Assembly (NCBI GenBank): GCA_022844275.1
Contig: JALHMB010000007.1
Coordinates: 62,001 to 126,000, forward strand
Reading direction: 5' to 3'
From: Hyphomicrobiaceae bacterium
GTDB taxonomy: Bacteria; Pseudomonadota; Alphaproteobacteria; Rhizobiales; Hyphomicrobiaceae
Length of the DNA stretch: 64,000 nucleotides
Shown: in pieces, positions 1-64,000 of the stretch
Layout of the letters: the number at the start of each line of letters is the position of its first letter
How positions within the stretch are numbered: the stretch's first letter is position 1
Notes under the pieces: generated by a model
What the model was told of the DNA's origin: nothing
The model's input: the letters and a program-made list of their open reading frames with translations, nothing else
Databases searched by the model: none
Program-made: the position numbers and the translations under genes

Positions 1-206
1 AGCGCTTTCGGGGCGATGGCGCTCAACTGATCGGAGCTCAGGGCCACGAGATCCGTGGTCTCCAAGGCAGCAACCTGCGCCGAGCTGAGTGCCGCGAGCT
101 GCTTGGCGCTCAGAGCGGCCATATCATCGGTCGTCAGGTCGGCAATCGCGGTGGTCGAGAGTGACTTGATCTGATTGACGGTCAGAGAAGAAACGATGGA
201 AGTCAT
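1..206 (-). CDS. Octapeptide-repeat protein, N-terminus only (cut by the window edge)
   Basis: The first 68 codons of a leftward gene that runs off the left edge. After about 20 residues the protein settles into an 8-residue period of the type LxALSxxQ (MAALSAKQ, LAALSSAQ, VAALETTD, LVALSSDQ, LSAIAPKA), reading without a stop to the edge. The ATG at 206 has AAAGGG about 7 nt upstream. No signal peptide is visible at the N-terminus. Such repeats are known from very large, probably secreted or surface proteins of alphaproteobacteria, which commonly use C-terminal type I secretion signals. The rest is out of view, so its function and export route cannot be judged. A CtrA-type box lies about 380 bp upstream. 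Confidence 0.7.
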   Translation of the reverse strand, partial: MTSIVSSLTVNQIKSLSTTAIADLTTDDMAALSAKQLAALSSAQVAALETTDLVALSSDQLSAIAPKA

Positions 207-707
207 CGATGCGCCCTTTGTTTTTCGATCACCAACTACATTCGCCTGCCGTCGATCGCGCGATAGGGTCAGCAAAGCCGCGATGCGCGCGAGCGCGATC
301 GGCACTTGCTGGCAGCCTCTCCCGCTCGGCCGAACGTCGCGAAGGACGTCGGTGAACGGGCACCCTGTCGGCTAAATCAATGTTGGGATGTCATGGCTCG
401 AAAGAGCCGGAGCGCAGGAAGGGCATCATGCATCCGGAGCCGCGATGCGGCACCGACCCCTGCGCCAATGGCAACGAACGTCTCGTGTCAGGATCAAAAT
501 CGTTGCGAGCCATCGTGATGTGCTCGCAAACTGCCCCCGCCCCAAGGACCCCCGCGTCCTTACGAACTTATGTTCAACAATGGTTAATAATCTGTTAACG
601 CGCGGCTCAAAACGACCCGAATGGACGATCGACGCGACGAGTGTGGCGGCGGTGCTGCGCGCAGTAACAAGATTCGATGCTCGCGAGCAAGCCGACGTGT
701 GTGAACT
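207..707. other. Non-coding upstream region of the repeat-protein gene
   Basis: No convincing gene lies between the repeat-protein start (206) and the cyclase stop (708). Short open frames on the plus strand here have no ribosome site and no family resemblance. The stretch around 565-600 is locally AT-rich compared with its surroundings and carries the CtrA-type box. The length and this box suggest the promoter of the leftward repeat-protein gene. Confidence 0.5.
584..599 (-). promoter_or_regulatory. CtrA-type binding site (TTAA-N7-TTAAC)
   Basis: Read on the minus strand the site is TTAA, 7 nt, TTAACCAT (the final CAT extends to about 579). This matches the full CtrA consensus of alphaproteobacteria, including the TTAACCAT half site. 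On the plus strand it appears as TTAATAATCTGTTAAC. It points toward the leftward repeat-protein gene at 206 and sits in an AT-rich patch. The match is direct; binding by CtrA is inferred. Confidence 0.6.
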
Positions 708-2888
708 TCACTTCCGTTCGAGCACATGGACATGAGACCAGTCAGCGGCCGGAGCTGACTGGATGAGCGCTCTGCAGCGCTCCATGAAGAAGCGAGCAGG
801 CGGATCAATGGTCGATATCTGCTCGAAGCTACGGAGGGCCCCGGCGAAATCTTTCGACCGCCAGCGATCGAGCCCTTCCGCGTATGTCTCGATCGTCGCG
901 ACACTATCTTTCGAAGCCTCGCCGACAAGTCCGATCGGCTCATATATCCGAACCGGGCTCGATCTTCCGACGACCCTGATGGTGTCGATCTCTCGCCAAG
1001 TGATGGCTGGTCCAGCGAGTTGCACCGTGGCTTCGGAGGCCAGAATTGCCGTTCCGTAGTATTTGTTCGCCCCCTCGATGCGCGAGGCGAGGTTCGCGCT
1101 ATCGCCGACGACCGTGTAGTTGAAACGCCGCTTGGAGCCAATATTGCCGACGATGCCGACGCCAGAATGCAGGCCGATGCGCTGCTCGAGCGTGCGGCCT
1201 CGAATAGCGAGGCCTGCCGCGTTCATCTCGCTGAGCCGCGTGCGCGCCGCCAAGGCAGACTTCACGGCATTGAGGGCGTGCTGCGCATCGTCAGCGGGTG
1301 CGCCGAATACGCCGTCGATGGCGTCACCGATGTACTTATCGATGAAGCCCTCGTGTTCCATGACAATGTCGGTCATGGCGGTCAGGTACTCGTTCATTAC
1401 CGCCACCAGCTCGTGCGGCTCGAGATCTTCGGAGAGCTTGCTGAAGCCAGCAAGATCGGACCTGTACAGCGTGACCGTGCGTCGCTCGCCGCCAAGCCGC
1501 AACTTCTCGGGCTGGCGTGCAAGTTCCTCCACGATGCTTGGCGCCATGTAGTGGCTGAAAGCCTGCCGCACGCGATTGCGCTCACGCGTCGTCTGAAAAT
1601 AGAAGAAGCCGGTGCAGAAGATGTAGAGTCCCGTCAGCGTCAGCGCGGGAAATGATGGATCGAGAAGCGAGCCATACGTGCGCGCCAGCCACGCGGCCGT
1701 CAGCACCGTCATCATGGTAACAGCGCCCATGACGGCACCGAGCACAGGCCCAGACTGGAGCACGAAGACGGCCAGGAGCAGACCCGCCAGCGTCGTGAAC
1801 ACGACCTCCAGTCCCGTGGAGAGGTCCGGCCGATGGAGCATGTTCCCGGCAATGATCTGCTCGATGGCCTGGGCATGAATTTCTACGCCGGCCACCACCG
1901 CATCAAGCGGCGTCGCCCGCATGTCGAACAAGCCGGGCGCGCTCGTACCGATCAGCACAATGCGACCGGCGATATCCTCGCGCGCGACGCGGCCTTGGAG
2001 CAGGTCGACCGCCGGACGGAAGCGGTTCGCATCATGAGGTGTGAAGGACAGCCACATCTGGCCGGTGTAATCCGTCGGCACGAGAAAGCTGCCGATGCGC
2101 ACCGAGGTAATGCCCGTCTCGCCGACGAAAGGCGTCTCTCCACTCGCCGTGGACGAACGCACGGCAATTGTCGTCGCTCCCGTCGCGAGCCGCATCGTCT
2201 CCGAAGCCAGCGAGGGTGCGAGATCATTTCCGATCCGCACCAGCATCGGCACCTTGCGGACCACCTGATCATGCTCGGGAAACCAATTCAGGAGACCTAG
2301 CCCCGACGCGGCCGCCTGCAGAGCTGGCGCGTTGACCGTTGCTGCAGGCAGATAGGGAACATGGCGCGCTGGATCGGTGCCGAGCAGCGCAAAGCCAGCC
2401 TTCGACACATCCGCGGGCTCGGAAATGCCCCGCCGGCCGATCAGGCCGAGCACGACCGGCGCTCCAGTGATGGACTGAGCCAGCCGACGCTCCCCGGATG
2501 GTAGCGCCTCCAGCTTCTCAATGAGCGGCTGCATGTCCGGCGCAAGCCTGATCGACGGCGGCAGTGCTGCCAGAAAATCGGGTTCGGCACTTGCGAGCAC
2601 GATATCGAAGGCAACGACCTTGGCCCCGCGCGCCAACAGCGCCTCGACCACTTCCGCCAGTATCTCGCGGCGCCAGGGCCAGGCGCCAATCGCGGTGAGC
2701 GAGCGCTCGTCGATATCGATGATGCGTACGGGATAGGCAGGGTCGGCCTGGCGCGGCTGGAGTTGCTGGAGCGTGTCGAAGGCGATGAGCCTCAGTCTCG
2801 CGAGAAACTGAGGGTCGATCCAGCGTACGATTGCCGCCGCGCCGAGCACCAGCATTACCGCCAGCCAGTACATCGTGCGGGTACGCAA
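708..2888 (-). CDS. CHASE2-domain class III adenylate cyclase
   Basis: A 726-residue membrane sensor that would make cAMP from ATP. An N-terminal membrane anchor (about residues 8-25) is followed by a periplasmic CHASE2 domain (to about 320), a cluster of transmembrane helices (about 330-415) and a C-terminal class III cyclase domain. The two metal-binding aspartates are D478 (in RSDLAGF) and D522 (in YIGDAID). The Lys in FIDKYIGD and the Asp in YTVVGD suit ATP as substrate. The listed start is TTG behind GGGGGTTTC; an ATG five codons later (2873) is the alternative. It is divergent from the FecR-domain gene at 3036, and such pairs recur in proteobacteria, so the two may form one envelope-sensing unit. 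Confidence 0.88.
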   Translation of the reverse strand: MRTRTMYWLAVMLVLGAAAIVRWIDPQFLARLRLIAFDTLQQLQPRQADPAYPVRIIDIDERSLTAIGAWPWRREILAEVVEALLARGAKVVAFDIVLASAEPDFLAALPPSIRLAPDMQPLIEKLEALPSGERRLAQSITGAPVVLGLIGRRGISEPADVSKAGFALLGTDPARHVPYLPAATVNAPALQAAASGLGLLNWFPEHDQVVRKVPMLVRIGNDLAPSLASETMRLATGATTIAVRSSTASGETPFVGETGITSVRIGSFLVPTDYTGQMWLSFTPHDANRFRPAVDLLQGRVAREDIAGRIVLIGTSAPGLFDMRATPLDAVVAGVEIHAQAIEQIIAGNMLHRPDLSTGLEVVFTTLAGLLLAVFVLQSGPVLGAVMGAVTMMTVLTAAWLARTYGSLLDPSFPALTLTGLYIFCTGFFYFQTTRERNRVRQAFSHYMAPSIVEELARQPEKLRLGGERRTVTLYRSDLAGFSKLSEDLEPHELVAVMNEYLTAMTDIVMEHEGFIDKYIGDAIDGVFGAPADDAQHALNAVKSALAARTRLSEMNAAGLAIRGRTLEQRIGLHSGVGIVGNIGSKRRFNYTVVGDSANLASRIEGANKYYGTAILASEATVQLAGPAITWREIDTIRVVGRSSPVRIYEPIGLVGEASKDSVATIETYAEGLDRWRSKDFAGALRSFEQISTIDPPARFFMERCRALIQSAPAADWSHVHVLERK

Positions 2889-3035
2889 GAAACCCCCAAA
2901 GAAATGAAAGGCCTGCGCCCCACTTCGCCGGCCACTCCTCCTGTACGCTCAGAGAGGCGCATGGTACCTTCCTCACTGTCGAAAAATCTATGCCGAAATG
3001 GGGGGAAGGCGTGGCTCGCCCGCGCCTGGGGTTGA

Positions 3036-3803
3036 ATGTCGAAAATCAGATGGGCGTGCGGGGTTGGTGCGCTGCTGCTCGGCTTGGCGGGGGGCGCGGC
3101 TGTAATGAATGCGCACGCGACCGAGCCTGAGGTCGGCACGATCGTACTCGCCAAACCGACGGTGCTCGGCATCCGCGGCATCGAGGAGCGCCAGCTCAAG
3201 GCGGGCTTGCGCGTTCATCGCAACGAGTTGGTACGCACAGGCCCGCAGGCGCAAGCCGAGCTCAAGCTCGACGACAATACCAAGCTCGCCCTCGGTCCGG
3301 ATGCCGAGCTGCGTCTCGATGAGTTCGCCGTATCACCCGGCAGCGGCGCGAGCTCGATCGCCGTCCAGCTCCTCAAGGGCACGCTGCGCTTCCTTACGGG
3401 ACGGCAGACGAGCGAGAGCTACAAGATCGAAACGCCATCGGCGACCATCGGCGTTCGCGGCACCGTTTTCGACATCTATATCGGCCCGGAGGGAGATACG
3501 TTCGTCCTGCTGCACCAGGGCGAGGTGCAGATCTGCTCGCGCTCACGCTCATGCCGCGCCCATCGAAGTGTCGGGCGCCTCATCCGCACGACGCCTCTCG
3601 GCGTCGTGTCCGAGCCCATGAAGTGGACGGCTAGTCTGGTTCGTGGCGTGAATGTGCGACAGGCATTTCCATTCGTGGGGCGCACGCTTTCCGTCGATCC
3701 TGTGCGGCGCCTATCTCATAAGAGCATCAGCAGCGGTGTTCGTGTGCTCGACGATGGCGGCAAGGCGATAGATCGAACGCTGAGAAAGATCTCGCCATTC
3801 TGA
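3036..3803 (+). CDS. FecR-domain periplasmic protein
   Basis: A 255-residue protein with an N-terminal export signal (hydrophobic run at residues 9-27, probable cleavage near AHA-TE) followed by a FecR domain. Recognisable parts are RTGPQAQAELKLDDNTKLAL, the stretch GTLRFLTG, and ATIGVRGTVFDIYIG, then a cysteine pair in QICSRSRSC. Classical FecR transmits a signal from a TonB receptor to a sigma factor, but neither partner is nearby. Here the neighbour is the divergent CHASE2 cyclase, a common arrangement for stand-alone FecR proteins, so a structural or ligand-binding role in the periplasm next to CHASE2 is more likely. The export signal is N-terminal, unlike true FecR with its cytoplasmic head. 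Confidence 0.82.
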   Translation: MSKIRWACGVGALLLGLAGGAAVMNAHATEPEVGTIVLAKPTVLGIRGIEERQLKAGLRVHRNELVRTGPQAQAELKLDDNTKLALGPDAELRLDEFAVSPGSGASSIAVQLLKGTLRFLTGRQTSESYKIETPSATIGVRGTVFDIYIGPEGDTFVLLHQGEVQICSRSRSCRAHRSVGRLIRTTPLGVVSEPMKWTASLVRGVNVRQAFPFVGRTLSVDPVRRLSHKSISSGVRVLDDGGKAIDRTLRKISPF

Positions 3804-3963
3804 CGGGTTGGCGTGATCGTCCCCGGACTGTCGGGCTGCACAGCGCGGCCGCTCTGGAGCCCGGCGGGACGGCACCCAGCCCGGTCCTCGACGCGCGAAG
3901 ATCACGAAATACTTCGCAAGACCTCCCCCGCTCTGTCGAAGAGCGAGGGAGTGCGCGTCGCAC

Positions 3964-5094
3964 TTAGTCGTTCAGGATGAGTACGATCTCGTCAGTAGAT
4001 GGGTCTACGACCGCTATGTCATCCTCGTAGACGAAGTAGCGATAGTCGCGGAGGTCCGGATAACGTTCGACCACCACTTCGGGCATGGGCAGAAGCGCGA
4101 CGCCCTGCGGGAGCGCCATCCCGATGCTGAGACCGCCGATGCCGAGTCTGATGGACGCGCTGCGGTCAATATGCTGACGCACAAATGCACGATCCGGAGG
4201 GGCGAGTGTCAAACTGCGTCCACGAACGCCCGCCGCGCGACTGCCGCCATCCGTCGTGACGACAGCCACCACCTCATAGCTACCTGGATCCACGATGACG
4301 ATCTCGTCGCGAACGTAGACATAGCGGTAGTTACGATAGGCGGGCACCACCTCGATAACGTCTGCAGGCAGGGCGTGCAGTGTTACGCTGCGCGGTACGC
4401 TAGCACCGACCCGAATATTGAAGTTCATATTCGTCTCACGATTTCGCTGGACGCCGGCGCGGCTAAAGCGCTCGCGAACAGTCGTACGCTGCTGCTCGGA
4501 AAGCTGTGTTGCGCCGCCGCGACTCTCGCGGGCACCTTGGCGCTGCCTATCCGCATCCTTACCGCGATCACGTTCGGCCTGCCCGGAAGGCGTGCGATCA
4601 CCACGCTCTCCTCGATCCTGACCGGTCCTCTGCGCGCGATCCTTGTCCTGGCTGCCCTGTTCCTGACCCGTCCGCGTACGATCCTGCTCCTTGCTGCTGC
4701 GATCGGTTGCTCGCTTGCCGTCGTCCTTGCTTTCGCCGGACGCGCGCGGCGAGCGCTTCTGCTCGTCACGGGTGTCAGTGCGATCCTGTTTGCGTGGCGC
4801 GGCGCGATCCTCATCACGCTGAGCCGATCCAGGCTGGCGGCTCGATGGGGTTTCGGTGGCGCCGCCCTTCGGCTGAACAGTGTCGCCGCTCGAACGACCC
4901 TTGCTCGGCGGCGCAGCATCGCGACCGGAGCTACCGGAACCCGCATCGGGAGTTCTCTCCTGTGTCTGCGACGGCGATCCGCCGCCTCCTGGGCTCGATC
5001 CACCACCCGCGCCCCCGGTTTGCGCGAAGGCAGCGCCGCCCATGGCGACTACGAGGGCGCACGTAGACACCGTGCGTAAAAGCTGCTGCTTCAT
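3964..5094 (-). CDS. Exported protein with two DUF1236 domains
   Basis: A 376-residue protein with a clear signal peptide (residues 1-25, cleavage after AFA). Residues 26-210 are a low-complexity linker rich in Gly, Ser, Arg, Asp, Gln and Glu, probably disordered. Two DUF1236 domains follow: one around 245-290 (DVIEVVPAYRNYRYVYVRDE) and one at the extreme C-terminus (VVVERYPDLRDYRYFVYEDD, ending in IVLILND). DUF1236 proteins are common in Bradyrhizobium-like bacteria and have no established function. The ATG has a near-ideal AGAAGGAGA site. The gene is monocistronic as far as can be seen and faces the FecR gene tail to tail. Confidence 0.8.
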   Translation of the reverse strand: MKQQLLRTVSTCALVVAMGGAAFAQTGGAGGGSSPGGGGSPSQTQERTPDAGSGSSGRDAAPPSKGRSSGDTVQPKGGATETPSSRQPGSAQRDEDRAAPRKQDRTDTRDEQKRSPRASGESKDDGKRATDRSSKEQDRTRTGQEQGSQDKDRAQRTGQDRGERGDRTPSGQAERDRGKDADRQRQGARESRGGATQLSEQQRTTVRERFSRAGVQRNRETNMNFNIRVGASVPRSVTLHALPADVIEVVPAYRNYRYVYVRDEIVIVDPGSYEVVAVVTTDGGSRAAGVRGRSLTLAPPDRAFVRQHIDRSASIRLGIGGLSIGMALPQGVALLPMPEVVVERYPDLRDYRYFVYEDDIAVVDPSTDEIVLILND

Positions 5095-5300
5095 AACGAT
5101 CTCCTTCTGCTCAGGCTTGCGTATCGCCGACCAATGCCATGAGCAGTGAATAGTTCCGCAGTTGCGCCGCCTAACGCGCCGTTACGCCTGGAGAAACAGC
5201 ATTACCAATCGCGCAGACGGACAAACACCACACCGACTTTCTGCACGCGATTGCACATGGGGTGCGGCGTGCTAACTTCCCGGCAATTAGGGAGGATCAC

Positions 5301-5963
5301 GTGCCGACATTCGACGATCTCAAGCAAAGTTGCGCGGACGACTGGCGCGCGTACTGCCAGCATGAGTTCATTCGCGATCTCGGTGCCGACACGCTCGCGA
5401 AAGACGCCTTCCGGCACTATCTCGAGCAGGACTACCTCTTCCTCGTCCATTTCGCGCGCGCCTACGGCCTCGCCGTCTACAAGAGCCGCAACATCACGGA
5501 CCTCAGACGCGCGCTTGCCAGCCTCAAGGCGATCGTCGATGTCGAGATGGGCCTGCACATTGAATACTGCGCCGGCTGGGGGATCAGCGAGAGCGATCTC
5601 AAGACGTTGCCCGAGGCACGCGCGACCATGGCCTACACGCGCTATGTTCTCGATGCAGGCAACCGCGGCGATCTGCTCGACCTGCACGTTGCGCTCGCGC
5701 CGTGCTTGATCGGCTATGCGGAAATCGCAACTTGGCTCAATGCGCAACCCTTTGTTGCGCATGAGGGCAATCCATACGCGAGCTGGATTGCCATGTATGC
5801 GAGTGATGAGTTCCAGGCCGCGGCCGCCGGTGAAAAGGCTTGGCTTGACGAGCACCTCGCTGCGGTCACGGCATCGCGCTTCGCCGAGCTGTCGACAACC
5901 TTCAGGGATGCGACGCGCCTCGAGATCGACTTCTGGCAGATGGGCCTCGACCGCCGCTTTTGA
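5301..5963 (+). CDS. tenA: TenA family aminopyrimidine aminohydrolase (thiaminase II)
   Basis: TenA hydrolyses aminopyrimidine breakdown products of thiamine to salvage the pyrimidine moiety. The GTG start at 5301 is chosen because GGAGG sits five bases upstream and because it gives the family's usual length (220 aa). With this start the catalytic residues fall at the numbering known from Bacillus TenA: D44 (QDYLFL) and C135 (ALAPCLIGY), with E208 (RLEIDFWQ) near the C-terminus. An all-helical fold fits the composition. No thiamine gene or TPP riboswitch is adjacent. It converges on phnA with a 13-bp gap. Confidence 0.9.
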   Translation: MPTFDDLKQSCADDWRAYCQHEFIRDLGADTLAKDAFRHYLEQDYLFLVHFARAYGLAVYKSRNITDLRRALASLKAIVDVEMGLHIEYCAGWGISESDLKTLPEARATMAYTRYVLDAGNRGDLLDLHVALAPCLIGYAEIATWLNAQPFVAHEGNPYASWIAMYASDEFQAAAAGEKAWLDEHLAAVTASRFAELSTTFRDATRLEIDFWQMGLDRRF

Positions 5964-5976
5964 TCGCAGCTCTCGC

Positions 5977-7209
5977 TCATTCGAGCCTGTTGAGAGCAAC
6001 CTCGAAGGCGTCGAAGTTGCGGAGTGGAACCTGCAGCGGCGTAGCAAGACGCCGGTTCGCGATCATGGGCACGCGCTGCTCGGAAAGCCCACCGTGCGAG
6101 CGCAAGGGCTCATCGAGGCCCGAGAGGTCGTGCCGCTCGGGTGCCGTGCCGAGCACCTTGTGGCGCTCCGAGATCACGACGATATCGCCGATGCGGTCGG
6201 GCGGCAGGGCAAACTGCTTGCAGGCAATGTCCTTCGCGCACGCCATCTCGATGCCATCGATCTCCCAGAGCTTTTCGAGCAGGCCGGGCACCGCGGCAAC
6301 ATCGGAAACATGAACGGTTGCAAAGCCGCCGAGCGCGCCGTGATGGGCGACATAAGGGTCCGTAATGGGCAGGATCACACGCGCGACGCCAGCACCGAGC
6401 CACTCATCGAACAGGGTCTGGAGGTAGATGACATCCGGCGCGCCATCGGGCGTGTGCTTGTCGTTCATGCCGTGATCGGCCGTTGCGAGGATGGTGCAGC
6501 CGAGACGATCGAGCGCGGCGAGATAGCCGTCGATCATGCCATAGAAGCTGTTTGCGATCGCCGTGCCGGGACCGACCTTGTGCTGAATGTAGTCGGTCGT
6601 CGAGAGATACATGAGGTCGGGGCGGTAGCGCTCGACCAGCTTGACGCCGGCGGCGAACACGAACTCCGAAAGATCGGCGGAATAGACCTCGGGCACAGGC
6701 TTGCCGACCATTTCGAGCACGCCATCGATGCCGTTCGCGGCGCGCGTCGCCTGATCCGCCCGCTCCGATGAGAAGGCAATCGCGCGACCGCTCGCATAGT
6801 CGAGGCCGTTCGAGAGCAGCAGGCGCAGCTTGTCCTTCGCGGTCACCATGGCGACCTTGGCGCCCGCATCGTGGAAGGCGGCGAGGATAGTCGGTGCGCG
6901 CATGAACTTGGGGTCATTCATCATCACTTCGGTGCCGGTGGCAGCATCGTAGAAGAAATTGCCCGCAATGCCGTGCACGGCCGGCGGACGCCCCGTGATG
7001 ATCGAGAGATTGTTCGGGTTCGTGAAGCTCGGGATGACGCTCTCGGCGTGCGTATGCAGCCCTTCGCGCATGAAGCGGGCGAACGTCGGCGCAACGCCAG
7101 CTTCAATGGCCGCTTCGATATAGCCGGGCTCGGAACCGTCGAGGCAGATCACGACCGTCGGCCGCTTGGGAAGGCGATAGCTCCGCCCGTTGCAGGTCAC
7201 TTCCGCCAT
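5977..7209 (-). CDS. phnA: Phosphonoacetate hydrolase
   Basis: A zinc enzyme of the alkaline phosphatase superfamily that splits the C-P bond of phosphonoacetate to acetate and phosphate. At 410 residues it has family length. Visible metal and nucleophile motifs are D24 (ICLDGSEPGY), T63 (PSFTNPNNLS), the later Asp/His sets in STTDYIQH and TADHGMNDKH, and the His in YVAHHGALGG. It is the last gene of a leftward run whose other members are CoA-ester enzymes. No phnW, phnX, phnY or C-P lyase gene is present, so the phosphonoacetate source is unclear. An acetyl-CoA synthetase that could take the acetate is 51 kb away. Confidence 0.88.
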   Translation of the reverse strand: MAEVTCNGRSYRLPKRPTVVICLDGSEPGYIEAAIEAGVAPTFARFMREGLHTHAESVIPSFTNPNNLSIITGRPPAVHGIAGNFFYDAATGTEVMMNDPKFMRAPTILAAFHDAGAKVAMVTAKDKLRLLLSNGLDYASGRAIAFSSERADQATRAANGIDGVLEMVGKPVPEVYSADLSEFVFAAGVKLVERYRPDLMYLSTTDYIQHKVGPGTAIANSFYGMIDGYLAALDRLGCTILATADHGMNDKHTPDGAPDVIYLQTLFDEWLGAGVARVILPITDPYVAHHGALGGFATVHVSDVAAVPGLLEKLWEIDGIEMACAKDIACKQFALPPDRIGDIVVISERHKVLGTAPERHDLSGLDEPLRSHGGLSEQRVPMIANRRLATPLQVPLRNFDAFEVALNRLE

Positions 7210-7226
7210 GGTCCGCTTCCCCCTTG

Positions 7227-7541
7227 CTACGCGATGCGAGAACGGAAATTCGCCTCGAAGCGCTTCAGATTATCGGTGTTCTTGCCCCAGTCGAAGATGA
7301 CGGTGCGAAGTACGCTATGGCTCGATGCTTCGACGAGCGTGCGCCCCGCGCCCGCATCGCTGAGCCGCACGGTCATGACCTCGCCGATGCTGCGCCAATT
7401 GATGGTCGTGCGCGCCGTTACAATGTAGCCGTCGCGACCGAACTTGTAGCAGCGCATGTCGTTGAGCGCGTGCACCATCGGCGCGAGCAGATCGTCAGGC
7501 GTGCCTGCGACCTCGAATGATACCTGCTTGCTGACCGCCAT
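7227..7541 (-). CDS. Small conserved-looking protein of unknown function
   Basis: A 104-residue soluble protein with no signal peptide or membrane segment. It has a GGAGG site directly before the ATG and lies 17 bp from phnA and 28 bp from the ketopantoate-reductase-like gene, so it is clearly part of the same operon. The alternating beta-strand-like pattern (KQVSFEVAGTPDDLLAPMVH, YIVTARTTINWRSIGEVMTV) and the C-terminal VIFDWGKNTDNLKRFEANF give no family that I recognise. A small ligand-binding or accessory role for a neighbouring enzyme is only a guess from its position. Confidence 0.7.
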   Translation of the reverse strand: MAVSKQVSFEVAGTPDDLLAPMVHALNDMRCYKFGRDGYIVTARTTINWRSIGEVMTVRLSDAGAGRTLVEASSHSVLRTVIFDWGKNTDNLKRFEANFRSRIA

Positions 7542-7569
7542 CTCGCCTCCGAACTACGCGACACGACGA

Positions 7570-8493
7570 TCACTTGAAGCCGGATTCCTTCGCCTTCAGC
7601 AATGCGACCACAACCGAGTTCACCGGCGTCGCGATCCCGACTTTCGCACCCTCGCGCGGAATGGCACCGTTGATATTGTCGACCTCGGCGCACCGTCCGG
7701 CCAGGTGATCGAGCAGCATGGAAGGCCGCGCGCCCGGGATCTTCTGCCCGAACTCGCGCACATATCGAACGGGATCGTCGAAGTCGAGCGTGATGCCCTT
7801 GGCCCGAGCCACCTGATAAGCCTCGTGCGCACAGGCCGCTGCAATGCTCCAAGCACTCGGATTGGCCTGCACCTCGCCGACGCGGAGGCCTGTGATCGCG
7901 CATGGTCCCGAGTATGTGCAGTTGCAGATGAGCTTTTCCCAGACCATCTTGTGAATGTCGTCGAAGGTCAGAACCTTGAATCCGCCGGCGCGCCAGGCTT
8001 CCGCGACCGTTTCTAGGCGCGGCGTCTTACCCCCGTCCATCTCGCCGAGGCGCAGGAATTCCATGCCGTTGTGATGCGCGTGGCCTGGTCCTTTCATCGA
8101 GGCACCGAAGCCGCCGACCACGCCGAGCATGATGCGCTTCGAGCCAACCACGTCGGCAACGATGTCGGCACTGCCGAGACCGTTCTGGATCGCGAGAATC
8201 GGCGCGTCAGGCTTGCCCACCTGAAGGGCCGCCTTGGCACCCGCACCAACACCATCGTACTTGGTCGCGACGATGACGAGATCGGCATCCTTGACGTCGG
8301 CGGGATTGGTCGTCGCATTCATGCGCACGGTGCGGTCACCGGAGGCGCCCTCGACGCGCAAACCCTTCTCGCGGATGGCATCGACGTGCTCTTTCCACGT
8401 GTCGATAGCCCAGACATCATGCTTGCCCTGGTCGGCGAGAAGCGCGGCATAGACCGAGCCCATGGCACCGACACCGATGATCGCGATTTTCAT
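7570..8493 (-). CDS. Ketopantoate reductase family (ApbA/PanE-like) oxidoreductase
   Basis: A 307-residue NADP-dependent 2-hydroxyacid dehydrogenase-type protein. The N-terminal Rossmann motif is IGVGAMGSVYAALLA, followed by DLVIVATK and the family signature ILAIQNGLG. The C-terminal helical ApbA domain includes MVWEKLICNCTYSGPCAITG, carrying the catalytic Lys of this family. True PanE makes pantoate, but position inside an acyl-CoA/phosphonate operon argues for another 2-oxoacid or 2-hydroxyacid substrate. The start ATG is 30 bp after the stop of the acyl-CoA dehydrogenase. Confidence 0.85.
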   Translation of the reverse strand: MKIAIIGVGAMGSVYAALLADQGKHDVWAIDTWKEHVDAIREKGLRVEGASGDRTVRMNATTNPADVKDADLVIVATKYDGVGAGAKAALQVGKPDAPILAIQNGLGSADIVADVVGSKRIMLGVVGGFGASMKGPGHAHHNGMEFLRLGEMDGGKTPRLETVAEAWRAGGFKVLTFDDIHKMVWEKLICNCTYSGPCAITGLRVGEVQANPSAWSIAAACAHEAYQVARAKGITLDFDDPVRYVREFGQKIPGARPSMLLDHLAGRCAEVDNINGAIPREGAKVGIATPVNSVVVALLKAKESGFK

Positions 8494-8522
8494 GGGTGTT
8501 CCGTCCCTGGATACTTATTTGT

Positions 8523-9704
8523 TTAGTAGCTGCGCGGCATTCCGAGCACGTTCTGGCCGATGAAGGCGAGGACCATATTCGTGGAGATCGGTGCCGTCTG
8601 ATATAGGCGCGCCTCGCGCCACTTACGTTCGATGCCGTATTCGCGCGCATAGCCGAAGCCGCCGAACGTCTGCAGGCAGGCCTCGCCGGCTTTCCACGCT
8701 GCGTCCGCCGCTAACATCTTGCCGATGTTGGCTTCGGTGCCGCACTCGCGGCCCGCTTCGAACAGCGTCGTGCCGCGACGCACGACCAGCTCGGCCGCCA
8801 TCAGCTCGGCATAGGCGCGCGCGATCGGGAACTGCACACCCTGGTTCTTGCCGATCGGATTGCCGAACACGACGCGCTCGTTGGCGTACTCGGTCGCGCG
8901 CTTGATGAAATACTTCGCATCGCCGAGGCATTCCGACGAGATCAGCAGGCGCTCCGCATTCATGCTGGAGAGGATGTAGCGGAAGCCTATGCCCTCCTCG
9001 CCGATCAGCGCGTCCGGTGGCACCTCGAGATTGTCGAAGAACACCTCGCAGGTGTTGTGATTGATCATGGCGTCGATCTTCTTGATCTCGACGCCGCGGC
9101 CTTTCGCTTCGCGCAGATCGACGAGGAAAACGGAGAGGCCGTCCGTGCGCCGCTTGACCTGATCGACGGGCGTCGTTCGCGCGAGCAGCAGCATGAGGTC
9201 CGAGTGCAGAACGCGGCTCGTCCAGACCTTCTGACCGTTCACGATGTATTTGTTGCCACGCTTCTCGGCCTTCGTCTTGAGCTGCGTCGTATCCGATCCC
9301 GTCGTCGGCTCGGTGACGCCGAAGGCCTGGAGGCGCAGCTTGCCTGAGGCGATGTCCGGCAGATATCTGCGCTTCTGCTCCTCCGAGCCGTGCTTGAGCA
9401 CGGTGCCCATGGTGTACATCTGGGCGTGGCAAGCGGCAGCATTACAGCCGGACTCGTGGATGGTCTCGAGCACGGCGCAGCCAGCCGAGAGCGGCAGCCC
9501 CGAACCGCCGTACTCCTCGGGAATGAGACAGCCAAGATAGCCGCCGTCCGTCAGGGCCTGGACGAATTCCTTTGGATACTCGGAAGCCGCGTCGAGCTTC
9601 ATCCAGTATTCGTTCGGGAACTGCTCGCAGATGGCGTGGACACCCTCGCGGATTTCCGACCACTGCGGGTCGATCGGCATTGTCAGCTCATCGGTACTCG
9701 TCAT
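8523..9704 (-). CDS. Acyl-CoA dehydrogenase family flavoprotein
   Basis: A 393-residue enzyme with the three-part acyl-CoA dehydrogenase fold: an N-terminal helical domain, a beta-domain with the signature FGVTEPTTGSDTTQLKTKAE, and a C-terminal helical FAD domain (LQTFGGFGYAREYGIERKWR). It would oxidise an acyl-CoA to the enoyl-CoA, passing electrons to ETF. The 3' part (NMVLAFIGQNVLGMPRSY) is typical of family members acting on short or unusual acyl groups. It lies between the HMG-CoA-lyase-like gene (17 bp) and the ketopantoate-reductase-like gene, with an enoyl-CoA hydratase upstream, so a short catabolic beta-oxidation-like sequence is likely. An inner ATG at 9680 is an alternative start. 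Confidence 0.9.
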   Translation of the reverse strand: MTSTDELTMPIDPQWSEIREGVHAICEQFPNEYWMKLDAASEYPKEFVQALTDGGYLGCLIPEEYGGSGLPLSAGCAVLETIHESGCNAAACHAQMYTMGTVLKHGSEEQKRRYLPDIASGKLRLQAFGVTEPTTGSDTTQLKTKAEKRGNKYIVNGQKVWTSRVLHSDLMLLLARTTPVDQVKRRTDGLSVFLVDLREAKGRGVEIKKIDAMINHNTCEVFFDNLEVPPDALIGEEGIGFRYILSSMNAERLLISSECLGDAKYFIKRATEYANERVVFGNPIGKNQGVQFPIARAYAELMAAELVVRRGTTLFEAGRECGTEANIGKMLAADAAWKAGEACLQTFGGFGYAREYGIERKWREARLYQTAPISTNMVLAFIGQNVLGMPRSY

Positions 9705-9721
9705 CGATCAGAGCGTCCTTG

Positions 9722-10666
9722 TTATTCAGCTGCCATGCGCCGCGTCGGCGGGTTGAAGCCCTTGGGCAGGCCGGCGCGCAGGATGGTCCCGTAGAACTTC
9801 TCGTCGGGCAGCGCCTCTTCTGCAATGCGCCGCGCCTCGCGGTAGAGCTCAAGGTCGACGCCTGTACGCACGCCCTGCTTCTCGAGCATGAAGACGAGGT
9901 CTTCCATGACGATGTTGCCCGATGCACCGGGCGCGAACGGGCAGCCGCCGAGTCCACCCGTCGAGGCATCGAAACCGGTGACGCCCGCTTCGAGTGCTGC
10001 GTAGGCATTGGCGAGGCCGAGCCCGCGCGTGTCGTGGAAATGGCAGTAAACGGGTACGCCGGATGCGAGCTTCACGGTATCGAGGAACAGGCTCTTGATC
10101 TCACCCGGACCGGCATAGCCGACCGTATCGGCGAGCGTGATCTCATCGGCACCAAGCGATAGATATCGCTCGGCGAAGCTCAGCACGCGCTTGGGATCGA
10201 CGCGACCCTCGATCGTGCAGCCGAACGAGGTCGCGAGACAGCCCTGGATGATGACGTCCTTGTATTCGGGCTTTTCCTTCTTGAGTGCGACGACGCTCTC
10301 GAACTCGGCAAAGGACTGGTCGGGCGTCTTGCGGACGTTCGCGAGATTGTGCCCCACGGAAACCGACAACACGAAATTAATGTTGCGGATGCCGGCCGCG
10401 AGCATGTTCTCCGCGCCTCTGCGGTTCGGCGCGAGCGCAGACATGCGCGGGCCGGGAATATCGCGAGCAGCGCGCGCGACGTCCGCAGCATCGGCAAACT
10501 GCGGGATGACCTTGGCGGGAACGAAGCTCGTCGCCTCGACCGCCGGCACGCCGGCAGCCGCGACGGCCTTCAGCCACTTGATCTTGGTCTCGGTCGGGAC
10601 GAAGGACTTCACGAGCTGCAGGCCATCCCTCAGCCCCACCTCGCGGACGATGACGTTAACACTCAT
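9722..10666 (-). CDS. Hydroxymethylglutaryl-CoA lyase family protein
   Basis: A 314-residue TIM-barrel enzyme of the HMGL-like family, which cleaves 3-hydroxy-3-methylacyl-CoA thioesters to acetyl-CoA and a ketoacid, or does the related aldol reaction. The N-terminal catalytic signature is REVGLRDGLQ, with VEATSFV following. VYCHFHDTRGLG supplies the metal-binding His pair, and the active-site loop is GLGGCPFAPGASGN with its Cys. It forms an operon with enoyl-CoA hydratase upstream and acyl-CoA dehydrogenase downstream, resembling a leucine/isovalerate-type or itaconyl/citramalyl-type sequence. No methylcrotonyl-CoA carboxylase is present, so leucine breakdown itself is doubtful. Confidence 0.88.
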   Translation of the reverse strand: MSVNVIVREVGLRDGLQLVKSFVPTETKIKWLKAVAAAGVPAVEATSFVPAKVIPQFADAADVARAARDIPGPRMSALAPNRRGAENMLAAGIRNINFVLSVSVGHNLANVRKTPDQSFAEFESVVALKKEKPEYKDVIIQGCLATSFGCTIEGRVDPKRVLSFAERYLSLGADEITLADTVGYAGPGEIKSLFLDTVKLASGVPVYCHFHDTRGLGLANAYAALEAGVTGFDASTGGLGGCPFAPGASGNIVMEDLVFMLEKQGVRTGVDLELYREARRIAEEALPDEKFYGTILRAGLPKGFNPPTRRMAAE

Positions 10667-10687
10667 GGGCGTCTGCCTCCTCGTATC

Positions 10688-11488
10688 TCACTGACCTTTG
10701 TAGACCGGCTTGCGCTTCTCGTTGAAGGCATTGATGCCTTCCTGGCGATCCTCGGTGACCACTGTACGGTTGTAGGCCTCGATCTCGAAAGCATAGCCGT
10801 CAGCGCGACCGAGGTCGCTCGCGCGGTCCATGGACTTCTTGGCCTGGCGCACGCTGACCGGCGCATTGCTCGCGATCTTGCGCGCGACGGCCAGCACCTC
10901 CTCCATGAGCTTCGGGCCAGGCACGACCCTGTTGATCATACCCCAAGCGAGACCATCGATCGCCGTGAAGGGTGCGCCAGTGAGGATGATCTCCTTGGCA
11001 CGGCGCACGCCGACGGCACGTGGCAGGTTCTGCGTGCCCATGAGGCCCGGCATGATGCCGAGCGTTACCTCGGTCAGCGCGAAGCGGGCGTGCTCGGCGG
11101 CATAGACGAAGTCGCAGGCGAGCGCGATTTCGAGACCGCCCGCATAGGCGTGCCCGTTGACCGCCGCGATGACCGGCACCGGACAGTCCATCATAGCGCG
11201 CCCGATCTGCTCGACGACGGCGTGCTGCTGGCGCCACGTCTCGTCGGTCATCCCTTTGCGCTCTTTGAGATCGGCGCCGGTGCAGAAGCCGCGCTCGCCG
11301 GAACCAGTAATAACGAGGCAGGCTGCCTGATTGGGGTCGATGTAGAACTGCATGAAGCAGTCGCGCAGCTCCCGCATCATCTGGGTCGTCATCGCGTTGA
11401 GCGCCTCGGGGCGGTTCATCGTGATGATGCCGACCTTGTCCGGGCCGATCTCCAGCCTGATGGTTTCGTAGGCGGGATGTGCTGCCAT
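10688..11488 (-). CDS. Enoyl-CoA hydratase/isomerase family protein
   Basis: A 266-residue crotonase-fold protein. The first oxyanion-hole region is CTGADLKERK and the second is YAGGLEIALACDF. E or D in the EVTLGIMPGLMGTQNLPR stretch corresponds to the catalytic acidic position of hydratases. It would hydrate an enoyl-CoA in the same pathway as the acyl-CoA dehydrogenase and HMG-CoA-lyase-like enzyme downstream. As the first enzyme gene of the leftward operon it follows the GntR gene by about 120 bp, which could contain a promoter. Confidence 0.9.
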   Translation of the reverse strand: MAAHPAYETIRLEIGPDKVGIITMNRPEALNAMTTQMMRELRDCFMQFYIDPNQAACLVITGSGERGFCTGADLKERKGMTDETWRQQHAVVEQIGRAMMDCPVPVIAAVNGHAYAGGLEIALACDFVYAAEHARFALTEVTLGIMPGLMGTQNLPRAVGVRRAKEIILTGAPFTAIDGLAWGMINRVVPGPKLMEEVLAVARKIASNAPVSVRQAKKSMDRASDLGRADGYAFEIEAYNRTVVTEDRQEGINAFNEKRKPVYKGQ

Positions 11489-11611
11489 TCGTGTTCCTAT
11501 AGGTCCGCGGTCGGCGCTTGGGCGCGCAGGGTAAAATTGCTGCGCCCGGAATATCGCGCCCAGCCCGGTTTGGCCAGTCGGATGGCGCCGTAGGGGTATG
11601 CGCGAGGGACG

Positions 11612-12343
11612 CTAGAGCCGGGCGAAATAGTGGGCACGCTCCAAATGAGCGTGGCTGAGGCGCCATTCGATGCGGCGCCCGCTCAAATCGTAGGTCACGC
11701 GGTCGATGGCGAGGAGCGGCGTGCCGGGTTTCACGTCCAGCCGCTCGGCGAGGCGCGCCGTAGCGGCGACCGCCGTCACCTGCTCCTCGGTCCGGGCGAC
11801 ATGGATGCCGTAGCGCTTCTGGAAGAGGTCGTAGAGCGTGTTCGGAACCTCGGCTTCCTGGTCGAGCCCTGGAAAGAGCGCCTCCGGCAGCACAATGCGA
11901 TCGTCCATGAAGGCGCGGCCGGCGCGGGTACGGATGCGCGAGATGCGGATGACTCTTGCGCCCGCCTCCAGTTCCAGCCGCCGGCGCTCGGTAGCGGTCG
12001 CCTCACCGGTCGAGACGCGGGCCGGCTCGCTGTCCGGGAGCACCTGGGCGCCGCTCTCGTCGTAAATATTGAAGAAGCGGAACAGCATGTGCGCAGGCGT
12101 GTGCTCCGCAACATAAGTGCCGCTGCCCTGGCGGCGGACGACCACCTGCTCAGCCGTGAGCGCGTCGAGTGCCTTGCGCACGGTCCCCTGGCTGACGCCC
12201 AGCTCCCGCGCCAGCTCCATCTCCGCCGGCAGTGCCGTGCCGGGGGGCCAGTCCCCACCGGTGATCCGTGCCAGCACGTTAGCCTTGACCCGCGCGTAGA
12301 GCGGGGCCCCATTCTCGTCTGGCGCCAAACGAAGCTTGCGCAC
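11612..12343 (-). CDS. GntR family regulator, HutC subfamily (wHTH + UTRA)
   Basis: A 243-residue repressor-type protein. The winged helix at about residues 13-75 carries the GntR signature PAEMELARELGVSQGTVRKA and the wing VVVRRQGSGTYVAEH. The C-terminal UTRA effector domain spans about 95-240, ending YDLSGRRIEWRLSHAHLERA. The reading frame extends to a TTG at 12379, but that start lies inside an 18-bp palindrome, so a GTG at 12343 with CAGG just upstream is preferred; the exact start is uncertain. It sits between the leftward acyl-CoA/phosphonate operon and the rightward SuyAB-like pair, so it probably controls both and itself. Confidence 0.85.
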   Translation of the reverse strand: MRKLRLAPDENGAPLYARVKANVLARITGGDWPPGTALPAEMELARELGVSQGTVRKALDALTAEQVVVRRQGSGTYVAEHTPAHMLFRFFNIYDESGAQVLPDSEPARVSTGEATATERRRLELEAGARVIRISRIRTRAGRAFMDDRIVLPEALFPGLDQEAEVPNTLYDLFQKRYGIHVARTEEQVTAVAATARLAERLDVKPGTPLLAIDRVTYDLSGRRIEWRLSHAHLERAHYFARL

Positions 12344-12377
12344 GAACCTGATCCCGGCTAGGTCATTGCAGCCCGCC

Positions 12378-12395
12378 AAGTCTTATATAAGACTT
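12378..12395. promoter_or_regulatory. 18-bp perfect palindrome, probable GntR operator
   Basis: AAGTCTTATATAAGACTT is a perfect inverted repeat lying between the leftward GntR gene and the rightward SuyA-like gene. Its AT-rich centre and size suit a HutC-type GntR dimer, and it would overlap promoters for both directions. Binding is inferred; the sequence symmetry is direct. Confidence 0.65.
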
Positions 12396-12452
12396 TGTCG
12401 GACGCGTCATGTGCGGAAAGCACGCCGCACGCCACTGAGGGAGAAAGGGCCC

Positions 12453-12749
12453 GTGTCCAAGTCCAACATTCCGCAGTTCCTGGTCCATAGTCCCGAGGAC
12501 AACGTCGGCGTCGTCGTTGTCGAGGACCTCAAGGCCGGAACCAAGATGCTCGGCGTCATCACCGAGAACGACACCACGATCCACGTCACTGCCAAGCACG
12601 ACATCCCGATCGGCCACAAAATCGCGCTAAAGGATCTGAAAGAGGGCGACACCGTCATCAAGTACGGTGAGGACGTCGGTCGCATGACGGGCGGCGCCAA
12701 GACGGGCGAGCACGTCCACGTCCACAATCATCGGACCAAGCGCTGGTAG
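12453..12749 (+). CDS. UxaA/SuyA-like SAF-domain small subunit
   Basis: A 98-residue SAF-domain protein that resembles the small subunit of (R)-sulfolactate sulfo-lyase (SuyA) and the N-terminal domain of altronate dehydratase. Visible landmarks are [38 protein letters not shown] and the His-rich end [12 protein letters not shown]. The GTG at 12453 behind GAGAAAGGGC gives the usual family length; the open frame to 12336 is longer but runs across the palindrome and the regulator's 5' end. It precedes the large subunit by 11 bp. A split small/large gene pair is the SuyAB layout, whereas most altronate dehydratases are one fused chain. Confidence 0.82.
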
Positions 12750-12760
12750 GAGACAGGCAC

Positions 12761-13978
12761 ATGGCAACCAAGACTTCGGCAACGAAGAAGAGCAAGTCAT
12801 CGGCCGACGGCTCCAACCTCTCGTTCTGGGGCTGGCGCCGCGAGAATGGCCGCGTCGGCGTGCGCAATCACGTCATTATCCTGCCGCTCGACGACCTGTC
12901 GAACGCCGCCTGCGAGGCGGTCGCGAACAACATCAAAGGCACGATGGCGCTGCCGCATCACTACGGCCGCCTGCAGTTCGGCGAGGACCTCGAGCTGCAC
13001 TTCCGCACGCTTATCGGCGCGGGCTCGAACCCGAACGTCGCCGCGGTCGTCGTGATCGGCATCGAGGACGGCTGGACGGACCGCGTCGTGAAGGGCATTG
13101 CCAAGACCGGCAAGCCCGTCATCGGCTTCGGCATCGAGGGCCACGGCGACATCGCAACGATCGCCAAGGCTTCATACAAAGCCAAGGAGTTCGTGCAGTG
13201 GGCCTCCGAGCTCAAGCGCGAGGAGTGCGACATCTCCGAGCTCTGGGTCTCGACCAAGTGCGGCGAGAGCGACACGACGACGGGCCTCGGCTCGTGTCCG
13301 ACGGTCGGTAACATGTACGACAAGCTCATCCCGAAGGGCATTTACGGCGTCTTCGGCGAGACGAGCGAGATCACGGGCGCCGAGCACATCTGCGTCAAGC
13401 GTGCCGCGACGCCGGAAATCGGCGAGAAGTGGATGAAGACCTTCCAGGCCTATCAGGCCGAGGTCATCGAGGCGAACAAGGTCGACGATCTCTCTGAGAG
13501 CCAGCCGACCAAGGGCAACATCGCCGGCGGTCTCTCGTCGATTGAGGAGAAGGCGCTCGGCAACCTCGAGAAGATCGGTCGCAAGTGCACGTTTATCGAT
13601 GTGCTGAAGCCTGCCGAGACGCCGGCCAAGGGCGCGGGCCTCTACTACATGGACACGTCTTCGGCCGCTGCCGAGTGCGTAACGCTCATGGCAGCCGGCG
13701 GCTATGTCGTGCACACCTTCCCGACGGGTCAGGGCAACATCATCGGCAATCCGATCGTGCCAGTGATCAAGATCTCGGCCAACCCAAAGACGCTGCGCAC
13801 CATGCCCGAACACATCGACGTCGACGTGACCGGCATCCTGCGCCGCGAGATGACGCTCGACACGGCGGGTGATGCTCTGATCGACATGATCGTGCGCACC
13901 TCGAACGGGCGGCTGACGGCAGCGGAGGCACTCGGTCACCGCGAATTCGTCATGACGAAACTGTACCGGAGCGCTTGA
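12761..13978 (+). CDS. UxaA/SuyB-like large subunit, lyase/dehydratase
   Basis: A 405-residue protein of the altronate dehydratase C-terminal family. The first 20 or so residues are a Lys/Ser-rich tail absent from most relatives. Motifs include [39 protein letters not shown] with conserved Cys residues that could hold iron, [15 protein letters not shown], and the C-terminal [18 protein letters not shown]. With the SAF subunit it would eliminate sulfite from sulfolactate (SuyAB) or water from a sugar acid (UxaA). The separate subunits and the nearby Ldh-type dehydrogenase, similar to ComC of sulfolactate catabolism, favour the former without proving it. A strong terminator follows. Confidence 0.85.
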
Positions 13979-14004
13979 CGGCCGGCATCCGCACTGATCA
14001 TTCA

Positions 14005-14043
14005 GCGCTCGATCCGGCCACCCGGATCGAGCGCTTTTCTTTT
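14005..14043 (+). terminator. Rho-independent terminator after the SuyAB-like pair
   Basis: A perfect 13-bp stem (14005-14017 with 14022-14034), tetraloop CCAC, then TTTTCTTTT. It closes the two-gene operon 27 bp after the stop and supports placing the GNAT start downstream at 14062 rather than at an upstream TTG. Confidence 0.92.
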
Positions 14044-14061
14044 GGAAGCGACATAGAGACC

Positions 14062-14628
14062 ATGCAGCTCGTCGTGCCATCCATGGATCACCTCTCCTCC
14101 TACGTTGCGGCGTTGGAGACGGGCTGGTCGCCTAACAATGTCCGAAACGTCTCGGCGGAGCAGCTCGCGGACATCCGCGAGAATCCAGTGGCGTTCATCG
14201 TCGGCCTCTCCATGCAGGGTGGCACGATCACGTTGCCGGACGGCACGATGCGCCCAAAACTTCCTTTCCTCGCGCGATGGATATGGGATGGCGAGTTCTG
14301 CGGCAGCATTTCCCTGCGCTGGCAGGAGGGCACGGACACGTTGCCGCCGTACGTACTCGGGCATATCGGCTATGCCGTCGTGCCGTGGAAGCGCGGGCGC
14401 GGCTACGCAACGGAGGCATTGCGGCGGATGCTGATCGAGGCGCGATCGGTCGGCCTAAAGCGTCTCGAGATCACGACCGATCCCGACAATCTCGCCTCCC
14501 AGCGCGTCATCGAGCGCAATGGGGGCAGATATGTCGATACATTCGTCAATGAACACTTTGGCCCGGAGCCGCACCTTCGCTATGTTGTCGAGCTGAGCCC
14601 AGCCGAGAGAGGGAACAAGAAGCCATGA
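14062..14628 (+). CDS. GNAT family N-acetyltransferase
   Basis: A 188-residue acetyltransferase. The acetyl-CoA-binding motif A is in GYAVVPWKRGRGYATEALRR, preceded by a beta strand ending in LGHIG and followed by LEITTDPDNLASQRVIERNG, a layout typical of RimJ-type enzymes with unknown small-molecule or peptide targets. The open frame reaches back to a TTG overlapping the suyB-like stop, but that segment contains the terminator, so ATG 14062 is chosen. Its end overlaps the next start by four bases (ATGA), so it is probably co-transcribed with the enolase-type gene. Confidence 0.82.
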   Translation: MQLVVPSMDHLSSYVAALETGWSPNNVRNVSAEQLADIRENPVAFIVGLSMQGGTITLPDGTMRPKLPFLARWIWDGEFCGSISLRWQEGTDTLPPYVLGHIGYAVVPWKRGRGYATEALRRMLIEARSVGLKRLEITTDPDNLASQRVIERNGGRYVDTFVNEHFGPEPHLRYVVELSPAERGNKKP

Positions 14629-15797
14629 AGATCACCCGAATTCGTGACGCCGTCGCGAAGATCCCCTCTCCTATGCGCAATGCCGTCATCTCCTTCGGCA
14701 AGATGACGATCAGCCTCGTTGCCGTCGAGACGGACGTGATCCGCGATGGGAAGCCCGTGATCGGTTACGGCTTCTGCTCGAATGGGCGCTACGCGCAGTC
14801 GGGCGTCATCCGCGAGCGACTCGCGCCGCGCATTCTCGAAGCCGATCCGGCGAAGCTCCGCGATGAAGCGGCCGGCACTTTCAATCCGCACGCCATTTGG
14901 GCGGCGATGATGAGCAATGAGAAGCCGGGTGGCCACGGCGAGCGCGCCTTCGCTGCGGGCGGCATCGACATGGCTGTGTGGGACGCGACGGCGAAGATCC
15001 TCGGCCAGCCGCTCTGGAAGCTTCTTGCGGACCGCTACAACGGCGGCAAGTCCGACGAGCGCGTGTTGGTCTACTCTGGCGGCGGCTATTATTACCCGGG
15101 CAAGGAAAAGCAAGGCCTGCAGGACGAGATGCGCCAGTGCCGCGCGCTCGGCTACAAGCTCATGAAGATGAAGATCGGCGGCGCTCCGCTCGCCGAGGAC
15201 CTGCAACGCATCGAGTGGGCGCTGGAAATTGCCGGTGATGGCCAAGACCTCGCTGTCGATGCCAATGGCCGCTTCGATCTCGAGACCGCACTCGCGTATG
15301 CGCGCGCCATGGAGAAATACAATCTCTGCTGGTTCGAGGAGCCGGTCGAGCCGCTGGACTATCAGGCGCACGCCGTGCTTTGCGAGTCGACGAGCTTGCC
15401 GATCGCGACGGGCGAGAACCTCTTCTCGGTGCAGGACTTCCGCAATCTCGTGCGCCACGGCGGCATGCGCACCCACATCGACTGGCTGCAGCCCGATCCT
15501 TCGCTCTGCTATGGACTGACGGAAACGCTGCGCATTCTCGACATGGCGGAGCACGCCGGCTGGGCGCGGCGGCGCACGGTGCCCCATGGCGGGCACCAGC
15601 TCGGCCTGAACATGGCAGCCGGCCTCGGGCTCGGCGGGACCGAGAGCTATCCCGGCGTCTTCAAGCCCTACGGTGGTTTTGCCGACGATATCCCCGTCGT
15701 CGATGGCTATACGAAGCCGCACAACACGCCCGGCATCGGCATGGAGCTCAAACGCGAGATGTTCTCGGAAATGCGCCGCCTGATGGAGTTCACCTAA
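14625..15797 (+). CDS. tarD: Enolase-superfamily D-tartrate dehydratase-like enzyme
   Basis: A 390-residue member of the mandelate racemase group of the enolase superfamily. The active-site set is complete: the KMK motif with K181 and K183, metal ligands D212 (VDANGRF), E238 (WFEEP) and E264 (ATGENL), and H321 in the HGGHQ motif. Those positions and the flanking sequences (MNEKPGGHGER-like region, YYYPGK) match Bradyrhizobium D(-)-tartrate dehydratase with an offset of one residue. It would dehydrate D-tartrate or a similar hydroxyacid to a 2-oxoacid. It is translationally coupled to the GNAT gene and precedes a YciI protein and an Ldh-type dehydrogenase. Confidence 0.85.
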   Translation: MKITRIRDAVAKIPSPMRNAVISFGKMTISLVAVETDVIRDGKPVIGYGFCSNGRYAQSGVIRERLAPRILEADPAKLRDEAAGTFNPHAIWAAMMSNEKPGGHGERAFAAGGIDMAVWDATAKILGQPLWKLLADRYNGGKSDERVLVYSGGGYYYPGKEKQGLQDEMRQCRALGYKLMKMKIGGAPLAEDLQRIEWALEIAGDGQDLAVDANGRFDLETALAYARAMEKYNLCWFEEPVEPLDYQAHAVLCESTSLPIATGENLFSVQDFRNLVRHGGMRTHIDWLQPDPSLCYGLTETLRILDMAEHAGWARRRTVPHGGHQLGLNMAAGLGLGGTESYPGVFKPYGGFADDIPVVDGYTKPHNTPGIGMELKREMFSEMRRLMEFT

Positions 15798-15814
15798 ATT
15801 CCGGGAATACGCAC

Positions 15815-16120
15815 ATGGCCCGCTGGGTCGTCATTTTTGAAGATCATCCGCGCGAGATCGGCGATCCGATCCGCAAGAACCACAACCAGGCCCACTTCGA
15901 CTATCTCGCCGAACACAGCGATCGCGTTCTGATTGGCGGCGGCCTGCGCCCCAGTCCGGAAGAGTGGTACTGTGGCGGCCTGTGGGTCATCGAGGTGGAA
16001 AAGCGCGACGAGGCGGTCGCGCTCATCGAGAACGATCCATACTTCACACTCGGGCTGAGGAAGAGCTATCGTCTCATGATCTGGGGCAAGGCGCCAAATT
16101 ATGGTCCAGTGACGTTGTAG
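15815..16120 (+). CDS. YciI-like small protein
   Basis: A 101-residue protein of the YciI/YCII (ferredoxin-like, dimeric alpha-beta) family: MARWVVIFEDHP, a conserved H in NHNQAHFDYL, IGGGLRPS, and the family signature VIEVEKRDEAVALIENDPYF. Members resemble muconolactone isomerase and EthD-like accessory enzymes, and their reactions are mostly unknown. The ATG at 15815 lies 17 bp after tarD and the next gene starts 9 bp after the stop, so it belongs to the same operon and may act on the same substrate chain. Confidence 0.85.
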   Translation: MARWVVIFEDHPREIGDPIRKNHNQAHFDYLAEHSDRVLIGGGLRPSPEEWYCGGLWVIEVEKRDEAVALIENDPYFTLGLRKSYRLMIWGKAPNYGPVTL

Positions 16121-16129
16121 AGGCGGTCC

Positions 16130-17143
16130 ATGAGCACTGTATTCGTACTCTCAGCGGATCTCGAAGCGCTCATCGCGCGGGCGCTCGAAGCCTCCAATAC
16201 GAGTGCAGCCAACGCCGCATCTGTCGCGCGTGCGCTGACACAGGCCGAAGTCGACGGCCAGAAAGGCCATGGCCTCTCGCGCGCACCGAGCTACGCGGCG
16301 CAGGCGCGCGCCGGCAAGGTCGACGGTCACGCGACGCCGAAGTTCACGCGCACACGCGCCGCAACACTCATGATCGACGTGGCGAACGGCTTCGCATACC
16401 CCGCCCTCGATCTTGCGATCTCCGAGCTACCGAAGATCGCGGCGGAGACGGGAATCGCGGCCGCTGGATTCGTACGCTCGCACCACTTCGGCGTTGCAGG
16501 CCGACACGTCGAGCGCCTGGCCGAAGATGGCCTCGTCGCGCTCACGGTCTCGAACACACCGCAGGCCATGGCCGCCTGGGGCGGCAAGCGCGCCGTTTTC
16601 GGCACGAACCCGATTGCGTTCGCGGCACCACGGCGGGACGCACCGCCGCTCGTCATCGATATGGCGCTGTCGGAGGTCGCGCGCGGCAAGATCGTCACCG
16701 CAGCGCAGAAGGGCGAGCCGATCCCGCTCGGCTGGGCCGTCGACAAGAACGGGAAGCCGACGACGGATGCGAAGGCCGCACTTGCCGGCACGCTCGTCCC
16801 CGCCGGCGGCGCCAAGGGTGCTGCGCTCGCGTTGATGGTCGAGACGCTCGCCGTTGCACTGACAGGCGCCAACTTCGCCTTCGAGGCAAGCTCGTTCCTC
16901 GATGCCGAGGGACCGCCGCCGGGTGCCGGGCAGCTTCTCATCGCCATTGATCCTGCGGGCTTCGCAGGTGCAGCGCGCTTCGCCGATCGTCTCGCGGTAC
17001 TCGCCGATGCGATTGCTGGCGACGAAGGCACAAGACTGCCAGGATTGCGACGCGTAGCGCTACGCGGCAAGGCGGCCACGACCGGCGTCGCCGTGGATGC
17101 GAAACTGCTCGCCGAAGTCGAAGCGCTCGTGGCCGCTAGATAA
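16130..17143 (+). CDS. Ldh/MDH2-family NAD(P)-dependent 2-hydroxyacid dehydrogenase (ComC-like)
   Basis: A 337-residue enzyme of the malate/L-lactate/L-sulfolactate dehydrogenase type-2 family, unrelated to Rossmann lactate dehydrogenase. Signs are GQKGHGLSRAPSYAAQARAG near the N-terminus (with the substrate-binding RxP), the catalytic His in GFVRSHHFGVAGRH, AVFGTNPIAFAAPR and IDMALSEVARGKI. ComC of this family oxidises (R)-sulfolactate and works beside SuyAB in sulfolactate users, so the neighbouring SuyAB-like pair fits. Malate, lactate, ureidoglycolate or tartrate-like substrates are alternatives. Confidence 0.85.
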   Translation: MSTVFVLSADLEALIARALEASNTSAANAASVARALTQAEVDGQKGHGLSRAPSYAAQARAGKVDGHATPKFTRTRAATLMIDVANGFAYPALDLAISELPKIAAETGIAAAGFVRSHHFGVAGRHVERLAEDGLVALTVSNTPQAMAAWGGKRAVFGTNPIAFAAPRRDAPPLVIDMALSEVARGKIVTAAQKGEPIPLGWAVDKNGKPTTDAKAALAGTLVPAGGAKGAALALMVETLAVALTGANFAFEASSFLDAEGPPPGAGQLLIAIDPAGFAGAARFADRLAVLADAIAGDEGTRLPGLRRVALRGKAATTGVAVDAKLLAEVEALVAAR

Positions 17144-17236
17144 ATTCGTTGATCGCGCCAGGAACGCGCCAAGCGAGACCCTGCCCATCGCGGACGAGGA
17201 TTTACTTGGCCGCGTATTCGCTCTTGAGATGAGTCA

Positions 17237-17252
17237 GCCGGCACGTGCCGGC
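17237..17252. promoter_or_regulatory. 16-bp perfect GC palindrome before the MFS gene
   Basis: GCCGGCACGTGCCGGC ends a few bases before the GGGAG ribosome site of the transporter gene. In RNA it could fold over the translation start; in DNA it is a symmetric operator candidate. No further copy was seen in the window. Function is unproven. Confidence 0.4.
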
Positions 17253-17269
17253 AGGCAGGGAGAGCGACG

Positions 17270-18568
17270 TTGAATGACGCACCGCACGGCCGGCCCGACG
17301 ATCGAGAGGCCAGCCGCACGCTTCTGGCGATGATCGTCATTCTCACGTTCGCCATGAACATGATTGGGCGCGGCGTGACGGAGACGTTCGCCGTGTTCCT
17401 GCTGCCGGTACAGGAGGGCCTCGCCGTCTCGCGCTCCGAGATCACGCTCACCTATTCGATCTACATGCTCGCGAATGGCGCCACAGGTCCGTTCGCCGGC
17501 CAGCTCATCGATAGGCTCGGCGCGCGCGTCACCTACGGCCTCGGCATTCTCTCGCTCGGGATCGGCTACTTTCTCGCCGGCTATGCGACGCACATCGTAC
17601 ATTACTACATCTGTGTCGGTCTGCTCGGCGGTATCGGGGCTGCATCGCTCGGGATGGTTGCGGCATCGAGCCTGTTGAGCCGCTGGTTCGTCAACCGCAT
17701 AGGCTCGGTCATGTCGCTTCCGTATGCAGCGGTCGGCGCGGGCATGATCGCGCTACCGCCGCTCGCGCAGCTTCTCGTCGGATGGTACGGCTGGCGCGCG
17801 AGCCATCAGTTCATCGGCGCCGGTGTGCTCGCACTCTTTCCCTTGCTCATGATGTTGCCGCTCGGCCGGATCACCGCCGGCTCGTTCGCATGGCAGGAGC
17901 GGCGTGCGGTTCAGACCGGCACTGCCAGCCGCAATCCCTGGCCAGTCTCGGTTGCCATTCGCACTCGTGCCTTCTGGGGGCTGTTTTCAGCCTACTGCTT
18001 CACGTCGATCTCAGCATATGCAGTGCTGCCGCAGTCTGTGGCGGCGCTCATCGAGAGTGGCTTCGCACCGATGCTCGCCGCAAGCGCGTTCGGCATGATG
18101 GGTCTTCTCTCGACGCTCGGTATTGTCGCAATCGGGTGGATGTCCGATCGCTTCGGTCGCCTCATCACGGTGACGATCTCCTATCTCGTCACGATCCTCG
18201 GCGTGCTCGCACTCATCGCGACCGTTCATGCCCCGTCGCTGTTCCTGATGTACGCCTTCGTCGTCTGCTTCGGGCTCATGCAGGGCGCGCGCGGCCCGAT
18301 CCTGGTCGCGCTCGTCTCGGTGCTTTATCCGGGTGGCGGCGTCGGCAGCATCTTCGGCGCGCTCTCACTCGGCCTCGGTATTGGCGCGGCATTCGGCTCA
18401 TGGGCCTCTGGCCTGCTATATCAGGTCGCCGGTGGCTATACGGCGTCGTTCGGCCTCGCAGTGCTGAGTTCCACGGCCGGGATGCTGATCTTTCTTCTCG
18501 TGCCGAGCCTCCGCCACGAACGATTGTATGGACAGGCGGCCAGCAGGCATTCTGGCGACGGCCGCTGA
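17270..18568 (+). CDS. MFS transporter
   Basis: A 432-residue major facilitator with about 12 hydrophobic segments. The MFS loop 2-3 motif is at GQLIDRLGARVTYG, and a second copy lies in the middle loop (GWMSDRFGRLITV). The pattern resembles the oxalate/formate-type and monocarboxylate-type carriers often found next to hydroxyacid catabolic genes. The start is a TTG at 17270 with GGGAG nine bases upstream. It follows the dehydrogenase by 126 bp and probably imports the substrate of the preceding operon. Confidence 0.87.
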   Translation: MNDAPHGRPDDREASRTLLAMIVILTFAMNMIGRGVTETFAVFLLPVQEGLAVSRSEITLTYSIYMLANGATGPFAGQLIDRLGARVTYGLGILSLGIGYFLAGYATHIVHYYICVGLLGGIGAASLGMVAASSLLSRWFVNRIGSVMSLPYAAVGAGMIALPPLAQLLVGWYGWRASHQFIGAGVLALFPLLMMLPLGRITAGSFAWQERRAVQTGTASRNPWPVSVAIRTRAFWGLFSAYCFTSISAYAVLPQSVAALIESGFAPMLAASAFGMMGLLSTLGIVAIGWMSDRFGRLITVTISYLVTILGVLALIATVHAPSLFLMYAFVVCFGLMQGARGPILVALVSVLYPGGGVGSIFGALSLGLGIGAAFGSWASGLLYQVAGGYTASFGLAVLSSTAGMLIFLLVPSLRHERLYGQAASRHSGDGR

Positions 18569-18624
18569 TAGATCGGCAAGAGACGCCGCCAGCCCCTTGC
18601 AATCTGGTACATGGCACACCAGCT

Positions 18625-18727
18625 CATGGACAGCGATGTTCGCGGGCTGACCGCGAGCTTCGTGGTGCCCTTCGGGCATTTCCTCCCTGGACTTGGGCCG
18701 CCCTTCTTGAGCGGCCCTCTTTTTTGT
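18625..18727 (+). ncRNA. suhB / alpha-r8 (MmgR)-type trans-acting small RNA
   Basis: Three hairpins in a row: 18640-18656 (TCGCGG/CCGCGA), 18666-18678 (TGCCC/GGGCA) and a terminator 18695-18717 (GGGCCGC/GCGGCCC) followed by TCTTTTTT. Between the second and third lies the unpaired run TTTCCTCCCT (18679-18688), the conserved anti-Shine-Dalgarno stretch known from the alphaproteobacterial suhB/alpha-r8 family. Such RNAs use it to pair with ribosome sites of target mRNAs, usually with Hfq. The 5' end is approximate because no clear promoter was identified. The same terminator would also stop read-through from the MFS gene. Confidence 0.72.
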
Positions 18728-18827
18728 ATTGCTGGCAGTTGAGTAAAATTGCGCTTGGCGCGCGATCTGGAGCATCTTTCACGCCTCTGATGGATCACGC
18801 AGCAATTCCATCGCAGGCGATCGTGTC

Positions 18828-20201
18828 CTAGCGGAAGATCGAACCGCTGGTAGCGAAGAAATCATTGATCGCGGCCGTGATGGACGCCGCAACCTTGCGC
18901 TGCCATTCCTGCGACAGCATCTGCTTTTCCTCTTCGGTATTACTGATGTAGCCGAGCTCGATGAGCACCGCTGGTGTCTCCGACTGGCGGAGAACGAGGA
19001 AGTTGGCAGAGCGCTGCGGATCCCGACTGAGCTGGATGCTGCCGCGCAGGCGTTTGGCGGCGATCTGTCGGAAGTTGAGCGCGAGGCCGTTCGTCTCGCG
19101 CGCCATGAGATCGAACAGGATGCTCTTCACGTCGTCCTGGGAGACCTCAGTCGGCAAATGCGCGCCGGCGAGCAGATCAGCGGCATTCTCCTTGTCGGCG
19201 AGCTTGCGAGCGCGCTCGTCGGAGGCGCTCTGTGAAAGCGTATAGATCGTAGCGCCCCGGATCGCGTGCGCGAGTTCGCGAGCCTCGAGCGAGTCGGCGT
19301 GTAGCGAAATGAAGAGCTGCGCTTCGTGCTCCCGCGAGAGCCGGATACGCTGTTCAAGCGGAACGAAGGCGTCGCTCGAGCGTGTCATGAGCACGCGATA
19401 TTTTCCGCTCGCAAGCAGCGCACGCTCGAGTTCGCGTCCCACGGCGAGGACAATATCCTTCTCGACGCCGATTGCCCCCCGAGCGCCGCTATCGACGCCG
19501 CCGTGTCCCGGATCGATCATGATCAGCGGCAAGCGTGGTGCATCCGGCGCGGGTTTGGCCGCCGGCGGCGGGGATGGTGGCGTCGCATCGCTCAATCGCA
19601 GACGCGCCGCGCTTTCTCGGGCAGCCGCAATTTCGCTCTCGCTTAACCCGGCCGTGCTGGCGGGAATAAAGTCGAGCTCCAGCCGGTGGCGGCCGCGGGA
19701 TCCCTCGCGTATGAGCCGGGTCGCTTCGACCTGCACCGATCCGTCCGTCTCGATCACCACGCGCGCCCTGCCGGGTGCGAAGGCGCCGAAGCGAAAGCTC
19801 GTGACCAGTCCGATGCCGTTACGACCGGTCGCGGGCGGGATCGTGAATTCCACGTTGCTGATGTCAATAACGACGCGATCGGGCGCCTGGAGGCGGAAGA
19901 CCTGATACTCGACCGGCCCCGTCAGCTCGACCGCCATGCGCGTCAGCGAGCGATCGCCGCTCACCGATGCCCCATCTGCGACAACTGGTCCCACTGGAGC
20001 CGGCGGCGCGGGGCTCTTCGTTTCTGAACGCGGCTTAGGTGCAGGCGCTGGCGGAGGCGTGGTCGGCATGGTTTTGACGTGCGTCGATCCCTGCGCCCAG
20101 GCCGGCGCAGGGCCAAGTACGCGCCAAGGTAAGGCCGCCAAACCGCCGCCCACGAAGGCGATCGCGCTCGCAATGATCAGACTCGACGTCAGTAAACGCA
20201 T
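18828..20201 (-). CDS. amiC: N-acetylmuramoyl-L-alanine amidase with AMIN domain
   Basis: A 457-residue periplasmic murein hydrolase that removes stem peptides from glycan strands at division. A signal/anchor segment (residues 5-35) and a Pro-rich linker lead to an AMIN septum-targeting domain (about 85-180, VEYQVFRLQAPDRVVIDISN). The Amidase_3 catalytic domain follows (about 225-455). Zinc ligands are the His in MIDPGHGGVDSG, the Glu in GVEKDIV and the His in FISLHADS; the catalytic Glu is in VLIELGYISN. It is divergent from rne, a pairing common in alphaproteobacteria, but the often-associated mrcA is not seen downstream. The symbol is by family. Confidence 0.9.
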   Translation of the reverse strand: MRLLTSSLIIASAIAFVGGGLAALPWRVLGPAPAWAQGSTHVKTMPTTPPPAPAPKPRSETKSPAPPAPVGPVVADGASVSGDRSLTRMAVELTGPVEYQVFRLQAPDRVVIDISNVEFTIPPATGRNGIGLVTSFRFGAFAPGRARVVIETDGSVQVEATRLIREGSRGRHRLELDFIPASTAGLSESEIAAARESAARLRLSDATPPSPPPAAKPAPDAPRLPLIMIDPGHGGVDSGARGAIGVEKDIVLAVGRELERALLASGKYRVLMTRSSDAFVPLEQRIRLSREHEAQLFISLHADSLEARELAHAIRGATIYTLSQSASDERARKLADKENAADLLAGAHLPTEVSQDDVKSILFDLMARETNGLALNFRQIAAKRLRGSIQLSRDPQRSANFLVLRQSETPAVLIELGYISNTEEEKQMLSQEWQRKVAASITAAINDFFATSGSIFR

Positions 20202-21067
20202 CGTCCCCCTGCTGTCCGCGGCCGCTCCCCCGTACCGCAGACCGAAGTTAACGCAATCTTGGGCGAATCAATGCCCACATGTATCTGCGGGCACATGCAA
20301 AGTGATCACCCGTGCCGGCATATGCCTTCTACGGGCCTTGCCTCGCCAGTGGCTTGGCCGTAGATGTACCAGAGTGTGTCGTTCTTGCCGCGACGAGTTG
20401 CTGCTGGGACCTGTTTGTTTCCCGCCAAGCCGTTGAGCGCGAGCTGCCTGAAGCGTCCTGCATCGCATGCGGGAAAGGCCTCAGGAGGACTTGCGATCCG
20501 AATTGGGGTCGCATCGCAAAGCTCACAGCTGAGTGTGGGGCCCCTCAGGCCGCAGTTTCGTTGTCGCTCCAGCTCGTTATGCCGCCATTCCTGTTTCGGC
20601 GACATGACCCGTCCAGGGGCGAGGCCGACGGCTTGATCGCGCTGGCGCTTGCGACACACGGTGTGCCGGAGCTTCGTTTTCCGGCTGAATTGCGGCTCCG
20701 CAGCCTTCAGGCCTCAGGACGCCGGTTATGAGCAGGTCCGAGCCCGAGCGCCTCGCAAGAGAGCGAAGGTCGGAACGTATTAAGAACAAAGGGGTGCCCA
20801 ACCCCTTCGAGGACCAATGAAACACGGAAGTCCCACCCATCATACCCCGACCGTTCCCGGCCTCCGGGCACGGCAAGGCGCTGCACACGCCGGATCGGCT
20901 GCCGTTGACGCGGCTGTATCCTGCGCATCGGGCGCAAAGGGGTGGCTGGCTCCGTTTGGGATCACGCTATCAGCCAACCCGCGCCCAAGCCCCGCGCACT
21001 CGCTGAGCCCCCATCGCACACGCGACAGGACGACGAGCCCCGGGCGGCGCGCCCAGGATCAAAGACT
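20202..21067. other. Long non-coding region between amiC and rne
   Basis: An 866-bp stretch holding the divergent promoters of amiC and rne and probably a long rne leader. I found no supportable gene. A perfect 7-bp hairpin (AAGGGGT/ACCCCTT, 20789-20807) lies about 260 bp before the rne start. RNase E mRNAs of many bacteria have long structured leaders that RNase E itself cuts; that role is inferred here. Confidence 0.5.
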
Positions 21068-24000
21068 ATGGAAAAGAACAAAATGCTTATCGATGCCACC
21101 CATCCGGAGGAGACCCGGGTGGTGGTACTCAGAGGCGGTCGGGTAGAGGAGTTCGATTACGAATCTGCATCACGCAAACCACTGCGCGGCAACATCTATC
21201 TGGCCAAGGTAACGCGCGTCGAGCCATCGCTGCAGGCGGCGTTCGTGGAGTACGGCGGCAATCGCCACGGCTTCCTCGCCTTCAGCGAAATCCATCCCGA
21301 CTACTATCAGATCCCGTTCGCGGACCGGCAGGCGCTCATCGACGAGGAAGTCGAGGAGGAAGCCCGCGCCGAGCGCGAAGCCGACGCACGTGCCGAGCGG
21401 CGCGAACGCGGTGACCGGGGTGACCGCGGTGGCGAACGCCGCGGCCGTGGCCGCAATCGCCGGGGCGGACGGCCCTCGGCTGGCGTGGACACCGACGGAG
21501 GCGACGGCGCCGAGACGCCGGAGAGCATCGATGACGTCGCCCATCTCGATGGGCCGGAAGGAGACGATCTAGACGACGCCGGCCAGTATGCTGGCGATGG
21601 CGAGCCGGAACCCTACGTGGCCGAGGACGAGGCCACCGAAGCACCAGCCGCAGTCCCGCTGGCTCACACCCGAGAGGAGACGCTGAGTGCGCCGGTGGAA
21701 GAAGTGGCAATCGAGACGATTGACGTCGGCCACGCCCAGGCACACGAGTCTGTAGCGGAACCTGCGTCCGACGAGGCCGTATCCGACGAAGATGCACCAA
21801 AGCCGATCGGCTTGGTCGAAGAAGTCGGCGTGACAGAGGTCGACAGCAACGGCGCGACAGCCGAAGCCGTCGAGCAGGTCGGCGCCGAGGACGCACTCGA
21901 GGAGCTGCCCGAACGGCCGCAACGCCGCCGCGCACGCCAGTACAAGATCCAGGAAGTCATCAAGCGCCGCCAGATCATCCTGGTGCAGGTCGTCAAGGAG
22001 GAGCGCGGTAACAAAGGCGCGGCCCTGACCACGTATCTCTCGCTCGCTGGCCGCTACACCGTCCTCATGCCGAATACGGGCCGGGGCGGCGGCATCTCGC
22101 GCAAGATCACCAACGCCCAGGACCGCAAGCGCCTCAAGGCCATTGCCGAGGAGCTCGAGGTGCCGGAGGGCATGGGCCTCATCGTCCGCACGGCCGGCGC
22201 CGCGCGCACGAAGCAGGAGATCCGCCGCGACTTCGAGTATCTGCTGCGCCTCTGGGAGAGCGTGCGCGATTTAACTTTGCGCTCGACAGCGCCCTGCCTC
22301 GTCTACGAGGAAGGCAATCTCATCAAGCGCTCGCTACGCGACCTCTATTCCAAGGACATCGACCAGGTTCTGGTGGCCGGCGAGGAAGCCTACGAGGAGG
22401 CGCACGGCTTCCTCAGCATGCTCATGCCCGGCCACGCCGACAGCGTCATTTCCTACCGCGAGCCGGAGCCGCTGTTCTCGCGCTTCCAGATCGAGCGCCA
22501 GCTCAACGCGATGTTCAGCCCTTACGTGACACTGCGCTCGGGCGGTTACCTCGTCATCAACCAGACCGAGGCACTGGTCGCCATCGACGTGAACTCCGGC
22601 AAGTCGACGCGCGAGTTCTCGATCGAGGAAACGGCACTCAGCACGAACCTCGAAGCTGCGGACGAGATCGCCCGCCAGCTCAAGCTGCGCGACCTTGCCG
22701 GCCTCATCGTCGTCGACTTCATCGACATGGAGGAGAAGCGCAACAATCGCAACGTGGAGCGCCGCATCAAGGACGCGCTGCGCCATGACCGCGCCCGCAT
22801 CCAGGTTGGCCACATCTCGCATTTCGGTCTACTCGAGATGTCACGGCAGCGCCTCAGGACTGGTGTGCTCGAGGGCTCGACCTCGCAGTGCCCGCACTGT
22901 CAGGGCACAGGCATCATCCGCTCGACGGAGTCGGTTTCGCTTGCCGTGCTGCGCGGCATCGAGGACCACCTCATGAAGGGGCCTGTGACCTCGATCGCAG
23001 TTCTCACCACAGCGAGCGTCGCGCTCTACATCCTCAATCACAAGCGTGGTTTCATCACCGAGATCGAGCAGCGCTACGGCATCTTCGTGAGCGTCCAGGC
23101 GAGCGAGCGCATGCAGGGCGCCAATTTCGCCATCGAGCGCACGAGCGAGCCGACGGCTGCCCCCGCGCGCGCCCAGCGCAATGTCGTCAGTATGGACTGG
23201 GGCTTCGACGGTAGCGAAGCCGAAGAGGAAACCGAAGAACAGCCCGAGGCGGCCGGTAGCGAACCTCGCGAAGCCCGCGAGCCTCGCGAAAGCGGCACCG
23301 GTGAGGAAGAGAGTGGCGAACAGCGCTCGCGTCGGCGTCGCCGTCGCGGCCGCGGTCGCCGCGACCGCCAGGACGCTGCCGGCGAGCCAAACACACAGCG
23401 CGCGCCGGAGGACGAGAGTGCTCCACACGAGGACGCGGAATCAGAAGGCGCCGAGGCGCGCGCCGTCGATGCCGACGAGACCGAAGAAGTGCGTGCAGAA
23501 GGCCCGCGGGAAGGTGGCCGGAGACCCGAGGCAGGTGCCAGGTCCGAGGAAGGTGATGGCCGTGGCCGTCGGAGGCGGCGCGGACGCAGGGGTGGCCGCG
23601 CGCGTCAACGCGAGGGGACTGCGCCCGATGGCAGCGTCATCGCCGGATCACCTGCGGACCCGTCAGCGGATCAGCCTTATGTCGATCCAGGCTTCAAGCC
23701 GCACGGCCGTTGGGGCGACCTGCCCGTACGCCGGCGTGACGAAGCGCCAATCGAGACACCCGATCATGGCGTAACCTCCCAGGGCATCACTTGGGAGATC
23801 GTCGGCGCCGCCCAGGAACCCGAGGTGGTGCCCGAACCTACGCCAGAAGCACCGCCAATCGCGCCCGCCAAGCCCGAACCGGCCAGTTCGGAGCCCGAGC
23901 CCATCGCGGCGAGCCCATCGTTGCCTGCCGAGACTTCCCCCGCTCGCGAACCGGTGCTCGCCAACGGCTCCATGTCCCATGCGGAAGCCACTCCGCAGGA

Positions 24001-24079
24001 TGCGCCTCTGCCAGAGACCACCGAACCGGAAGGCCCACCACGCCGCGGCTGGTGGCAGCGCCGTTTCGGCGGCGCCTGA
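21068..24079 (+). CDS. rne: Ribonuclease E
   Basis: A 1003-residue endoribonuclease that starts most mRNA decay and processes rRNA and tRNA. The start MEKNKMLIDATHPEETRVVV is the standard alphaproteobacterial one; the frame is open further upstream. The S1 domain begins near residue 35 and is interrupted by an acidic then Glu/Arg-rich insert (about 95-295), as usual in this class. The catalytic Mg-binding aspartates are D507 (AIDVNSGKS) and D550 (VVDFIDMEE), 43 apart as in E. coli. The Zn-link CPHCQGTG begins at residue 608. The C-terminal 300 residues are disordered, Arg/Glu/Pro-rich, ending in the conserved GWWQRRFGG, and presumably scaffold a degradosome. Confidence 0.96.
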   Translation: MEKNKMLIDATHPEETRVVVLRGGRVEEFDYESASRKPLRGNIYLAKVTRVEPSLQAAFVEYGGNRHGFLAFSEIHPDYYQIPFADRQALIDEEVEEEARAEREADARAERRERGDRGDRGGERRGRGRNRRGGRPSAGVDTDGGDGAETPESIDDVAHLDGPEGDDLDDAGQYAGDGEPEPYVAEDEATEAPAAVPLAHTREETLSAPVEEVAIETIDVGHAQAHESVAEPASDEAVSDEDAPKPIGLVEEVGVTEVDSNGATAEAVEQVGAEDALEELPERPQRRRARQYKIQEVIKRRQIILVQVVKEERGNKGAALTTYLSLAGRYTVLMPNTGRGGGISRKITNAQDRKRLKAIAEELEVPEGMGLIVRTAGAARTKQEIRRDFEYLLRLWESVRDLTLRSTAPCLVYEEGNLIKRSLRDLYSKDIDQVLVAGEEAYEEAHGFLSMLMPGHADSVISYREPEPLFSRFQIERQLNAMFSPYVTLRSGGYLVINQTEALVAIDVNSGKSTREFSIEETALSTNLEAADEIARQLKLRDLAGLIVVDFIDMEEKRNNRNVERRIKDALRHDRARIQVGHISHFGLLEMSRQRLRTGVLEGSTSQCPHCQGTGIIRSTESVSLAVLRGIEDHLMKGPVTSIAVLTTASVALYILNHKRGFITEIEQRYGIFVSVQASERMQGANFAIERTSEPTAAPARAQRNVVSMDWGFDGSEAEEETEEQPEAAGSEPREAREPRESGTGEEESGEQRSRRRRRRGRGRRDRQDAAGEPNTQRAPEDESAPHEDAESEGAEARAVDADETEEVRAEGPREGGRRPEAGARSEEGDGRGRRRRRGRRGGRARQREGTAPDGSVIAGSPADPSADQPYVDPGFKPHGRWGDLPVRRRDEAPIETPDHGVTSQGITWEIVGAAQEPEVVPEPTPEAPPIAPAKPEPASSEPEPIAASPSLPAETSPAREPVLANGSMSHAEATPQDAPLPETTEPEGPPRRGWWQRRFGGA

Positions 24080-24105
24080 ACGCTTACTGAAGCGACGCCC
24101 GTTGT

Positions 24106-24132
24106 CCCCTCTTTCCACAGATGGAAAGGGGG
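24106..24132 (+). terminator. Hairpin downstream of rne
   Basis: CTTTCCA/TGGAAAG (24111-24117 with 24122-24128, loop CAGA) is extended by a C-run pairing with a G-run after a one-base bulge. It lies 27 bp after the rne stop. There is no T-tract, so it may be a 3'-end protecting hairpin rather than a true intrinsic terminator. Confidence 0.4.
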
Positions 24133-24316
24133 CGCGGGCTAATGCGTCCGCGGGTACCGTGAAAGCGTGGCACCCATAACGCAGGAACGGCCATAAATCC
24201 TCGCCAGTTGCTTGCAAGCTTGACGTCAGTCGGGCGGCTGGAAGACGGTGTTGGCGGTTTTTCGCGTGGCCTGCGTGGCGCGCGAAGGATGCGCGTAGAT
24301 CCAAGGGGGGTGGCGC

Positions 24317-25780
24317 ATGTCCGCAGTCGAAGTGCTCACACCGCGGGATCAGGGGACGCCTCCTTCCGCTGCGGCGACGGCCGAGGCGCCGATCGCCGGA
24401 ACCGCGCCCGCAGCAGCGCCTGCCCCTGCACGCAATGAGCCGCGCGACGACATTATCGAGGATATCCTTGCGGAGGCCGACGCGCGCGAGAAGTTCATTC
24501 CGGTAACGCGCGCGGCGTTGATGGAGCGATTGACCCGGTCGCAATCCTGGCGCGGGAACGAAGCCAAAGACGCGCGCCGCTTCTTCCGCTATCTCGACTA
24601 CTGGCGACAGGCCTCCTACTCCGCGCACCTGCTCGAGATGGGCCAGACGTACGAGCCCTTCAATCCCGACAGCGACCTTCTCGTTACGCGTCGATACACC
24701 GAGTCAGAAAGGTCGGTGCTCCAGCAGCGCCTGATGGAACAGACGCAGCTCCTGCTCGAACGGGCCAACTACACGCGGATCGATCCCGCCGACGTCAAGC
24801 TCATCCTGACGGCCGACAGCCACTACGGGCTCGACCTTCACGTCGATATGCAAGCGTTCGACGAGCTGATGATCTACTACCGCGGCGCGACCAAGCGTCG
24901 GCACCATCGCCGCGACGCGCGCAAACTGTACCTCTTCAAGGAAGAGTACGATGTGCCGATCTTCCAGCGGCTCTTCGTGCTGTTCAAGCTCAAGCCCATC
25001 GAGCAGCGCATCGATGAGGTCATGAAGCAGGAGGAATGCGACCGAACAACCGCCGAGAAGGTCGTGCGCAAGCTGCGCGGGTCGCTCGCGGCTGAGATCA
25101 AGTCCGACTGCGTCTACATGAAGCTCTTCAAGAACATCCCGCGCTCCGACATCGAGATGTGCTTCCCGAACACGACCGTTCGATTCCGTCTCTTCGACAA
25201 GTTGCGGCTCGGTGTGACGGCGGGCGGCGGTCTCGGCATGGGCGTCGTCGGCACAGCGACGAAGCTCATGGTTGCCGCCAATCCGATCGCGCTTGCCGGT
25301 GCCGCCGTGACGCTTGGCGGCCTAGCCTTCAGGCAGGGCATGAAGTTCATTCACAAGCGCAACGAGTACATGGTCACGATGGCGCAGAACCTCTACTTCC
25401 ACGCCCTCGCTGACAATCGCGGCGTCATGACCGTGCTCGCGGACCGCGCCGCCGAAGAGGACATCAAGGAGGAAATGCTGCTCTATAACGTGCTCGCCAA
25501 GGATGCGGTGCACGTCAACGAGCTTGCCGATGTCGATGCAGCCATCGAGCAGCAGCTCTTCAATACCTTCGGGCTGAACCTCAACTTCGATCTCCACGAT
25601 GCGCTCGACCGTCTGGTCAACGACGGCGTCGTACAGATCGGACAGGACGGCTGGATCAGAACACTACCGCCGGCCGACGCCGCTCGGCATATCGACAAGC
25701 TTTGGGACAGCTACCTCGACGAGCTCCCCGATCCCACGCGCGGCGAAGGCGTCGAATTCGAGGACGAGCCGCTGACTTGA
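24317..25780 (+). CDS. TMEM143-like (DUF3754) membrane protein
   Basis: A 487-residue protein resembling the TMEM143/DUF3754 family, shared by bacteria and mitochondria and without known biochemistry. A disordered Ala/Pro N-terminus (1-45) is followed by a soluble helical region with KFIPVTRAALMERLT and RRFFRYLDYWRQASYS. Next comes the family core VYMKLFKNIPRSDIEMCFPN, then a hydrophobic Gly/Ala-rich hairpin (about residues 300-345) likely to span or enter the membrane, and a C-terminal soluble segment. The ATG at 24317 has AAGGGGGG upstream. It stands alone, 237 bp after rne. Confidence 0.75.
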   Translation: MSAVEVLTPRDQGTPPSAAATAEAPIAGTAPAAAPAPARNEPRDDIIEDILAEADAREKFIPVTRAALMERLTRSQSWRGNEAKDARRFFRYLDYWRQASYSAHLLEMGQTYEPFNPDSDLLVTRRYTESERSVLQQRLMEQTQLLLERANYTRIDPADVKLILTADSHYGLDLHVDMQAFDELMIYYRGATKRRHHRRDARKLYLFKEEYDVPIFQRLFVLFKLKPIEQRIDEVMKQEECDRTTAEKVVRKLRGSLAAEIKSDCVYMKLFKNIPRSDIEMCFPNTTVRFRLFDKLRLGVTAGGGLGMGVVGTATKLMVAANPIALAGAAVTLGGLAFRQGMKFIHKRNEYMVTMAQNLYFHALADNRGVMTVLADRAAEEDIKEEMLLYNVLAKDAVHVNELADVDAAIEQQLFNTFGLNLNFDLHDALDRLVNDGVVQIGQDGWIRTLPPADAARHIDKLWDSYLDELPDPTRGEGVEFEDEPLT

Positions 25781-25817
25781 CGCAAGGCGAAGATGCCAAT
25801 CAGGCAGTCCACCACAC

Positions 25818-27104
25818 CTACTTCATCTCAGGCGGCCCGCCCCACTTCATGGTGAGACCCACCGAGAAGACGTCCACGCTTGAGCTTGTGTCCGCAAAGA
25901 GCGTGGGCGGTGTGCCGGTCGTCAGATTGCGCTGAAGCGACGCGTCCTCCACGAACACGTGGCTGTAGCCGAAGTTGAACGCCATCGTCTCGCTGAACTG
26001 ATACGTGCCGCCGATGCTCAGCCAGACGCGGTCGGCATCGGGGATCTGCACCAGCCGCTCCGTCGCATTCTGCACGGGCGAAATCTCGTAGGCGGCGCCA
26101 GCGCGCAGCGCGAGCTTCGGACTGACATTCCATTCGCCGCCGAGCGCGAACAGCCAGCCGTCGTGCCACTGGAAATCCAACCTGAGGCCGACCGGGTAGA
26201 TGGGGACCACACCAAGCGCGCTCCAGCGCGTCCATTCGACCGTGCCCAGCAAGCGGAACGCGGGGTTCAACTCCTGAGAGAAGCTGAGCGTGACCTTGTC
26301 GGGCGTGGTGACGTTAGCCGAGATCGGCACCGAACCGCCGCCAACCACCGGGCCTTCGAGGCTACCGTCGAGATCGTGCTTGATCGACGAGCGATAGCCG
26401 AGGCCGACCGACGTGCCGGGGTTGGGCCTCCAGTTGATGCCGGCGGTGAACCCGACCCCGATATCATCGCCGGAAATCGTATTACTCACGTCCGGACCAA
26501 CCAAGCTGGAAGCCGACCGCAGATGCGTCAGGTCGAGGAACTGCACCTGGGCGCCCACGCCGACGGAGAGGCCGGGCGCGACCTCGTAGGACAGCGACGG
26601 ATTGACATTGAGACTGAACAGCTTTGCCGAGCGCGCGTGGAGCTGGCCGATCCATTCCCGATTGTCGGGCTTAGTCGAGGTACCGTACTGGGAGTTCATG
26701 GCGAGTGCGAAAACGGTACGGCTGTCCAGGCGGTAAGCCGCGTAGCTGGCAGGTACGAGCGCGGCGCCACCGATGTCGACCGAGCAGTCGAAGGTGCCAC
26801 AATTTACGCCGGGCGGTACTCCCGAGAGCTCAGTCGCGTTGACCTGCGATTTCACGTTGAGGAGCGAATAGCTCGAGTCGGTAACCAGCCCGTAGCCCAC
26901 ATATGCGGATGCTGCCGGGTTCCAGAAGATGGACGAGAGGTTGTTGCCGCCTGCGGCGGCGCCAGCGAACGACGTGCCCTGGAAGTAGGCGGACTGCTCG
27001 CGGACCTCAAAGCCCCCGGCCATGGCCGGTCCACTTGCGCAGAAGATCGCTGTAGCTGTGGCCGTCGCGCGCAGCACGGCCGAGAATCCATCGACGCGAT
27101 ACAT
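25818..27104 (-). CDS. OmpP1/FadL-family outer-membrane transporter
   Basis: A 428-residue beta-barrel precursor with signal peptide (about 1-29, ending AMAG). The mature start GGFEVREQSAYFQGTSFAGA matches the N-terminal hatch of FadL, and NNLSSIFWNPAA carries the NPA motif of the family. Alternating barrel strands follow, and the C-terminus ends GLTMKWGGPPEMK instead of the usual terminal Phe. FadL homologues move long-chain fatty acids or hydrophobic aromatics across the outer membrane. The gene is single, convergent with the TMEM143-like gene (37 bp between them). Confidence 0.87.
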   Translation of the reverse strand: MYRVDGFSAVLRATATATAIFCASGPAMAGGFEVREQSAYFQGTSFAGAAAGGNNLSSIFWNPAASAYVGYGLVTDSSYSLLNVKSQVNATELSGVPPGVNCGTFDCSVDIGGAALVPASYAAYRLDSRTVFALAMNSQYGTSTKPDNREWIGQLHARSAKLFSLNVNPSLSYEVAPGLSVGVGAQVQFLDLTHLRSASSLVGPDVSNTISGDDIGVGFTAGINWRPNPGTSVGLGYRSSIKHDLDGSLEGPVVGGGSVPISANVTTPDKVTLSFSQELNPAFRLLGTVEWTRWSALGVVPIYPVGLRLDFQWHDGWLFALGGEWNVSPKLALRAGAAYEISPVQNATERLVQIPDADRVWLSIGGTYQFSETMAFNFGYSHVFVEDASLQRNLTTGTPPTLFADTSSSVDVFSVGLTMKWGGPPEMK

Positions 27105-27511
27105 GTACTACCCCCCAACTCACCAACTCCGGTTTGCCCGGTATTATCGATGCAACGGGTGGACCGAGGGACATACGGCCTCAATCCACGCACGTAACAT
27201 ATCTCGCCGCGCGAGAGTGAACGCACAGAACCATCAGCCCGCGGATTCTTAGAGATCTCGCCGTCACATTTGCGCAACAAACGCGCTCACGAGCGCACCA
27301 CGATGTCGTCAGCGCACGAGCCGCTGACCTGATACCTCCACCGCGCCCCTTCAGACTCGTCATGCATACTGCATGAGTTTGCAGCTCGGTTGACTCACCT
27401 CGGGGGCTTAAATAGCCTTCCTCGAACTTGGATCTGCTTTCCGAACCAATGGCCGACGAACGAGCCATCGACGCAGTTCCGGGAACGACTCGCCAAAGGG
27501 AGGAAAATCGA
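27105..27511. other. Divergent promoter region between the fadL-type gene and dctP
   Basis: About 400 bp without a supportable gene. It contains one inverted repeat (27360-27376) about 135 bp before dctP and a strong GGGAGG ribosome site for dctP at 27498. A longer open frame upstream of dctP lacks a ribosome site and would bury the signal peptide. Confidence 0.5.
27360..27376. promoter_or_regulatory. Inverted repeat, possible operator of the TRAP operon
   Basis: TCATGCA-TAC-TGCATGA is a perfect 7-3-7 inverted repeat in the dctP upstream region. Its size suits a dimeric regulator, but no regulator gene is adjacent. Confidence 0.35.
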
Positions 27512-28528
27512 ATGCTCAATCAGGCATTTCGTCTGCCGTTCATTATGGCTCCGGCGCTTATGCTGGGGTCCACGATCGCAGTAGCCCAGGCCCAACACAA
27601 GCTCGAGATCTCGCTAGAAACTGGCCCCAATCACATCCGCAACATTGGTGTTACGGAATGGGCCGAAGAGCTTGAGAAGAAATCCGGCGGCAAGCTGGAG
27701 GTTAAAGTCTTCCATGGAGCGGCCAAGTACAAGGACACCGATGTCCCGAAGGCATTGAACCAGGGTGCCTTGGACATGGGCTTCCCGGGCACGTGGCAGC
27801 TTGGGAAGTTCATCCCGGATTTCGATGCGGCCGATTTGCCGATCTTCTTCGGCATGTCCCAGGAGGACAACTACAAAGTCTGGGACGGCGCGGCGGGCAA
27901 GTCGCTGGCCGAAAAGTTCGAGAAGAAGCTTGGTGTGAAGGTCATTGGCAAATGGCTCGACCTCGGCTTCCAAAACACCTTCTCGACGGCCAAGGCGATC
28001 AATGTGCATACGGATATGCAGGGAATGAAAATCCGCATTCCCGGCGGCGCCGCCAATATTGCCCGCTATGATATTCTTGGCGGAGCCGGCGTTAAGATCG
28101 CGTGGCCGGATGTGCCGCAAGCTATGCAGCGCGGCACCGTTGACGGGCTCGCGACGACGTTTGAATCCGTCCGCAGTGCCAAATTGTGGGACAGCGGCGT
28201 CAAGAACGCCTACGTCAGCCAGCACTCATTTAGCCAATACCTGCCAACCATAAGTGCGAAGTCCTGGGCGAAGTATCCAAAAGACATTCAGGACCTGATC
28301 ACGACCACCTGGGCGGCGAAAGTCGACTCGCTGCGTTCGCGAGCCAAAGCGCGCCAGGAGAGCGCCAAGGAAGATGCCAAGAAGAATGGCATCGTCGTCG
28401 TCGAGCCATCGGCTGAGGACTTGGCCGGTGCCCGCAAGAAGCTCATGGCCCAACAGGATGGGCTCATCAAAGAGCTCGACATCGACCCGGGCTTCATCCA
28501 GCTCATCGAAGCGAGCCTCAAGCAGTAG
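27512..28528 (+). CDS. dctP: TRAP transporter substrate-binding protein DctP
   Basis: A 338-residue periplasmic solute receptor of the DctP family. The ATG at 27512 is chosen because GGGAGG lies just upstream and because it places the signal peptide (residues 1-27, VAQAQH) at the N-terminus. Family motifs are FPGTWQLGKFIPDF, the substrate-contact region GMKIRIPGG with its conserved Arg for the carboxylate, and VPQAMQRGTVDGLAT. It is followed by the small and large permease genes. The substrate is probably a carboxylate or sulfonate; the sequence does not say which. Confidence 0.92.
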   Translation: MLNQAFRLPFIMAPALMLGSTIAVAQAQHKLEISLETGPNHIRNIGVTEWAEELEKKSGGKLEVKVFHGAAKYKDTDVPKALNQGALDMGFPGTWQLGKFIPDFDAADLPIFFGMSQEDNYKVWDGAAGKSLAEKFEKKLGVKVIGKWLDLGFQNTFSTAKAINVHTDMQGMKIRIPGGAANIARYDILGGAGVKIAWPDVPQAMQRGTVDGLATTFESVRSAKLWDSGVKNAYVSQHSFSQYLPTISAKSWAKYPKDIQDLITTTWAAKVDSLRSRAKARQESAKEDAKKNGIVVVEPSAEDLAGARKKLMAQQDGLIKELDIDPGFIQLIEASLKQ

Positions 28529-28562
28529 AGCAGCTCGGCCGTTACGATGTTCGTTCTAGAGA

Positions 28563-28586
28563 ACGGCGCACCAACCGGTGCGCCGT
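28563..28586 (+). promoter_or_regulatory. Intercistronic hairpin between dctP and dctQ
   Basis: A perfect 10-bp stem (ACGGCGCACC/GGTGCGCCGT, loop AACC) sits in the gap after dctP and has no T-tract. In binding-protein operons such hairpins protect the receptor mRNA or attenuate read-through so that receptor exceeds permease. That role is inferred. Confidence 0.6.
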
Positions 28587-28619
28587 CCCCACTATCACTA
28601 TCAATCATCGGTTTCCCAA

Positions 28620-29138
28620 ATGATGATGGTCGTGCTCCGCCGTATCGAGAACGTGCTCATGGCTGTGCTGGTGACACTGGCGCTGGCCATGGTCACGATC
28701 GAAGTCGTCCTGCGCTATTTCTTTCCACGCTACCTGACGGACTACGGACTGGAGCTGACGGTCTACTTCACCGTGTGGGCCATCTTCATTGCCGGCGCGC
28801 CACTGATACGGGAGGGACGGCATGTGCGGGCCGATATCCTGATGCATATGTTGCCGCCCGGCGCCCAGCGCCTCCTTGAGATTCTGGGCCTCGTCGTGGG
28901 CCTGATCTTCGTCAGCGTTCTCTGTTACTTCGGCTGGCTGATGGTGCAGAACTCGATCGAGCTCGGCGAAAAGAGCGAGAGCTCGCTCAAGATGCCGCTC
29001 GTTATCTACTACGCGGCGCTGCCGGTCGGAATGACGCTCATGATCCCGCCATTCCTGGTCCGACTCTACCTGCTCATCTTTCGGTACGACCCCGCGACGA
29101 TGCAGGTAACCGAGGAACATGTCGCGCGCGACAAGTGA
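28620..29138 (+). CDS. dctQ: TRAP transporter small permease DctQ
   Basis: A 172-residue membrane protein with four hydrophobic helices: the first at about residues 13-30, then VYFTVWAIFIAGAPL, ILGLVVGLIFVSVLCYFGWL and MPLVIYYAALPVGMTLMIPP. The family signature PLIREGRHVRADIL links helices two and three. Three ATGs stand in tandem at 28620-28628 and none has a strong ribosome site, in keeping with lower expression than dctP. The dctM ATG lies 23 bp beyond its stop. DctQ pairs with DctM to drive sodium-coupled uptake. Confidence 0.9.
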   Translation: MMMVVLRRIENVLMAVLVTLALAMVTIEVVLRYFFPRYLTDYGLELTVYFTVWAIFIAGAPLIREGRHVRADILMHMLPPGAQRLLEILGLVVGLIFVSVLCYFGWLMVQNSIELGEKSESSLKMPLVIYYAALPVGMTLMIPPFLVRLYLLIFRYDPATMQVTEEHVARDK

Positions 29139-29161
29139 CCGTCCGCTAGCCAGGAGCGACC

Positions 29162-30448
29162 ATGTCGCCGTTTGTTGTTCTCGGACTTCTATTCCTCTTC
29201 CTGTTCCTCGGCTTCCCGATCTACCTGTCATTGGGATTCCTGGCGCTCCTGCTCTTCTGGCACGAAGGGACGCCACTCGTTTCCTTGCCGCAGCTTCTGG
29301 TTGATCACCTGAACTCCGAAACGCTGCTCGCGGTGCCCCTATTCGTTATTGCCGCAACATTCATGCAACGTGGGGGCGTAGCGGGGGCGCTGATCGACTG
29401 TGCCCAGGCATGGGTCGGGCGCGCTCGTGGCGGTCTCGCGCTGGTTTGTGTCGTGGCTTGCTCAATCTTTGCCGCGATTTGCGGATCATCCGTCGCGACC
29501 GCCGTGGCCATCGGCTCGATCCTCATTCCAGCGATGGTGAAACGAAACTACGAGGCACATTTCGCCCTCGGAACCGTCGCGGCAGCCGGCACGCTTGGAA
29601 TTCTCATTCCGCCCAGTCTGGCCATGATCGTCTATGCGGTGATCGCGGAAGAGTCAGTGCCAAGGCTCTTTCTTGCCGGCGTCGTCCCTGGCCTCATGCA
29701 GGCCCTCATCTTCATTATCTATATCGTTTTCTATGCGCGTTGGCGGGGTTATCCCATAGAGCCCGCCATCGGCCGCGACAAGTTCCTCGCCGACAACATT
29801 CGAGCTTTGCCTGCGTTGTCCATTCCCGTGATCGTGCTCGGCGGGATCTACGGTGGCATCATGACAGTGACGGAAGCGGCCGGAGTCGCGGCCCTCGTCG
29901 CGATCGTTCAGGGGCTACTGATCTATCGGGGCGTCAGGGCCCGCGACATCGTTGGGACGCTGTCGGAGTCCGTGAAGCTCACAGCCAGCATCGTCTTCAT
30001 CATCATCGGTGCGCTGGCCTTCGGCCACTGGATCACTAGCGCCGGTGTCGCTGATCAGCTTGTGAAGTACGTGAAGGAGGCCGAGCTTCAGGCGTGGCAG
30101 TTCCTGCTCTTCATCAACGTGGTCATGTTGATCCTCGGAATGTTCCTCGAGGTCTTTGCGATCATCCTTATCGTAATGCCATTAATCCTGCCGATCCTCA
30201 AAGCCCTCGACATCAATCTCGTGCACTTCGGTATTATCCTTACGATAAATATGGAGATCGCACTTATCTCGCCGCCGATCGGGCTCAACCTCTTCGTGCT
30301 ATCGTCCATCTCGAAGCAGCCTCTCGGTACAGCGGTACGCGGTGTGCTGCCCTTTCTTCTCCTGATGTTAGCTCTGTTGTTCTTTGTCACGTACGTTCCG
30401 ATTATCTCCTTGTGGCTTCCCGATCTTGTCTACGGCGCACCCAAGTAG
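29162..30448 (+). CDS. dctM: TRAP transporter large permease DctM
   Basis: A 428-residue protein with about 12 membrane segments that forms the sodium-coupled transport channel. Family motifs are the repeated GSS-containing stretch FAAICGSSVATAVAIGSI, then GTLGILIPPSLAMIVYAVIA in the first half and IALISPPIGLNLFVLSSI in the second. It has an AGGAG site before the ATG and closes the dctPQM operon. A weak GAACC/GGTTC hairpin lies shortly after the stop, without a good T-tract. Confidence 0.93.
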   Translation: MSPFVVLGLLFLFLFLGFPIYLSLGFLALLLFWHEGTPLVSLPQLLVDHLNSETLLAVPLFVIAATFMQRGGVAGALIDCAQAWVGRARGGLALVCVVACSIFAAICGSSVATAVAIGSILIPAMVKRNYEAHFALGTVAAAGTLGILIPPSLAMIVYAVIAEESVPRLFLAGVVPGLMQALIFIIYIVFYARWRGYPIEPAIGRDKFLADNIRALPALSIPVIVLGGIYGGIMTVTEAAGVAALVAIVQGLLIYRGVRARDIVGTLSESVKLTASIVFIIIGALAFGHWITSAGVADQLVKYVKEAELQAWQFLLFINVVMLILGMFLEVFAIILIVMPLILPILKALDINLVHFGIILTINMEIALISPPIGLNLFVLSSISKQPLGTAVRGVLPFLLLMLALLFFVTYVPIISLWLPDLVYGAPK

Positions 30449-30551
30449 GGTGGGCCGCAGCGAACCTTGCGGTTCTCTCCTGCTCATTTTCCCCCGCCCG
30501 GTGAGACATCCAGGAACACCGACTATGGCGCGGGCCTGATGTGCCGCTCCC

Positions 30552-30590
30552 CAAAAACGAAAGCGCGCCTCCCGTTCCCGGGAAGCGCGC
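30552..30590 (-). terminator. Rho-independent terminator of speD
   Basis: Read on the minus strand: GCGCGC, a near-complete inner stem CCCG/CGGG with tetraloop, GCGCGC, then TTTCGTTTTT. It starts about 33 bp after the speD stop. One internal mismatch is present. Confidence 0.8.
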
Positions 30591-30622
30591 GATCTGTCTG
30601 CTGGTCGCTTAGGCCGGCTTGA

Positions 30623-31189
30623 TCAAGCCGCCTGACGCTGTCGCCGACGTGCAGCCTTTGCCTGGCCGAACGAAACCGGCTGACGGGCGGCTGCCTGCCA
30701 GCGGCGCGGCTCCAGGGCCTCGCCGCGTCGATGCTCCTTCACCTGCACATCGGCAGCGTCGAAAGCTGCCTTGAGCATGGGCACGACGAGGTGCGGCTTG
30801 GTATCGCCGCACATGAACACGTCCAGAGCCGCATAGCCGGCCTCGGGCCAGCTATGGATAGTGATGTGCGACTCTGCCAGCACCGCCACCCCAGCGACCC
30901 CGCCCTTCGGCGAAGTCGGGTGAAGATGCACGTTGAGCAGCGTCGCTCCAGCCGCTCGGGCACAGCGCTCGAGCGTCGTTTTGATGTAGGGCAAGTCGTC
31001 CAGACGCTTGCCGCCAAACACGTCGATGATGAGGTGCGAACCCGCAAACCTCACGCCGTCTCGCTCGACAAAAAAATCCTTACGATCGTCGTTCGCGACG
31101 GGTGCAGCGTAGATAAGGTCTTCCTTTTGGGCGGGGCTTGAACGAGTCAAGTCCATCCCCAATTGGAAGAGGGTGTCATCAAAGGCCAT
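30623..31189 (-). CDS. speD: S-adenosylmethionine decarboxylase proenzyme
   Basis: SpeD makes decarboxylated AdoMet, the aminopropyl donor for spermidine. The 188-residue chain carries the self-cleavage site [13 protein letters not shown]; cleavage at E106-S107 would leave a pyruvoyl group on the new alpha chain. The His in HITIHSWPE and the Cys in DVFMCGDT belong to the processing and catalytic set. The N-terminus and the basic Gln/Arg tail are longer than in the minimal prokaryotic class. GGGGAGGG precedes the ATG directly. No speE is adjacent. The leader upstream holds a segment complementary to the start site (see the regulatory entry), so translation is probably controlled. Confidence 0.95.
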
Positions 31190-31299
31190 ATGACCCTCCC
31201 CAACCAGCAGACAGATGTGACCCGTCCGCTCCTTACCTTAGGGGTTTCAGGAGATCCTTGACCTTTGGGGCAGGTGGACGAACGGAGGAGGGTCATATG
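31187..31299 (-). promoter_or_regulatory. speD: Structured speD leader with anti-Shine-Dalgarno segment, riboswitch-like
   Basis: On the speD transcript, CATATGACCCTCC (31299-31287) is the perfect complement of GGAGGGTCATATG (31199-31187), which contains the ribosome site and start codon. G-U and G-C pairs extend the match slightly. The same upstream segment can instead pair with GGACGGGTCA (31227-31218), nine pairs around one bulged C. That second partner can also close with CGTCC (31280-31276) over a folded core holding ACCT/AGGT and CTCCT/AGGAG stems. Two mutually exclusive states follow, start open or start masked. It does not match the SAM-II or speF patterns I know. Ligand and mechanism are unknown. 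Confidence 0.55.
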
Positions 31300-31418
31300 A
31301 GGCCAATCGCCCCCCCACGCAAGACCTTTTGCCCCCCCGGGGCAAAAAAGTTTGGGCTGTCGCCAGCGGCGGCGAAATTTGACCGAAAACAGCGATTCGA
31401 AACGCGACTTCTTAAGCG

Positions 31419-33776
31419 TCAGTTATCAAGGAAACGCTTCAGCAGATCCTTGGCGCGCTTGGCGCCCTTCTCAGCTTCGGGCGAGTCGCCGAGCAGGCGT
31501 TTCGCCGCCTTGTCGATGTCCTCGTCCTTGATGCCGCGCGCCTGCTCGCGCACGCCGTCGATCACCTTTTGCGAGCTCTTCAGGATGCTCTGATAGTCGC
31601 CGCGCAGGCGCGGGCGATGCCACGGCCCCGCGAGCTGCAGCGGGACCGTCAGCCCGGCAAGGCTCTTGGCACTGCCTGTCGCCGCGCCGTCGGCGAGGCG
31701 CGGATTGAGCGTCAGATCGAGCGTACGGGCAGGCAAGTTGATCGTGCCGGCACTGTCGAGGCTGATCGGCGAAGCGGCGATGCGCATGTCCTTGCCTGTC
31801 GCGATGCCGTCCTTGATGGTCAGGGCTGCCGAAAGCCGTGAGAACGGCGTGCGCGCACGCGGATTGCGGTCGAGATTGGGAAGCTCCAGGCGCCGCGCGC
31901 TGGCGATGATGTCTGCGACGCTCCAGCCGAGAATGGCGCCCTCGACAATGTCGACGGAAGCCGTACCGGCCAGCGTGCCGACAATCTCCTGCTCACTCGC
32001 GCCCTGACCGGCAACCGCGAGGCGGATCCGAGCCGGGCCGTCCAGGACCTCGAAGCGGCCGGCATTGCTGAAAGTTTCGAGTGCACTCACACCCTCGAGC
32101 GCGAGGTCGATGGCGATATGGCCCGCCGCCGAAGCCGTGATCACACCCTTCGCCGTGCCCCCGTGCATGGCGCCTTCGCGGATGTCGATCTTCAGCGCGC
32201 CATCGGAGAGCGAGAGACCGCCGACAGCGTCCGTCAGCACCGCGCCGCGCCAGACGACGCGGGTGGCGCGCAGCCGCGCGTCGCCGTCGGCACCGGTCAG
32301 ATTTGCGAAGGCAATGGGATCCGTGCGCCATTCGCGCGGGCCCCGGCCCTCGCGTTCCTGGGCTTGCTGCCCTTCCTGGCCGGATTCGTCGGAAGACGCA
32401 CTACCCTCGGTCTTGGGCACAGACGCATCCGGTGCGCGTGACGGCTCGACCCGCCGAACACTGCGACTGCGCTCCTCGCTGCGGCGCGGGCGGCCAACAT
32501 CCTTGCTCTCGCGCAGGCGGTCGAAATCGAGTTCCGCAAGCACAAGATCGGCCGCGAAGCGGGGACGTCCGCCGAGCGCCACTTCGACCCCGCCGCGCGC
32601 ATCGATGCCGGTCGACTTGAATTCCATGTCCTCGATGCGCGCGCGACCCTCCTGCGCATCGATCCGCCCCTTGAGCGCTACAGCGCCGCTGAGACCAGAG
32701 CCGTCGCGCAGGCGCATGCCGAGCCAGCGCCCAGCCTCGATAACGGAGGGCGTGCTGACGTCGAGTGTGCCGTTGAGCGAGAGCTGACCCGGGGAGCCGA
32801 CTGTGCCGTCGTAACTCGCCGTGCCGTGGCGTCCAGTGAGCTTGAGCGCCAGCTTCTCGACGACGCGGCCCGCGCTATCACCGGGTTCGGCGCCGACATC
32901 GAACTTCACTGTCTCGCCATTGTAGGCGACGCTACCACGCCCGCGGAGCGGTGCCCCCTTGCGAGCTTCACGTCTCGAAAGCCGGAGCTGAAGCTGGTCC
33001 GCCTGCGTGAGGCTGCCGGTGCGCAGGTCGCGATAACGCACGATACCGTCGGAGACCAGGATCGTGAGGTCGCCTTTCTGGCGACTTTCACTGCTCTCCC
33101 CGCCTTCCCGACGCTTGCGTCCGCGCTTCTCCTCAGGCGGTGGCGCCGAGCTATCCGGCAGCAGCGCTTCCTTCGGCGATGGCTCTTGCACTGCCGGCAT
33201 GGAGAAGCGGCCCGCATTCCCCTCCTGCGCCGCTCCCTCGCGCGCCACTTGGGCAACGCGCACGGTTCGTTCCCCGCTCTGCTCGGCCTTGAGCCACTGG
33301 CGGCGGCCATCCTGCGCCACGACCAGGTCGAGCTGCGGACGCCTCACGTAAACACGCTCGGGCAGCACACGGCCCCAGAGCAGCGGCAATATCTGAGCTT
33401 CGACCTCGACAGCCTCGGCTCTGAGCACCGGCGCACCACCCTCCTCGGCGGTCGCGACGACAACATCGCGAAACTCGATCGATGGTGTCGGAAGCAGGTT
33501 GAGAGACGTCGTGCCGTTGAGCTCGAGCACGTAGCCCGTGCGGGCGCGGAACTCGGCCGTCACACGTTCACGCGTGATATCGACCGGCGGCGCCACCAGG
33601 AGGAAAGTCGCAGCCGCGATGACGACGAACACGACGCCGAGCACGACGTAGATGGCCGTAGTCAACATCAGCGACCACCAGCTTCGCGGTGGCGGGCGGC
33701 GCGGCGCGCGTGGCGGCCGGGGCGCTGCCGATGGCGGCGGCGCGTGGCCTTGGGTGGGTGTCGCCTGCGCAGTCAT
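31419..33776 (-). CDS. AsmA family protein
   Basis: A 785-residue inner-membrane-anchored protein. After a Pro-rich cytoplasmic tail, one membrane helix (about residues 38-65) leads to the AsmA N-terminal domain (VDITRERVTAEFRARTGYVL). Long beta-rich repeats follow, and the C-terminal AsmA_2 signature (TGSAKSLAGLTVPLQLAGPW) comes near the end. Two Ser/Glu/Arg/Lys-rich, probably disordered inserts occur around 185-235 and 425-475. AsmA-like proteins form hydrophobic grooves that move phospholipids toward the outer membrane. It is single, between parE and speD. Confidence 0.88.
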   Translation of the reverse strand: MTAQATPTQGHAPPPSAAPRPPRAPRRPPPRSWWSLMLTTAIYVVLGVVFVVIAAATFLLVAPPVDITRERVTAEFRARTGYVLELNGTTSLNLLPTPSIEFRDVVVATAEEGGAPVLRAEAVEVEAQILPLLWGRVLPERVYVRRPQLDLVVAQDGRRQWLKAEQSGERTVRVAQVAREGAAQEGNAGRFSMPAVQEPSPKEALLPDSSAPPPEEKRGRKRREGGESSESRQKGDLTILVSDGIVRYRDLRTGSLTQADQLQLRLSRREARKGAPLRGRGSVAYNGETVKFDVGAEPGDSAGRVVEKLALKLTGRHGTASYDGTVGSPGQLSLNGTLDVSTPSVIEAGRWLGMRLRDGSGLSGAVALKGRIDAQEGRARIEDMEFKSTGIDARGGVEVALGGRPRFAADLVLAELDFDRLRESKDVGRPRRSEERSRSVRRVEPSRAPDASVPKTEGSASSDESGQEGQQAQEREGRGPREWRTDPIAFANLTGADGDARLRATRVVWRGAVLTDAVGGLSLSDGALKIDIREGAMHGGTAKGVITASAAGHIAIDLALEGVSALETFSNAGRFEVLDGPARIRLAVAGQGASEQEIVGTLAGTASVDIVEGAILGWSVADIIASARRLELPNLDRNPRARTPFSRLSAALTIKDGIATGKDMRIAASPISLDSAGTINLPARTLDLTLNPRLADGAATGSAKSLAGLTVPLQLAGPWHRPRLRGDYQSILKSSQKVIDGVREQARGIKDEDIDKAAKRLLGDSPEAEKGAKRAKDLLKRFLDN

Positions 33777-33907
33777 GACGTGCCATCCCTTGCATCGGGA
33801 TTGTGGCGGGTGTCGGAACGAATGGCTGCACTTTCGTGCAGCTTCGGCGCAATCCTCACCTTAGCCCTGGGCGGGCCGGAAACTGAACCGGTGATCCGGA
33901 AGCGCCC

Positions 33908-35917
33908 TTAAATATCCAGATCCTTGGCGAAGGCCGCCCGCTCCTGGATGAAACGGAAACGCAGCTCCGGCTTCGATCCCATAAGTGCGTTCACGGCATC
34001 CGTAACGGCCATCTTGTCGTCCTCGACGACCTCGACCCGCAGCAGCAGGCGCCGGGCAGGATCCATGGTCGTGACCTTCAGGTCCTTGAAATCCATCTCG
34101 CCAAGGCCCTTGAAGCGGGTGATGTCGACCTTGCCCCGTCCCTTGAACTCGCTCTCCATGAGCTGGTCCTTATGGAGATCGTTGCGGGCATACATGATCT
34201 TGCCGCCCTGCGTGAGGCGATAAAGCGGCGGCACGGCCAGATGGAGGTGGCCGTTCGCTACAAGCTCCGGCATCTCCTGATAGAAGAACGTGATCAGCAG
34301 CGAGGCGATATGGGCACCGTCGACATCGGCGTCCGTCATCACGATCACGCGGTCGTAGCGCAGGTCCTCGTCGCGGTACTTCGTGCCCGTGCCGACGCCC
34401 AGCGCAGTCACGAGGTCGGTGAGAAGCTGGTTCTGTGACAGCTTCGCCGACGTCGCATTTGCGACGTTCAGGATCTTGCCACGTAGCGGCAGAACGGCTT
34501 GCGTCTTCGGATTGCGCGCCTGCTTGGCCGAGCCTCCGGCCGAGTCGCCCTCGACGAGGAAGATTTCGGTATCGCCGCTCGTGCTGGAGCAATCGATGAG
34601 CTTGCCGGGAAGGCGCAGCTTGCGCGTCGCGTTCTGGCGGCCGATCTCCTTCTCGCGGCGACGCTTGAGGCGATCCTCGGCCTGATCGACGGTCCATTCG
34701 AGGAGGCGCGTCGCCTGCTGCGGGCTATCGGCAAGCCAGTGATCGAACGCATCGCGCACGGCACTCTCGACGATGCGCGCCGCTTCCTGCGTCGCGAGGC
34801 GGTCCTTAGTCTGGCCCTGGAATTCGGGTTCGCGAATGAAGACCGAAAGCATCCCGGACGACGTGCCAATAATATCCTCGGCCGTGATCTGGCCCGACTT
34901 TTTGTTGCCGGTGAGCTCGCCATAGGCGCGCAGGCCCTTTGTCAGCGCATTGCGCAAGCCCTGCTCGTGCGTACCGCCATCGGGGGTCGGCACGGTGTTG
35001 CAGTAGGAGTGAAGGAATCCGTCCTCGTCGCTGACCCAGCACATGGCCCATTCAACGGAGCCGTGTCCTTCTTTCTTCTCGACACGGCCCGCGAAGATGT
35101 CCTTCGTCACGCGTGTCTGTCCATCGATCGAGGCGGTCAAATAGTCCTTGAGCCCGCCCGGAAAGTGGAATGTCGCCTCGGCCGGAGTATCGTCCTTGAT
35201 GAGCGAGGGATCGCACGACCAGCGAATCTCGACGCCGCCGAATAGATAGGCCTTGGAGCGCGCCATCTTGAGAAGACGCGCCGGCTTGAACGTCGCACCC
35301 TTGCCGAAAATCTGCTCGTCCGGGTGGAAGCGGACCTTTGTCCCTCGCCGGTTCATGATCGAGCCGAGCTTTTCCAGCTTGGTCTGCGGAATGCCGCGGT
35401 TGAAGATCATGCGATAGAGTTGCTGGCCGCGCGCGACCTCTACTTCGAGATGATCGGAAAGCGCATTCACGACGGACACGCCGACGCCGTGCAGACCGCC
35501 TGAGGTCTGATAGGCCTTGCTGTCAAACTTGCCACCGGCGTGCAGCGTGCACATGACCACTTCGAGCGCCGACTTGTTCTTGAACTTCGGATGCGGGTCG
35601 ATCGGGATGCCGCGGCCGTTGTCGGCGACGCTCAGGAAACCATCGGCATCGAGGCGCACCTCGATCCATGTCGCGTGTCCTGCAACCGCCTCATCCATGG
35701 AGTTGTCGATCACCTCGGCGAAGAGATGATGCAGGGCCTTCTCGTCCGTGCCGCCGATGTACATGCCGGGGCGGCGGCGAACGGGCTCGAGGCCTTCGAG
35801 AACTTCGATGAGATCGGCGCCATAGTCATCGGACGCATCGCCGTTCTTGCGGGCGCGCAGGGGTTTTTCGGTCAACTCGGCCTCGAGCTTGGCAAACAGG
35901 TCACGGGAGGACGCCAT
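33908..35917 (-). CDS. parE: DNA topoisomerase IV subunit B
   Basis: The ATPase subunit of topoisomerase IV, which decatenates daughter chromosomes with ParC. It has 669 residues with the GHKL ATPase domain (VIDNSMDEAVAGH, DNGRGIPIDPHP, GGLHGVGVSVVNALS), the transducer domain, the TOPRIM domain with EGDSAGGSAKQARN and the DADVDGAHI metal site, and the C-terminal RFKGLGEM motif. Length and the ADNGRGIP context fit alphaproteobacterial ParE rather than GyrB, which is about 800 residues. The partner parC is not in the window. Confidence 0.94.
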   Translation of the reverse strand: MASSRDLFAKLEAELTEKPLRARKNGDASDDYGADLIEVLEGLEPVRRRPGMYIGGTDEKALHHLFAEVIDNSMDEAVAGHATWIEVRLDADGFLSVADNGRGIPIDPHPKFKNKSALEVVMCTLHAGGKFDSKAYQTSGGLHGVGVSVVNALSDHLEVEVARGQQLYRMIFNRGIPQTKLEKLGSIMNRRGTKVRFHPDEQIFGKGATFKPARLLKMARSKAYLFGGVEIRWSCDPSLIKDDTPAEATFHFPGGLKDYLTASIDGQTRVTKDIFAGRVEKKEGHGSVEWAMCWVSDEDGFLHSYCNTVPTPDGGTHEQGLRNALTKGLRAYGELTGNKKSGQITAEDIIGTSSGMLSVFIREPEFQGQTKDRLATQEAARIVESAVRDAFDHWLADSPQQATRLLEWTVDQAEDRLKRRREKEIGRQNATRKLRLPGKLIDCSSTSGDTEIFLVEGDSAGGSAKQARNPKTQAVLPLRGKILNVANATSAKLSQNQLLTDLVTALGVGTGTKYRDEDLRYDRVIVMTDADVDGAHIASLLITFFYQEMPELVANGHLHLAVPPLYRLTQGGKIMYARNDLHKDQLMESEFKGRGKVDITRFKGLGEMDFKDLKVTTMDPARRLLLRVEVVEDDKMAVTDAVNALMGSKPELRFRFIQERAAFAKDLDI

Positions 35918-36121
35918 TGCGTATGGCTCCGATCATTCTGTGGACGGGATATGTGACGCATCACATGCGATGAGCGGCTCGGAATCAGGCCGAATCTCGG
36001 GTCGCGCCCGTGGACAGGGTGGTCGCATGGGGGATGCCCCATTGGCAAGACCTGGCACTGAAATCCACCGCCGGGAACCTGCCAGGTGGCTGATGCGCCA
36101 CGAAAGTTGTCCATCCACCGC

Positions 36122-36820
36122 TCAAAAATCCAGATCCGCGTAGTGCGCGGGTGGCGGCAGCGCGGAGAGCCGATCGGCGAGCAGCGGACGGAATGCGGGC
36201 CGTGACTTCACCCGCGCGTACCAGACCTTGGCACTGGGGGCACCCTCCCAGGGAACTTCCGAGAGGTAGTCCAGTACGGAGAGGTGCGCTGCCGCTGCAA
36301 GGTCGGCAAAACTCGGCGCGTCGCCGGCAAGCCAGCGTCGCGTGTCCGCCAGATAGCCGACATAGTCGAGATGCTGGCGCAGCTTGGCGTGCGCTGCCCT
36401 GAGCGCGGCGGAACTCGGTGCGCCGGCGGGTGCGCTGGAGAGCAGTCGCGGCCAGGCTTTGGCCGCCAGGAGCTGTTGCGTTACCTCTCGGTCGAGCCTC
36501 CGATGGAACCAGTCGACGAGGCGGCGCGCCTCGGCACGGTCCTCGCCCGAGCCCGGAAAGGGCCGGGGCCCGCGTGCATCGATCACGCCGCGCCCGACAA
36601 GCTCGTCGAGATACTCACTGATGGCATAGGCACCTGCGACGACGCCGCCCTCCTCCAGCTCGAGGAGCGGCAGATCAGCCGGAAGAGCCAGCCCCTGGGC
36701 GCCCGGCACCGCTGCATCAGCGCCCTCGGCGACGAGCTCATGCGCGAGATTGAGCTCCTGCAGCACAAGGCGGATCGAGCGCGAAAACGGACACAGCGCG
36801 AAGTGTCTCAGACGCAGCAT
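36122..36820 (-). CDS. Glutathione S-transferase family protein
   Basis: A 232-residue protein with a thioredoxin-like N-terminal domain, LRHFALCPFSRSIRLVLQEL, where CPFS is the usual active-site position. The C-terminal helical domain contains LAGDAPSFADLAAAAHLSVL, the conserved N-capping/hydrophobic staple Asp motif of GSTs. The Cys-Pro-Phe-Ser sequence suggests an omega- or beta-like enzyme with thiol-transferase activity rather than classic conjugation. It lies 40 bp downstream of an unknown membrane-anchored protein on the same strand. Confidence 0.85.
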   Translation of the reverse strand: MLRLRHFALCPFSRSIRLVLQELNLAHELVAEGADAAVPGAQGLALPADLPLLELEEGGVVAGAYAISEYLDELVGRGVIDARGPRPFPGSGEDRAEARRLVDWFHRRLDREVTQQLLAAKAWPRLLSSAPAGAPSSAALRAAHAKLRQHLDYVGYLADTRRWLAGDAPSFADLAAAAHLSVLDYLSEVPWEGAPSAKVWYARVKSRPAFRPLLADRLSALPPPAHYADLDF

Positions 36821-36860
36821 GATGATGCGTGCCCCCGAGCAGGCCGTTCCGATAGAGCGA

Positions 36861-37412
36861 TCAGAGAACCTTGTCCGTGGCCGGTGCTGAGACCGGCACC
36901 ACCTTTGCGGGGGCTGTCTCGCGGCCAGCGTCGCGAACGGCGAAGATCAGCCGGAGCGTCTCGGGCCGGCGGCGATCCAGCGAACGCGCGGTCACCAGTT
37001 GCAGCCGCATACCCGGCATGCCGACGACCGGTGCAGCCACATCGGTGACCTCACGCACTTCCACCGACCGCATCTCGGCCTGGGCATTGCTGAATTGCAC
37101 GTGATCGCCGGCGGCCAGCGGCTCGTTCAGAATGCCCGAGGGGACCGCCTCGCCATCCACGACGAGCTGCGGCAGTGGCGCAGGCGTGGCAGCGGTCACT
37201 TTCGCGGGGGTCACCGTGATCGCCGAAGTGTCGGCACCGGCATCATCGAGGAAGATCGTACCCTGCGGCGCAACCCGCGCATAACTGCGCTCCAGCAGAC
37301 GATCCGGGCTCGCGGAACTCCATGCCCAAGCGCCGAGAATGACAGCAAAACCACATCCGAGCGCGGCGGTGGTCATCCGGCCTCGCCCAATCATCAGTCT
37401 GCTGCTTGCCAT
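36861..37412 (-). CDS. Membrane-anchored protein of unknown function
   Basis: A 183-residue protein with one N-terminal hydrophobic segment (TTAALGCGFAVILGAWAW) that is probably an uncleaved anchor, then an exported domain. I do not recognise the family. The middle region, LVVDGEAVPSGILNEPLAAG followed by HVQFSNAQAE and GMRLQLVTARSL, looks beta-rich. The start at 37412 is chosen for the GGGG about nine bases upstream and because it puts the anchor near the N-terminus; the frame is open to 37472. It precedes the GST gene and may be co-transcribed with it. Confidence 0.65.
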   Translation of the reverse strand: MASSRLMIGRGRMTTAALGCGFAVILGAWAWSSASPDRLLERSYARVAPQGTIFLDDAGADTSAITVTPAKVTAATPAPLPQLVVDGEAVPSGILNEPLAAGDHVQFSNAQAEMRSVEVREVTDVAAPVVGMPGMRLQLVTARSLDRRRPETLRLIFAVRDAGRETAPAKVVPVSAPATDKVL

Positions 37413-37567
37413 GGTGACGCCCCTATCCTGCTCGCGCATCGGCCTGCATCCCACTCGAACGGCTTTTCCCAATCATATGGGGCATCCGGACCGATTCGCC
37501 AACTTGTAGTCCGACCCTGACCCGCGGTCGTGGCCGAAGCGTGGCATACGCAACGGGGCACAGCGCC

Positions 37568-38614
37568 TCAGGGCTTGTAGGGCTCGCGTCGCTCCGCGAG
37601 AATCTGCCCGCGGATATTGAAGACGATCTCGCCTCGCTGGTTCCGCGCCTGCGAGTCTGTCTGGAGAATACCACGATCCGGGCGGGACTTGAGATCGATC
37701 TTAGCCGCCGTCCGGCCACGGAACGTCAAAGTATCGCCAGGGTAAACAGGTTTCAGCCAGCGCAGGTTGCGAAAGCCGGGTGAAGGGCCATAGCGGGCGA
37801 CGGGCGCCCCTGCCTCGCGAATCTGGCGCTCGATCTTTTGGCGGTAGGCCACGAACTGCCGGATCCAAATCGCCGCCGTATGCCAGCCCGAGGCGCTGAG
37901 ACCGCCAAACAGCGATTTGCGTCCCGCCTCCTCATCGAGGTGAAAAGGCTGCGGATCGAACTGCTTCGCGAATGTAATGATCTCGTCCTTGGTGAACGTG
38001 TGCGAGCCTAGCTCGTAGATCTCGCCGATCTGGCGATCCTCGAAGAAGTTGCGCGTCGGATCCGGTGGCGGGCCTTCGGGGCCGTCCCACACGCTCTCGA
38101 GCGGCGGCCGCGTCTCGCCCTTGCCGCCTGTCTTGGGACCGGGATTGCGCACCTTGATGAGATGATTGCTGTCCCAGGTCATGATGACCTCGCCAGCCTG
38201 GTTCAGCATCTCGAACTTGACCTTGAGGAGGCCGACCTCGGGCCGCGAGGCAAGCGCGCGCTTCTCCGAGCAGATGACACGTCCGGTTAGCACCTGGTCC
38301 GGAAACAGCGGCTTCAGCCACTTGCACTCATCGACGCCGGGCGAGCCGAGCGACGTCCAGCCCTTGCTGAGCAGACCGTCGGCGAGCATGCGCATCATGA
38401 TTGCGCATGAGTGGAAGCCGGAAGCGCACAAGCGGCCGACGATACTGGCTTTGGCTGCTTCCTCGTCGATGTGCATGGGCTGGGGATCGTAGGCGCGCGC
38501 GAAGGCGATGATGTCTTGCTTGCTCACGCTGATGCGGCCGAACTCAATGGTTCGGCCAACCTCGATATCCTCGAGGTGAACGCCGTCGGGCGGCGTGGAA
38601 GGCTTGTCCTGCAT
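37568..38614 (-). CDS. Protein with two MaoC-like hot-dog domains
   Basis: A 348-residue tandem of two MaoC dehydratase domains, about residues 15-155 and 195-340. Each has the hydratase-2 signature with Asp and His: FARAYDPQPMHIDEEAA in the first and FAKQFDPQPFHLDEEAG in the second. These residues would hydrate or dehydrate (R)-3-hydroxyacyl-CoA or related thioesters. Both halves keep the catalytic pair, which is unusual since fused relatives often have one dead half. It lies 115 bp downstream of hemA on the same strand, with no functional link apparent. Substrate unknown. Confidence 0.87.
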   Translation of the reverse strand: MQDKPSTPPDGVHLEDIEVGRTIEFGRISVSKQDIIAFARAYDPQPMHIDEEAAKASIVGRLCASGFHSCAIMMRMLADGLLSKGWTSLGSPGVDECKWLKPLFPDQVLTGRVICSEKRALASRPEVGLLKVKFEMLNQAGEVIMTWDSNHLIKVRNPGPKTGGKGETRPPLESVWDGPEGPPPDPTRNFFEDRQIGEIYELGSHTFTKDEIITFAKQFDPQPFHLDEEAGRKSLFGGLSASGWHTAAIWIRQFVAYRQKIERQIREAGAPVARYGPSPGFRNLRWLKPVYPGDTLTFRGRTAAKIDLKSRPDRGILQTDSQARNQRGEIVFNIRGQILAERREPYKP

Positions 38615-38729
38615 GGCAATTGCTCACGATCTTTCCGCTCTCATTGCGCTGCAATACAGCACGCACCCGCCTGCCGGAGCAAGCGGGCCGGGAGAGAAGC
38701 AGCCATCCCGTCGAGGGTAGAAAGCCCGA

Positions 38730-39956
38730 TCAGGCCGCGACGACGTGCGCGCCGCGGGCGAGTTCGCACTCCGTCCAGAGAGTGCCGAGGGCCGCAACCA
38801 GCCCGTCGATATCGGCATCGCTATGCGCCGGCGTCGGCGTAATGCGCAGGCGCTCCGTGCCGCGGGGCACGGTTGGGTAGTTGATCGGCTGCACGTAGAT
38901 CGCAAAGCGATCGAGCAGCGTGTCGCTGACGGCCTTGCAGTGTACCGGACTGCCGACCAGCACCGGCACGATATGGCTGGGATTGTCCATGACCGGCAGT
39001 CCCGCCGCCTTGAGCCGGCGGTTGACCGTGCGGGCGCGCTCCTGATGGCGCGTGCGCTCGACGTTCGAGGTCTTGAGATGGCGGATGCTGGCCGTGGCCC
39101 CTGCAGCAATGGCCGGCGCCAGCGACGTCGTGAAAATGAAGCCCGGCGCGTACGAGCGGATCGCGTCGCAGATGTCTGCCGACGCGGCGACGTAGCCGCC
39201 CATCACGCCGAAGCCCTTGGCGAGCGTGCCGTTGATGATGTCGACGCGATCCATGACGCCGTCGCGCTCGGCAATGCCGCCGCCGCGCGGCCCATACAGG
39301 CCGACAGCGTGGACCTCATCGAGATAAGTGAGGGCTTTGTACTTCTCGGCGAGATCACAGATGGCACCGATCGGCGCGATCAAGCCGTCCATGGAGTAGA
39401 CGGACTCGAAAGCAATGATCTTCGGCGTCTCGCGCGGCAGCGCGGCGAGCTTGGCTTCGAGATCGGCGAGATCGTTGTTCTTCCAGATGAGTTTCGGTCC
39501 GCCACCATTGCGGATGCCTGCAATCATCGATGCGTGATTCTTCTCATCCGAGAGGATCACACAGCCAAGCAGCAGCTTCTGCAGGATCGAGAGCGCGGCC
39601 TCGTTGGCGACGAAAGCCGAGGTGAAGAGCAAAGCCGCAGCCTTGCCATGGAGGTCCGCGATCTCGGCCTCGAGCTCGACGTGGTAATGCGTGGTGCCGG
39701 AAATGTTCCGCGTGCCGCCCGAGCCGGCCCCTGCCGTATCTAGGGCCTCGTGCATAGCGGCAATGACGGCGGGATGCTGGCCCATGCCGAGGTAATCGTT
39801 GGAGCACCAGACCTTGATCTCGCGCGTACCCTCGACCCCAAAGCGCTCGGCAGCAGGGAATGCGCCTCGGCGGCGCCGGATATCGGCAAACACGCGGTAG
39901 CGGCCTTCATCCCGGAGCTGGACCAAGGCCTTCGAGAATTGCGCGCTGTAGTCCAT
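38730..39956 (-). CDS. hemA: 5-aminolevulinate synthase
   Basis: This PLP enzyme condenses glycine with succinyl-CoA to give 5-aminolevulinate, the first haem precursor of alphaproteobacteria. It has 408 residues from the ATG at 39956, where MDY is the usual family N-terminus; an upstream in-frame ATG at 39980 is less likely. The PLP lysine is K247 in [12 protein letters not shown]. Other motifs are [14 protein letters not shown] and [16 protein letters not shown]. It is divergent from the UbiH-type gene. I saw no clear FNR/FixK box in the 226 bp between them. Confidence 0.96.
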
Positions 39957-40182
39957 TGGGATCCCGCTTCCCTTTATCATTCCGGCGGACGGCCGTCGGG
40001 TACCGCCGCCGATGAGGGCTCCATCCTGGAGCGGTTATAAACTGCCCGCCGGTCCAGACAAACCAAAAGGCCGGCGCGGACTGTCGCACCAATGATCGCG
40101 CGACCGCCTTGATGCGGCGCAAGGGTGGTGGCGCGGCTTCTCGGCGCTCCCTACCCGCGCAGGTACGCGCTAAAAGGGAGGC

Positions 40183-41394
40183 ATGGCATCTATTTCAAAT
40201 TGCACCTGCGACGTACTTGTGGTCGGGACCGGCCCGGCAGGGCTCGTTGCGGCCCTTGCCATGGCTCAGGCTGGGCTCGATACGATTGCAGTCGGCCCGT
40301 ACGTGGATCCGGCGCGCGATACACGCACCACCGCGCTATTCACCGGCAGCGTCGCGTTGCTACGCAACCTCGGCCTCGGCGCGCGGCTCGAACCAGCCTT
40401 GGTACCGATGACCGGCCTGCGCCTGATCGAGGATACCGGCGGCATCTGGCGGGCGCCGGAGGTACTCTTTCGCGCCGACGAGCTGGGGCTCCGCGAATTC
40501 GGCATCAACATCGACAATGCTGCACTCAATACTGCGCTGCTGGCGGCGACGCGCGGGCAGGCAGGCCTCCGACTGATCGAGGGTACCGTCACACCAGACT
40601 TTCAATCTGACAATAACGGCAGCACATTGCGTCTCGGCTCCGGTGCGACAATCTCCGCCCGCCTGATCGTCGGCGCCGATGGCCGCGGCTCCCTCTGCCG
40701 CCGCGAGGCCGGCATAGATGCACACACGAGCTCCTATCCGCAAAGCGCCGTCGCCACCCGCTTCCGTCACACGCGTCCGCACACAAATATCTCGAGCGAG
40801 TTTCACCGCCCCGCAGGGCCGGTGACGACGGTGCCGCTCACCGGCCTGGAGTCGAGCCTTGTGTGGGTCGAGACACCGGACGAAGCGCGTCGCCTGATGG
40901 GCCTCGACGACAACGCCTTCATCCGCACGCTCGACGATCGCCTGCAAGGTCTGCTCGGCACCGTCACCGCGATCGGCCCGCGCGCGAGCTTCCCGCTGAC
41001 CCGCATGAGCGCGGACCGCCTCGGTGCCCGCCGCATCGCGCTTATCGGCGAGGCCGCTCACGTCATCCCACCGATCGGTGCCCAGGGTCTGAACCTCGGC
41101 CTCCGGGACATCGCCACCCTTGTCGAGCTGGTTACGCGCGCACGCAGCCTTGGCGCGGATATCGGCGCAGAGACTGTGCTCACGGCCTATGATGCGGAAC
41201 GCCGCGGAGATATCACGATCCGAAGCGCTATGGTCGACACGCTCAACCGCTCGCTGATTTCCGACTTCCTGCCGCTGCATCTCGTGCGCGGTGCCGGCCT
41301 GCACGCCCTCAACACACTGCCTTGGCTCCGGCGCCTCGTCATGCGCGAAGGACTGCATCCTTCAGGCCGCGTGCCGGCACTCATGCGCACCTGA
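40183..41394 (+). CDS. UbiH/UbiF-type FAD-dependent hydroxylase
   Basis: A 403-residue flavoprotein monooxygenase of the ubiquinone-biosynthesis group. The N-terminal FAD-binding motif is VVGTGPAGLVAALAMA, the mid-chain GD-type motif is RLIVGADGRGSLCRREAGI, and the second FAD motif is IALIGEAAHVIPPIGAQGLN, the signature of UbiH, UbiF and UbiL. In Hyphomicrobiales one such enzyme often does several ring hydroxylations, so I do not assign a position. Start ATG with GGGAGG immediately upstream. A 98-bp gap separates it from the Lin0512 genes. Confidence 0.87.
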   Translation: MASISNCTCDVLVVGTGPAGLVAALAMAQAGLDTIAVGPYVDPARDTRTTALFTGSVALLRNLGLGARLEPALVPMTGLRLIEDTGGIWRAPEVLFRADELGLREFGINIDNAALNTALLAATRGQAGLRLIEGTVTPDFQSDNNGSTLRLGSGATISARLIVGADGRGSLCRREAGIDAHTSSYPQSAVATRFRHTRPHTNISSEFHRPAGPVTTVPLTGLESSLVWVETPDEARRLMGLDDNAFIRTLDDRLQGLLGTVTAIGPRASFPLTRMSADRLGARRIALIGEAAHVIPPIGAQGLNLGLRDIATLVELVTRARSLGADIGAETVLTAYDAERRGDITIRSAMVDTLNRSLISDFLPLHLVRGAGLHALNTLPWLRRLVMREGLHPSGRVPALMRT

Positions 41395-41492
41395 GAGCGA
41401 TCCAGTGCATGACCGTCGCGCAACAGCACGGCTTGACGTCTGCGCCCCCAGCAGCACGAAATGCGCCACGACACCGGGAGAGGAAACACCCA

Positions 41493-41831
41493 ATGGCTCT
41501 GAAACGCATGGTGCTCGAAATCGGCATGGGCACGGATATCCGTGGCGCCGACAGCACGAAGGCCGCCGAACGCGCCGTTCGCGATGCGCTGTGGCGCAAC
41601 ACGCTCAGCATCGCGACGCTCATGGGCAAGGAGCGCTCGGACATGCACCTCGAGATCAACATCGGCGTGCCGAACCCCGAGACCGTGAACAAGGAAGCCG
41701 TGCTCGCGGTTGCGCCCTACGGCCGGGGCACCGTCAAGGCCATCGAGGGCGGACTCAGAATTCCCAATGACGATGGAACCGACAGCACGATCCTGGCGCA
41801 CGCGCTGGTTGTCGTGTCGCTCGACGTTTGA
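41493..41831 (+). CDS. Lin0512 family protein, first of two in tandem
   Basis: A 112-residue protein of the Lin0512 family, which has known structures but no known function. The N-terminal family pattern is RMVLEIGMGTDIRGADSTKA, then ERAVRDALWRNTLSIA and the strand MHLEINIGVPNPETVN. The ATG at 41493 with GGGAGAGGA upstream is preferred over the longer frame. Its stop is 12 bp before a second Lin0512 gene; the two share the same layout but are clearly divergent, which suggests a heteromeric complex. Confidence 0.85.
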   Translation: MALKRMVLEIGMGTDIRGADSTKAAERAVRDALWRNTLSIATLMGKERSDMHLEINIGVPNPETVNKEAVLAVAPYGRGTVKAIEGGLRIPNDDGTDSTILAHALVVVSLDV

Positions 41832-41843
41832 GGGAGATCACAC

Positions 41844-42191
41844 ATGAAACCGAAGCGCATCATCCTCGAACTCGGCGCCGGTGCCTCGCTCCATGGCGGC
41901 GACTACACGAAGGCTGCCGTCCGCGCGGTCGAAGACGCGATCCACCACAGCTCGCTGTCGTTCGTGCGCAATCTCGGCCTCGACGCGAAGAGAATGGAGG
42001 TGACGGTCACGATCGGCGTGCAGAAGCCGGACCTCGTCGACAAGGCGAAAGTGGCGGCGAAGCTCCCGCACGGGCAGGTGACGGTCAATGTCGTAAAAGG
42101 CGGTCTCGACGTGCCCGACCCTGAGGCCAACGATATCACCGTGCTGGCGAGCGCGGCCGTGGCTGTGCGGATGGAGCTGCCGAAGCGCTGA
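41844..42191 (+). CDS. Lin0512 family protein, second of two in tandem
   Basis: A 115-residue paralogue of the preceding protein. It keeps the family start KRIILELGAGASLHGGDYTK, the helix VRAVEDAIHHSSLSFV and the strand MEVTVTIGVQKPDLVD. It differs from its neighbour at many positions, notably HH for WR in the helix and a Lys-rich end. GAGGGAGA precedes the ATG. Short spacing indicates one transcript. It converges on the HTH regulator gene with 12 bp between. No activity is known for the family. Confidence 0.86.
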   Translation: MKPKRIILELGAGASLHGGDYTKAAVRAVEDAIHHSSLSFVRNLGLDAKRMEVTVTIGVQKPDLVDKAKVAAKLPHGQVTVNVVKGGLDVPDPEANDITVLASAAVAVRMELPKR

Positions 42192-42203
42192 TAAGCGCGC
42201 AGC

Positions 42204-42866
42204 TCAGCCACCACTCGCCCAGATGATTCGGGCGATCCAGTCGACGTGCGAGCGGTCCATCTCGACGGTGTCGCCATCGCCGCGGATGGAGACGAGTTCC
42301 ACGCGGCGCGTGGTCTTGCCAACAAGGAGGCGCGGCACGGCCAGCGCACCTTGCGGTTTGATGAGAATGCGGTCGCCCGCATTCGCAACCGCATTCGATG
42401 CTGCGACGAGCGTCAGCCCACAGCGATAGACCGGCTCGAGGCTCGTATCCGCTACCTCGACCGCAAAGGGGCCGCCGCCGCCGACCACCAGCTTCGCGTG
42501 CGCGTCGAGCTCCTGGTCAGACGATCCGCCATAGGGATGCCAGCTGCCGACCGTCGCATTGGTAATTTGCCCGATGAGCGGGACGTTGGCGGGTACGGGG
42601 GCCTGCCGCGCGCGCTCGGTTTCGGCCGCAAGGGCCGTGAACTCATCGAGCGTAAAGCTCGTTGCGGCGAGGATCTTGGAGATGCTTTCCGTGCTCGGCC
42701 AGCGCGGCCGGCCTTCGGGAGTAAAGCGCTTGGAAGGATTGAAAGCCGTGGGGTCGAGACCGGCGAGGCGCGCGAGACCAGAGGGCGACAGCTCCTTATG
42801 GCGCGCCAGCGCGTCGATCGCGTTCCAGATCCACGCGTGGGTCAGGATCGATGTCGTCGGGCTCAT
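42204..42866 (-). CDS. HTH regulator with degenerate S24 (LexA-like) domain
   Basis: A 220-residue protein. The N-terminal DNA-binding domain (about 12-80) contains LSPSGLARLAGLDPTAFNPS as helix-turn-helix, and the S24 domain occupies about 95-215. The Ser of the LexA Ser-Lys dyad appears kept (S142 in VADTSLEPV), but the position of the Lys in VKRL reads VPRL (P178). Self-cleavage is therefore unlikely and the domain probably serves dimerisation or ligand sensing. It is divergent from the DUF952-pyrD pair, which it may regulate. Confidence 0.82.
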   Translation of the reverse strand: MSPTTSILTHAWIWNAIDALARHKELSPSGLARLAGLDPTAFNPSKRFTPEGRPRWPSTESISKILAATSFTLDEFTALAAETERARQAPVPANVPLIGQITNATVGSWHPYGGSSDQELDAHAKLVVGGGGPFAVEVADTSLEPVYRCGLTLVAASNAVANAGDRILIKPQGALAVPRLLVGKTTRRVELVSIRGDGDTVEMDRSHVDWIARIIWASGG

Positions 42867-43032
42867 TCAAACACGCCTAGAAGACTCCCACTGGGGGAAC
42901 ATGCTCTCGATTGGAACAGCGACGACGCGCACGGCAGTAAGCTGCTGTAAGATCGGTAAGAGCAAATCCCGTGCCGCCAAACCTGCACCACGTAGGGCAT
43001 GCAGGCGTTAAGAGGTGGAGAACTTTGAGCCC

Positions 43033-43389
43033 ATGGTTGACGCTTCCACAATGGTGCACAAAATCTGTACTGAGAATGAATGGCAGCAACTACAGGAAAA
43101 TGGAAGATTTTTCGGCTCTCGGGACGACCTTCGCGACGGTTTCGTCCATTTCAGCGCGCCCAATCAAGTCGCACGCACGGCGGCCAAATTCTTTGCCGGC
43201 CGCACCGACCTCGTGCTGATCACCGTTAACCCTGTTCGGCTAGGAAACGCGCTGCGTTGGGAGGCATCTTCGAGCGGCACGCTGTATCCACATCTCTACG
43301 CTGCCCTCCCGCTCGATGCCGTCGTGGCTGCCACGCCGCTAACGCTCGGGCCCGACGGCCTTCACGTCCTTCCCCCGGAGCTTGGCTGA
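43033..43389 (+). CDS. DUF952 family protein
   Basis: A 118-residue protein of the DUF952 family: MVHKICTENEWQQLQENGRF at the start, then the hallmark GFVHFSAPNQVARTAAKFFA, LVLITVNPVRL, and the end ALPLDAVVAATPLTLGPDG. DUF952 proteins resemble ADP-ribosyltransferase-like folds by published analyses, but activity is unproven. The start is uncertain between GTG 43015, ATG 43033 and ATG 43051. Its stop overlaps the pyrD start (ATGA), so the two are translationally coupled. Confidence 0.83.
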   Translation: MVDASTMVHKICTENEWQQLQENGRFFGSRDDLRDGFVHFSAPNQVARTAAKFFAGRTDLVLITVNPVRLGNALRWEASSSGTLYPHLYAALPLDAVVAATPLTLGPDGLHVLPPELG

Positions 43390-44486
43390 TGCTCAGTGCC
43401 CTTACTCAGCTTGCGCTGCCGGCGCTCCTCGCGCTCGATCCCGAGACCGCCCACGAGGCGACGCTCAAGGCACTTGAGAACGGCCTCTATCCTGCCGATC
43501 GCGCGACGGACCCGCCGACCCTTGCGACAAGCCTCGGCGGCCTCACGCTCACGAATCCCATCGCCATTGCCGCGGGGTTCGACAAGGATGCGCGCGTCCC
43601 CGATGCCGTGCTGGGTCTCGGCTGCGGCTTTGCCGAGATCGGCACGGTGACGCCACTCGCTCAGTCTGGCAACCCCAAGCCGCGAATCTTCCGTCTGGTC
43701 AGCGAGCGCGGCGTGATCAACCGGCTCGGCTTTAACAATGGCGGCCACGAGGCTGCCCTTGCACGCCTCAGGGCACGCGCACGCCGGGGCGGCATCGTCG
43801 GCGTGAACATCGGGGCTAACAAAGATACGGCTGATCGTACGGGCGACTACGTCAAAGGCATCGTGACCTTCTACGACGTCGCGAGCTACTTCACCGTCAA
43901 CATCTCTTCGCCCAACACGCCGGGCCTGCGCGACCTGCAGGCGCCCGCAGCGCTCGACGATCTGCTGGGGCGCGTGATGGAGGCACGTGCGCAGCAGATG
44001 TCCGCTGGCAAGCCGCGCCGGCCGATCGTCGTCAAGATCGCACCGGACGTCGCCGAGGAAGACGTTCCGGCCATCTGCGAGCGGCTCATGACGCACAAGG
44101 TCAATGCCATTGCCATATCGAACACGACGCTCGCTCGCCCCGGTGTCGGCCACAACGCAACGTCAAAGGAAGCAGGCGGCCTCTCCGGCCGGCCGCTGTT
44201 CCACCGCTCGACGGCCATGCTGGCGCGCGTCCATCAGGCGACCAACGGCGCCGTGCCGCTCGTCGGCATCGGCGGCATCGACAGCCCCGAGAGAGCGCTT
44301 CAAAAGATGGAAGCGGGCGCCTCGCTGCTTCAGCTCTATACCGGACTCATCTACGAGGGTCCCAGCCTGATCGGTCGCATCAAGCAGCACCTCGACGCCA
44401 CGTGCCGCGCGCGCGGCCTCGCGAACATCTCCGCGCTCGTTGGTATGCATGCCGCGGAATGGGCGGCTAAGCCGCTCGACGGCTGA
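43389..44486 (+). CDS. pyrD: Quinone-dependent dihydroorotate dehydrogenase (class 2)
   Basis: A 365-residue membrane-associated FMN enzyme of pyrimidine synthesis that oxidises dihydroorotate to orotate with ubiquinone. The N-terminal helices ALTQLALPALLALDPETAHE form the class 2 quinone tunnel. AAGFDKDARVPDAVLGLGCG and GVINRLGFNNGG are family motifs. The catalytic Ser of class 2 is in VNISSPNTPGLRDLQ, and the FMN phosphate site is LVGIGGIDSPE. The frame is open upstream of ATG 43389, but that start overlaps the DUF952 stop and gives the normal length. Confidence 0.96.
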   Translation: MLSALTQLALPALLALDPETAHEATLKALENGLYPADRATDPPTLATSLGGLTLTNPIAIAAGFDKDARVPDAVLGLGCGFAEIGTVTPLAQSGNPKPRIFRLVSERGVINRLGFNNGGHEAALARLRARARRGGIVGVNIGANKDTADRTGDYVKGIVTFYDVASYFTVNISSPNTPGLRDLQAPAALDDLLGRVMEARAQQMSAGKPRRPIVVKIAPDVAEEDVPAICERLMTHKVNAIAISNTTLARPGVGHNATSKEAGGLSGRPLFHRSTAMLARVHQATNGAVPLVGIGGIDSPERALQKMEAGASLLQLYTGLIYEGPSLIGRIKQHLDATCRARGLANISALVGMHAAEWAAKPLDG

Positions 44487-44491
44487 GGCAT

Positions 44492-44776
44492 TTATCGACG
44501 ATCGCCATCCGTCTTGTTTGAAAACATGCCGAAAAGCCGGACGATGAGCCAGATCGGGATCACCACCACCGCCCCGACGAGGAACCATCGGAACACCGAT
44601 ACCACCCAATCCAAGCCGAGTTCTGACAGCCGCTCGATCAGGCGACTAATATGATAGAGGATCTCGTCAGGCCGTATATTGAGCGCCGAAAGGACGATCC
44701 CGACGATGATCGAGATCACGACCAGCCGGATGATCACGGCCATCGGATTGCCCCCAAAGAGGCGATTGCTGTCCAT
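44492..44776 (-). CDS. Small membrane protein, DUF6460-like
   Basis: A 94-residue protein with two hydrophobic helices, VIIRLVVISIIVGIVLSAL and WFLVGAVVVIPIWLIVRLFG, linked by an amphipathic segment ILYHISRLIERLSELG. The layout FGGNPMAVIIRL at the start and AVVVIPIWLI near the end is typical of the short DUF6460 proteins of alphaproteobacteria. Function unknown. It converges on pyrD, with a 5-bp gap between the stops. Confidence 0.72.
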   Translation of the reverse strand: MDSNRLFGGNPMAVIIRLVVISIIVGIVLSALNIRPDEILYHISRLIERLSELGLDWVVSVFRWFLVGAVVVIPIWLIVRLFGMFSNKTDGDRR

Positions 44777-45187
44777 TCGGCTCTCCCGTACCTCAAATCA
44801 ACGGTCCGCAGCCTGAACGGCGGCTGGCGGACACATCTAGCGTGCTCGGCCGTGCGGGCAAGCGCAATGTCGTCTCCGAGCGGCCCAACGGCGCCCGGCG
44901 CCCCATGTAATCGGTCTCCGTGGCGCATACAGCCCTCGCCCTCCGGAACAGCGGAAAACCTCGAAAAAAGGCGTGCTGCGACAGTAATTTCCTTGTTCTG
45001 GACAATCGTTTGTGGCAGGGAACAGCCTGTCGGGCGCAGGGGATCGCATTCATTGATCCCTTTTCTCGACCCAGGTGCCGTTTGTTTCACTCGTTGAACG
45101 AGTAGCCCCGCTTCCCCCTGCGCTCATGTGGACTCACCGCCGTCTCTGCGGAGATCGCGGCGTGACCGAACGCAGTGACGGAGGTTC
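44777..45187. other. Non-coding region before the DEAD-box helicase
   Basis: About 410 bp with no supportable gene. It holds a 7-1-7 inverted repeat ACTCGTT-G-AACGAGT (45089-45103) about 90 bp before the helicase start and a GGAGG at 45180. A long 5' leader, as found on many DEAD-box helicase mRNAs, is possible but not shown. Confidence 0.45.
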
Positions 45188-45190
45188 TTG

Positions 45191-46867
45191 TTGCACCCCA
45201 CGACCTTTGCTGAGCTCGGGCTCAGCAGCAAAGTGCTCGCCGCCTTAGAGGCCGCGGGTTACGCGTCTCCGACGCCAATTCAAGCTCAGGCTATTCCTGT
45301 CGCAGCGACAGGTCGGGATGTGCTCGGGATCGCACAAACCGGCACCGGCAAGACGGCCTCGTTCGTACTACCGATGATCACGCGCCTCGAGACGGGACGA
45401 GCGCGAGCGCGCATGCCGCGTTCGCTCATTCTCGCACCGACGCGCGAGCTGGCCGCCCAGGTAGCGCACAGCTTCGAGAAGTACGGCATCAATCACAAGC
45501 TCACCGTCGCGCTGCTGATCGGCGGCGTCTCGATGGATGATCAGGTGCGCAAACTCGACCGCGGTGTCGACGTGCTCATCGCGACGCCCGGGCGTCTCCT
45601 CGATCATTTCTCACGCGGCCGCGTCATGCTCATGGGCGTCGAGATCCTCGTGATCGACGAAGCCGACCGGATGCTCGACATGGGCTTCATTCCGGACATC
45701 GAGAAGATCTGCAAGTTGCTGCCGCCGCGCCGGCAGACGCTCTTCTTCTCCGCGACGATGCCGCCCGAGATCACGCGCCTGGTCGATCAGTTCCTGAAGG
45801 ATCCAGTGCGCATCGAGGTCGCGCGCCCCGCCACGACGGCGAAGACGATCACGCAGTCTTTCAAGTTCTGCGCTTCCATGGATGACCGCGACAAGCGCGC
45901 CATCCTGCGCGAGCTGCTCCAATCGCTCGATGTCAAGAACGCGATCATCTTCTGCAATCGCAAGCGCGACGTTGCGATCCTGCTGAAGTCGCTCGTGAAG
46001 CATGGCTTCAGCGCTGGCGCCATCCACGGCGATCTCGAACAGTCGACCCGCACGGCGACGCTCGACGCTTTCCGCGAAGGCCGCATACAGCTCCTGGCCG
46101 CTTCCGACGTCGCCGCGCGCGGCCTGGACATTCCTGACGTCAGTCACGTCTTCAACTACGACGTACCCTGGCAGGCCGACGACTACGTGCACCGTATCGG
46201 CCGCACCGGACGCGCCGGAAAGCACGGCAGTTCGGTTACTATCGTGACGCCGGACGACATCAAGGCCATATCGGCGATCATCAAACTTTCCGACGAGGAG
46301 CCGCAGTGGATCGGCGAAGCCCCGGATGAAGCAACGATGGCCGATGGGATGAAGCGCCGCGGCCGCGGCCGTCGCGGCGCCAGCACCGATCGTGGCGCGC
46401 GCGATGCGCGCGGATCAGGCGATAAAGCGCGCGGTCGCGGAGGCCGTGATCGCGAGCGCGGACCGCGCCCACAGCGTGAAGCACAACCCCGTCGCAGCAG
46501 CGGTACCAATGCCGAGACCACGGCGGTGCCGCAGCAAGCTCCATCTGAACCGCAGCGTGCCCAGGCCGAAGAGCGTAGCCGCGCGCGCCGCGACGAGGCA
46601 CCGCGTGAAGGGCGGCGCGAGGATCGTCACGACGGACGCCGGCAGGACAGCCGCGGCGAACGTGATGCGAAGCGAGAAGCGCCGCAGCAGAGGGCGCAGG
46701 CCCAGAGCCGTCCTCGCCACGATGCGCGGCCCCACACGGATCACACTAACAAAGATGAGGCTGCGCCACGCAAGAGCGAGCCGCGTGAGCGGGAGCCCGT
46801 GCCGTTCGGCCTCGACGAGAATGTGCCGGCCTTTCTGCGGCGCCCGGTGCGGATCGCAGGGCGGTAA
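45191..46867 (+). CDS. DEAD-box ATP-dependent RNA helicase (RhlE-like)
   Basis: A 558-residue RNA helicase with the full motif set: Q motif PTPIQAQAIPV, Walker A AQTGTGKT, PTRELAAQ, TPGRLLDH, DEADRMLDMGF, SAT, RGLDIPD and HRIGRTGRAGK. The C-terminal 180 residues are Arg-, Gly-, Asp- and Gln-rich, disordered, and end VPAFLRRPVRIAGR, typical of alphaproteobacterial RhlE. Roles include ribosome assembly and RNA decay with RNase E. The start is one of two tandem TTG codons (45188 or 45191); 45191 has better spacing to GGAGG. Confidence 0.92.
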   Translation: MHPTTFAELGLSSKVLAALEAAGYASPTPIQAQAIPVAATGRDVLGIAQTGTGKTASFVLPMITRLETGRARARMPRSLILAPTRELAAQVAHSFEKYGINHKLTVALLIGGVSMDDQVRKLDRGVDVLIATPGRLLDHFSRGRVMLMGVEILVIDEADRMLDMGFIPDIEKICKLLPPRRQTLFFSATMPPEITRLVDQFLKDPVRIEVARPATTAKTITQSFKFCASMDDRDKRAILRELLQSLDVKNAIIFCNRKRDVAILLKSLVKHGFSAGAIHGDLEQSTRTATLDAFREGRIQLLAASDVAARGLDIPDVSHVFNYDVPWQADDYVHRIGRTGRAGKHGSSVTIVTPDDIKAISAIIKLSDEEPQWIGEAPDEATMADGMKRRGRGRRGASTDRGARDARGSGDKARGRGGRDRERGPRPQREAQPRRSSGTNAETTAVPQQAPSEPQRAQAEERSRARRDEAPREGRREDRHDGRRQDSRGERDAKREAPQQRAQAQSRPRHDARPHTDHTNKDEAAPRKSEPREREPVPFGLDENVPAFLRRPVRIAGR

Positions 46868-46911
46868 CATTTTGCGGGGTCGCGGCTGCCGCGGCCTTAC
46901 ACGCGACCAAC

Positions 46912-46940
46912 AAAAAAAGCCGCGTCACCGCGGCTTTTTT
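46912..46940. terminator. Bidirectional Rho-independent terminator
   Basis: AGCCGCG/CGCGGCT with loop TCAC, preceded by seven As and followed by six Ts, so it works on both strands. It lies between the convergent helicase and HU genes and serves both. Confidence 0.93.
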
Positions 46941-46970
46941 CGTGTGCCTGCTCTCGCGGGCGCGAAGGAT

Positions 46971-47297
46971 TCAGATCGATTCCTTCAGTTCCTTGGCCGC
47001 GCGGAAGGCAACCTTCTTGCTGGCCTTGATCTTGATCGCTTCGCCGGTCGCGGGATTGCGGCCCATGCGGGCGGGGCGCTTGCGAACCTGAAGAATGCCG
47101 AGGCCGGCAAGACGAACGCGCGAGCCCTTCTTGAGGTGCTTGGTGATCATCTCCACCGTCTGCGTCAGCAGCTCGAGTCCCTGCTTCTTCGGCAGCTCGT
47201 GCGTCTCAGCCAGCGCCGTGCCGAGATCGCGCATCGTCACCGTCACAACCTTCGCAGGCGCGGATTTCGCCGCTGCCTTGCTCGCCGCTTTCGCCAT
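46971..47297 (-). CDS. hup: HU family DNA-binding protein
   Basis: A 108-residue histone-like protein. After an Ala/Lys-rich extension of about 20 residues, the HU fold starts at MRDLGTALAETHELPKKQ. The DNA-binding arm is in RKRPARMGRNPATGEAIKIK, the HU signature with the intercalating Pro, and the chain ends VAFRAAKELKESI. The extension makes it longer than the usual 90-residue HU. A GGAGG stands close before the ATG. It shares the bidirectional terminator with the helicase gene. Confidence 0.93.
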   Translation of the reverse strand: MAKAASKAAAKSAPAKVVTVTMRDLGTALAETHELPKKQGLELLTQTVEMITKHLKKGSRVRLAGLGILQVRKRPARMGRNPATGEAIKIKASKKVAFRAAKELKESI

Positions 47298-47871
47298 GTA
47301 TGCCTCCTGAGTTCCACTAAGATTTGGTGTGCAACGCTAAACACGGTCAACCGGGCGTCGGTCGCTCGCCTACCCCGCTGCAGGATGGCCGCATTACCGG
47401 CCGAAGCAACGTCCGCGAACTCCACCGGCTGGCCTTCCGTCCAGCTTTCTTCGTCGCCGAGAGCCGTCGAAGTGAGAGCACTTCCTACCCCGCCCGTTCG
47501 GCTCCAGACTGCGCGGCGTCGGATTGCTTGACGCTCCACGACTCACGCGCAAGCTGCCGGATAACTCATGTTAGGGACGATGGGAAAGCAAAAACAGCAC
47601 AAAAATAGGGGTTTTCGGCACTTCTTGGTCGATTTGCCGCGCTGGAACAGGCATTGGCCGCGCTTGCGCGCACGGAGTGCGATGCAGCGCGACGCTGACG
47701 AGCGCGCTGAATTGCGAGCAATCACGAGGTCGCGCTGGCTCTCTCGGCTCGGCCGGCGAGCTATCGCCGATGCTTCCAGCGGACGGCAATTCGAGTGGCC
47801 GGGGAACGCTCAGCTTGTTGACACGTCCAGCAGCTGTCTCTAAACCAGCCGCGATCCGCATCGTCGGGTTT
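47298..47871. other. Non-coding region between hup and tRNA-Ala
   Basis: About 570 bp holding the hup promoter (leftward) and the tRNA promoter (rightward). Several short open frames occur, none with a ribosome site plus plausible composition. I see no repeat or hairpin worth recording. Confidence 0.45.
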
Positions 47872-47947
47872 GGGGCCGTAGCTCAGCTGGGAGAGCGCTG
47901 CAATCGCACTGCAGAGGTCAGGAGTTCGATCCTCCTCGGCTCCACCA
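47872..47947 (+). tRNA. tRNA-Ala (anticodon CGC)
   Basis: A full 76-nt cloverleaf: acceptor GGGGCCG/CGGCTCC with one G-U, D stem GCTC/GAGC, anticodon stem CTGCA/TGCAG with loop ATCGCAC, T stem AGGAG/CTCCT with TTCGATC, and encoded CCA. Anticodon CGC reads GCG. Downstream lies a gene remnant but no integrase. Confidence 0.97.
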
Positions 47948-48030
47948 ATGGCACTAACGAACTGCCATCTCTCACATTTTCCGCTTCTCTCCAGGAGCGC
48001 ACAGTGCGTTGGACGAGTCGCGGCTTCAGA

Positions 48031-48432
48031 TCACCGTTCAGGCAGCCGCGCTCGGCGAAGTCCTTCCGCGAACACTGAGAGATCCTCCGATCGCCTGATG
48101 GGCAACCAATCCTTGAGGTTCGAAATGCGGAGCGTGGGATCGAGCTCCCGGAGTTGATCCATGGCACGCTGAGCCTCCCGTGATCGACCGGCCAGTACAT
48201 GGCTGGCAGCACCGATGGCCGTTGCCATCAGGAAACTCGGCAGGTTCCTGCAGGCCTGCTCCGCCAATGCCGACGCAGCATCGAAGCGGCCTGCGAAGAG
48301 GTGCGCCATCGCAATGCCTGCCTGCATCCGATACGATTCTGGATCGAGGGGACCCAAGGGCATGGCGCGCGTGCCTTCGCCGGCAACAATGCCGCCGCGG
48401 AGCTGCTTGGAGTGCCGACGAAGCCATATCAC
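48031..48432 (-). pseudogene. Remnant of a cyclase/TPR protein (C-terminal fragment)
   Basis: A 133-codon open frame whose last 110 residues look like the TPR-containing C-terminus of class III adenylate-cyclase/TPR proteins common in Bradyrhizobium-type genomes: PLDPESYRMQAGIAMAHLFA, a TPR-like AASHVLAGRSREAQRAMDQL, and RISNLKDWLPIRRSEDLSVF. The first 23 residues do not fit the family, no start site is visible, and the upstream cyclase domain is absent. It is therefore a truncated remnant between tRNA-Ala and the sensor kinase, probably not expressed. Confidence 0.62.
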
Positions 48433-48507
48433 CAGAAGGCCTACGTCACTTGCTAGATCTCGGAGAGGCCGGCGCGCTCTGTACGGCCGCTAACGAACCC
48501 CTCGAAC

Positions 48508-50469
48508 CTATATCGCGGCATGCGCGGCCGAGGCGGGCAGCGTGGCGCGGAACAGAGCACCCTGTGGCGCCGCCGGCAGAAGTACGATGGTGCCGCCGTG
48601 GGACTCGACGATGGACTTGCAGATCGAGAGTCCCATGCCCATGCCGTCGGCTTTCGTCGTGAAGAAGGCATTGAAGAGGCGTGCGGCGTGCTCCGGCGCG
48701 ACACCCGGCCCATTGTCCTCGATGTCGAGCATGACGCGATCCATCTCTGGCAACAGGCGCACCGTGAGCGCACGTCGCGTGTCTTCGATCTGACCGAGCG
48801 CCTGAATGGCGTTGACCATGAGGTTGATGACAACCTGCTGAAGCTGGACTCTGTCGCCCTCGATGTCGGGGAGGCTGTTGCCGAGGATCACGCGAAGCCG
48901 CACCTGATGATCGGCGAGTTCACGGCGCAGGATCGCCACGGCATCGTCCACAAGGCCGCGGCACGGGAAGCGTGTTTTCTCGGGCGCTCGATTTGTCGAC
49001 ATGGCGCGAATGCGGGCGATAATATCGGAAGCACGCTTGGCCTGAGAAATCATGCGGCCGATAGCGGCCTTGGCTTCGTCGATGTCGGGCTCGGCGCGGT
49101 TGAGCCAACGCAAGCTCGCTTCGGCATTGGTCACGGCGGCGGTGAGTGGCTGGTTCACCTCATGCGCAATGGAGGCCGAGAGCTCGCCGAGCGTCGAAAT
49201 GCGTGCGGCGTGCGCCAGCTGTGACTGGGCGCGCGTCAGCTCGTTGTGGGCACGCACGCGCTCTGTGATGTCGAGAATGCCGATGAGGCCGTGGCCTGCG
49301 CTGTCTCCCCGCTGCGGGTAGCAGCAGGTGAAATGCACGTCGAGTTCCTTGCCGTCGAGCGTAAGGAGGCGCGTGTCCGCTTCATAGTGCGGTTTACCCT
49401 CGATCGAAGCGAATACACTTTCCGCGAATATGGGTTCGCTGGCGACCGGCCAGTAGCGCGAGACGTTCCCAAGCAGCTGCTCGCGCGATGCTCCCCCTCC
49501 CAAGAGCTGCAACGACTTCTCGTTGACGTCGACGACCTCGGTCAGCTCCATGACCGTACGGATAAGCCCGGGGTTAGCAGCAAAGTGCGCCCGGAAATCC
49601 GTAACACCACTTTCTTTAAGCCCCTTCAGCATCGCACGGACGCCGGAAAAATCGAGTTCCCAGAACGACACGGCCATGGCCTGAAAGACATTGCGATATC
49701 GGTACTCGCTTCGCTGAAGGTCCGCCTCGGCTCGACGGCTGGCGGTGATATCGCGGCCCATCTCCAGGACTTCGACGGGATTTCCCGCGTAATCCTTGCG
49801 GAGCGACCAGCGCGCATCAATGACGTGCTCCGTGCCGTCGCGGTGCGTACGAATGATTTCACCGTCCCAATGATTCTCCTCCAGCAGCCGGCGCTCCAGC
49901 TCTTCGAGAGGGATCGGAAACCGGCATTGCGTGAGCGCGCCGATCTGCTGGCCCACGGCTTCTTCTCTCGTCCAACCGTATGCCTCCTCACATCCCGCGT
50001 TCCAGAAAATCACGGTGCCGTCGAGCTTATGGAGACAAATGGCATCGTGAGCGAGATCCAGCATCCCCACCATTTCCTGCTTGCGGCGGGTCATGTCGAA
50101 GACGAGGACATAGAATCCTTCAAAGCCGCTCGCCCCCATGCGAGGAATGTAAGAGATTGCCGCGTAGCGCCACTCACCGCTGGGGATAGGCACTTTGGCG
50201 TCGAAAGAGACAGTCTCGCCGGCGGATACGCGCGCGAGATAGGGCGCCCGGCTGGCAAAGGCCTCGGGACCGAGGAACTCCCGCATATGGAGGCCGATCA
50301 GACTCTGAGGTGAGCGACCAAACCATTCATTGTGGAAGTCGTTGGCAAATCGACATACATAGCCGGCGTCGAAAAACGAGATGAGCGCAGGGACGGCATT
50401 GGTTACCGCCCTGAGTTCGGCCTCCACCGATGATCGCGTGCTGGTGGCTCCATTCTCGGCAGCGGACAT
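48508..50469 (-). CDS. PAS-domain sensor histidine kinase (FixL-like architecture)
   Basis: A 653-residue soluble kinase with no membrane segment. At least two clear N-terminal PAS domains (about 20-130 and 135-260) and a third, more divergent one (about 265-400) precede the HisKA domain. The phospho-acceptor H436 lies in ASIAHEVNQPL. The HATPase domain has an N box QQVVINLMVNAIQA and G boxes DNGPGVAPE and GMGMGLSICKSIVESHGG. The EVNQPL variant is typical of FixL and DctB relatives. ATG 50469 with GGAGAGG upstream is chosen over a TTG at 50487. It is divergent from a FixJ-like regulator, its probable partner. I cannot tell whether any PAS binds haem. Confidence 0.88.
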   Translation of the reverse strand: MSAAENGATSTRSSVEAELRAVTNAVPALISFFDAGYVCRFANDFHNEWFGRSPQSLIGLHMREFLGPEAFASRAPYLARVSAGETVSFDAKVPIPSGEWRYAAISYIPRMGASGFEGFYVLVFDMTRRKQEMVGMLDLAHDAICLHKLDGTVIFWNAGCEEAYGWTREEAVGQQIGALTQCRFPIPLEELERRLLEENHWDGEIIRTHRDGTEHVIDARWSLRKDYAGNPVEVLEMGRDITASRRAEADLQRSEYRYRNVFQAMAVSFWELDFSGVRAMLKGLKESGVTDFRAHFAANPGLIRTVMELTEVVDVNEKSLQLLGGGASREQLLGNVSRYWPVASEPIFAESVFASIEGKPHYEADTRLLTLDGKELDVHFTCCYPQRGDSAGHGLIGILDITERVRAHNELTRAQSQLAHAARISTLGELSASIAHEVNQPLTAAVTNAEASLRWLNRAEPDIDEAKAAIGRMISQAKRASDIIARIRAMSTNRAPEKTRFPCRGLVDDAVAILRRELADHQVRLRVILGNSLPDIEGDRVQLQQVVINLMVNAIQALGQIEDTRRALTVRLLPEMDRVMLDIEDNGPGVAPEHAARLFNAFFTTKADGMGMGLSICKSIVESHGGTIVLLPAAPQGALFRATLPASAAHAAI

Positions 50470-50563
50470 GGTCAACCTCTCCGTCAACAGTCGATTGACA
50501 GATAGATGCAGTGCGGGCGAGCATATTGCAATGCGGGAGGCAACGTGAGCTACCGGCGGATCG

Positions 50564-51217
50564 ATGGCTAAAAAGGCACAAAGTGCGACCGGTCGCTCGG
50601 AAGGAGGCGCGAGTGAAGCGCCGGCCGTCCATGTCGTTGATGATGACGCGGACGTGCGCGTTGCCCTTGACAGCCTCTTTCGCTCCGTGGGCTTGCCGAC
50701 CCGGCTATATGGATCGGCTCAGGAATTCCTTCAATCCGGCCAGACTCAATCAGCGGGCTGCCTGGTGCTCGATATTCGCCTGCCGGGTTTGAGCGGCCTC
50801 GACTTCCAGGAGCGGCTTGCAGCGGCCGGCGTGCGCATGCCGGTCATCCTCATGACCGGGCACGGCGACATCCCCATGACCGTGCGCGGCATGAAGGCCG
50901 GTGCCGTCGATTTTCTCGCCAAGCCCTTCCGCGACCAGGACATGCTCGATGCCGTCACCCTCGCGCTCGAGCGGGACACCGCCTTGCGGGGCGAGCAGGC
51001 CGGCCTCGACGAGATCAAGGCGCGATACGCCGAGCTCAGCCCCCGCGAGAAGGAGATCATGGAGCACGTCGCTAAGGGGCTGATGAACAAGCAGATTGCC
51101 TACGAGCTCGGGCTCAGCGAGATAACGGTCAAGATCCACCGCGCCAACGCTATGCGCAAAATGGCCGCTAAGTCCGTGGTAGAATTCGTTAAAATGGCCG
51201 AGCGACTAAAGGGTTAA
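50564..51217 (+). CDS. FixJ-like response regulator (receiver + LuxR-type HTH)
   Basis: A 217-residue transcription factor. The receiver domain (about 23-135) has the acidic pair VVDDDADV, phospho-acceptor D70 in LVLDIRLPG, the T in LMTGHGDIPM and K in FLAKPF. The LuxR/NarL-type DNA-binding domain (about 150-215) has LSPREKEIMEHVAKGLMNKQ and LSEITVKIHRANAMRKM. It is divergent from the PAS kinase and most likely its target. The spacing (about 95 bp) leaves room for an autoregulated promoter. Confidence 0.9.
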   Translation: MAKKAQSATGRSEGGASEAPAVHVVDDDADVRVALDSLFRSVGLPTRLYGSAQEFLQSGQTQSAGCLVLDIRLPGLSGLDFQERLAAAGVRMPVILMTGHGDIPMTVRGMKAGAVDFLAKPFRDQDMLDAVTLALERDTALRGEQAGLDEIKARYAELSPREKEIMEHVAKGLMNKQIAYELGLSEITVKIHRANAMRKMAAKSVVEFVKMAERLKG

Positions 51218-51342
51218 GCCGGCCTACCCGGGCATCACCAGCACAAACCCGAGTATGATGTAACTCAAAGCGAACCTGGCGCATTTATAGTTACAAGAAG
51301 GTCCGGCGACCGAGCCGAGCCACCGCAGCCAGGAAATGTGTC

Positions 51343-51723
51343 GTGTCCACCGCCGCCCCATTGGTCGCTGTCGTCGATGACGATCCCGACATCTGCGCCT
51401 CGCTCCTGGGGTTGCTGCGATCCTGCGGCTACCGTGTGGAGGTCTTCACATCCGCGGAGGCCTTCCTTGCGAACGCGGAAGCCTGCAGCGCGGCTTGCGT
51501 GGTCAGTGATGTTCAGATGCCGGGTGGCATGAGCGGCTTTGAGTTGGCAATGCGCCTGAGCAAGGCGGATAAGCGGTTGCCAATCATTCTTGTCTCCGCC
51601 TTCGCCGACGAGAACGCCCAGACCGCCGCGCGACTTGCTGGCGCAAAGGCGTTGCTCAAGAAGCCGTTCGACGGATGCGCCTTGATGGATCTGATCGACG
51701 AGGCCGTAGCTCCCGTCGAATAG
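51343..51723 (+). CDS. Single-domain response regulator (receiver only)
   Basis: A 126-residue CheY-like protein: acidic pocket VAVVDDDPD, phospho-acceptor D56 in VVSDVQMPGGMSG, S in ILVSAF, K in LLKKPFDG. No output domain. The start is GTG 51343, with AGGA about nine bases upstream; an ATG at 51336 is in another frame. Relatives in rhizobia act as phosphate sinks or second receivers for the neighbouring kinase. It follows the FixJ-like gene by 125 bp on the same strand. Confidence 0.88.
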   Translation: MSTAAPLVAVVDDDPDICASLLGLLRSCGYRVEVFTSAEAFLANAEACSAACVVSDVQMPGGMSGFELAMRLSKADKRLPIILVSAFADENAQTAARLAGAKALLKKPFDGCALMDLIDEAVAPVE

Positions 51724-51820
51724 GCCGTTAGCCTTCAACGTCCCCACAGCCGTTGTGAGGGCTCTTCCAGCTTGCTACCGTCCGTTCGGAAGTTTCCACG
51801 AAGCGGACCAGGTCGCGCGC

Positions 51821-52981
51821 ATGTCTCTGTCTCCAGCCGTGAGAGAGCTGATCAGCAACGTCAGCGAACCTTTCGAGCAGGCGCGCGCCATGCCACCGAG
51901 CGTCTACACGAGCCCCGAGTTCCTGGAGCGCGAACTCAAGGACGTGTTCGCCAAGGAGTGGATCACCGTCGGTCGCGCCGACGCACTCAAGAAGCCAGGC
52001 GACTACGTCACGTACGAGCTTGCGGGCCAGCCGATCTTCGTCATCCGCGACAACAGCGGCCAACTGCGTGCGATGTCGAACGTGTGCCTGCACCGCATGT
52101 CGACACTGCTCGAAGGCTCAGGCAACAAGCGCGCGATCGTTTGTCCCTATCATGCCTGGACGTACAATCTCGATGGCACGCTCAGAGCGGCACCCGCCAT
52201 GCACCTCAACCGCGAGTTCTGCGCCGAGCACTATCGGCTGCCGCCCGTGCGATGCGAAGAATGGCTCGGCTGGATCATGGTCACGCTCAATCCAGAGCTT
52301 CCTCCCGTTGCCGAGCATCTCGCCGAGGTCCAGGGGCTCATCGACGACTTCGGTATGGAGAACTACGTCGAGACCTTCCGCGAGACGCACATCTGGGACA
52401 CCAACTGGAAGATCCTCGCGGAGAATTTCATGGAGAGTTATCACCTGCCGATGTGCCACGCCGGCACGATCGGCGGCCTCTCCAAGCTCGACGAGATGGA
52501 TTGCCCACCGGGCCTGCCGACGTTCAACTATCACACCATTCTGAAGGACGGGACGCTCAAGATCGCGCTTGCGCATCCGAACAACACGCGCATGACGGGC
52601 GACCGTCGCCGCACGACATTCCTCCTCGCCGTGTATCCGAGCATGCTCGTGACGCTCACACCCGGCTACTTCTGGTATCTTTCACTCCATCCGCACGGCG
52701 TGGGCCAGGTGCACATGATCTTCGGCGGCGGCATGTCGCCGGATTTCGTCAACTCGCCTGATGCGCAGGAGAGCTTCGCCAAGCTCAAGACCCTGCTCGA
52801 CAAGGTCAACGTCGAAGATCGCGGCTGCACAGAGCGGGTCTATCGCGGCGTGTCGGCAGGCGCAGCACGCGCGGGGCATCTGAGCCACCTCGAGCGCCCG
52901 AATTACGACTTCGCGCAGTATCTCGCGGAGAAAACCGGTGGCTTCAGACGACGGTTCGATGCCCTGGTCGCAGCGAAATAG
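51821..52981 (+). CDS. Rieske-type aromatic ring-hydroxylating oxygenase alpha subunit
   Basis: A 386-residue oxygenase component. The Rieske [2Fe-2S] ligands are C89 and H91 (CLHRM) and C108 and H111 (CPYHAW). The mononuclear iron site is in NWKILAENFMESYHLPMCH, with H207 and H212 as ligands. The chain resembles the choline/carnitine-type and phenylpropionate-type alpha subunits that work without a beta subunit. No reductase or beta-subunit gene is adjacent. The ATG 51821 is preferred to an upstream frame. It converges on a decarboxylase-type amidohydrolase, suggesting an aromatic-acid pathway. Confidence 0.88.
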   Translation: MSLSPAVRELISNVSEPFEQARAMPPSVYTSPEFLERELKDVFAKEWITVGRADALKKPGDYVTYELAGQPIFVIRDNSGQLRAMSNVCLHRMSTLLEGSGNKRAIVCPYHAWTYNLDGTLRAAPAMHLNREFCAEHYRLPPVRCEEWLGWIMVTLNPELPPVAEHLAEVQGLIDDFGMENYVETFRETHIWDTNWKILAENFMESYHLPMCHAGTIGGLSKLDEMDCPPGLPTFNYHTILKDGTLKIALAHPNNTRMTGDRRRTTFLLAVYPSMLVTLTPGYFWYLSLHPHGVGQVHMIFGGGMSPDFVNSPDAQESFAKLKTLLDKVNVEDRGCTERVYRGVSAGAARAGHLSHLERPNYDFAQYLAEKTGGFRRRFDALVAAK

Positions 52982-52995
52982 CGGCAAATCCGATC

Positions 52996-53988
52996 TTAGC
53001 CACTGAGCTTCAATAGTGCGTCGGCATTCCCATGCGTGAGCTTCGCCAAGTCGGCGGGTGCCAAAGAAAGACGATCGAGAAAAGCGCGGCCCTTGGCATT
53101 GGATGCATAGGGGTAGTCGACCGAGAACATGATGCGGTCGATGCCGAACGTGAGCAGCGCGGCGAGGAATGGCGGCTCCGTGAATATGCCGCTCGTCGTC
53201 AGCCAAACTTGATCGAGGATCGTGCGGCTGATCGGCCGTTTCAGATGCTCTATATCGAGGGCAAACACCTCGTCGGCGCGTGCCATCATGACAGGCAGCA
53301 TTTCGCCCATGTGGCCGATGATCAGCCTCAATTTCGGGTGCCGGTCGAGCGTACCGGCAAGCACGAGGCGCAGAATGTGGATCGCCGTCTCCGAGTGCCA
53401 ACCCCATCCGGCCGCCTCCAGGACCCGGCTCGCACCAGGATCGAGGCCCGCGTAGTAGGCTTGTCGCACGGCTTCGGGCGCGAGATGCGGATGAACATAA
53501 ATCGGCACATCGAGATCGACCGCGGCCGCGAGCAGGCCGTCGTAGCTCGGATCGTCGAGGAAGCGACCCTCGGTCGTGCCATTGATGAGAGCACCCACGA
53601 AGCCGAGGTCCTTGACCGAGCGCACGAGCTCGACAGCAGCCGCGTCTGGGCTTTGCATGGGCAGGACGGCGAAGCCCGCATAACGCTGAGGGTAGCGGGA
53701 GATCGCCGCTGCTAGATGTTCGTTCATCTCCCGCGCGAGAGCGATACCGTCTGATCCTGGTACGAGGTCCGGCCCAGGTCCGGTGTTCGACAGCACCTGC
53801 ACGGTGATGCCAGCCTCGTCCATGAGCTGCAGGCGCTGCTCACCGATCTCGGGCGCGAGCTGGAGAGGATTGAACCCACTCGGCGACAGGCGCCGCTGAC
53901 GAAAGCCGCGTCTTGCGATCAGGCTCGGATCAATGCGGCTGACGAGCCCAGGGACCGTGAAGTGCTCCTCGAGCGCAACCACGCGCAT
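52996..53988 (-). CDS. Amidohydrolase-2 family protein (gamma-resorcylate decarboxylase-like)
   Basis: A 330-residue TIM-barrel metalloenzyme of the ACMSD group. The N-terminal MRVVALEEHFTVPG has the EEH motif of non-oxidative decarboxylases such as gamma-resorcylate decarboxylase, instead of the HxH of hydrolases. Further metal and catalytic residues are in IYVHPHLAP, LIIGHMGEMLPV and the late Asp in MFSVDYPYAS. The ATG 53988 with GGAGG seven bases upstream is firm; the open frame extends far beyond without support. It would decarboxylate a hydroxybenzoate or similar acid. It faces the Rieske gene tail to tail. Confidence 0.88.
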   Translation of the reverse strand: MRVVALEEHFTVPGLVSRIDPSLIARRGFRQRRLSPSGFNPLQLAPEIGEQRLQLMDEAGITVQVLSNTGPGPDLVPGSDGIALAREMNEHLAAAISRYPQRYAGFAVLPMQSPDAAAVELVRSVKDLGFVGALINGTTEGRFLDDPSYDGLLAAAVDLDVPIYVHPHLAPEAVRQAYYAGLDPGASRVLEAAGWGWHSETAIHILRLVLAGTLDRHPKLRLIIGHMGEMLPVMMARADEVFALDIEHLKRPISRTILDQVWLTTSGIFTEPPFLAALLTFGIDRIMFSVDYPYASNAKGRAFLDRLSLAPADLAKLTHGNADALLKLSG

Positions 53989-54076
53989 TTGAAATCCTCC
54001 ATGCTCAGCGCCAACAGTTGCCAAACTTCGCACCGGATGTGACCTTGTCAACGCATTCCATCCATGGAGCCGATCC

Positions 54077-54472
54077 ATGCCCATGACGACCATCGACCAC
54101 GCCAGCCAACCGAAGGACGAGTGGCGCCCGGGTGTACTCACGCGCATGGTCGCGTCGGCAGCCACCGGCACGTCGCAGCTCGCCGTCTTCGAGCAGTGGT
54201 GCGATCCGGGCCTTGGCGCGCCCGCGCACCTGCACGCCGTCGAGGAGATCCTGACCGTCCTCGAAGGCGAGGCGGAGGTATGGGTCGAGGAGGAGCGCCG
54301 GCAGCTCACGACCGGGCAATCCGCCGTCATTCCCGCAGGCCGCAAGCACGGCTTTCACAATACCGGCACAGGCATTCTGCGCGTCCAGGCCATTCTCGCC
54401 TCGCCCGTGTTCGAGGCGGCCTACGACGATGCCCGCGAAACACCACGGCGATGGTTGCCGACACAGGATTGA
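54077..54472 (+). CDS. Cupin-domain protein
   Basis: A 131-residue single-domain cupin. Motif 1 with the metal-binding His and Glu residues is PAHLHAVEEILTVLEGEAEV, and motif 2 is PAGRKHGFHNTGTG. The fold would hold one metal ion; small cupins like this act as dioxygenases, isomerases or binding proteins. It is divergent from the amidohydrolase and precedes the binding-protein gene by 139 bp, so it may belong to the same aromatic or acid pathway. No more precise assignment is possible. Confidence 0.85.
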   Translation: MPMTTIDHASQPKDEWRPGVLTRMVASAATGTSQLAVFEQWCDPGLGAPAHLHAVEEILTVLEGEAEVWVEEERRQLTTGQSAVIPAGRKHGFHNTGTGILRVQAILASPVFEAAYDDARETPRRWLPTQD

Positions 54473-54611
54473 GTTGCGCTGCACCCGCGCGGCTGGCCGG
54501 TTGCCAAGCTTCTGGCGGTACTATTCAATGCGCGGAACGGAGGCCTCGAGCACTCCGAAGTTCGGCGTCAGTCCGAACAACCACGAATAATGATCCGGGA
54601 GGAATTCAACA

Positions 54612-55835
54612 ATGTCGCCAATACGATACCTGTTCGCGTGCGCAACTGCGCTGTCGATGACCATCGCGGTCGGCCCCGCGCACGCGCAGATCTCCGGAGA
54701 TGTCGTCAGGATCGGCGTGCTCACGGACATGAACAGCATCTATGCCGACATCAATGGCATGGGCGCTGTCGAAGCGGCGCGCATGGCCGTCGAGGACTTC
54801 GGCGGATCCGTGCTTGGCAAGAAGATCGATCTCGTCTTCGCCGACACCCAGAACAAAGCCGACATCGGCGTCGCAGTCGGCGGCCGCTGGTTCGACGTCG
54901 ATGGCGTCGACATGATCGCCGGCGCGTCATCCTCGGCGGTGAGCCTTGCGATCCAGACGCTCGTCGGCAGCAAGAACAAGGTCTTCCTCGCTTCCGACCC
55001 AGCGTCGTCCGACATCACGGGCAAGCTCTGCAACGCCAATACGATCCACTGGGTCTACGATACGTACGCGCTCGCCAATGGCACCGGCTCCGCCGTGGTG
55101 CAGTCAGGCGGCGACACCTGGTTCTTTCTCACCGCCGACTATGCCTTCGGTTATGCCCTCGAACGCGACGTCAGTTCCGTGGTGACGAAATCCGGCGGCA
55201 AGGTACTCGGCAGCGTCCGCCATCCGATCAATACGTCGGACCTCTCGTCTTTCATTCTACAGGCTCAAGCGTCGAAGTCGAAGATCGTGGGTCTCGCCAA
55301 TGCTGGTGGCGATACGATCAACTCGATCAAGCAGGCGTCGGAGTTCGGCGTCGTGAAAGGCGGCCAGAAACTCGCCGGCCTTCTGGTCTTCATCTCGGAC
55401 ATCCACAGCCTCGGGCTCGATACGGCGCAGGGACTTCAACTAACGAGCGCCTTTTACTGGGATCGCACGGACGAGACTCGCGCATGGTCGAAGCGGTGGG
55501 GCGATCGCTTCAAGAATCGTCGCCCGACCATGGCGCAAGCCGGCTTCTACTCGAGCATCATTCACTATCTCAAAGCCGTGCAAGCACTCGGAACGGATGA
55601 TCCTGGCGACAAAGTCGTGGCCAAGATGAAGGAGCTTCCGACCGACGATCCGTTGTTCGGCAAGGGCAGCGTCCGCATCGACGGGCGCAAGATGCACGAC
55701 ATGTATCTCTTCGAGGTCAAGAAGCCCTCGGAGTCGAAGTATCCCTGGGATTACTACAAGCTGATCCGCACGATCCCCGCGGATCAGGCTTTCCGCCCGC
55801 TCGATCAGGGCGGCTGCAAACTGGTCAAGAGCTGA
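54612..55835 (+). CDS. ABC transporter substrate-binding protein, branched-chain amino acid type
   Basis: A 407-residue periplasmic receptor of the LivJ/LivK fold family. The signal peptide covers residues 1-25 (ending AHAQ), followed by DVVRIGVLTDMNSIYADING. The two-lobe pattern includes MIAGASSSAVSLAIQTLVGS and WFFLTADYAFGYALERDV. This sub-branch usually binds aromatic acids or other carboxylates rather than leucine. GGAGG precedes the ATG. No permease gene is adjacent; the LivHMGF set at 60.6 kb lacks a receptor, so the two may work together. It is followed by a strong hairpin. Confidence 0.9.
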   Translation: MSPIRYLFACATALSMTIAVGPAHAQISGDVVRIGVLTDMNSIYADINGMGAVEAARMAVEDFGGSVLGKKIDLVFADTQNKADIGVAVGGRWFDVDGVDMIAGASSSAVSLAIQTLVGSKNKVFLASDPASSDITGKLCNANTIHWVYDTYALANGTGSAVVQSGGDTWFFLTADYAFGYALERDVSSVVTKSGGKVLGSVRHPINTSDLSSFILQAQASKSKIVGLANAGGDTINSIKQASEFGVVKGGQKLAGLLVFISDIHSLGLDTAQGLQLTSAFYWDRTDETRAWSKRWGDRFKNRRPTMAQAGFYSSIIHYLKAVQALGTDDPGDKVVAKMKELPTDDPLFGKGSVRIDGRKMHDMYLFEVKKPSESKYPWDYYKLIRTIPADQAFRPLDQGGCKLVKS

Positions 55836-55846
55836 CACCGAACATA

Positions 55847-55879
55847 CGAAGGCGCCGCGTTATGAACGCGGCGCCTTCG
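55847..55879. terminator. 15-bp perfect hairpin between convergent genes
   Basis: CGAAGGCGCCGCGTT pairs with AACGCGGCGCCTTCG around a 3-nt loop, between the convergent binding-protein and molybdopterin genes. There is no T-tract on either side, so it is either a weak bidirectional terminator or a 3'-end stabiliser. Confidence 0.6.
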
Positions 55880-55897
55880 CTTGCGTCGAACCGATCG

Positions 55898-58249
55898 CTA
55901 TTGCGGGAGCTTCACGACCTCGCACGGCGAGCACCGGAGCGGAATCGAACCGCTGACAGGATCGGCGCGATCCGTTGCAACGGCGTTGTTCACATTGGCC
56001 GCGAGAGGATGCGTGGCGTCGTAAGGCGTGCCCGCGGCGCCGGCCTCCCACCAACCATGCTGGCCGAACACGGCGCCGGGCGCCAAACTGTCGACGATGG
56101 CGGCCTTCGCGACCGATGTTCCTTTTCCGGTTCTGACCTCGACCCAATCACCATGCCCGATGGCCCGGGCGTCAGCATCGGCACGCGCCATCTCGAGGAC
56201 TGGATCGGGCATGAGGCGCCTCAGTGTCCCGAGATTGCGGTGCTGACTGTGGCAGAAGGCGATCGTCTTGGCACTGCCGAGAAGCAGCGGAAATGCGGCG
56301 TCGCGCGGCCGCGCAGCGCCAGGAGACAGACGCGGCACAGCGGGTTGACCAATCTCCAGAAGCCGCTCGGAATAGAGCTCTATCAATCCGCTCGGTGTCG
56401 GAAAGCCTCTGCGATTTCCATCGACCATCACTTCGTGCGCATCGAGCGGCACTGTCCTGTCGAGGACGATGCCTTCGGGATGCGCGCGCAGCATCTCGAC
56501 GCTCAGGCCGGCCGGCGCGAGTACCGTATTGTGGCCAGCATCCGCGTCGAGGCCGAACATCTTATGACCGAGGCCCAACCTGTCTGCGAGCGCGAGAACG
56601 ATGTCCGTATCGGAGCGCGCTTCACCGCGCGGGGCGATAGCAGGCGGGCGCAACTGCACGAGCCGCTGGCCATCGAGGCTCACATCGAAGCCCGTGCGCA
56701 AGCCTTCCCGTTCCCAGGACGTCGACGCGGGGAGGATGATATCGGCATAGGCCGCCGATGGATTGACGAAGAAATCGGCGTGAACGTGAAAATCGAGGGC
56801 CGCAAGTGCCCGGCGACCGAGCGGAGCATCAGGCTGCGAGACAAGCGCGTTCGTGCCGAAGGAGACGAGCGCGCGCACAGGGTAAGGAGTGCGATCGAGA
56901 ACTGCGCGATACACGTCCCGCGCGGTGACCCAACCATTGAGACCTGGACCGAGCGGCCGTTCGGCAAGGCCGATCGCCTTCGCGCGCTGCTTTTCCGACA
57001 TCAGATCGCGACCTGAGATATCGCCGAACGCTGCTGCGCCACCCGGCACATTGCCGCCCGCGCGGCCATGGCTGCCCGTCAGAGCGTAGAGGATCGATAT
57101 GGCGCGATCTGTCTGCGTGGCTGTGAGGCTCTGGCCGACCCCATTCCATGCATAGTAGGCGACGGACTTGGCGCCAGCGATAACGTCGGCGGCTTTCGCG
57201 AGATCGCGAGGCGCGACGCCGCTCAGCTCGGCGACACGCTCCGGCGTCATCTCTGATGCAGTCTCGGTAAGAATCTCGAGGGCTGAGCGGCACGTGACGC
57301 GGCCCTGCACAGTCTGGATTGCGCCATGCCATCTGAGTGCCGGCGTGCCCGCTGTCTCGTCCCAAGTCTTGCGCGCCGTGTCGTAAGCAACAAGCGCGCT
57401 GCCGTCGGCCGTGCGCGCGAGGAATACATTCTCACGCCCGCCGGCGAGCACATCGCTCTCCCGCAGGATGCGCCCGGTATCGTCGCGCACGAGGAGCGCA
57501 CCGTTCGTCCAACGCGCCGCGTAGGCGATGTCGAAGCGCGCGTCCTGAAGTAACAGATTCATCAGACCGAGTGCCACTGCCTGATCGGAACCAGGGCGCA
57601 CCTGAAGCCACTGCGTCGCGCGCCGGGCAAAGATGGTCGGCTTGGGATCGATCACGACCATGCGCGCGCCGCGCTTCAGGCCCTTCTGGATTTCGGCCGT
57701 GCGCGCGAGCCACGTGGCGGCCGGATTGTTGCCCCACAGCACGATGCAGTCAGAGTTGGCGAAGTCCGGCGTCCCGATGTCGTGGCCGTAGGTAAAGCGG
57801 CTCGCATAGTCCTTGTGCCAGTTGCAGATCTCGGTGGCGTAGATCGTGTTCGGGCTGCCATAGGCGCGGATGAAGCGCTCGATCCATGAAATGCAGTCCG
57901 ATATATGCGAGCCGCTCGGCGTCGTGACCGAGAACGCAACCTGCTCCGGCCCGTGCTCACGCGCGATCGTGCTCAGTCTCGCCGCGATCTCATCGAGCGC
58001 CTCGCCCCAACTTATGGGCTGCCATCCCGGATCGGCTGAGCCCTTGGGATTCGTGCGCCGCATGGGGCGCAGGACGCGGTCAGGATGATAGACGAGCTCG
58101 GGCGCAGCCTTTCCCTTAGGACAGAGCTTGTCGCCGCTCGGATGGCCCTCCAGCGGCTCTATACCGAGAAGCTTGCCGTCCTCCACCAACGCGGTGCATC
58201 CGCATCGTGAGCGGCATTGCGTGCAGAAGGCCGGTATTCTCTGCTGCAT
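55898..58249 (-). CDS. Molybdopterin oxidoreductase, DMSO-reductase family
   Basis: A 783-residue Mo/W-bis-MGD enzyme. The N-terminal [4Fe-4S] site is C9, C12, C16 and C43 (CTQCRSRC, LCPKGK). The predicted Mo ligand is C142 in TEICNWHKDY, so it belongs with the Cys-ligated group (formate dehydrogenase, nitrate and thiosulfate/polysulfide reductase types). The cofactor-binding C-terminal domain contains AKTIAFCHSQHRNLGTLRR. There is no Tat motif, so it should be cytoplasmic. No small Fe-S or membrane subunit is adjacent. Many such stand-alone enzymes in soil alphaproteobacteria have no known substrate. Confidence 0.87.
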   Translation of the reverse strand: MQQRIPAFCTQCRSRCGCTALVEDGKLLGIEPLEGHPSGDKLCPKGKAAPELVYHPDRVLRPMRRTNPKGSADPGWQPISWGEALDEIAARLSTIAREHGPEQVAFSVTTPSGSHISDCISWIERFIRAYGSPNTIYATEICNWHKDYASRFTYGHDIGTPDFANSDCIVLWGNNPAATWLARTAEIQKGLKRGARMVVIDPKPTIFARRATQWLQVRPGSDQAVALGLMNLLLQDARFDIAYAARWTNGALLVRDDTGRILRESDVLAGGRENVFLARTADGSALVAYDTARKTWDETAGTPALRWHGAIQTVQGRVTCRSALEILTETASEMTPERVAELSGVAPRDLAKAADVIAGAKSVAYYAWNGVGQSLTATQTDRAISILYALTGSHGRAGGNVPGGAAAFGDISGRDLMSEKQRAKAIGLAERPLGPGLNGWVTARDVYRAVLDRTPYPVRALVSFGTNALVSQPDAPLGRRALAALDFHVHADFFVNPSAAYADIILPASTSWEREGLRTGFDVSLDGQRLVQLRPPAIAPRGEARSDTDIVLALADRLGLGHKMFGLDADAGHNTVLAPAGLSVEMLRAHPEGIVLDRTVPLDAHEVMVDGNRRGFPTPSGLIELYSERLLEIGQPAVPRLSPGAARPRDAAFPLLLGSAKTIAFCHSQHRNLGTLRRLMPDPVLEMARADADARAIGHGDWVEVRTGKGTSVAKAAIVDSLAPGAVFGQHGWWEAGAAGTPYDATHPLAANVNNAVATDRADPVSGSIPLRCSPCEVVKLPQ

Positions 58250-58339
58250 CGTGATGTCGGCTCCAGAGTGCGGGACCAGTCATCTATAGCGCACATTTGG
58301 ACCGAGCCGACATCGTAGATCGAGGCATGCCGACAATGC

Positions 58340-58376
58340 AAAAAGATTGTGCCGGCAGCCGATGACTGCCGGCACA
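58340..58376 (-). terminator. Rho-independent terminator of acs
   Basis: An 11-bp perfect stem (TGTGCCGGCAG/CTGCCGGCACA, 7-nt loop) followed on the minus strand by ATCTTTTTGC. It begins about 22 bp after the acs stop. Confidence 0.9.
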
Positions 58377-58397
58377 TCAGGCATCGCCCCGACAAAT

Positions 58398-60350
<1,953 letters not shown>

Positions 60351-60602
60351 CTGTTTCGCTCCCACTTCGAGGCCCCGCTGCGAGGCTCATCTTGGGCTGC
60401 ATTATCGGGAGGCTGCGCGACCGGGGCAACCGCCTCGTTCGTCGAATGCTGAACGGCCGCACCGCGGTGCCCCCAGGAATCCCACCGCCCTCAACGGGGT
60501 TCCGGCGGTGCCGCGAATGCACTACAAACCCCGAATTGGCACATTTCTGGGGGGCGCCGGCATTCCGCTCGCGTTGCAGAGGGCATCTATGAGTGGTCTT
60601 GC

Positions 60603-61472
60603 ATGAGTTTGGCCGGCTTTCTCGCGCAGCTCCTCAATGGCGTGCAGTACGGGCTCCTGCTGTTCCTGATCGCCAGCGGCCTGACGCTGATTTTCGGCGT
60701 CATGGGCATCATCAACCTTGCCCATGGCTCGCTGTTCATGGTCGGCGCCTATGTTGCCTTCCTCGTGACCCGAGCGGTCGGCTCGGCGTGGCTCGCGCTG
60801 CCGCTGGCGTTGCTCGGTGGCGCGGCCTTCGGGTCACTGCTCGAGCGCGGACTGTTCCGCCACTTCTACCGGCGCGATCACCTAGACCAGGTACTGCTGA
60901 CGTTCGCACTCATCCTGCTCTTCGAGGAAGCCCGCTCGATCCTCGTCGGCAATGACTTCCATTCGGTTGCGGTGCCGGCCATCTTCGACTTCTCGGTGCC
61001 GATCACGGCGGGCTTCTCCTATTCGGCCTATCGATTCGTCGTGATCGGCGTGTGCCTGGCGCTCGCCGTCGCGCTCTTCTTCTGGATCGAGCGCACGCGC
61101 ATGGGCGCCATCATCCGTGCTGCCGCGGAGAAACCCGAAATGGTCGACGTCATCGGCATCGACGCGCGGCGGGTGCACATGACCGTCTTCGCCGTCGGCA
61201 CTGCGCTTGCGCTCACGGCAGGCGCGCTCGCAGCCCCCCTCTACTCAGTCTATCCGGGCATGGGCGATGGTTTCCTCATCATCTCGTTTGTCGTTGTCGT
61301 GATTGGTGGTCTCGGCTCGATCTCGGGCGCCTTCTGGGGCGCGCTGCTGATCGGCCTCGTCGACACGCTCGGCAAGGCCTATGTCCCGGCCGTCGCCGGC
61401 CTTGCGATCTACGTGCTCATGGCCGCGGTCCTGCTCTGGCGCCCGACCGGCCTCTTCGGTCAGCGCGGCTGA
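60603..61472 (+). CDS. livH: Branched-chain amino acid-type ABC permease LivH
   Basis: A 289-residue inner-membrane permease with about eight helices. The start LAQLLNGVQYGLLLFLIASG and the NLAHGSLFMVGAYVAFLV motif are LivH signatures, and the loop AAAEKPEMVDVIGIDARRVH is the contact region for the ATPases. It heads a four-gene operon livH-livM-livG-livF. The ATG 60603 has no good ribosome site, but upstream starts run into stops. It is divergent from acs, 252 bp apart. No receptor gene is adjacent. Confidence 0.92.
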   Translation: MSLAGFLAQLLNGVQYGLLLFLIASGLTLIFGVMGIINLAHGSLFMVGAYVAFLVTRAVGSAWLALPLALLGGAAFGSLLERGLFRHFYRRDHLDQVLLTFALILLFEEARSILVGNDFHSVAVPAIFDFSVPITAGFSYSAYRFVVIGVCLALAVALFFWIERTRMGAIIRAAAEKPEMVDVIGIDARRVHMTVFAVGTALALTAGALAAPLYSVYPGMGDGFLIISFVVVVIGGLGSISGAFWGALLIGLVDTLGKAYVPAVAGLAIYVLMAAVLLWRPTGLFGQRG

Positions 61473-61485
61473 GGAGGACGGCTCC

Positions 61486-62556
61486 ATGCTGCCGACGCCG
61501 AAGGGAGCTTTTGCACTGGCCGCGGGCGCTGTGCTGCTGGCGGTACTGCCGATCTTCGCCCAGACCTACTACGTGGAGCTCGCGACGACTGCGCTCGTCG
61601 CAGCCATGCTCGCGTTGAGCCTCCAGCTTCTCGTCGGCTGTACGGGCCTCGTCAGTCTCGGCCACGGTGCCTTCTACGGGCTCGCTGCCTACACGGTCTA
61701 TCTCGTGACGCCCGAGGATGCGTCGCTTTCCATCATGATCACCCTGCCGCTCGCGGTGCTTGCGGCTGGCGCGGCGGCGCTCGTCGTCGGCGCGCTCTCG
61801 CTCAGGGCGCGCGGCTTTTTCTTTCTCATGGTCACGCTCGCCTTCGGGCAGATGATCTTCTTCGTCTTCCACGATACCAAGCTCGGCGGCGGCACGGACG
61901 GCGCCTACCTCGCGCGCCCGGCCCTCTCCTTCCTTGGCCTAGAATTGACCTACACGGGCCGCCAGCGCCCATACTTCCTCTACTATGTCGCGCTCGTGCA
62001 GCTTGTCGCGATGTATGTCTTCCTCGCCTTCCTGCTGCGCTCGCTGTTCGGTCGCGTGCTCGACGGCATACGCGTCAACGAGCACCGCATGCGCGCGCTC
62101 GGCTATGACACGTACCGCTACAAGCTGGCGGCATTCGTGATCGGGGGCGCCCTTGCCGGCGTCGCGGGCCACATGTGGGCTATGCACCGTGCCTTCGTGA
62201 ACCCCGAGATCGTCGGCTGGCACCGCTCGGCCGAGGCTCTGCTCATGATCCTGCTCGGCGGGCTCCAATCGTTGCATGGTCCCATTCTCGGCGCGCTGGC
62301 TTTCACCGGCCTCGGCGAGCTGCCGCAGCTTGTAGGTGACGCCAAGCCCTTTGCGCGCTTCTTCGCCACCATCGGCCTCGATGACTTCGGACTGAGAGTC
62401 CAGGCGCTCGCGGAGCGCAAGCTGCTACTCGAAGGCCTCGTCATACTCGCCGTCGTGCTGGCCTTGCCGCGCGGGCTCGCCAGTTTGCGCTGGCCGCGCT
62501 TCATCCGGCCGGCGTATGGCAGTGGTCCCGATCGGAAAGCGCAGGTGCGCTCATGA
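61486..62556 (+). CDS. livM: Branched-chain amino acid-type ABC permease LivM
   Basis: A 356-residue permease with about ten helices. Family motifs are GLVSLGHGAFYGLAAYTVYL, RGFFFLMVTLAFGQM and the coupling loop GIRVNEHRMRALGYDTYRYK. ATG 61486 with GAGGAGG upstream follows livH by 13 bp; the frame is open further back inside livH. Its stop overlaps the livG start. The partner of LivH in the membrane channel. Confidence 0.93.
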   Translation: MLPTPKGAFALAAGAVLLAVLPIFAQTYYVELATTALVAAMLALSLQLLVGCTGLVSLGHGAFYGLAAYTVYLVTPEDASLSIMITLPLAVLAAGAAALVVGALSLRARGFFFLMVTLAFGQMIFFVFHDTKLGGGTDGAYLARPALSFLGLELTYTGRQRPYFLYYVALVQLVAMYVFLAFLLRSLFGRVLDGIRVNEHRMRALGYDTYRYKLAAFVIGGALAGVAGHMWAMHRAFVNPEIVGWHRSAEALLMILLGGLQSLHGPILGALAFTGLGELPQLVGDAKPFARFFATIGLDDFGLRVQALAERKLLLEGLVILAVVLALPRGLASLRWPRFIRPAYGSGPDRKAQVRS

Positions 62557-63311
62557 GTGCAGATGCTGCTCCGGTTCTCGAGACTTCAGCGCTGAGCAAG
62601 TCCTTCGGCGGCCTCGCGGCCGTGCGCGACGTCTCGATCGCGCTGCGGCGCGGCGAGTTGCACGCGGTCATCGGCCCCAATGGCGCGGGGAAATCCACGC
62701 TCGTAAATCTGCTCTCTGGCGAGCTGAAGCCCACATCGGGTGAGATCCGCCTCGACGGACGTCCGGTCGAGAGCACATCCGCGCCGCGCATGGCGCAGGC
62801 AGGCGTCGCTCGCTCGTTCCAACGGACGAACATCTTCCCGCCGCTCACTGTTCACGAGAACGTCCGCCTCGCCGCGCAAGCCATCCACACGCCGACGCGC
62901 GAGCTGCTGCGCCCGCGTGCCACGGCTCGTGACCTCGACGCGCGTGTTGCGGCCGTACTCGAGCGGATCGGCCTCCATGAGGCGCCGCACCGCATTGCCG
63001 GTACGCTGTCCCACGGCGAGCAGCGGCTGATCGAGATCGCCATGACGCTCGCCGGTAATCCCCGCGTGCTGCTGCTCGACGAACCGCTTGCCGGCATGGG
63101 CAACGAGGAATCCTTGGGCCTGGCGCGCCTACTGAAGGATCTCGCGCGCGATCACGCCGTCCTGCTCATCGAGCACGACATGGATTTCGTCTTCTCGGTT
63201 GCCGACCGCATGACGGTGATGGTCGAGGGCGCTCTGCTCGCGAGTGGCGCGCCGCAAGAAATTCGCGCTGATGCCGCGGTACAGCGGGCCTATCTCGGAG
63301 CGGCACCATGA
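62553..63311 (+). CDS. livG: ABC transporter ATP-binding protein LivG
   Basis: A 252-residue ATPase: Walker A GPNGAGKSTLVNLLSG, Q-loop region GVARSFQRTNIFPPL, signature LSHGEQRLIEIAM (a His replaces the usual central Gly of LSGGEQ), Walker B VLLLDEPLAGM, H-loop LLIEHDMDFV. The LSHGEQ variant is normal for LivG. Start and stop overlap neighbours by four bases (ATGA), so the operon is translationally coupled. Confidence 0.95.
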   Translation: MSADAAPVLETSALSKSFGGLAAVRDVSIALRRGELHAVIGPNGAGKSTLVNLLSGELKPTSGEIRLDGRPVESTSAPRMAQAGVARSFQRTNIFPPLTVHENVRLAAQAIHTPTRELLRPRATARDLDARVAAVLERIGLHEAPHRIAGTLSHGEQRLIEIAMTLAGNPRVLLLDEPLAGMGNEESLGLARLLKDLARDHAVLLIEHDMDFVFSVADRMTVMVEGALLASGAPQEIRADAAVQRAYLGAAP

Positions 63312-64000
63312 CCGGCCATGTCGAGCTCCTTTCCGCCGCGGACCTGCACGCCTCCTACGGAACGAGCCATATCCTGCGCGGCGTGACGATCGAAGTTAGC
63401 CGCGGCGAGACGGTCGCGCTCATGGGCCGCAATGGCATGGGCAAGAGCACGCTCATTCGCACGATCATGGGTCTCGTGCCGGCGGCTCGCGGCCGTGTCA
63501 CGCTGGCTGGTGTCGACGCCACGCGCTTGCCGACATTCGCGCGATCGCAACTCGGCATTGCTTACGTGCCCGAAGGACGCGGCATATTCGGCACGCTTTC
63601 CGTCGCCGAGAACCTCGACATCGCGGCGCGCCCCGGTCCTGATGGCGAGAACGCGTGGACCATCAACCGCGTGCTGGAACTTTTCCCCCGCCTCGCCGAG
63701 CGGCGCACGAACCGGGGCGATCAGCTTTCCGGCGGCGAGCAGCAGATGCTCGCGATCGCCCGCGCGCTGCTGACGAACCCGCGCCTCATCATCCTGGATG
63801 AAGCAACGGAGGGTCTTGCCCCGCTCATCCGCGAGGAAATCTGGTCCACGATCCGGCTCGTGCGCGAGACCGGGCTCGCCGCTCTTATCGTGGACAAATC
63901 CGTGAGCGAGCTTGCGCGCATCTCCGATCGCGTCGTGGTATTGGTCAAGGGCGAGGTCGTGCACGAGGGGCCGCCAGCAACGCTGCTCGCCGATCAAGCC
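63308..64000 (+). CDS. livF: ABC transporter ATP-binding protein LivF (cut by the window edge)
   Basis: The first 231 codons, open to the right edge; LivF is usually about 235 residues, so only a few are missing. Walker A GRNGMGKSTLIRTIMG, Q-loop region YVPEGRGIFGTLSVAENLDI, signature LSGGEQQMLAIARAL, Walker B LIILDEATEGLAP. The ATG overlaps the livG stop. The H-loop reads LIVDKSVSEL where most LivF have a His (IVEQ/EH region), a variant seen in this subfamily. It completes the transporter ATPase dimer with LivG. Confidence 0.93.
   Translation, partial: MTGHVELLSAADLHASYGTSHILRGVTIEVSRGETVALMGRNGMGKSTLIRTIMGLVPAARGRVTLAGVDATRLPTFARSQLGIAYVPEGRGIFGTLSVAENLDIAARPGPDGENAWTINRVLELFPRLAERRTNRGDQLSGGEQQMLAIARALLTNPRLIILDEATEGLAPLIREEIWSTIRLVRETGLAALIVDKSVSELARISDRVVVLVKGEVVHEGPPATLLADQA

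Follow-up and report, generated by a model that had tools for sequence, protein, structure and literature searches.

The closest described relatives of the RNA reported here are leader elements acting on polyamine and methionine genes. A spermidine riboswitch that is a variant of SAM-I is found on polyamine biosynthesis genes, where, in the account given in PMC10853860, negative feedback by spermidine is the proposed logic and a SAM-I-type aptamer acts through transcription termination. The speF element (RF00518), as described in PMC1273637, is an alphaproteobacterial leader RNA on a polyamine gene, intergenic and upstream of ornithine decarboxylase. SAM-II on metA is a compact alphaproteobacterial switch that masks the Shine-Dalgarno sequence and, according to the descriptions in PMC9373788 and PMC1273637, can act on the downstream start. 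One study of structured RNAs states that riboswitches lie almost without exception outside coding regions, and its overlaps with coding sequence were removed (as outlined in PMC6429828). Searches for structured RNAs are usually confined to non-coding stretches, and an element straddling a start codon could escape them.

We analysed a stretch of 64,000 nucleotides from a Hyphomicrobiaceae bacterium (hereafter the window), in which the product of speD was identified by profile searches as AdoMet decarboxylase (PF02675, E 5e-31; also TIGR03330), in agreement with a first-pass annotation of this DNA. Comparison among relatives places a conserved RNA, which that annotation had missed, from the ribosome-binding site into the first speD codons (Table 1). 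The core of this RNA falls in an N-terminal extension of SpeD, because PF02675, spanning residues 52-156, starts only at residue 52. An ORF on the minus strand that we take to be AsmA-like (31419-33776) ends upstream of the speD promoter, and further upstream lies another, presumably ParE/GyrB-like (33908-35917, minus strand). Elsewhere in the window, at 18660-18732 on the plus strand, Rfam RF00519 (suhB/mmgR sRNA) matches with 65.5 bits.

The speD element appears to work like a translational riboswitch with putative ligand binding. It shares with the spermidine-responsive SAM-I variant of PMC10853860 a place on polyamine biosynthesis genes, but overlaps coding sequence and has translation as its likely output; we set the two apart by the published description and by the lack of a SAM-I-type Rfam match. 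If the speD element senses polyamines, it would be a spermidine-responsive RNA unlike that variant. Like the speF element it is an alphaproteobacterial leader RNA on a polyamine gene, but RF00518 gave no match when the window, 16 class loci and 3 nspC loci were searched. From SAM-II it differs in that no SAM-II match was obtained and its competing strands include codons. No Rfam riboswitch family reached its gathering score in the window, and none matched at E up to 5 in 30900-31600. SAM-II, SAM-V, speF and other Rfam families were accordingly rejected for want of a covariance-model match, which agrees with the first-pass annotation, where the core was not recognised as SAM-II, SAM-V or speF RNA. 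No description of the element was found in Rfam 15 or in open-licence PMC papers, the two sources covered, with subscription papers and preprints outside the search; the element is possibly undescribed, which may be because structured-RNA searches of the kind mentioned above discard coding overlaps.

Table 1. Features of the speD locus and of related loci (window coordinates unless a locus is named)
Feature	Position	Strand	Remarks
speD ORF, 188 aa	30623..31189	(-)	AdoMet decarboxylase
speD start codon	31187..31189	(-)	sits in loop of state A
Core RNA, match of models R1 and R3	31119..31219	(-)	Shine-Dalgarno, AUG, codons 1-24
5' competitor, leader strand with Shine-Dalgarno GGGGAGG (31201-31195)	31195..31214	(-)	pairs with central strand in state A
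Central switch strand, codons 6-13, CCUCUUCCAAUUGGGGAUGG	31153..31172	(-)	common to states A and B
3' competitor, codons 19-24, CCGCCCAAAAGGAAGA	31119..31134	(-)	pairs with central strand in state B
Inner hairpin, CUUGA (31151-31147) with UCAAG (31141-31137)	31137..31151	(-)	5/5 pairs change on both sides
5' domain, closed by P1 (31285-31279 with 31228-31222)	31216..31287	(-)	model R2
Putative promoter	31294..31322	(-)	-35-like TTGCGT 31322-31317, 17 nt, -10-like CATATG 31299-31294
Core RNA at nspC loci	L164 2994-3091; L165 2994-3085; L166 2994-3084; L191 2519-2610; L192 2505-2602		
speD ORFs without the catalytic Ser	L030, L047, L048, L052, L056, L062-L066, L069-L074, L076, L077		

The core is predicted to adopt two folds. 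In state A, leader 31214-31195 pairs with codons 6-13 (31172-31153), masking the Shine-Dalgarno sequence and placing the start codon in a loop. State B, confined to codons 7-24, is a hairpin assembled from the strands UCUUCC, AA, UUGGG, GA, UGG, A, CUUGA, a loop, UCAAG, CC, CCG, CCCAA, AA and GGAAGA, in which the Shine-Dalgarno sequence is free; the length of its inner hairpin loop differs among species. The two are mutually exclusive, since most of the codon strand used by A is also needed by B. The leader consensus UCU(A/G)UCU(A/G)CUGGUUGGGGAGG is near-frozen in most of the first 28 aligned loci, as are the start codon and codons 5-23. A local leader hairpin in the minimum fold of the window, GCGGACGGGU/AUCUGUCUGC, was discarded as unconserved because it depends on the G of UCUGUCU, a position occupied by A in many close relatives. 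The first-pass annotation had proposed a pair of exclusive states with the start masked in one; this general idea is supported, and the strands assigned to it are not, the conserved competitors being codons 6-13 and 19-24, which lie in the coding sequence and outside the segments it had named.

This region is conserved at the level of RNA. Among 49 coding sequences, synonymous identity is 0.984 in codons 5-23 compared with 0.460 from codon 30 on, where the best 19-codon window reaches 0.55, and on these grounds peptide-level selection alone was rejected. The freezing of codons 5-23 persists in seven sequences whose remaining SpeD is only 20-30% identical to that of the window.

We regard as probable that a cis-acting RNA with two states controls the initiation of speD translation and that a polyamine signal favours state A. 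The central strand would pair either with the Shine-Dalgarno leader strand, giving state A with translation off, or with codons 19-24, giving state B with the Shine-Dalgarno sequence free and translation on; this assignment of off and on is read from the anatomy of the folds. State A could form first during transcription because its strands emerge earlier, and state B would displace it once codons 19-24 emerge. A signal from polyamine metabolism would then favour state A and shut off synthesis, and the signal would most likely be spermidine or a close polyamine, since the same RNA precedes genes of two spermidine routes. Computation provides the conservation at the RNA level, the covariation of B, the complementarity of A, the near-equal predicted energies and the gene contexts; from these we infer that the states interconvert in vivo, which of them is on and which off, that there is feedback, and what the ligand would be.

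The distribution of the element was followed with covariance models; model R1 was built from 25 chosen sequences, alignment A3 holds 100 sequences and alignment A5 holds 100 picked for diversity. R1 matches 64 of 397 genomes of the order, the downstream gene having been checked for part of these 64, and 31 of 385 genomes of the class. With model R3 at E up to 0.1, 50 of the 385 class genomes match; in 38 of them E is below 1e-3, and every one of those 38 matches lies directly upstream of a PF02675 domain on the same strand, as do three weaker matches (G563, G785 and G493). The element is thus present in at least 41 of the 157 class genomes that have PF02675, and most of them have no detectable copy. 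Among the 30 class loci having downstream flank, speE is present in 28, and at such loci the RNA would control a speD standing in front of speE. R3 gave no match at the order speD loci L058-L061 and L068, whose proteins have no N-terminal extension, or at the speD loci L040-L044 and L148. A phylum sample of 229 genomes yielded six matches at E below 1e-3, every one inside the class, and 13 further weak matches (E 0.006-0.09), some inside the class, the best outside it having E 0.006. In family f23 (41 genomes) there was one strong match, at speD (G1035), and six weak ones (L169-L174) that have no speD or nspC in their vicinity. Fifteen viral contigs (L149-L163) carry the exact leader string CATCTRCTGGTTGGGGAG, but their matches to the model are weak and only some 31-35 nt long (best E 0.011, eight with identical score); the coding-strand pattern is absent from all 15, and a search of phage records for the element gave no match.

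The element also occurs away from speD. In all five matching plasmid records, from Chelatococcus (2), Shinella (2) and Sinorhizobium sp. BG8 (1), the core RNA (61-80 bits) stands about 300-340 nt upstream of nspC and the carboxyspermidine dehydrogenase gene, which belong to the second bacterial pathway for making spermidine. For Chelatococcus the name nspC comes from the annotation; with 403 bits, Shinella NspC falls short of the TIGR01047 cut-off of 409 and is nspC-like by that model. At these loci the RNA spans a short reading frame (read in L164-L166), and in Sinorhizobium sp. BG8 one base fewer shifts that frame inside the element, with the RNA kept. With about 300-340 nt between the end of the RNA and nspC, control at these loci cannot work simply by hiding the nspC start. 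That one RNA is common to two spermidine routes suggests a polyamine signal, on the evidence of three genera; a signal common to both is more likely to be spermidine, or a different polyamine, than AdoMet or dcAdoMet, and unlike the case of SAM-II, the nspC linkage does not suggest AdoMet as the ligand.

An oddity concerns the catalytic residue of SpeD. The RNA-bearing SpeD ORFs number 113, corresponding to 111 distinct loci and selected such that the frame runs through the RNA into SpeD. The pyruvoyl-forming Ser (S107 in the window) is kept in 94 of these 113 ORFs (92 distinct), with a gap in one, and is replaced by Gly in 18 of the 111 distinct loci, where the RNA is retained. All 18 belong to the window's family and are spread across eight genera. 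The product is therefore not always an AdoMet decarboxylase; judged by its sequence, a SpeD with this replacement cannot form the pyruvoyl group from that residue. In the 14 Ser-less loci of alignment A5 the RNA is 84-96% identical to that of the window, compared with 83-96% in Ser-bearing members of the family. The trypanosome AdoMet decarboxylase prozyme is likewise a catalytically dead homologue with regulated expression, but in the description of PMC6221367 it is a paralogue of the active enzyme, whereas a Ser-less SpeD is usually the sole SpeD match in its genome. Of 16 genomes searched for an NspC homologue, 13 have one, among them the window's own and all eight with a Ser-less SpeD; the match in one of the 13, G062, is marginal (E 5.7e-5). 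The homologue in the window's genome (G000:C6:426716-427819) lies on another contig and is 37% identical to Shinella NspC. A SpeE search of that genome returned no match, a blank answer that is uninformative on absence. As described in PMC10407285, SpeD homologues can differ in activity where the genome has no SpeE, and by analogy the SpeD of the window's family may act outside the usual pathway. The locus opens to test the control of spermidine synthesis in Alphaproteobacteria and the reason why a Ser-less SpeD keeps its RNA.

Taken at its widest, the element would be a class-wide polyamine (spermidine) riboswitch with its switching strands mostly in the ORF, one that governs two non-homologous routes, by AdoMet decarboxylase and by carboxyspermidine, that gave the N-terminal extension of SpeD its form, and that persists after the enzyme has lost its catalytic activity. 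We advance this wider reading tentatively. The fold might instead be selected in trans, by a regulatory protein, by a small RNA or by SpeD itself, with no direct binding of a small molecule. The retention of the RNA at Ser-less SpeD loci would suit such a factor, and so would the leader CUGG and other letters, which are almost invariant to a degree that pairing does not require, also at G.U pairs; but an element common to speD and nspC loci in different families would require the factor to be widely conserved, and we judge trans selection unlikely, if a serious contender.

The two states differ in the kind of evidence behind them. Over 94 distinct rows of an alignment fitted to the model's structure, which favours B, 96.5% of the cells of state B are paired and 12 of its 19 pairs have changed on both sides (60 cells); in this structure-fitted alignment none of 500 shuffles reaches the observed pairing, and slid controls gave 40-58%. 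When changes were mapped on a tree built from the SpeD catalytic domain, 29 compensatory events were counted for state B, compared with a mean of 1.24 and a maximum of 6 in 2000 re-pairing null replicates. The tree test used 88 of 100 rows, the 12 left out having no filter-passing protein and 10 of those being Ser-less SpeD loci. State A is 92.3% paired in the 94 distinct rows (22 pairs counted), 94.4% in 100 rows (19 pairs) and 90.7% in the 56 rows that the first sample did not include, for which the re-paired null has a mean of 43% and a maximum of 74% in 1000 replicates. Within the next 400 nt, the best duplex of the leader is the codon 6-13 site in 84 of 98 loci. Compensatory events in A are few (5, null 1.34, P 0.02), and on the tree 82 events are consistent with A compared with 63 that break it. 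The support for state A thus appears to be mainly conserved complementarity, with weak covariation, and the frequent G.U pairs in both states point to the sense strand as the one that folds.

Predicted energies place the two states close together. Across 100 sequences the energy of A minus that of B has a mean of 0.08 and a median of -0.10 kcal/mol; the two lie within 4 kcal/mol in 69 sequences, A is the lower in 50, and one state is predicted to be at least 8 kcal/mol more stable in 11. The unconstrained minimum fold contains neither A nor B in 5 of 100. When prefixes without the 3' competitor were folded, at least 10 state A pairs were predicted in 94 of 100, a raw count with no shuffled control. 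The segment 31287-31140, with the promoter arm left out, is not unusually stable (z -1.56; 13 of 200 shuffles as good), and the case for structure there is comparative rather than energetic. One trait of riboswitches is found here, a conserved structure with covariation in the 5' region of the mRNA, unusual in extending into coding sequence. A second, switching between exclusive folds coupled to the ribosome site, is a proposal that sequence and prediction favour, through the shared strand 31172-31153 and the near-equal predicted energies. In another reading state B alone would be functional, for example through mRNA stability or an open start region, and the complementarity between leader and codons 6-13 would not be a switch. 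Strong covariation for B with little for A is what this predicts, but the leader equals the coding part in conservation and is its complement in the 94.4% of cells given above, and the near-equal energies of A and B also speak against it; we consider it improbable.

Two readings place the function outside the control of speD initiation by a two-state RNA. The leader might be released as a small RNA acting in trans, any effect in cis on speD being secondary; its persistence where SpeD has lost the catalytic Ser and its position ahead of a short reading frame at nspC loci could be so explained, but no terminator was found in 31100-31500 and the frame continues through the RNA into SpeD in 111 distinct loci (selected for that), which makes such release quite doubtful. 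Polyamine-sensing nascent peptides exist in other systems, including a fungal case, and the N-terminus of SpeD, highly conserved at the protein level, might be frozen for a peptide that senses polyamines on the ribosome. The synonymous sites are frozen as well, the paired arms of the RNA covary and Sinorhizobium sp. BG8 keeps the RNA through a frame shift in the element, all of which leaves a peptide sensor very improbable.

The first-pass annotation had placed the switch elsewhere, with an anti-Shine-Dalgarno segment at 31299-31287 (CATATGACCCTCC) masking the speD start at 31199-31187 (GGAGGGTCATATG). On the minus strand the two are indeed exact reverse complements (13/13), and 31299-31187, if wholly transcribed, folds well below dinucleotide shuffles (z -4.07); six of the 13 complementary letters are the palindrome CATATG, found at both ends. 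Related speD upstream regions do not conserve this pairing. Of 45 loci tried, the window's own included, 43 were scored and two had no promoter-pattern match; 13/13 occurs in one of the 43 (the window's own) and at least 11/13 in eight, and the median is 8/13. The related loci carry instead what looks like a promoter, a putative assignment drawn from conservation and geometry: the pattern CTTGnn-18 nt-CATAnn is found in 41 of the 43 scored loci, with a 19-nt spacer in the other two, and stands 7-9 nt before the point where the conserved leader RNA begins in all 43. A simple sigma-70 consensus scan called no promoter at the speD leader. The proposed anti-Shine-Dalgarno segment overlaps the conserved -10 box, and this geometry argues against its being on the speD transcript; transcription might begin farther upstream, yet the pairing is unconserved in either case. 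By these comparisons the 13-nt complementarity is no more than a coincidence, the upstream arm being apparently a promoter element. Because the full 13 pairs occur in only one of 43 loci and the arm is a -10-like box, a switch built on it is unsupported, and we give it next to no credence despite the exact complement and the stable fold in the window.

Between this putative promoter and the core lies a further domain, which is restricted to the window's family. The closing helix that the first-pass annotation had drawn, 31280-31276 with 31227-31223, is 93.4% paired in 40 relatives with zero two-sided changes, and that register was rejected; the register 31285-31279/31228-31222 (P1) has a compensatory change, from C-G to U-A, in 4 of the 40. 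Two alternative folds fit the interior about equally. Model R2 finds one match per genome in 48 of 60 genomes of the window's family; in two of the 48 (G041 and G025) the match is on a different contig from the speD match, likely through broken contigs. This putative 5' domain is possibly a second sensing or standby domain. Its near-invariant stretches are ACCUGCC, AAGGU and AAGGUAAGGAG, the last of which resembles a Shine-Dalgarno sequence without a start codon.
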